From: a virus
Strand: one strand, 5' to 3'
Virus record (IMG/VR): IMGVR_UViG_3300042935_000895
Location: 1 to 22,184 of that record
DNA: 22,184 bases
Part shown: positions 1 through 22,184 of the stretch, one piece after another
Numbering within the stretch: the first letter of the stretch is position 1
How the letters are laid out: each line of letters starts with the position of its first letter
Translations under genes and position numbers: made by a program
Notes under the pieces: generated by a model
Seen by the model: the letters and a program-made list of their open reading frames with translations, nothing else
Told to the model about the DNA's origin: nothing
Databases searched by the model: none

Positions 1-399
1 AGGGGTAATCTTGCCATCTTTTCTTGGTCTACCACCGTGTATAGTTGCCATAATATCTCTTATCTCAAAAATATGGTCTTCAGAATAATAAGCATTAATT
101 TGAAAACCTCTTTCTCCACCAATACTATCACCAATTGGCTCAGGAATCAAACCCTTTGCAATTATTCTTTGAAACTGTACTCTTGATCTATTTAAAATTC
201 TTGCAGTATTTGCAATCGAGTAGGCTCTTTTTCTATGCTTCTTAAAATCTGAATAAAGCATACTTTGTTCTTTACCTTGATTGACATTATAAAAATTAAC
301 AATGTTGCTACTTTTATTAATATGAAAAACTTTTACAAGCTCTTTATTTATAAAAAATATTTTTTTACAAGGATTTATCTTATCCTGTGGTTGAGACAT
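1..399 (-). CDS. MerR/excisionase-like helix-turn-helix DNA-binding protein (3' end outside window)
   Basis: This frame opens at an ATG (397-399) preceded by AGGAAGGG and stays open for 133 codons to the window edge, so the C-terminus is missing. Residues 60-88 (YSIANTARILNRS then RIIAKGLIPEP) read as a winged helix-turn-helix of the MerR/excisionase type: a Tyr-Ser start, Ala-rich first helix, a recognition helix with Arg-Ser-Arg, and the turn G-L-I-P. A possible wing follows at 94-104 (GGERGF). Residues 121-129 (HGGRPRKDG) contain a Gly-Arg-Pro core with flanking basic residues, like an AT-hook. The gene starts 9 nt after the preceding minor tail gene ends, so it is probably co-transcribed with the tail genes. 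HTH proteins at the end of the tail block are common in actinobacteriophages, where I know of no settled role. A late regulator is my inference. Confidence 0.72.
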   Translation of the reverse strand, partial: MSQPQDKINPCKKIFFINKELVKVFHINKSSNIVNFYNVNQGKEQSMLYSDFKKHRKRAYSIANTARILNRSRVQFQRIIAKGLIPEPIGDSIGGERGFQINAYYSEDHIFEIRDIMATIHGGRPRKDGKITP

Positions 400-408
400 A
401 TGCCCTTC

Positions 409-843
409 CTAAGAACTAATTCTTTCACCAATTGCAATTATTGAAACGTCAGCTTGGAATGCTCCAGAGGTTGCTGAAGAGAATACGTTTACCTTGCAAG
501 AGTTTTGAGTTACGCCAGTTAAAACTGGGTACAAGTTGGAGACACCAGTTACAGAAGATACTGAACATAGTACTACTGGAGTAGTTTTAAATATTCCAGA
601 ATAGTCAAATGAGGATGGAGCGTTTGACTGCCTAGACAACTCGCCATCAATAATTTTTTGAGTTTCTGCATAAAATGCTAAATTTGATGTCAATACTTGA
701 GCTGGTGTAGAGGTGTCTCTATATTTAATCTTTGAAAGACTGCTTCCAATTAACTCTGAAACTCTATTTATTTCTTGAGCTATTCTAAACAAGTAAGATA
801 TGTCAAGTGGTTGACCTCTATCTGGTAATTCAATTTGTGCCAT
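409..843 (-). CDS. minor tail / fibre-tip protein, 144 aa, possible lectin-like C-terminus
   Basis: The protein starts MAQIELPDRGQPLDISYLF, an opening typical of small minor tail proteins in actinobacteriophages. Residues 18-40 look like a short amphipathic helix (LFRIAQEINRVSELIG) that could trimerise. The second half (about 75-144) is beta-rich, with F-x-T-T-P-V-V, then Y-P-V-L-T-G-V, N-S-C-K-V-N-V-F and a final S-I-I-A-I-G-E, resembling a compact jelly-roll such as an H-type lectin or fibre-tip domain. The ATG at 843 has a good AGGAG site 8 nt upstream in a 23-nt gap that also holds a promoter-like TGATATAAT. The first six residues nearly match those of the neighbouring 205-aa protein. A role at the tail tip in binding the host surface fits its place, but no receptor can be named. 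Confidence 0.7.
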   Translation of the reverse strand: MAQIELPDRGQPLDISYLFRIAQEINRVSELIGSSLSKIKYRDTSTPAQVLTSNLAFYAETQKIIDGELSRQSNAPSSFDYSGIFKTTPVVLCSVSSVTGVSNLYPVLTGVTQNSCKVNVFSSATSGAFQADVSIIAIGERISS

Positions 844-860
844 TTTTTTTCTCCTAGTTA

Positions 861-869
861 ATTATATCA
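861..869 (-). promoter_or_regulatory. candidate extended -10 promoter element TGATATAAT
   Basis: On the minus strand, TATAAT (861-866) is preceded by TGA (867-869), giving a perfect extended -10 TGnTATAAT. The TGA is also the stop codon of the upstream 205-aa gene. No good -35 is visible 16-18 nt upstream. A 6-bp hairpin (GATACA/TGTATC, 877-893) lies just upstream inside the coding end. Initiation would fall about 7 nt downstream, near the AGGAG of the 144-aa gene, leaving almost no leader. The same nonamer occurs in two longer gene gaps of this window, which is the main reason to list it. Confidence 0.35.
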
Positions 870-1484
870 GGTTAAGGATACAATGCCTGTATCAAATATT
901 TTAAATAAATCATATACGCCTTGTACTGACCCAGAAATTCCTAAATAATCGTCAAATCTTTCTTGATAGGAAGCTGACGCTTCAAAAATTCCTAATCTGG
1001 GAACATCTTTTAATGCAACAGTCCCAACCACCCTTACTGAAGCAGACCCATCGGGTATAACAATGCTTGTTGTGTCTGACGTTACTCTGTCATGATATTG
1101 AAAATTTTTCATAGATGCCCCAGATCCCCACTGAACAAAAACATCAGAGTCATGTTGTTTAAAATTTTGTGAATGATTATGAACAGATACAGATGAAGAA
1201 TTTATAGCATAGACTCCAGGCTCTATTAGTTCTATTGCATTAGAATATCCATCATAATTATAAAATGTTGGAGTATCCCAAGTTAAACTTATTTCTTCTG
1301 AAGAAATTACTGCAGTAACGTCTGATTCTAATGGTCTATATTGACCAATGCTTTTAAGTATATAAAGTTGTGACCAGGCTGACCACTGGTTTTTATCAAC
1401 AGATATAATTCTAAATTGAAATGAATGATCTCCAGCTTTATCTGGTGGTGGAAGTTTTTCTACTGGAATTCTTATTTGTGCCAT
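867..1484 (-). CDS. minor tail protein, 205 aa, fibronectin-III-like N-terminus
   Basis: The N-terminal 45 residues (MAQIRIPVEKLPPPDKAG, then H-S-F-Q-F-R-I-I-S-V-D-K-N, then W-S-A-W-S) carry the pattern of a fibronectin type III strand pair as found in actinophage minor tail proteins: a presented beta strand ending in S-x-W-S. The remainder is beta-rich with a W-D-T-P-T strand near residue 69 and no motif I can name. The ATG forms a TAATG stop-start overlap with the upstream 385-aa gene, so translation is probably coupled; a GGAG lies about 12 nt upstream. Its place between two fibre-like genes argues for a tail-tip structural part. I do not recognise the exact family. Confidence 0.65.
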   Translation of the reverse strand: MAQIRIPVEKLPPPDKAGDHSFQFRIISVDKNQWSAWSQLYILKSIGQYRPLESDVTAVISSEEISLTWDTPTFYNYDGYSNAIELIEPGVYAINSSSVSVHNHSQNFKQHDSDVFVQWGSGASMKNFQYHDRVTSDTTSIVIPDGSASVRVVGTVALKDVPRLGIFEASASYQERFDDYLGISGSVQGVYDLFKIFDTGIVSLT

Positions 1485-2641
1485 TAGGAAACTCCTATGC
1501 CAAACCTATATTCTACATAGCTTGTAGAATTTTCTCTTTTTAAAATTGGATTTTCATCTAATGTTTTTATGTACTCAGCAGCAACAAGAGAATATAAAGG
1601 ATTGTTGCTAGAAATATTTTCAAATCTTAAGCCATCATATAATACAAAATGTTCTCCAGTAATAACATTAGAATCATCATGAATACAAGTATAAATTCTT
1701 ACACCATTTACAGAACTCCAAGAGAAGTTAGGCTCTGTTGTAAAATCTGATAAACTTTTTGTAACAACTTGATATCTCATTAAATCTATGTCTGTATCTT
1801 GAAGTGCAATATTTATATAGGCTCTTGATTGAGAAGCTCCTGAATTATTTAAAAACTCTAGTCTAATTTTAACATTGTCTGGAGCCTGTGAATTTATACC
1901 ATCTCTTGCCAAACTAATTACTGAGAATGCTAACTTAATTTGATCGGTTGGTAAGTTCTTTCCTAAATTTAAATTAATAGAATTGTTTTCAATATAGTAT
2001 GAATCATTGTCAGTAGTATCTATTAAAGAAGAGCTTGCTGAAACTCCTAAAACTACAGAAGTGCTTCCAGAAACATTAAGACTTTTAGTTAAATACCTTG
2101 GGGGTTCTCCTCTATTAACTCTATCTGAATATTCAAAAATTGGAGAATTACTATTTATAAACTGAAAAACATCAAGGACGTAGTTTTCTGAAGGTATAGA
2201 AGTAGCAATGTCACCAACATTTATAGGATCAATCCTTAGCTCTCCCTTATATTTAACTGTTCCAGAATCATTTTCATTATTAGAGTATGCCCAAGGCTCT
2301 GAATTACTAAATGTTGAAATAATTCTGCTATCAAAGTTTCCAGCCACTGCGTTATTCTCTGCTGGATAGATTCCAAGCTCAGTCATTTGATATCTTTGTT
2401 CAATAGGAAGTTCTGCTTTAAAAACAATTTTTTCTTGACCATTTTCTTTTAGTAAACCTTTTGATAAAATTGGAACTCTTGCTACTTCAAATCCTAAAGA
2501 TTGAACACTTGCAGAAAATGTTGCAGAAGAAGATGTAGGGTATGCTTGACCACCAACTCCAATTGCAATATGACTTGCAAATTCTGGAGCCTGGTTTAAA
2601 AGATATTTAGCTACGATATTTTTTCCATTTGTTGTAATCAT
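1484..2641 (-). CDS. minor tail / tail fibre-like protein, 385 aa
   Basis: The N-terminus (MITTNGKNIVAKYLLNQAPE, then F-A-S-H-I-A-I-G-V-G) is characteristic of tail-tip proteins in many phages of Gram-positive hosts: a helix that seems to anchor to the baseplate, then a small beta domain. Around residues 76-93, the pattern ELPIEQRYQMTELGIYPA resembles the strand found in tail-collar and fibre N-terminal domains. Residues 185-360 look like a beta-sandwich (alternating I-x-L-x-F strands, with Y-D-G-L-R-F near 340), plausible as a carbohydrate-binding module-like fold. The ATG overlaps the upstream gene by 4 nt (ATGA), with AAGGTGGA just ahead. It is a good receptor-binding candidate by position. 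The binding role is inferred. Confidence 0.68.
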   Translation of the reverse strand: MITTNGKNIVAKYLLNQAPEFASHIAIGVGGQAYPTSSSATFSASVQSLGFEVARVPILSKGLLKENGQEKIVFKAELPIEQRYQMTELGIYPAENNAVAGNFDSRIISTFSNSEPWAYSNNENDSGTVKYKGELRIDPINVGDIATSIPSENYVLDVFQFINSNSPIFEYSDRVNRGEPPRYLTKSLNVSGSTSVVLGVSASSSLIDTTDNDSYYIENNSINLNLGKNLPTDQIKLAFSVISLARDGINSQAPDNVKIRLEFLNNSGASQSRAYINIALQDTDIDLMRYQVVTKSLSDFTTEPNFSWSSVNGVRIYTCIHDDSNVITGEHFVLYDGLRFENISSNNPLYSLVAAEYIKTLDENPILKRENSTSYVEYRFGIGVS

Positions 2642-3198
2642 GATTCCACCTTATATATTGTACCATTTGTGTCTATTTGAATTTCTACTTGTTGATTTTT
2701 TTCTAAGTTAATTAGCTCTATGACTAGATCACCATTTGTATCAATATAGTAATAACCTTTTTCACGAGTAACTATTTCATTATTCTCATCAAGATATTGA
2801 TAAGTAGTATCTAGGCTTTCTAAGATTAAATAATCTTCTTGAGGTATTTTATCTTGAATATTAATTGTATAAATGCTTGTAAGCGGTTTAAACTTGTCCA
2901 TAATAGTCAATTGTTTTATTGTTTCATACTTTTTTCTTATCTCAGAAAGGTTAGAAATAATTGAGTACCTTTGATTAATTCCCTCAATTGTGTCATGCCT
3001 TTCAACTCTTGATAGTTCTATTGCAGAAAGATTTTCAAATAGTAATTTTTGAATTTGTTCTGCATCAAATTGTGGAACTAGAGAAGATATGTCTGTAACA
3101 TTTCTTGTTGGAGTTCTTACAACACTTGAAGTAGAGCCCGTACTTGTTGGACTAGGATTTGGAGGCATTGGACTGCTGCCGTTTACGTCTGTAGTCAT
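2638..3198 (-). CDS. tail-block protein of unknown function, 186 aa
   Basis: I do not recognise a family. The first 35 residues are Pro/Ser/Thr-rich (PMPPNPSPTSTGSTSS) and probably disordered. Residues 45-100 form a likely helical segment with heptad-like spacing (IQKLLFENLSAIELSRVER, then I-x-x-I-S-N-L-S-E-I-R-K-K-Y), and the last 70 residues are beta-like, with Tyr/Asp strands ending YYYIDTNGDLVIELINLE and a repeated I-D-T-N-G. The ATG sits 1 nt after the stop of the 1511-aa hub gene, and the gene ends in an ATGA overlap with the next fibre gene. This places it in the tail-tip group, perhaps as a linker or trimerising adaptor for the fibres. That role is a guess from context. Confidence 0.62.
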   Translation of the reverse strand: MTTDVNGSSPMPPNPSPTSTGSTSSVVRTPTRNVTDISSLVPQFDAEQIQKLLFENLSAIELSRVERHDTIEGINQRYSIISNLSEIRKKYETIKQLTIMDKFKPLTSIYTINIQDKIPQEDYLILESLDTTYQYLDENNEIVTREKGYYYIDTNGDLVIELINLEKNQQVEIQIDTNGTIYKVES

Positions 3199-3199
3199 T

Positions 3200-6100
3200 T
3201 TAAACCTCCACTACTCTTAATTGAGTCTTAATGTCTGAAGAAGATCTTTCATAGGTAGCAGATATAACTACAAACTTTTTATTCTCATCTACTAGTTTAA
3301 CACCTTCTGGTAAATCGTAATTAATTTTTACCAAATCACCAAGCTGAATATGTTGAGTTCCAAAGGTATCTAACTCAAAAACTTTTCTTGGTTTAATAGT
3401 TTTATCTAATACCCATTTCATAATGTCTTTTGCAGAGTCTTCATTTTGAATATAGATTGAATCAATAGAAAAAGATTTATTTCCATATATGGATCTACTA
3501 TTTTTAATATTATCATAAATTTTTTCAGACCTTCCAGGAGACACAATTGTATTTTCAATAAATACTGGATCAGAGAAATTAGAAAGCTCTTTAAAATAAT
3601 CGTCTACTGTAAGAACATTAGAGATATTTTGAGTAAAGGTAATTCCTTGAATCATAATTCTATTAGTAGAACTTTCACTTAAATCTATTGCCTTGTCTGT
3701 TGTGTTAAAGATTAAGAACTCAGCCCCATAGGATCCTGGCAAAAACCCTGATATTTGATAAGATTTTTCTACAGTAAATGGAGGAACCACTTTTGCTATT
3801 AATGCTGGATAGGCTTGATCATACTTAATATTAAAATAAGCACACTCTCTTAAAATTGTTCCAAACTCTTCAAAATAAAAATCTACAGTTGGTCTTGTTT
3901 CTGTACTAATAGAAGACAAAAAAGTATTTTGAATTATTGCTGGAACAGAGTATTTTCTTAAAGAATCAGCAGAGACTACATTTTTTACCCTTTGTGCTAA
4001 AGGAACATCTTCTTCTCTTATATTTTTTAAAGCATAGATATTTTCAAACATACATTTAGAAGATCCTCTTGTAAATAGGCAAGTTTTTAATCCACTACTT
4101 GGCATTTGCAAGGGGTTGTTATCAGTTACTGTTCCTATTAATCTGTTATTTAAATAAACATTAAAGTCAATTCTATAAATTCCGCTTGAATTTCTCCGAA
4201 TTTCAGCATCTAATGACAAGTCATATACTGGTATTTCTTGAGAAGTTAATCTATCAGACCCAGTAAATTTTCCTTCATCAACAACAATTCTTGCAAGAGT
4301 TCCCCAAAGTTTTTTAGGAACTGCAATATTTGTTTTTCCTGATTCTTGTGTAGAGTATGGGGTTCTTTCTACTTTATAAAAAATTATATTTTCAATTACA
4401 GAATTGTAAGAAATTGATCCAGAAACTACGGACCCCGATACTACAGATGCATTCAATGGTGCACTTGCAGTTGATCCATAATACTGAAGTATGTCTTCAG
4501 ACATTGATGCAATTTCAAGGTAATAGCCAGAGTTTGTATCTGGATCAACCATATATCCAATTCCACCAGCTCCCCCAGATAAAGTTTCTAAATTGACATC
4601 TCCAACACCTCTATCAATTTTATAAAGGTCTACTGGATTCAAGGCAGACTGAGTTTTATCATCTTTTACTTTTCCAATAATTCTCATCCTAGTTCCAAAA
4701 TGCCTATAGTCTGTATCTAAATCTTTATAAACATAGCTCACTAGGTCTCTATCTGTCGCTAATGACAGTCCTGTATTTTGTAAAGCTGGAACTGGATATG
4801 GTCCATTAAAGATTAATGCAGATGATTGAATTCCTGCAACATCTTGCTGGGTATAGCTAGAAAATCCTTCTGATCTTGTTGATTGTTTCATAAAGTTAGC
4901 AATCTTACTAGTTATTAAAGATTGGCTCTGTGACGTTGTATCGTTTCCAAGTGGGTATGCAGACGCTGAAACTGAAGCAGAAATCTCTCCATAAGATAGA
5001 AGATCTGTTGGCACTGTGCTAAATATATTTTGAGAATCCATTCTAAAGGACTTTCTATTATTTGAACTTTCCCAATATGAACTTAATCCAGAAAAGTGAC
5101 TTGTAACAACAGTTCCAAATTGACCTCTACCATGAGATCTCACTTGACCATTTTTATACCTAACATTTTCTTCTAAATTATCAAAGTTAGATCCAGAAGC
5201 ATTTTCATAGTATGGTTCTGTATAAATTCTAAGAAGCCCTGTTAAAACCATTTTTCCATTAAAAACTAGTTGAGAAAAATATTTTTGATACTCAGTATTA
5301 TTTGTAATCCAAACAAGACCGTTTGTTGCAGAAGCAGATGGAGAGTCTACCTGATATTGTTGTGCATCATATCTTATAATTTCTCCATTAGCAAAAAGAT
5401 ATCCTTGGAATCTTGGAAGCCAAAAAGCACTTTCTCCAACATCAATCGTATTGTTTACTATTTGATGATTTGCCACAGTTGGCACAGCACTTCCAAGACT
5501 AGTTGCCAATGGAACTGCTCCAAGTGCATATCCTACATTTCCTGTTGGTTGATTTATAGTTCTGGCTTCTTGTTGATCTCCAAGCTCCCAAAGTATTGCA
5601 CTTTTATACCCGTAAGTTCTTTCACTTAAACTCAAGCTGGCTTGCTCTAGTTTTGATACTTCTCTTTGTATATATCTAGTTGTGTAATTAATTTGACCAT
5701 CATTTAGTATGTTTGTTTCAAAGCTAGAGATTGCTTCAATATTTGGAACAATACTATTAGTTTTTTGTCCATAAAGGGTTGTCAATCTTTCAGAAATTGC
5801 AGAGTTGTCATCCCTTACAGAAATATCTGGCATTAAATATTCTTTTGGCATTATTACAAAGTTGTTATATTCATCAAAAAACATTGCAGTTTGAGTAGCC
5901 TGTGCAAGCCTTTGCAAAATTTCTGAAACAGAAGCATCTGGTTCAACAAAGAAGAATGGAATTACTGGATCATTTGCAGTATTAATATTTTTAAATACAT
6001 AGTTACTAAAGCCAATGTTATCTAGCAATAAAGCTACCGCTTTTGTTAGAGTAGAGTTTTGTAAAAATATTGAAGTAGCATTATTAGATTCTAGTATAAA

Positions 6101-7735
6101 AAAGGCATCTCTTAAATTTAAAGAAACATCTTCCATACCACTAGTGGCAGCTGCGGCATTTTCTGAATAGAATGTTTTTAGTGGAATAAATTTATCATAT
6201 CCATTAACATCTAAAATAGCTTCATAAAAATCAAACTTAATTTGTGGTTTAAGATTATTTGCAATTATACTTCCAGTTTTAGTTGTACTATTAAAAAGAT
6301 TTAATTCTGTAAAAACCCCATCATGATTAGATAGATTAATCTCTCCAGTTGAAGCAACAAGACCACCAACTGGAAGACCAAAATCTGTTGCCATAATGTT
6401 CTTAGTAATTTGATAATCTAGGGTATAGTCTGTAATATCAACCTTTAATCTTGGTGAAAACTCAATTAATTCAAATGCTTTATTTGGAGCATACATTGTT
6501 TCTACAACAACTCTAATTCCTTTAATGAAGGCAAACTCTCTATAGATATCATTGCTACCAATGCTAAAATAGTCTGGATTTAATATTTTTTTAACCAGTC
6601 CAATTCTTTTTGTATCATCTTCTTCTAATAATGAGAATCCGTATTCTACATCATAGGTTTTCCACTCTTCATCTTCTTGACTCCAAACATAGAGGATTCC
6701 TGGCTGAGAATTTGAGCTTCCAATTATATAAGCATCTCCATCTTTAACTCCTGATACAGCAATGTAAATGCTTGTGTCTGGCAACTGATCTACATTATCA
6801 AGATATTGATATAGATGAAAATTTGTTTTAAACTGTTCTGGAATTTTAACTCCATAATATATTTCTACATGACCGTCCCATGGAACTATTCTTGAGCCGT
6901 CTCTTCTTGTAGATGTTTCGTTAAAGTTTATAGCATCTGTCCAGTTATTATTAATGCCAAGGTATTGAATTTTCCATCTTTTTGGAACTGATGATTTTGT
7001 AATATCTTGAAGTGGATCTGTAACTAAGTTGTTATTAGTTCTAATTGTTCCTGGAACTAAAAATTCTCCATTAATTCCAACCGCTTCTGGATCTGCTAGG
7101 TTGGTTTGCATCTTTACAACTATTCTATTTGTGGCAACTTGATCTTTATAAGTAACAAAAGGAGCACAGTCATTTATTTTATAAGAAGGGTCTCCAGTAG
7201 TAAAAAATGTAGCAGCCTGACTAGATATTCCAAACTCTACTCCATTTTCTTTTCTATAAGAATTCCAATATTTAAACTTATCAAATCTTGAGCAAAAGTA
7301 ATATCTTGGTCTTTTTCCAGACCTAATACTGTCTACAAACTTTGTATTATTTATATTTGATTCTCCAAAATAAAGAATCTTATTAATTCCAGACCTTGGT
7401 CTAAAAGGTTTGATACAATCTTTTAAAGAATAGTAAAGCTCTCTACTTGTTTCTCCTGAATAAAATGTCAAAGGCTCGTTTGGATCTTCTGTTTTATATT
7501 CAGAAAGGTAGTTAGAGTCTAATGCATTTGTATAAACATTTACATTATCTTGAGAATCATATTCTGGATATAGATTCCTGTAAACAACGCTTGCACTATC
7601 TGGTCTAAATCTATAATTTCCATAATTATCTAGGTTTGAAAAATCATTTTGATTCCATTCAGCAATAATTAAAGAATCTACATTAATACTATTTTTTGTC
7701 TGAAGATGATTAATTAAGTCATTATCTGAAAACAT
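3200..7735 (-). CDS. large tail hub / tail-associated (Tal-like) protein, 1511 aa
   Basis: At this position (tape measure, distal tail-like protein, then this) phages of Gram-positive hosts encode the tail hub that closes the tube and holds the fibres. Residues about 420-640 look like hub-core material (SPRLKVDITDYTLDYQIT, then a long helix-strand stretch ending FFDEYNNFVIMPKEYL, as in gp27/prophage-tail proteins). The C-terminus (1440-1511: FELDTFGTQHIQLGDLVKI, then F-V-V-I-S-A-T-Y and T-Q-L-R-V-V-E-V) is a typical last hub segment. Between them, about 1005-1240, sits a concanavalin/LamG-like beta-sandwich. The first 400 residues are beta-rich and unassigned. I see no peptidase or lysozyme motif, so no wall-degrading activity is claimed. 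Translation starts in a TAATG overlap, with GAGGAAG upstream. Hub identity is fairly sure; the fine domain limits are approximate. Confidence 0.75.
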   Translation of the reverse strand: MFSDNDLINHLQTKNSINVDSLIIAEWNQNDFSNLDNYGNYRFRPDSASVVYRNLYPEYDSQDNVNVYTNALDSNYLSEYKTEDPNEPLTFYSGETSRELYYSLKDCIKPFRPRSGINKILYFGESNINNTKFVDSIRSGKRPRYYFCSRFDKFKYWNSYRKENGVEFGISSQAATFFTTGDPSYKINDCAPFVTYKDQVATNRIVVKMQTNLADPEAVGINGEFLVPGTIRTNNNLVTDPLQDITKSSVPKRWKIQYLGINNNWTDAINFNETSTRRDGSRIVPWDGHVEIYYGVKIPEQFKTNFHLYQYLDNVDQLPDTSIYIAVSGVKDGDAYIIGSSNSQPGILYVWSQEDEEWKTYDVEYGFSLLEEDDTKRIGLVKKILNPDYFSIGSNDIYREFAFIKGIRVVVETMYAPNKAFELIEFSPRLKVDITDYTLDYQITKNIMATDFGLPVGGLVASTGEINLSNHDGVFTELNLFNSTTKTGSIIANNLKPQIKFDFYEAILDVNGYDKFIPLKTFYSENAAAATSGMEDVSLNLRDAFFILESNNATSIFLQNSTLTKAVALLLDNIGFSNYVFKNINTANDPVIPFFFVEPDASVSEILQRLAQATQTAMFFDEYNNFVIMPKEYLMPDISVRDDNSAISERLTTLYGQKTNSIVPNIEAISSFETNILNDGQINYTTRYIQREVSKLEQASLSLSERTYGYKSAILWELGDQQEARTINQPTGNVGYALGAVPLATSLGSAVPTVANHQIVNNTIDVGESAFWLPRFQGYLFANGEIIRYDAQQYQVDSPSASATNGLVWITNNTEYQKYFSQLVFNGKMVLTGLLRIYTEPYYENASGSNFDNLEENVRYKNGQVRSHGRGQFGTVVTSHFSGLSSYWESSNNRKSFRMDSQNIFSTVPTDLLSYGEISASVSASAYPLGNDTTSQSQSLITSKIANFMKQSTRSEGFSSYTQQDVAGIQSSALIFNGPYPVPALQNTGLSLATDRDLVSYVYKDLDTDYRHFGTRMRIIGKVKDDKTQSALNPVDLYKIDRGVGDVNLETLSGGAGGIGYMVDPDTNSGYYLEIASMSEDILQYYGSTASAPLNASVVSGSVVSGSISYNSVIENIIFYKVERTPYSTQESGKTNIAVPKKLWGTLARIVVDEGKFTGSDRLTSQEIPVYDLSLDAEIRRNSSGIYRIDFNVYLNNRLIGTVTDNNPLQMPSSGLKTCLFTRGSSKCMFENIYALKNIREEDVPLAQRVKNVVSADSLRKYSVPAIIQNTFLSSISTETRPTVDFYFEEFGTILRECAYFNIKYDQAYPALIAKVVPPFTVEKSYQISGFLPGSYGAEFLIFNTTDKAIDLSESSTNRIMIQGITFTQNISNVLTVDDYFKELSNFSDPVFIENTIVSPGRSEKIYDNIKNSRSIYGNKSFSIDSIYIQNEDSAKDIMKWVLDKTIKPRKVFELDTFGTQHIQLGDLVKINYDLPEGVKLVDENKKFVVISATYERSSSDIKTQLRVVEV
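4016..4723 (-). other. LamG/concanavalin A-like sandwich within the hub protein
   Basis: This covers codons about 1005-1240 of the hub gene. It opens with D-Y-R-H-F-G-T-R-M-R-I-I-G-K-V, continues with S-G-Y-Y-L-E-I, then Y-R-I-D-F-N-V-Y-L-N-N-R-L-I-G-T-V-T-D, and ends F-T-R-G-S-S-K-C-M-F-E-N-I-Y-A-L. In LamG-like domains the corresponding strands give the outer sheet, the ligand-facing edge and the closing 'fdnv' strand. These domains usually bind glycans or proteins. The reading is by pattern only. Confidence 0.5.
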
Positions 7736-8319
7736 TATACTTCCTCAAGAGAAATAGAAATGTCCCACAGGTCGTGGTTAGTTCCGCCTCTTTTAACAAC
7801 ATTGTAACTAAAATCAGATATGAAAACTTCTAACACATCAGAATACTTATCAAGACTATTATAAATTCCTACGGTAAAACTTTGTGGCTTATCATAAGAT
7901 AAAAACATATAAAATGATCCAGGATTGTTGCTGTACCACTCTAATAGTTCTGCTCCACCAGCACCACCATCTGCGGTATATTCAATTAAATCATCTATGT
8001 ACTGACCACTTGCAGTAAATGACTGACTTCCACTAAATGATCTAGATGGTAGTAAATTGTAAGAAAAAGAAATTTCCATCTTATCTGCAATATGATAAGA
8101 ACGCATATGACCATTTACCATTCTTTTTTTATTTTCAAGTCTATTAGTATTAAAACTAATATCACTTCTATTATGATCAGAAAGAATAATAAAGTCTTCT
8201 CCTTCAGTTCCAGAAATTTGTGGGACACCATTTAAAATTCCATTAGAATTGCTAGAGAAAATAACTGCTTGTGGTCTATCCCATTTTTTTCTACCACTTA
8301 AATATGAACTACTAAGCAT
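7735..8319 (-). CDS. distal tail (Dit)-like minor tail protein, 194 aa
   Basis: This is the first gene after the tape measure, where siphoviruses place the distal tail protein that links the tube to the hub. Its length suits the N-terminal Dit core without a galectin-like extension. The protein is beta-rich: MRSYHIADKMEISFSYNLLP near 72-91, LLEWYSNNPGSFYMFLSYDK near 124-143, and a last strand W-D-I-S-I-S-L-E-E-V. The aromatic E-W-Y-x-N and short strands suit a ring-forming tail protein, but I cannot identify the family from residues alone. The ATG lies in a TAATG overlap with the tape measure stop, with AAGGAG about 12 nt upstream, so translation is coupled. An alternative is a generic minor tail protein. 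Confidence 0.6.
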   Translation of the reverse strand: MLSSSYLSGRKKWDRPQAVIFSSNSNGILNGVPQISGTEGEDFIILSDHNRSDISFNTNRLENKKRMVNGHMRSYHIADKMEISFSYNLLPSRSFSGSQSFTASGQYIDDLIEYTADGGAGGAELLEWYSNNPGSFYMFLSYDKPQSFTVGIYNSLDKYSDVLEVFISDFSYNVVKRGGTNHDLWDISISLEEV

Positions 8320-11300
8320 TAGTATCTATTACTCCTTAAATTTCCTCTATTTTGTTGTGAAAGTTTAGCCATTACAACATTTGCAATATCATCTGGACTT
8401 GCATCTGTACCAGCAACATTTACATTTACGTTATATGTATTATTATACATTGTTTCAGGTCCTTGTGCTTTACCAGATTCAGGGATTCTGTATCTATCAG
8501 ATCCACCAATTCCAAATGTTGGCTCACTCATTTCTGGAATCTTAAAAGCACCCATATTAATTGCTTCAAGCATTGGCAGACCGTACTTTCTAACCATAGC
8601 CTTTCTTACCATAAATTCTCCAGGAGTAGCTGCTATCTTCATAGAGTCCATTCCACCAATTCCAGGGATTTCTCCTCCAGTATGCTTTTTAAAGCTAACC
8701 TTACTGTCATATGTTGGAACATCTTCTCCAGCATCTTTTCCAACTTTTCCATTGTTTAAAACTTTTGTGTTCATTAAGGTTAGGTTGCCATCAGATATTA
8801 ATTTAGATGCTCTATTAGCTTTCCAAGTAGCAAACTTAGCTCCTGGACCTACATCAACAATTTCATGAAAATTAGTCTTACTACCAGAGCTAAGTTTGTT
8901 ATATAAGTCAATCATTGTATTAAACAATTTATCTCCTGCTATATGACCTTCTGGAAGATCAGGTGGCTTAGGTGGAGTAGGTGGAGTAGGTGGAGTAGGT
9001 GGAGTAGGTGGAGTCACTACTGGTGGAACTTCAGGTGTGACAGGAGCAGTAATGTTATCAGCAGCACCTCCGCCACCACCAGCACCAAGAGTTGTATTTG
9101 CAGCTTGACCAGGAGTTGTAACACCAGCAGCTTCTGATGCAACTACGGCTGCATTGTATGCATCAATTTGATCTTGGTAATCTCTTAATGCTTGACCAGT
9201 TAGATTTAGTCCCCTCATTGCTTCAATGTTTGTCTTTTGCTGTATTAACAAAATTCTTTGCTGGAGCTTCATTCTGTTTTCATCTACAACTCTTTGTCTT
9301 TCAGCATTATCATATAAGGTATTTTGAACTCCAATCATAAGCTGTTCATTAGCATAAATCTTATCACTAATTACTCTTATAGAATCTTCTATCTGTTGCC
9401 TTGTCATAAGGACACCATTGACAGAAGTAGTTATTGCTTTAAGATCTGATTGCCTCTTAGCTTCAAGCTCTGCTCTTGCATCTTCAATTCTATATTCTGT
9501 CTCTTGCTGTTGCATTGTACTTGCTGCATTTGCTGCTGCTGATATATCTCCAGATGCAAGTGCTGAAGCTAAATCAACTCTAGAACGTTCTTGCTGTGCA
9601 ATTCTGTCATTTCCCTTAGCAACCTTGTCAAGAGCATCAATTCTATCATCATAGACTTTATTTACAGCTTCTTCTTGTCTAGCAATAAGTTCTAAGCCAC
9701 GATTTCTATCATTGATATCACGTTGCCAAAGTTCATTCTGTCTTTCCATAACGTGAAGTTGATTTTCCAAAGCTATATTTTCCATATCTATTCCTGAAGA
9801 TATGAGGTCTAATGCATCTAGAGATCTTTCTTCTGAACTCTTTGTTAGAAAATCAAGTTGTCTTTGAATATCTAATTGCTTTTTTAATTCAGCAATATAT
9901 TCTGCTTTTGCTGCGGTACTTAGATTTTGATAGATTGTAACATCTACTAATGCAGCAATTTCACCACTAATACCACTGCTAACAAGTGTGTTGGTTACAC
10001 TTACCTGATCTTTTAAGTCACTAACTTTTTTCTTAACATCCAAAAGACCCTGTACTGCATTTAATTTCTTTTCAGCTTCAGTCTGAGCATTTAAAGATTT
10101 TATATACTCTTTTCTTTCTGCTGCTGTCAAACTTAGATATGTTTTCATATCTACCATTGCAATAATTTCTGGATCAATACCTTGAGATACAAGAGTGTTT
10201 GTTGCTGCTAATTGTTCTCCAAGATCTTTAGTATTTTCTTTAATACTTGCTACTGCTAAAATAGCATTTAATCTTTCTTGTGCCTCAATTTGTTTATTCA
10301 TTCTTGCAATAGCAATTGCTCTATTTGCATTAGAAAGGTTCATATAAATATCTTGAGGAATCATGCTAATTGCTTCTGCATTATTAGCATTTATAACTCC
10401 ATCAATTGCACCTGTATATTTATTAAGTGCTGTTAATTCTTTTTTAGAATTTTTAAGCCAGTCTTTTGCTTCCTTTTGCAATTCTTTCTTTGTTTTAGCT
10501 TTGCCACTAGAGGATCCTCCGCCTCCACCTCCGCCATCTTGGTTAGAAGGAGTTTGACTTTGATTGATTCCCTGTATAGTTTTTGCAAGTTCTTTTGCTT
10601 TTTCAACTTGTGCAGTATACTCTTTCATGGCTATATTAAAAGATCCAGGTCTATAATAATCTTCTTGCTTAGGCATTTCTCCAAGCTCTAATTTTGCAGA
10701 TGCAATAATAAATGATGTAACAAAAGACTTTGACTCTCCAGGACCAAGTGCGTTGTATGCATCAACTTCTGCTTGAGTCATATCCATTCCAGTAGTTTCA
10801 AATATTACTTGCTTTGTTTTTGTATCATCTCCACCAATTTTATTAATAATGTCGTCAGCTTTTGCTACAGCATCTTGCATTTCTTTTACAGGGTCTTTTC
10901 CTGTTCCTTCAAATAGTTTAAATATTTCAACAGGAGTGAATCCTTCTGGAGCAATTTCGGCAATTTTATCTATTGCATCTTGTATTGACTTAGTATAGTC
11001 TTCAGGGTTTGTAAACTCTGTATCCCCATTTAAATATTTTGTATACATTGAAATATCCCAACCATCAGGAAGGTTGTTTAAAACTGATTCTAAATCTTTT
11101 ATAGAGTCTGCATTTGTTCCAACTTGAAGTGCAAGCCTTGGATCTCCAAGTTCTGTAAGAGCATTTACTATTTGATCATATGATAAAGTTGTTCCAGATG
11201 ATTCAATAGCTGCTTGCATTTGTTGTGATGCTGCATCTGGATTAAGAGGACTTCCTCCACCACCAGGAATATTAAGGCTTGAAACAAAATTCTTTAGCTG

Positions 11301-14300
11301 GGATTCTTCAAATAAAGATTGCATTTCTTGTGCATTTACAGCTACTCCATCTTTTGTTTTTTCCAGTAAAGCTTCTTTATACAATGCCCAAACATTCTTT
11401 ATATCATCAAGCTTGGTTGCATAATTTTCTGGAGTTATTCCATCAAGGGTTGAAGCAACAACTTTTCCAATAATTTCTTTTTGATTAGCATCTAAGTCAT
11501 CAAATGATTTTTGGAACATTTCTGCTGAAACTTTATCTCTATCTGTTTGTCTTGCAATAAGATCTGCATTATCTTTTTCAAATCCTCCAAGTTGTAGTTG
11601 ATCAGATACGGCTTGTGAAGCCGCTCCTGCATCTGGTAAATTTACAACAGCAGCTGAAATATTTTCATATGCAGTATTTCTCATCTCTTCTATTTGTTTT
11701 TCTCTTGCTTCAAAATCTTCTAAGGATATTGTTCCATTTTTTCTTTCTTCTCTAAGAAGAGATTCAGCATTGTTTAATTCTTTAATAGTTTGAATGCTAG
11801 AGCCAAATGTTTTACCAACTACTTCAATTTGTTTGTCAAGTTCATCCATTGCTTTGTTGTATTTAAACAGTCCAACTGCTAGACCTGCAACAAGTCCAAC
11901 AGCTGTTCCAATTACTGGAACTACTGTTCCAGCACTTGCACCAAGTGCTGCTGTAGCTCCAGCCATTGCAAGAAGTCCAGCTGCACCTCCAACCATTAAT
12001 GCTGGACCTGCGGAATTTACAGCAATAGCAGTACCACCTGAAACTCCTGGAATAGGGCTACTTGCTTCTGGAATAGCATTACTTTTAACATCTTGAATAT
12101 CATTTCCAAGACTTTGTTGTCTTTTATTAATTTCATTAATCATTGCCTGAGAACCACTTTCTAAAGTGCCAGACTTAATTAGTGCTATAACTTTTGACTT
12201 TAAAAGTGCATCATCTAATGCAAAAGCAATTGAAGATCCAAATGCTTCTGCTTTATCTGGAGACATTCCATCTGCTATAGCAAAGGTCAACATTGATGCA
12301 ACTTTTTCATATCTTTGTTGTGAAGAAAGTTTTTTCATTTCTTCTATAAGTTTTTTGCCTTCATCTGTATCAAAGTATGGCATTATTTCAGAAGCATTTT
12401 GTGCTTGTTTTTCTGTAAATCTAAAGTCTGCATTTCCAGATCTTGTTGATGCAAAACCGTATCCAGTTGCTTGAGCCATAGTTTCCATTCTATTTGCTGC
12501 ACCACCCATATTTGATCCAGCAATTGCAGAAGATTTTGACAAACCATCAACGTGCTTTCTTATCATATAGAATGCTCCACCAAGCAATCCTAAGGCAGCA
12601 ACCACTCCTCCTATAACTGGACCCATAGAAGCAAGCATTGGAATTATACTCATTGCTGCACCTGCCCCCATTAAGGCTTGAGCTTTCTTTGGATCTTCTA
12701 CTGTGCTTGAAGCCATCATTGGAATCATTGACCCCATCATCATTGCCTGACTAATGCCAGCACCTCTTCCAGCCATAGCCCCAGATATTGTGCTTGGTAA
12801 AGCTTTAGCAGCAACAAGCAAAGACTTTCCATAGTTGGAAGTTGCAGTTACCATGCTCTTTGCACCATTTGCCATTGTTGTTTTTAGAAGGTTTGTGCCA
12901 GCTGCCATTGTTGGTCCAATTTTTGCAAGATTAGCATTTATTCCAACCATTCTATCTGTATGAATAAGTTGCTGTCTCATTACTTGTTTTTCAACATTTT
13001 CTCTTAACATAGTATACTTTGCACCAACATTTGCATATGCCGTATTGCTCATAGATACTTTATTTAAAGAGTCTTGCAGTCTCTTACTAGTTTGTGCCAT
13101 TTCATATTCAAGTCTTTGTCTTTCTCTTGCCATTCCTGCAAAGTCCTGACCTCTTCCTTGACCACGGTCTGCTGGATATTGTCCAGATCCTTGGTTTCCT
13201 CTTTGAGCACTTCTAGGTAAATCCTTAACCTTTCTATTTGGCATTCTTGTGCCAAAGTATTGAACTCCTGGCATTCCACCCTTGTTAAATCCTTGAACAT
13301 TTCCATCATTAATTGACTGTAATAAAGGAAGGTTCTTTCCAGTAGCTTCTTTATTAACTACAAATTCCCCTGGAGTTAGCATAGCTGGAACTGTATCAGT
13401 ATTGCCCATTCCTGGAACAAGAGTTCCACTATTGGCTTTTAGCATTCCTTGGAATTTTGAAGCACTTGAATAAATATCTCCACCAAGACCTCTAATTGAA
13501 GTAAGGTCTCTAAGCATAATTGCAGAGTAGGCTTCATCTGCATTTCTATATCCAGCTGCCTTTGCTGCTTCATCTAGCTTTGTTCTATCTCCAACTCTAG
13601 AAGGAAGTTTAAATGCAGACACTCTTGAAATAGATGATTCAACCGCATCATCATACATTTTTGTAAACTGTGCCTTAGTTAATCCTTCACGAGCAATAGA
13701 ATCTCCAAGCATCTTAACAAAGTCTTTTGATGCCCCTGTTTTTTCAAGAACTTGAGTAATTGCCTTTGCAGTATAAGCTCCAGTATTTGTTGCTTCACTT
13801 CCAAAGCTAATTTCAGACCCAGTGGCTCTTCTAAAAACACCCTTTGAATTTCTAGTAAGTTTTACACCTGCAGCACCAGGGTCTACTGTTACTAATCTTC
13901 CTCCACCAGTTGAAAGAATGTTACCAGCCGTTGCATCCATATCTCCAAGCATTGAGGAGGCTGGAATTTGCTTTAAAAGTTCTTTGGTAGGAAGTGTTGA
14001 TCCTGGCTTCATTCCTGGAATCATTGGAGCAGTTGTTGCAAAGATTTCTCCTTCAGGACCATCCATTCTTACAATTCTTGAACCAGGAGTTGCAGTACCT
14101 GCAATTCTTCTTCTTGCAGCATTTCCAATTAATTCTGCCTGAGCTTCTTCAAGAGTTGAGAATGGCTTAACAAACATCTTTCTACCATTAACATCATAAA
14201 CTCCAGCTAACTTTTGGAACCTACTACTATGTCCTGCTGAGTCTTCAATTTTTTGTCCAGTAAATTTTTTAATCTGTGAAGATTTAACAACACGATTTGG

Positions 14301-17300
14301 CATTCTTGCACCAAAATATTGCATACCTCCAACGGCTCCACCTTTATTAAATTCTGTTGACCCTCCAAATTTATTTTCTACATTTATAACTTTTCCATTT
14401 CGATCTTTAAATTGTAAAGTATTTCCATTAGAATCAATAGCACGAAGCTTTGAGCCAGGACCTGCTCTTAAAGGAACATTATTTTTTATAAAATGTTCGT
14501 TTAGTCTATCATTTACATTTCTATCTGTTACGCTAATTTTATTACCTGGAGGAAGATCTTTATTGGCAATATCTACAAGGTCTGATTTAGCTGGAAGTCG
14601 TAGCCCAGTTATTTGAGCAGCACCCCTCATGTTTGGATATGCTGTATTTCTTGCCTGATTCAACATGTCGTCAGTTATGTTTACATTTCCTTTAGCTGTC
14701 CTAATAGCTAAAAGCTCTCTATTTAAATCATCTACAAATTGTGAATTTGATACACCTGGATACACTCTTAAAAATGCAGCGTCTCTACCACCTTGTGTAA
14801 ATGATACTGCACTAGGATTACTCCTAAGCTCTTGCATTACATCATCAATTGATCTAGGAGTATTTGTATTTCTTCTAGCAGCTTGATTAATAGTTGTTGA
14901 AAAATTTGCCCAATCATCGGTTAAAGCTTTTACGGGATAGTCATGATCAAGCAATATTTCTGCAAGTCTATCCTTTTGAGAACCCTGACCTATCTTGCTT
15001 CCTGGAAGTCTTTTAATAGCCTCGTATTGTGCTCTAGAGCTAATCATCTCATTGCTGTCAAAATGAGTTCTTTGTGTAGAAATAGGTCTAGGAACTCTTG
15101 AAGCCTGACCTTCTTGCATGTCTTGTGCAAGTCTTTCTTCTGCTGCACGACTTGTAACTGGTATTTTTCTTCTTGTTGACTGACTTGAGTATTCTACTTC
15201 AGGGGAACCAAAAGCTCCAGATCTTCTAGGGATTCCCTTACCCATTTTTGCAGCCCTTGCCATTCTTGCTGCTCTTACAATATTTCCTATATTAAGATAT
15301 TGGACTCCTGCCATTCCACCAGAGTTTAATCCTTGAGGAGTTTTTCCATCATTAATAGAATGTAATAGTCCAAGATTGTTTTTAGTTGCTTCTTTGTTAA
15401 TTACAAATTCTCCAGGGGTAAGCATTGCTGGAACGGTGTCTGTATTGCCCATTCCAGGAACGGTTGTTCCTCCAGACATAAATATTTCTCCACCAGAATT
15501 TCTTCTTAAACCTCTTATTCTAATTGGAGTAGTTTTACCTGCAGCAGCTCCAGCAGCAGCAGCTACTCCAAGCCCAGGTCTAGTGGCTGCTGCTTGTTGC
15601 TGAACTGCTATTAAAGCCCTGTATTCTGCAACAAGACCTGCTACTGCATTTCTAGCTGCTCCAGTAGAAGTTGCCTGTTCTAGCATTGCAGCGTTTGCTA
15701 TTTCTGTAGAGCTTGCCAACTGTCTTGCAGCACCAGCTGCTTCCAACTCTTCAATTGATAAATATTTTGTAGATTGCGTAAGTGCTTTTACTGCTGCTAC
15801 TGGACCACCCTTTATAAGTGCCTTTCCAAAAATTCCAAATCCGTGAGTTATTTTTCCAAGAGTTCCAAGTAAGTTAATTAAAAGACCAAGGAACATTGTT
15901 CCAGCAGGAACTACAACGCCAACAATGACTGCTGCAATAGCTGCAAACTTTTTTTGACCATCTGAAAGACCATCAAATTTTTCAACAATCTTTGTTAAGA
16001 AGTTTACAACTGGAATTGCCATTTCAATAAATATTTTTCCAATTGGTTCAAGAGATAATTTTAATCTTTCTACTGCCCCAATAAGCTGTGTACCTAAAGC
16101 ATTTTCTACTGCACTAAGTTCTTTTTCTGCTGTAGCCCTTAATGCTGTAACATCATATTCCATTAAACTTAAAACTTGACTTGCTTGAGATCCATCTCTA
16201 ACAATATTTTCAAACAAAGCACCAAGTCTTGCATACTGATACTTTCCAAATACCTTTTCTAATGCCTGTTGTTTTGAAAAATCATCCAGACCTTTAAGTG
16301 CTTGACCAAAAGCAAATACTGTTCCCATCAAGTCTCCACGATTTGTAGAAATAATTTTATCTAAATTAATTCCAAACCCTGATAAAGTTTCTGTTGCTGC
16401 TTTTGTTGGATTAATTAAAGATGCAAGACCAGACTTTAGAGCGTTAGCACCCTGTTCTGCACTAACACCACCTTCTTGCATTGCTGCAAGGAATACTGAC
16501 ATATCTCGGACATCTCCACCAAGACCTTTAATAACTGGTGCAACTCTTGGAATTGCTGCAGATAAATCTTGTAAAGAAACAACAGTTTGGTTTTCAACCA
16601 TATTTAAAAAGTTAATTGTATCTGCTAGGTCTTCTCCAGATAATCTAAAAGCAGACTGAAGTGCAATAGTTGTTTTAAGTGCTTCATTTTGATCCATTTG
16701 ACCAAGTGTTGCAAGTCTTGTTGCCTGTCTTGTTGCATCTACCAAATCACCATTCCTTGCACCAGATGCTGCAGCCTGTGCTGCAAGTCCAATAGTATCT
16801 TTTACTGCAATTCCATACTTTGTAAATTCTTCAGAAAGTTGTCTAACCTGTGCAATGTTTTGATTAATTTCTTCTGGAGTTGTAAAAGTATCTCCATATA
16901 CCTTTTTAAGATTAACTAATTGCTTTTCAATATCCATAAAGGTTCTACCTGCAACTGTTCCTAAAACAGTTAATGGAACAGTAAATCCAACCATAAGCTG
17001 ACGACCAGCCCACTGAACATTTTTACCAAAATTAATCATGTGGGTAGTACCCTGTCTAAACATTGTATTTAGAAGAGCTTGTCTTTCTGCAGCTATTGCT
17101 GCTTTAGACGAAAACGCATCAAGTGGTCTAATTGCAAGGGCTTCCCCCATACCCTTTGCTGATGCACCAGTATTAATAAACTGTGTTTGGAGTGTAGATG
17201 CTCTTCTTGCTGCAAGGTCCATAGTTGCTGCAAAACCAGCACTGTTTTTATTAAAAGCAGAGCTAAAAAATTGACCTAAAGTTCCTTTTCCCTTTTTTAA

Positions 17301-17543
17301 GGTACTATCAAGATTTGCAGCAGCAGAATTCATTCTCATAAATTCTGAAGTAAATAGTCCACTTGCATTTATTGCTTTAGAAAGATCTTTTGTATAGTCA
17401 GAAGCAAACTTGCCTTGGGCAAGATTTCCCTTAGCCAAGGCAGCGTTAAATGAGTTTATTTGATTTTGAAGTGCCTTAAGCTCAGTAGCAGCAGATCCAG
17501 TGTTAATCTGGATGTCAATAATGCCTTTAGCTACTCCAGCCAT
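8319..17543 (-). CDS. tail tape measure protein, 3074 aa, with embedded extra domains
   Basis: The tape measure sets tail length and is ejected ahead of the DNA. Order of parts: helical N-terminus (1-180); PhageMin_Tail-type core (about 203-395, with QLSEEFTKYGIAVKDTIGLA and GGVSAEQGANALKSGLASLI); hydrophobic segments at about 183-199, 533-562, 1631-1661 and 1848-1894, likely to enter the host membrane; PGEF cassette A (695-731); unknown domain (828-1062); kinase-like domain (1108-1320); PGEF cassette B (1376-1412); helical region; Gly linker (2337-2347); 69-residue repeats (2386-2600); coiled coil; Pro linker (2844-2862); degenerate PGEF copy (2957-2995); and the usual C-terminal strand NTYNVNVNVAGTDASPDDIA. 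At the commonly used 0.15 nm per residue this is about 460 nm of tail, less if the inserted globular domains do not stretch. The ATG is in a TAATG overlap with the chaperone frame, with GAGGTGAT upstream. No peptidase or transglycosylase motif was seen. Confidence 0.93.
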   Translation of the reverse strand: MAGVAKGIIDIQINTGSAATELKALQNQINSFNAALAKGNLAQGKFASDYTKDLSKAINASGLFTSEFMRMNSAAANLDSTLKKGKGTLGQFFSSAFNKNSAGFAATMDLAARRASTLQTQFINTGASAKGMGEALAIRPLDAFSSKAAIAAERQALLNTMFRQGTTHMINFGKNVQWAGRQLMVGFTVPLTVLGTVAGRTFMDIEKQLVNLKKVYGDTFTTPEEINQNIAQVRQLSEEFTKYGIAVKDTIGLAAQAAASGARNGDLVDATRQATRLATLGQMDQNEALKTTIALQSAFRLSGEDLADTINFLNMVENQTVVSLQDLSAAIPRVAPVIKGLGGDVRDMSVFLAAMQEGGVSAEQGANALKSGLASLINPTKAATETLSGFGINLDKIISTNRGDLMGTVFAFGQALKGLDDFSKQQALEKVFGKYQYARLGALFENIVRDGSQASQVLSLMEYDVTALRATAEKELSAVENALGTQLIGAVERLKLSLEPIGKIFIEMAIPVVNFLTKIVEKFDGLSDGQKKFAAIAAVIVGVVVPAGTMFLGLLINLLGTLGKITHGFGIFGKALIKGGPVAAVKALTQSTKYLSIEELEAAGAARQLASSTEIANAAMLEQATSTGAARNAVAGLVAEYRALIAVQQQAAATRPGLGVAAAAGAAAGKTTPIRIRGLRRNSGGEIFMSGGTTVPGMGNTDTVPAMLTPGEFVINKEATKNNLGLLHSINDGKTPQGLNSGGMAGVQYLNIGNIVRAARMARAAKMGKGIPRRSGAFGSPEVEYSSQSTRRKIPVTSRAAEERLAQDMQEGQASRVPRPISTQRTHFDSNEMISSRAQYEAIKRLPGSKIGQGSQKDRLAEILLDHDYPVKALTDDWANFSTTINQAARRNTNTPRSIDDVMQELRSNPSAVSFTQGGRDAAFLRVYPGVSNSQFVDDLNRELLAIRTAKGNVNITDDMLNQARNTAYPNMRGAAQITGLRLPAKSDLVDIANKDLPPGNKISVTDRNVNDRLNEHFIKNNVPLRAGPGSKLRAIDSNGNTLQFKDRNGKVINVENKFGGSTEFNKGGAVGGMQYFGARMPNRVVKSSQIKKFTGQKIEDSAGHSSRFQKLAGVYDVNGRKMFVKPFSTLEEAQAELIGNAARRRIAGTATPGSRIVRMDGPEGEIFATTAPMIPGMKPGSTLPTKELLKQIPASSMLGDMDATAGNILSTGGGRLVTVDPGAAGVKLTRNSKGVFRRATGSEISFGSEATNTGAYTAKAITQVLEKTGASKDFVKMLGDSIAREGLTKAQFTKMYDDAVESSISRVSAFKLPSRVGDRTKLDEAAKAAGYRNADEAYSAIMLRDLTSIRGLGGDIYSSASKFQGMLKANSGTLVPGMGNTDTVPAMLTPGEFVVNKEATGKNLPLLQSINDGNVQGFNKGGMPGVQYFGTRMPNRKVKDLPRSAQRGNQGSGQYPADRGQGRGQDFAGMARERQRLEYEMAQTSKRLQDSLNKVSMSNTAYANVGAKYTMLRENVEKQVMRQQLIHTDRMVGINANLAKIGPTMAAGTNLLKTTMANGAKSMVTATSNYGKSLLVAAKALPSTISGAMAGRGAGISQAMMMGSMIPMMASSTVEDPKKAQALMGAGAAMSIIPMLASMGPVIGGVVAALGLLGGAFYMIRKHVDGLSKSSAIAGSNMGGAANRMETMAQATGYGFASTRSGNADFRFTEKQAQNASEIMPYFDTDEGKKLIEEMKKLSSQQRYEKVASMLTFAIADGMSPDKAEAFGSSIAFALDDALLKSKVIALIKSGTLESGSQAMINEINKRQQSLGNDIQDVKSNAIPEASSPIPGVSGGTAIAVNSAGPALMVGGAAGLLAMAGATAALGASAGTVVPVIGTAVGLVAGLAVGLFKYNKAMDELDKQIEVVGKTFGSSIQTIKELNNAESLLREERKNGTISLEDFEAREKQIEEMRNTAYENISAAVVNLPDAGAASQAVSDQLQLGGFEKDNADLIARQTDRDKVSAEMFQKSFDDLDANQKEIIGKVVASTLDGITPENYATKLDDIKNVWALYKEALLEKTKDGVAVNAQEMQSLFEESQLKNFVSSLNIPGGGGSPLNPDAASQQMQAAIESSGTTLSYDQIVNALTELGDPRLALQVGTNADSIKDLESVLNNLPDGWDISMYTKYLNGDTEFTNPEDYTKSIQDAIDKIAEIAPEGFTPVEIFKLFEGTGKDPVKEMQDAVAKADDIINKIGGDDTKTKQVIFETTGMDMTQAEVDAYNALGPGESKSFVTSFIIASAKLELGEMPKQEDYYRPGSFNIAMKEYTAQVEKAKELAKTIQGINQSQTPSNQDGGGGGGGSSSGKAKTKKELQKEAKDWLKNSKKELTALNKYTGAIDGVINANNAEAISMIPQDIYMNLSNANRAIAIARMNKQIEAQERLNAILAVASIKENTKDLGEQLAATNTLVSQGIDPEIIAMVDMKTYLSLTAAERKEYIKSLNAQTEAEKKLNAVQGLLDVKKKVSDLKDQVSVTNTLVSSGISGEIAALVDVTIYQNLSTAAKAEYIAELKKQLDIQRQLDFLTKSSEERSLDALDLISSGIDMENIALENQLHVMERQNELWQRDINDRNRGLELIARQEEAVNKVYDDRIDALDKVAKGNDRIAQQERSRVDLASALASGDISAAANAASTMQQQETEYRIEDARAELEAKRQSDLKAITTSVNGVLMTRQQIEDSIRVISDKIYANEQLMIGVQNTLYDNAERQRVVDENRMKLQQRILLIQQKTNIEAMRGLNLTGQALRDYQDQIDAYNAAVVASEAAGVTTPGQAANTTLGAGGGGGAADNITAPVTPEVPPVVTPPTPPTPPTPPTPPKPPDLPEGHIAGDKLFNTMIDLYNKLSSGSKTNFHEIVDVGPGAKFATWKANRASKLISDGNLTLMNTKVLNNGKVGKDAGEDVPTYDSKVSFKKHTGGEIPGIGGMDSMKIAATPGEFMVRKAMVRKYGLPMLEAINMGAFKIPEMSEPTFGIGGSDRYRIPESGKAQGPETMYNNTYNVNVNVAGTDASPDDIANVVMAKLSQQNRGNLRSNRY
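8962..9015 (-). repeat. 9-bp tandem repeat encoding a Thr-Pro-Pro linker
   Basis: On the plus strand the unit ggtggagta is perfect four times (8971-9006), with a variant on each side (ggtggctta at 8962, ggtggagtc at 9007). It encodes P-T-P repeats at tape measure residues about 2843-2860. The identical copies point to recent slippage, so unit number may vary between close relatives. It makes a rigid spacer between the coiled coil and the C-terminal part. Confidence 0.9.
9744..10388 (-). repeat. tandem 69-residue helical repeats in the tape measure
   Basis: This covers codons about 2386-2600. The clearest unit begins near 2440 (D-L-G-E-Q-L-A-A-T-N-T-L-V-S-Q-G-I-D, then I-A-M-V-D-M-K-T-Y-L-S-L-T-A-A-E-R-K-E-Y-I). 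It recurs 69 residues later (D-L-K-D-Q-V-S-V-T-N-T-L-V-S-S-G-I-S, then I-A-A-L-V-D-V-T-I-Y-Q-N-L-S-T-A-A-K-A-E-Y-I). A partial copy precedes them (A-I-S-M-I-P-Q-D-I-Y-M-N-L-S) and a decayed one follows at about 2575 (L-I-S-S-G-I-D). The G-I-[DS] turn and the L-S/T-x-A cap recur in each. Confidence 0.75.
13308..13418 (-). repeat. PGEF cassette copy B in the tape measure
   Basis: This covers codons 1376-1412 and repeats VPGMGNTDTVPAMLTPGEF, then V-V-N-K-E-A-T, N-L-P-L-L and S-I-N-D-G. It is followed at 13221-13292 by NKGGMPGVQYFGTRMPNRKV, which nearly matches NKGGAVGGMQYFGARMPNR at 14277-14348. Together with copy A these repeats bracket the two inserted domains. Confidence 0.85.
13584..14222 (-). 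other. kinase-like domain embedded in the tape measure
   Basis: This covers codons about 1108-1320. Visible in order: V-Y-D-V-N-G-R-K-M-F-V-K-P-F with Lys1126 in the position of the ATP-binding lysine; helix LEEAQAELIGNAARR with Glu1137 as its usual partner; a hinge-like strand GEIFATTAPMIPG at about 1165; G-D-M-D-A-T-A-G-N-I-L with Asp1203 and Asn1208 five residues apart, as in HipA and PI3-kinase-like catalytic loops; L-V-T-V-D-P-G with Asp1221 as metal ligand, 13 residues after the Asn. A helical C-lobe follows. All key residues are present, so it could be active. Kinship to atypical kinases is inferred from spacing, not from a search. Confidence 0.6.
14358..15062 (-). other. unrecognised inserted domain in the tape measure
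   Basis: This covers codons about 828-1062, between PGEF copy A and the next NKGG-QYFG-MPNR boundary. It is rich in charged and polar residues and lacks the Ala-rich helical texture of a tape measure. Notable stretches are SRAQYEAIKRLPGSKIGQGS near 836-855, LAEILLDHDYPVKALTDDW near 860-878, and a beta-like end (LQFKDRNGKVINVENKFGG). I know no family with these motifs. It looks like a compact globular domain. Confidence 0.5.
15351..15461 (-). repeat. PGEF cassette copy A in the tape measure
   Basis: This covers codons 695-731: VPGMGNTDTVPAMLTPGEF followed by V-I-N-K-E-A-T, N-L-G-L-L and S-I-N-D-G. Copy B (13308-13418) repeats it almost exactly at protein level while the DNA differs at many third positions, so it is an old duplication under protein-level constraint. 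This sequence type is normally found once near the end of actinophage tape measures. Here it precedes a foreign-looking domain. Confidence 0.85.
16359..16937 (-). other. PhageMin_Tail-type core domain of the tape measure
   Basis: This covers codons about 203-395. Diagnostic stretches are the N-terminal MDIEKQLVNLKKVYGD, the helix QLSEEFTKYGIAVKDTIGLA, then ATRLATLG, and GGVSAEQGANALKSGLASLI followed by P-T. This is the conserved part of phage tail tape measure proteins from Gram-positive and actinobacterial phages, and it fixes the identity of the whole gene. Confidence 0.85.
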
Positions 17544-18210
17544 TAATTAATCACCTCATATTCCAAGCCTTGTCCAATGCCAAAACCAGCTCTTGTAGCT
17601 GCAGCACCTTGCAATGCAAGGATGTCATTAGGATTTGATGTAACGCCTTTGCTATAAACTCTGGCTTTCATTTCTTCCCATTTATTTCCAGACGAAGAGG
17701 ATTCATCTATATTAACGCCTTGAAGTGCTGCTAAAAATTTTCTATCTTCATAGTCTTGATTATTTTTAGCCTCTAGTATTGCTACTAATTCAGGCATTGA
17801 TATAGATTCCTCCATTTCAGAATAATTCTTCCAGAATCCCAAAAGAAATATTCTTGATTCTAACTCAGCAAGATCTAGTTCGTCCCAACTAGAGCCGCTG
17901 CCAGTGCGTTTGGGTCATTTAATTTGATCCCTGCTGCCACTTCAATTACCTTGTACACAGTTGGGAGATCCATGATTTCCTCTAACTGCTCCTTAGTTGC
18001 TAATTCTGCATTGTATTGCTTCATTGCAATTACAGCACAATTTAACAAAAGATCCATTGATTTGATATTATCTTCTGCAATTTTTGGATCACTAATCTTT
18101 TGAAACTCTTTCATAAAATCTCTCAATAAAGAAATCTTAAGTGGTTTCATAGAAATATTAGAGCCATCTAACAGTTCTACTTCTACAACTTCATATACGC
18201 TAGTTGCCAT
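17543..18210 (-). CDS. tail assembly chaperone G-T fusion (programmed -1 frameshift), 222 aa
   Basis: This is the long form of the tail chaperone. Ribosomes read 101 codons from 18210 to AAC (17908-17910), slip back one base on CCCAAAC, and resume at 17908 with R-T-G-S-G-S-S-W-D-E-L-D-L-A-E-L-E-S-R-I. They then read a helical segment through F-L-L-G-F-W-K and S-I-S-M-P-E-L to the TAA at 17543, adding 121 residues. The -1 frame is closed by a TGA just upstream of the slip site, so the second part has no start of its own. The TTG at 17842 lies mid-helix (L-L-G-F-W) and has no ribosome site. In lambda-like phages G and G-T coat the tape measure and recruit tube subunits. Here the fusion overlaps the tape measure start by 1 nt, as expected. 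Confidence 0.85.
17875..18210 (-). CDS. tail assembly chaperone G (short form), 111 aa
   Basis: This is the zero-frame product, made by ribosomes that do not slip. The fold is mostly helical after an N-terminal beta hairpin: VYEVVEVELLDGSNISMKPL, then LLRDFMKEFQKI and a Leu/Ala-rich segment (MDLLLNCAVIAMKQYNAELA), ending in VAAGIKLNDPNAL. This matches the usual size and texture of siphovirus G-type chaperones and their position between tube and tape measure genes. The ATG at 18210 has a strong AGGAGG 5 nt upstream (18216-18221) in a 105-nt gap that also holds a terminator and a promoter. The short form is normally in large excess over G-T. Confidence 0.85.
   Translation of the reverse strand: MATSVYEVVEVELLDGSNISMKPLKISLLRDFMKEFQKISDPKIAEDNIKSMDLLLNCAVIAMKQYNAELATKEQLEEIMDLPTVYKVIEVAAGIKLNDPNALAAALVGTN
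17908..17914 (-). promoter_or_regulatory. -1 ribosomal frameshift slippery heptamer CCCAAAC
   Basis: In the zero frame this is C-CCA-AAC, a canonical X-XXY-YYZ heptamer. After slipping, both tRNAs can re-pair on CCC and AAA. It lies between the -1 frame TGA (upstream) and the zero-frame TAG (17875-17877), the only interval where a slip gives a continuous fusion. Fourteen nt downstream a perfect 7-bp hairpin TCTAGTT-GGGACG-AACTAGA (17874-17893) contains the zero-frame stop. The spacing is longer than the usual 5-9 nt, so its stimulatory role is uncertain. Confidence 0.85.
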
Positions 18211-18235
18211 TTATTCCTCCTATAGAATATATTCA

Positions 18236-18263
18236 ATTATATCATAGAAGCCTTATAAAACAA
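18236..18263 (-). promoter_or_regulatory. candidate SigA-type promoter with extended -10
   Basis: On the minus strand, TTGTTT (18258-18263) lies 16 nt before TATAAT (18236-18241), and TGA precedes the hexamer, giving TGATATAAT. The predicted start near 18229 leaves a leader of about 19 nt containing the AGGAGG of the chaperone gene. The -35 lies in the T-rich tail of the preceding terminator, so one site ends tube transcription and a new transcript can begin at once. Confidence 0.6.
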
Positions 18264-18267
18264 ACAA

Positions 18268-18293
18268 TGCCCACCCTTTTTAGGGGGTGGGCA
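18268..18293 (-). terminator. intrinsic terminator after the major tail protein gene
   Basis: A perfect 9-bp GC-rich stem, TGCCCACCC/GGGTGGGCA with an 8-nt loop (18277-18284), is followed on the minus strand by TTGTTTGTTTT. It starts about 20 nt past the stop of the tube gene. This is the strongest terminator in the window. On the plus strand the flank lacks a T tract, so it acts for the minus strand only. Confidence 0.88.
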
Positions 18294-18315
18294 AAGTCTC
18301 TATATTTAGTTTTGG

Positions 18316-18987
18316 TTAAGCACCAACGACACGATCAACGATCTTGCCGTAGGAACCATTGGATGCTGGAAGCAAACGGAATGTAACTTCATACATAGAA
18401 GGTTCGTCACGCTTTGCAGAAACAGTTACGTTCTCAATTGAGAGAACACGATGTCCTACATAAACACGCTCTACCTTATTTGCACCAGTTGCTGCAGGAT
18501 CACCAGAACCTGGACCGATAGCGATAATTGCACGTTCCACAGGAACCTCACCTAGATCGCCAGCTGATACATTAAGAGTTACCTCATCTGGATCACCATC
18601 GTCATAGTTGGAATCTGCAGTTGCAAGTGCAACAACAAGGTTTTCAAGTGTGGCTTCAGCGAATGCTGTAACCATGCTAACCTGCATACCTTGCTTGTAA
18701 AGCTTTGCAACGTCAAGAAGCTGATCTACCTGTACTTCACCGAAGTCTGGTTGGAACTGTACTTCTAAACCGTTCATTGTGTAGCCTACATTTCTCCAGT
18801 CTGCGGTTGCTGCTTCTACAGTATCTGCGAAGCTATCACCAGGAACAAATGCAGGAATGCCAGATACGCTGCCACTGTTGAATGCGTAAGCATCACCAGC
18901 AACACTGTATTCTAGTGGACCCTGCTTCGATACGAAGAGTTGGGCTGCACCAACGATAATTTGATTGGAATTTCCACGAGTTGCCAT
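18316..18987 (-). CDS. major tail (tube) protein, 223 aa
   Basis: This is the tail tube subunit, present in hundreds of copies. Evidence is a typical actinophage tube protein pattern: WRNVGYTMNGLEVQFQPDFG near residues 65-84, then VDQLLDVAKLYKQGMQVSM and TAFAEATLENLVVALATAD, and a final strand pair (V-T-V-S-A-K-R-D-E, then M-Y-E-V-T-F-R-L-L-P). Position between tail terminator-like and chaperone genes agrees. The ATG at 18987 has a strong GAGGTGA 7 nt upstream. Codon use differs sharply from most neighbours: by my reading 7 of 8 Arg codons are CGT, while the tape measure mostly uses AGA, and there are many C-ending codons. The capsid fragment shares this trait, consistent with selection for high translation. 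It sits alone between an 84-nt leader and a terminator. Confidence 0.9.
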   Translation of the reverse strand: MATRGNSNQIIVGAAQLFVSKQGPLEYSVAGDAYAFNSGSVSGIPAFVPGDSFADTVEAATADWRNVGYTMNGLEVQFQPDFGEVQVDQLLDVAKLYKQGMQVSMVTAFAEATLENLVVALATADSNYDDGDPDEVTLNVSAGDLGEVPVERAIIAIGPGSGDPAATGANKVERVYVGHRVLSIENVTVSAKRDEPSMYEVTFRLLPASNGSYGKIVDRVVGA

Positions 18988-19071
18988 ATTTTTTCACCTC
19001 TTTTTTAGTCTTAAAATTTATGGGGAGATTGGCGTTTCCTAAGTTAAGTATACCTCTAGTTTTTTATAGTT
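18988..19071 (-). promoter_or_regulatory. 84-nt leader of the tube gene with a weak candidate promoter
   Basis: This gap holds a possible -10 TATACT (19047-19052) inside AGGTATACTTAAC, with no convincing -35 17 nt upstream, and a strong ribosome site GAGGTGA (18994-19000). No hairpin of terminator type is visible. A separate promoter would fit the terminator on the other side of the gene, but the sequence support is weak. Confidence 0.35.
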
Positions 19072-19662
19072 TTATGGTCTTTCATTAAATTGTGGAGAAT
19101 GATAATCATACTTAATAATAAGATCTCTAGTTGGATTATATTCCATAAAATCAGACACATCCTGTTGATTATCTGTAAATCCAGACTGGTAAACATTTAT
19201 ACAATGAAAGCTATATTGGTTCATATTGGTAGCATCTAGAGTTTCTGCATATCCTGGAAGGTTTTTAGCAAATTCATTTATATCCCTTGCAGCATCATCT
19301 TCTCTATCTAAAATATTTTGTATCAAAGCAGTAAGATTGTAAGTTGTTTCGAACCTGTCCTGCTGGAACTTGTTAACGTTCCACAGAGAGCCACCATGGA
19401 TCGTATATCTCATCTGGTCAGTCTTGATAGGGTAGAAATATTTATAGCCTCCACGGATTCTACTAAACTTATCAAATACAATATATGGTAAATCATTGTT
19501 TAAAACATCTGATGGAAGATTTGATGCAGGTGATGGAAAGAATGGAATTATTTCAGAACCACCAGAAGTTGGAGGATACAAAGATGTAAACTGTGGAGCA
19601 TAGTTTTTAAATTGATCCCAAACATATAGGTTTATAATTTGTTCTGGTCTGTATACTACCAT
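19072..19662 (-). CDS. tail terminator-like (head-tail joining) protein, 196 aa
   Basis: This gene sits directly before the tube gene and after the gp10-like gene, the place of the tail terminator that caps the finished tube (lambda gpU role). The body is alpha/beta: LPYIVFDKFSRIRGG and YFYPIKTDQMRYTIHGG near 60-90, a helix L-T-A-L-I-Q-N-I-L-D-R-E-D-D-A-A-R-D-I-N, and a closing strand Y-S-F-H-C-I-N-V-Y-Q-S. Alternation of strand, helix and strand suits terminator proteins, but no residue signature is decisive, so the role rests partly on order. The ATG is in a TAATG overlap with the upstream gene. Downstream lies the 84-nt leader of the tube gene. Confidence 0.68.
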   Translation of the reverse strand: MVVYRPEQIINLYVWDQFKNYAPQFTSLYPPTSGGSEIIPFFPSPASNLPSDVLNNDLPYIVFDKFSRIRGGYKYFYPIKTDQMRYTIHGGSLWNVNKFQQDRFETTYNLTALIQNILDREDDAARDINEFAKNLPGYAETLDATNMNQYSFHCINVYQSGFTDNQQDVSDFMEYNPTRDLIIKYDYHSPQFNERP

Positions 19663-20345
19663 TAAATAACCTCCCCTGGAGCTTTAGCAATCCAGGAAAG
19701 TGCTGCTGCTCTTCCTGTAGCAGCCCCTCCACCATTTACACCTGATGCAAAGTGTTTTTCATAAGCTTTTGGATTTGAAAAATAGTCATAAAATCTTATT
19801 GTAGGTAGATAAACTTCTGTAAAGTATGATCCGTAAAATTCATTAAAGGCTTCTACAAAAGATCCTCTTGTTGCCTCTCCACCAGGATTAGCAATTGTAA
19901 TTGGACCAACTCTAAAATACTCTTGACCATCAATTGTAAATGCAAGAGCTTTTGCATTCTTTTCATTAATAGTTACTGGAATTCCTTCTTCCATAATAAT
20001 AGCCTTGTTGTAAAATGGCTCTCCTCCATCTTCAGATGGGAGATTTGATTCTAAAAATTCTGCATCAATAACTGCTGAAGTATTATTAACCTGAAGAGAT
20101 AAGTCATAAAGTCTTTCCATTGGATTTCCTACTTCTCCCCATTCATAAACGTGGTGTAGCATTCCAGGGTGTGATCTTGCAAGACCATCAAGGTAGTCAT
20201 AAAATGCTGCAATAGATGTATTACCAACTTTTTGATTTAGCAAAGCTTTGCTTTTATTTAATTCACTAATAAATCCATTTGAATACTTGACTGTATTATT
20301 TAGTTTTTTTATTAAATCATCTGCCTTAATTCTTGAACGGATCAT
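19662..20345 (-). CDS. HK97 gp10-like neck / tail completion protein, 227 aa
   Basis: By position this is the gp10-like protein of the neck. The N-terminus is helical (MIRSRIKADDLIKKLNNTV), followed by an alpha/beta body with HHVYEWGEVGNPMERLYDL near 64-82 and NPGGEATRGSFVEAFNEFYG near 158. I chose the ATG at 20345 rather than an in-frame GTG at 20360. The ATG gives a 4-nt ATGA overlap with the preceding stop, and GGGAGGA stands 6-7 nt before it, whereas the GTG start would contain that ribosome site within its own coding sequence. It ends in a TAATG overlap with the terminator-like gene. Family membership is moderate; neck function from gene order is more certain. Confidence 0.68.
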   Translation of the reverse strand: MIRSRIKADDLIKKLNNTVKYSNGFISELNKSKALLNQKVGNTSIAAFYDYLDGLARSHPGMLHHVYEWGEVGNPMERLYDLSLQVNNTSAVIDAEFLESNLPSEDGGEPFYNKAIIMEEGIPVTINEKNAKALAFTIDGQEYFRVGPITIANPGGEATRGSFVEAFNEFYGSYFTEVYLPTIRFYDYFSNPKAYEKHFASGVNGGGAATGRAAALSWIAKAPGEVI

Positions 20346-20818
20346 AGGTCTTCCTCCCACTTCTGGTTTCCTGATCTGGCAATAAACATTCTATACATTC
20401 CTATATTATGAAACATATCAAATGATGGAACTATTGTTTTTATTTCATACTTTGTTTTTGTAGCACCTTGCTCATACTTAAGATTCTCTCCATTAATCCA
20501 AGCTGGTTCTCCTGAAGGATCTTTTATATTTGTAATTGCTATTGCAGTTATTGGATAATATTTTCCATCAGCAGATTTTCTAACATCTTCTGAAACTCTA
20601 AAAGCAATGTTTGAGCTATAATCAAAACTTTTATTTCTTACTTTTAATTCTGGTGCAATCATTGCATCAACAAGTTCACTAATTGCAGAACAATTAATAG
20701 TTCTATTAAAAACCCATCTTCTAACAATATTTCCATATGATGACTGAGTTTCTTCTGCATAATATATGTCTGCAGTCATTGGGTAAAGGATGCTATCGAA
20801 TGCGGAATTAAAAAGCAT
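20342..20818 (-). CDS. head-tail stopper / head closure-like protein, 158 aa
   Basis: The N-terminal part has the pattern of SPP1 gp16-type closure proteins: P-M-T-A-D-I-Y-Y-A-E-E-T-Q-S-S-Y-G, then I-V-R-R-W-V-F, i.e. a first beta strand of a small barrel, a turn with x-G-x, and a second strand with W. The rest is beta-rich (AFRVSEDVRKSADGKYYPIT, then Y-E-I-K-T-I-V-P-S-F-D). The ATG directly follows the TAA of the adaptor gene. Stoppers close the portal channel after DNA packaging and bind the tail. Somewhat longer than the roughly 110-residue SPP1 protein. The family call is tentative, helped by its place after the adaptor. Confidence 0.6.
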   Translation of the reverse strand: MLFNSAFDSILYPMTADIYYAEETQSSYGNIVRRWVFNRTINCSAISELVDAMIAPELKVRNKSFDYSSNIAFRVSEDVRKSADGKYYPITAIAITNIKDPSGEPAWINGENLKYEQGATKTKYEIKTIVPSFDMFHNIGMYRMFIARSGNQKWEEDL

Positions 20819-21691
20819 TTATAACACCCCAATACGGATATTATTCTTATACTTTGTCAAGATTCTATCAACAACAAGGTTTCCAGTTGATGCATTAAAG
20901 TTCTTTGCAAACTTAATTTTAAAATCAGCATTATCAAATGATTCAATATACTTATTTAAATACTTCATGTTGTCACTTGAAATGTCAGAAACTAAAAGCT
21001 CTGTTGCTTCTTTTATGTCTTGAGGAATTACCTTCCATCCAAAATCTGCATCAACAAGATATTCAAATCCATCTGCAAAATCAACATCTAGATATCTATC
21101 TCTCCACACTCTATTATAGTTAACTCTATTAGTTTCAGTCTGTGTTAATATAACTGATGTCTTATCTTTTGAAATTTCAAATTCTTGATCGTGTACTGCT
21201 GCTTCTACATCATAAACAAGTTCTAGGTTTTCATACAACTTGTGAAGCTTATGAATCTTTTCGTCAATAACAAGATAGTCAGATCCAAGTCCAACTACTT
21301 CTTTTTCTTTTCTTACAAATTTAAATCCACCAAATGTTTCAGAGTCTATAATATATCTTGCAATTCTTTCCATCTCTTTTATCTGTGAAACTGTCTTTCC
21401 TAAAGCGGTTGCAAGAGAATATATATCACAGTATGGTCTTAAAACATCTATATTAGTAACAATAACCTCATCATCATACTGATCATATACTGTTGCTTCT
21501 AAATTGCCATCATAAGATATATACTTGCTATTTAAAACAAAAGAAATGTCTCCAGAGATGTCTGCTGTTGCACTTGCTGAAAATGACTCGTCTGTCAAAA
21601 GGTCTGAATAGTCAATTGTGTATTGACCATTTGGAACAAGATCTGAAAATGAAGCTACTGGTATGCTTCCATTAATTCTTAAAACTTCCAT
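20819..21691 (-). CDS. head-tail adaptor (connector) protein, 290 aa
   Basis: The second half carries the helical pattern of phage head-tail adaptors: RPYCDIYSLATALGKTVSQI near residues 85-104, then E-M-E-R-I-A-R-Y-I-I-D-S-E-T-F, and later GWKVIPQDIKEATELLVSDI near 220-240. Adaptors bind under the portal and form a ring through such helices. The first 75 residues add a beta domain (V-P-N-G-Q-Y-T-I-D-Y and S-G-D-I-S-F-V-L-N) beyond the usual helical core, which explains the length. The ATG is in a TAATG overlap with the small upstream gene and lacks its own close ribosome site, so translation is probably coupled. The gene ends exactly where the stopper gene begins. Confidence 0.72.
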   Translation of the reverse strand: MEVLRINGSIPVASFSDLVPNGQYTIDYSDLLTDESFSASATADISGDISFVLNSKYISYDGNLEATVYDQYDDEVIVTNIDVLRPYCDIYSLATALGKTVSQIKEMERIARYIIDSETFGGFKFVRKEKEVVGLGSDYLVIDEKIHKLHKLYENLELVYDVEAAVHDQEFEISKDKTSVILTQTETNRVNYNRVWRDRYLDVDFADGFEYLVDADFGWKVIPQDIKEATELLVSDISSDNMKYLNKYIESFDNADFKIKFAKNFNASTGNLVVDRILTKYKNNIRIGVL

Positions 21692-21882
21692 TATTTAACA
21701 CCGAAAACTTCGGCTACCTCCTCTGGAGATGTGACTCTAATTTTGGGGAATTTACTAACCCATACATCAGCATCTTTTTTACTTACAATATTATAGCCCT
21801 TAGTAAGTCTACCAAGACTTGTTTCATAAACGCTTGCATTTTCTACAAACAAACAAACTAAGTCTTTTTTAACTTTTTCCAT
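21691..21882 (-). CDS. small protein between capsid and adaptor genes, 63 aa
   Basis: Small proteins of this type sit between capsid and adaptor genes in many actinobacteriophages and have no firm function. It has a short basic start (MEKVKKD), a strand-rich middle (G-Y-N-I-V-S-K-K-D-A-D-V-W-V-S) and a C-terminal helix-like TSPEEVAEVFGVK. The pattern 'x-K-x-R-V-T-S-P-E-E-V-A' suggests a small DNA- or protein-binding fold of the Rho-N/SAP kind, but this is weak. It starts 8 nt after a predicted transcription start downstream of TGATATAAT, so the message may be nearly leaderless, and no clear ribosome site is present. It overlaps the adaptor start by 1 nt. Confidence 0.7.
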   Translation of the reverse strand: MEKVKKDLVCLFVENASVYETSLGRLTKGYNIVSKKDADVWVSKFPKIRVTSPEEVAEVFGVK

Positions 21883-21896
21883 AATACATCTATCTT

Positions 21897-21905
21897 ATTA
21901 TATCA
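21897..21905 (-). promoter_or_regulatory. candidate extended -10 promoter after the capsid gene
   Basis: TATAAT (21897-21902) is preceded by TGA (21903-21905) on the minus strand, identical to the element before the tail chaperone gene. The -35 region is poor and lies in the preceding terminator hairpin, so activity would depend on the extended -10. The predicted start near 21890 leaves about 8 nt before the ATG of the small gene. Confidence 0.5.
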
Positions 21906-21917
21906 TTCATAAATAGA

Positions 21918-21949
21918 TGAAGGGGAGACAAATTAATGCCTCCCCTCCA
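21918..21949 (-). terminator. probable terminator hairpin after the capsid gene
   Basis: On the minus strand, TGGAGGGGAG (21940-21949) pairs with CTCCCCTTCA (21918-21927) over 10 bp including one G-T pair, with a 12-nt loop. It begins about 15 nt past the capsid stop. The following TCTATTTATG is only moderately T-rich, so termination may be partial, which would let some transcription continue into the connector genes. Confidence 0.55.
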
Positions 21950-21963
21950 AAAATAGAGTAAAA

Positions 21964-22184
21964 TTACTCTGACATGAATGCTACTGCATCAGTTTCTTCA
22001 ACTGCTACACCAAAGCGTAGGAATACGGTATATTCTACTGTATCCTTCTTTGGCTTGAACTCACGATGTACTGTTACGTCTCTCTGGAAGCCCCAGATGC
22101 GGTTTTCTGGGAATGTAAGTGATACATAACCAGCTGGCATCAAAGGAACTTCAACCAATGGAAGACCTAGAACACGGTATGCGA
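21964..22184 (-). CDS. major capsid protein, C-terminal fragment (5' end outside window)
   Basis: The last 72 residues are visible, and the frame is open to the window edge. The segment runs L-G-L-P-L-V-E-V-P-L-M-P-A-G-Y, then PENRIWGFQRDVTVHREFKP, and ends D-T-V-E-Y-T-V-F-L-R-F-G-V-A-V with the closing F-M-S-E. This is the end of an HK97-fold capsid protein: a P-domain strand (site label plus a 'N-x-I-W-G' turn), the long back strand with alternating charges, and the final A-domain strand. A TTG at 22156-22158 could be mistaken for a start, but the frame and fold continue upstream of it. It uses CGT/CGC Arg codons and many C-ending codons like the tube gene. It is followed by a terminator-like hairpin and a promoter-like site. 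Confidence 0.85.
   Translation of the reverse strand, partial: AYRVLGLPLVEVPLMPAGYVSLTFPENRIWGFQRDVTVHREFKPKKDTVEYTVFLRFGVAVEETDAVAFMSE

Follow-up and report, generated by a model that had tools for sequence, protein, structure and literature searches.

Are the tail tube gene and the chaperone and tape measure genes behind it carried on one message or on two? The question is raised by the 105-nt interval between tube and chaperone in the window (the whole stretch of DNA analysed, a 22,184-base virus record), where all of the virion genes, namely the capsid end, the head-tail genes, the tube, the chaperone and the tape measure, lie on the minus strand (Table 1). A sequence-only reading had placed a terminator for the tube transcript at this junction and, directly behind it, a promoter whose -35 element was the T-rich tail of the terminator. 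Our comparison of relatives makes it very probable that the junction is a conserved transcription-unit boundary, with a predicted terminator for the tube mRNA followed by a predicted extended -10 promoter for the chaperone/tape-measure message, and that the same boundary is repeated after the capsid gene. An intrinsic terminator would end the tube mRNA, an extended -10 promoter of the host sigma-A type and lacking a -35 would begin the chaperone/tape-measure message, and the major capsid gene would have the same relay, as we call this arrangement, downstream. With its own upstream promoter and its 3' hairpin, the tube message would be a separate unit whose level can differ from that of the chaperone and tape measure, and the most-needed virion proteins are probably made from separate messages. 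From the sequence patterns we infer transcription end and restart at the junction, host sigma-A as the factor and dosage as the purpose.

Table 1. Features of the window that bear on the two boundaries.
Feature	Position	Strand	Basis
3' end of major capsid gene	21964..22182	-	phrog_1623 virion structural protein, E 3.3e-18; annotated major capsid protein there in several isolated relatives
Second hairpin, 13 bp, downstream of capsid gene	21918..21949	-	conserved
Second TGATATAAT, upstream of 63-aa gene 21882-21691	21897..21905	-	TGnTATAAT in 40/41 loci covering the junction
Predicted tube promoter -10, TATACT	19047..19052	-	-10 lies 6-8 nt before the box in 38/38 loci scored
AGGAAAC box at predicted 5' end of tube mRNA	19034..19040	-	43/43 leaders with enough upstream sequence
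Tube Shine-Dalgarno, GAGGTGA	18994..19000	-	sequence
Major tail (tube) protein gene, 223 aa	18316..18987	-	phrog_2175, E 1.8e-31
Predicted intrinsic terminator hairpin TGCCCACCC-CCTAAAAA-GGGTGGGCA downstream of tube gene	18268..18293	-	hairpin at 44/44 distinct loci
U-rich tail TTGTTTGTTTT after tube hairpin	18257..18267	-	read from sequence
Predicted extended -10 promoter TGATATAAT	18236..18244	-	conserved; predicted transcription start ~18229
Chaperone Shine-Dalgarno, AGGAGG	18216..18221	-	sequence
Tail assembly chaperone G, 111 aa	17875..18210	-	phrog_10504 (unknown function), E 1.2e-23; position matches annotated Streptomyces phage tail assembly chaperones
-1 slippery heptamer C CCA AAC	17908..17914	-	in frame near G end; open -1 frame; 222-aa G-T product predicted
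T part of predicted 222-aa G-T frameshift product	17543..17907	-	43-52% identity to 13 in-frame G-T fusions of relatives
Tape measure protein gene, 3074 aa	8319..17543	-	phrog_10030, E 7.4e-99

The letters and coordinates of a 9-bp terminator hairpin followed by TTGTTT-16-TATAAT, as first reported, are correct. The stem contains 7 G-C pairs and closes a loop of 8, as expected of the stem and short loop of an intrinsic terminator. Its tail, TTGTTTGTTT, is interrupted by a G and holds 6 T in its best 8-base window, which qualifies as a U-tract. The intergenic segment folds at -31.6 kcal/mol (z = -3.87), a value reached by 0 of 200 shuffles. Downstream, TTGTTT (18263-18258) is separated by 16 nt from TATAAT (18241-18236), and TGn directly precedes the TATAAT-like hexamer, the arrangement of a sigma-70/sigma-A extended -10; this TGATATAAT lies 25 nt upstream of the chaperone start. 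No Rfam family matched between 16000 and 22184.

By count, the window alone is not convincing, and the junction could be chance: TGNTATAAT occurs 3 times against 1.81 expected, a number that 27 of 100 shuffles reach, and there are 14 terminator-like sites where 9.7 are expected (sd 2.9). All three copies of TGNTATAAT are on the coding strand, each just upstream of a gene (869-861, 18244-18236 and 21905-21897). The third TGATATAAT, on the minus strand at 869-861, is accompanied by AGGAG and precedes gene 843-409; this site gave no hairpin relay in a strict scan for the hairpin and extended -10 pair. Given that single-window counts are insufficient, the significance of the junction comes from relatives, which conserve both hairpin and extended -10.

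A scan with the tube protein returned at least 599 relatives in IMG/VR, of which the best 80 loci were used. Together with the window these gave 81 sequences; five (L005, L032, L039, L040 and L068) had no usable junction, and the remaining 76 comprised 44 distinct junctions at less than 93% similarity. The pattern sought was a hairpin of at least 6 bp with 4 G-C pairs and 4 T in 8 bases, followed by TGnTAnnHT; loops of up to 13 and stems from 5 bp were searched, the T window could begin 3 nt inside the stem, and shuffled sequences were held to the identical rule. In L046, L047, L054 and L061 the downstream start was taken as the first ATG of a frame of at least 60 aa. All 44 distinct tube junctions carry the hairpin and then the extended -10, compared with a mean of 0.11 and a maximum of 1 in 100 dinucleotide-shuffled sets. 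The exact TGnTATAAT is present at 28 of the 44 (shuffled mean 0.25). Since the loci are related, these counts are not independent events. By the script's stem boundaries, with arms of unequal length treated as distinct, the 44 hairpins show 40 versions of the 5' arm and 37 of the 3' arm; the pairing of the predicted stem is kept while its letters change. Invariance of the TG, the T-A and the final T of the -10 is built into the search pattern; position 4 of the hexamer, which the pattern leaves free, is A in 44 of 44, with a script that preferred TATAAT-like matches.

Position-specificity was assessed by a strict scan for hairpin, extended -10 and reading frame over both strands of 565,040 bases. 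All of its matches were on the gene strand: 43 marked the tube junction and 29 the capsid junction, and a single further match lay in L016, 5.5 kb downstream of the tube. The -10 motif is less specific than the hairpin and -10 pair, and also turns up away from the two junctions: across the 44 loci, TGnTATAAT alone occurs 28 times at the tube, 41 times in the capsid region, 40 times elsewhere on the gene strand and 4 times on the other strand, while a reversed-letter control gave 25 elsewhere on the gene strand and 20 on the other. One scan for a bacterial genome carrying the tube gene found none. In L046 and L047, a gene resembling an HNH endonuclease (a label drawn from residues read by eye) is inserted after the relay promoter, 6 nt after the -10. 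In L047 it sits visibly between promoter and chaperone, and L046 is the one junction among the 44 in which it separates the relay from the chaperone.

These alignments uphold the boundary between a tube unit and a chaperone/tape-measure unit, through a hairpin kept as its letters vary and a conserved extended -10. They do not uphold the T-rich tail as a -35. With the 44 loci aligned on the -10, no TTGACA-like signal stands out at 16-18 nt beyond other spacings: the best TTGACA match there is 2 or fewer in 27 of the 44, and other spacings are equally good. In the window, TTGTTT shares just 3 of 6 positions with TTGACA, which is why a generic promoter scanner requiring at least 4 of 6 per hexamer missed it. 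Because the distance from hairpin to TG spans -1 to 31 nt, the -35 position falls inside the hairpin itself in many relatives. A -35 within the U-tail was rejected on these grounds, and the predicted relay promoter is an extended -10 promoter without a -35.

The closeness of the two elements raises the possibility that the polymerase remains bound to the DNA after releasing the tube or capsid RNA and is passed to the nearby promoter, so that downstream expression would be coupled to tube transcription. A terminating enzyme would cover the promoter in the 26 of 44 loci in which TG starts 3-8 nt after the stem, and a missing -35 would suit a polymerase already on the DNA. Portions available from two reports bear on this: Harden et al. 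(PMC6978322) indicate that a sense promoter near a terminator may couple genes, and Kang et al. (PMC6978380) measured, in vitro, reinitiation downstream at 37% of termination events. In both, however, the evidence concerns the E. coli enzyme, and restart in the available part of Harden et al. is mostly in the reverse direction. The gap is also not strictly kept: it ranges from -1 to 31 nt overall, and in the window's own ten-row clade it is 20-24 nt in nine rows and 15 nt in L017. Compact phage genomes crowd parts together anyway. We consider such a transfer improbable as the explanation of the boundary.

The second copy of the relay, after the capsid gene (21949-21897), is absent from the sequence-only reading. 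The capsid end was located by its protein, and 41 loci cover this junction; the only one lacking TGnTATAAT is L038, which reads AGTATAAT. When the U-tail rule is applied, 35 of the 41 pass: L044, L046, L059, L070 and L078 have clear hairpins that are U-poor, and the sixth locus has no TG. The strict scan yielded only 29 capsid-junction matches because its rule is stricter than this protein-anchored count.

Such U-poor hairpins suit another explanation, in which the hairpin acts chiefly on RNA 3' ends, as a place where they are protected or cut, and most chaperone mRNA arises by read-through. Several capsid-junction hairpins have no clear U-tract, and the window's own tail is broken by a G. Termination may indeed be leaky, given this interrupted tail and the short one (TTTTG) of some relatives. 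Yet a stability element leaves the conserved extended -10 unexplained, and equally the leaderless group described below, whose mRNA should begin at the ATG; we rate this account lower still than a transfer of polymerase. Chance or AT-rich composition, for which one could cite the unremarkable number of TGNTATAAT copies in the window, is refuted by conservation: the pair is present at all 44 junctions, where shuffles average 0.11, and is position-specific over 565 kb. This account can be set aside almost entirely.

We return to the preferred reading, a predicted terminator followed by a promoter, and to the tube gene's own promoter. Its -10 was scored in 38 loci, L056 having too little upstream sequence and L012, L022, L026, L033 and L034, whose box is GAGGAAAT, being missed by the pattern. 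Under a wider pattern, the box (T/G)AGGAAA(C/T) follows the tube -10 by 6-8 nt in 43 of 43 leaders, with L038 reading GAGGATAC. Among isolated phages read by eye, all 12 from Streptomyces have GAGGAAG at the position of this box, and none of the 3 from Rhodococcus does. A stem masking the tube Shine-Dalgarno was suspected, but RNAalifold found no consensus structure common to the 43 leaders. An exact TGnTATAAT marks 28 of the 44 promoters before the chaperone and 40 of the 41 behind the capsid gene, but only 5 of the 38 before the tube. The predicted chaperone -10 is therefore nearer consensus than the tube's own, and motif quality, if it points anywhere, points against a weak downstream promoter. 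A simple reading of strong tube and weak chaperone promoters does not fit these predicted elements, and the low-copy downstream message proposed in the sequence-only reading gains no support from them.

The genes behind the tube-junction relay take two forms. In architecture A, which includes the window, G is 110-114 aa long and has a Shine-Dalgarno, and the -10 is 24-41 nt from the start; an in-frame CCCAAAY or GGGAAAC -1 slippery site is present in 27 of 27 complete loci. The window has the features of a lambda-type G/GT pair: its slippery heptamer is correctly phased near the end of G, and the -1 frame is open. In architecture B (L052, L054, L057, L058, L061, L063, L064, L065, L071, L073, L076, L077 and L080 in the first set), there is no Shine-Dalgarno and the -10 lies 6 nt before the ATG (9 in L065). 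G and T are joined in one uninterrupted frame of 226-241 aa, whose product shares 43-52% identity with the frameshift product predicted for the window. A second gene of 102-111 aa, a relative of G, ends just upstream of the tape measure in 13 of 13 complete loci, and an exact TGnTATAAT precedes it in 12 of the 13 (all except L057). The complete loci number 27 A and 13 B, with L046, L059, L066 and L069 left out as off the contig or unreadable through. Shine-Dalgarno presence and -10 distance sort without exception (28/0/0/16, Fisher 2.4e-12), in rows that are related and architectures that sort by clade. The 16 rows without a Shine-Dalgarno include L046, whose 6-nt start belongs to the inserted HNH-like gene, leaving 15 chaperones.

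A second scan used the fusion as query and took the best 80 of 376 relatives (L099-L178), from which L130 and near-copies were removed to leave 38 distinct B loci. These overlap the first set and, having been found with a fusion query, give no estimate of how frequent B is. All 38 have a fusion of 225-236 aa without a Shine-Dalgarno, together with the second G gene. A -10 of nGnTATAMT or TACAAT type lies 6 nt from the fusion ATG in 35 of the 38 (the remainder at 8, 8 and 9 nt), L161 having TGTTATAAT at that distance; if TG is strictly required, 34 remain at 6 nt, as L174 has CG. The second G gene has an extended -10 in 38 of 38 and a Shine-Dalgarno in 37 of 38. The automated hairpin search missed 7 of the 38, in which interrupted stems are visible by eye; the -10 and Shine-Dalgarno counts do not depend on the hairpin. 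A -10 about 6-7 nt before an RTG with no Shine-Dalgarno, the mark of a leaderless mRNA, is thus found in the B group and not in the window. A leaderless mRNA requires its -10 at just this distance of 6 nt from the ATG, and the spacing is the best indirect sign that the relay -10 is probably used. Leaderless translation is common in mycobacteria, according to the part of PMC4633059 available.

We lean towards the view that in B the relay promoter has taken over from programmed ribosomal frameshifting. With a leaderless G-T fusion behind the relay and a Shine-Dalgarno-led G behind a second promoter, the G to G-T ratio, determined at the ribosome in lambda-like phages, would instead depend on a pair of promoters and on two ways of starting translation. 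In a quick tube tree, a branch with SH-aLRT 91 (not starred) separates A from the rest, and B is not resolved as a single clade; the change between A and B may have been one event, in either direction. As far as the accessible text of PMC5009743 goes, G/GT -1 frameshifting is widely conserved, with a 30:1 ratio. The window is alike in its C CCA AAC and overlapping T frame, whereas its B relatives have no shift and instead two genes and two promoters. T4-like phages have a short chaperone gene and a longer fused gene instead of frameshifting (PMC10885494, in its available portion, citing Vladimirov et al. 2022). B resembles them in having short and fused genes but differs in that its near relatives carry the slippery site, and in that its fused gene looks leaderless while its short G gene has a Shine-Dalgarno. 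The leaderless fusion with a separate G offers a natural comparison for asking why most long-tailed phages keep the frameshift.

In filamentous phages the gene VIII terminator and gene III promoter, and in T7 the terminator after gene 10, lie directly after the highest-copy coat gene, so that the virion genes behind it are expressed at a different level. Those phages are unrelated to the ones studied here, and T7 uses its own polymerase. Closer parallels come from two reports. In Cluster O mycobacteriophages such as Corndog, an intrinsic terminator is predicted immediately behind the gene for the major tail subunit, and leaderless SigA promoters are predicted elsewhere in the same genomes (PMC4351075). 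The terminator of these actinophages is alike, but the sections available describe no promoter directly after it and no post-capsid copy. Listeria phage CKA15 places late genes behind SigA-type extended -10 promoters without a consensus -35, identified by ONT-cappable-seq starts and a motif search (PMC12282133). The promoter type is alike; the host, however, is Listeria, and the accessible sections describe no pairing with post-tube or post-capsid terminators. Our literature search, with subscription papers mostly outside it and therefore weak evidence of novelty, found no description of the relay or of the leaderless fusion. The relay offers a predictable, conserved boundary marking the two highest-copy virion genes in a large related set that includes culturable Streptomyces and Rhodococcus phages, and both late-gene dosage control and the passing of polymerase from terminator to promoter are directly testable through it.

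Among phage records, the tube has 132 relatives (127 Streptomyces, 5 Rhodococcus) at less than 60% identity, many of them annotated as major tail protein among the 40 matches listed. Fifteen isolated phages, 12 of Streptomyces and 3 of Rhodococcus, were read by eye; none of them belongs to the B group. A hairpin follows the tube gene in 15 of 15 and TGnTAnnnT follows the hairpin in 14, Annadreamy having AGGTAAACT. After the capsid gene, hairpin and TGnTAnnnT are present in 13 of 13 isolated phages read, Circinus and BoomerJR standing outside this count. Leaderless-looking starts follow the capsid in Coruscant (L093, ATG 2754) and the three Rhodococcus phages (6-7 nt), and the Dorin chaperone also looks leaderless, with TGTTAGTAT 7 nt from ATG 6734. 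The annotated starts of Dorin (Rhodococcus, L095 6707) and Coruscant (Streptomyces, L093 2691) lie in or upstream of the terminator hairpin. The leaderless starts of these genes are likely the in-frame ATGs at 6734 and 2754, and gene-start corrections are suggested for the two public records. In BoomerJR (L085 3657-3671), an inverted repeat, GGATTG-TGA-CAATCC, lies between hairpin and -10 and is a possible operator.
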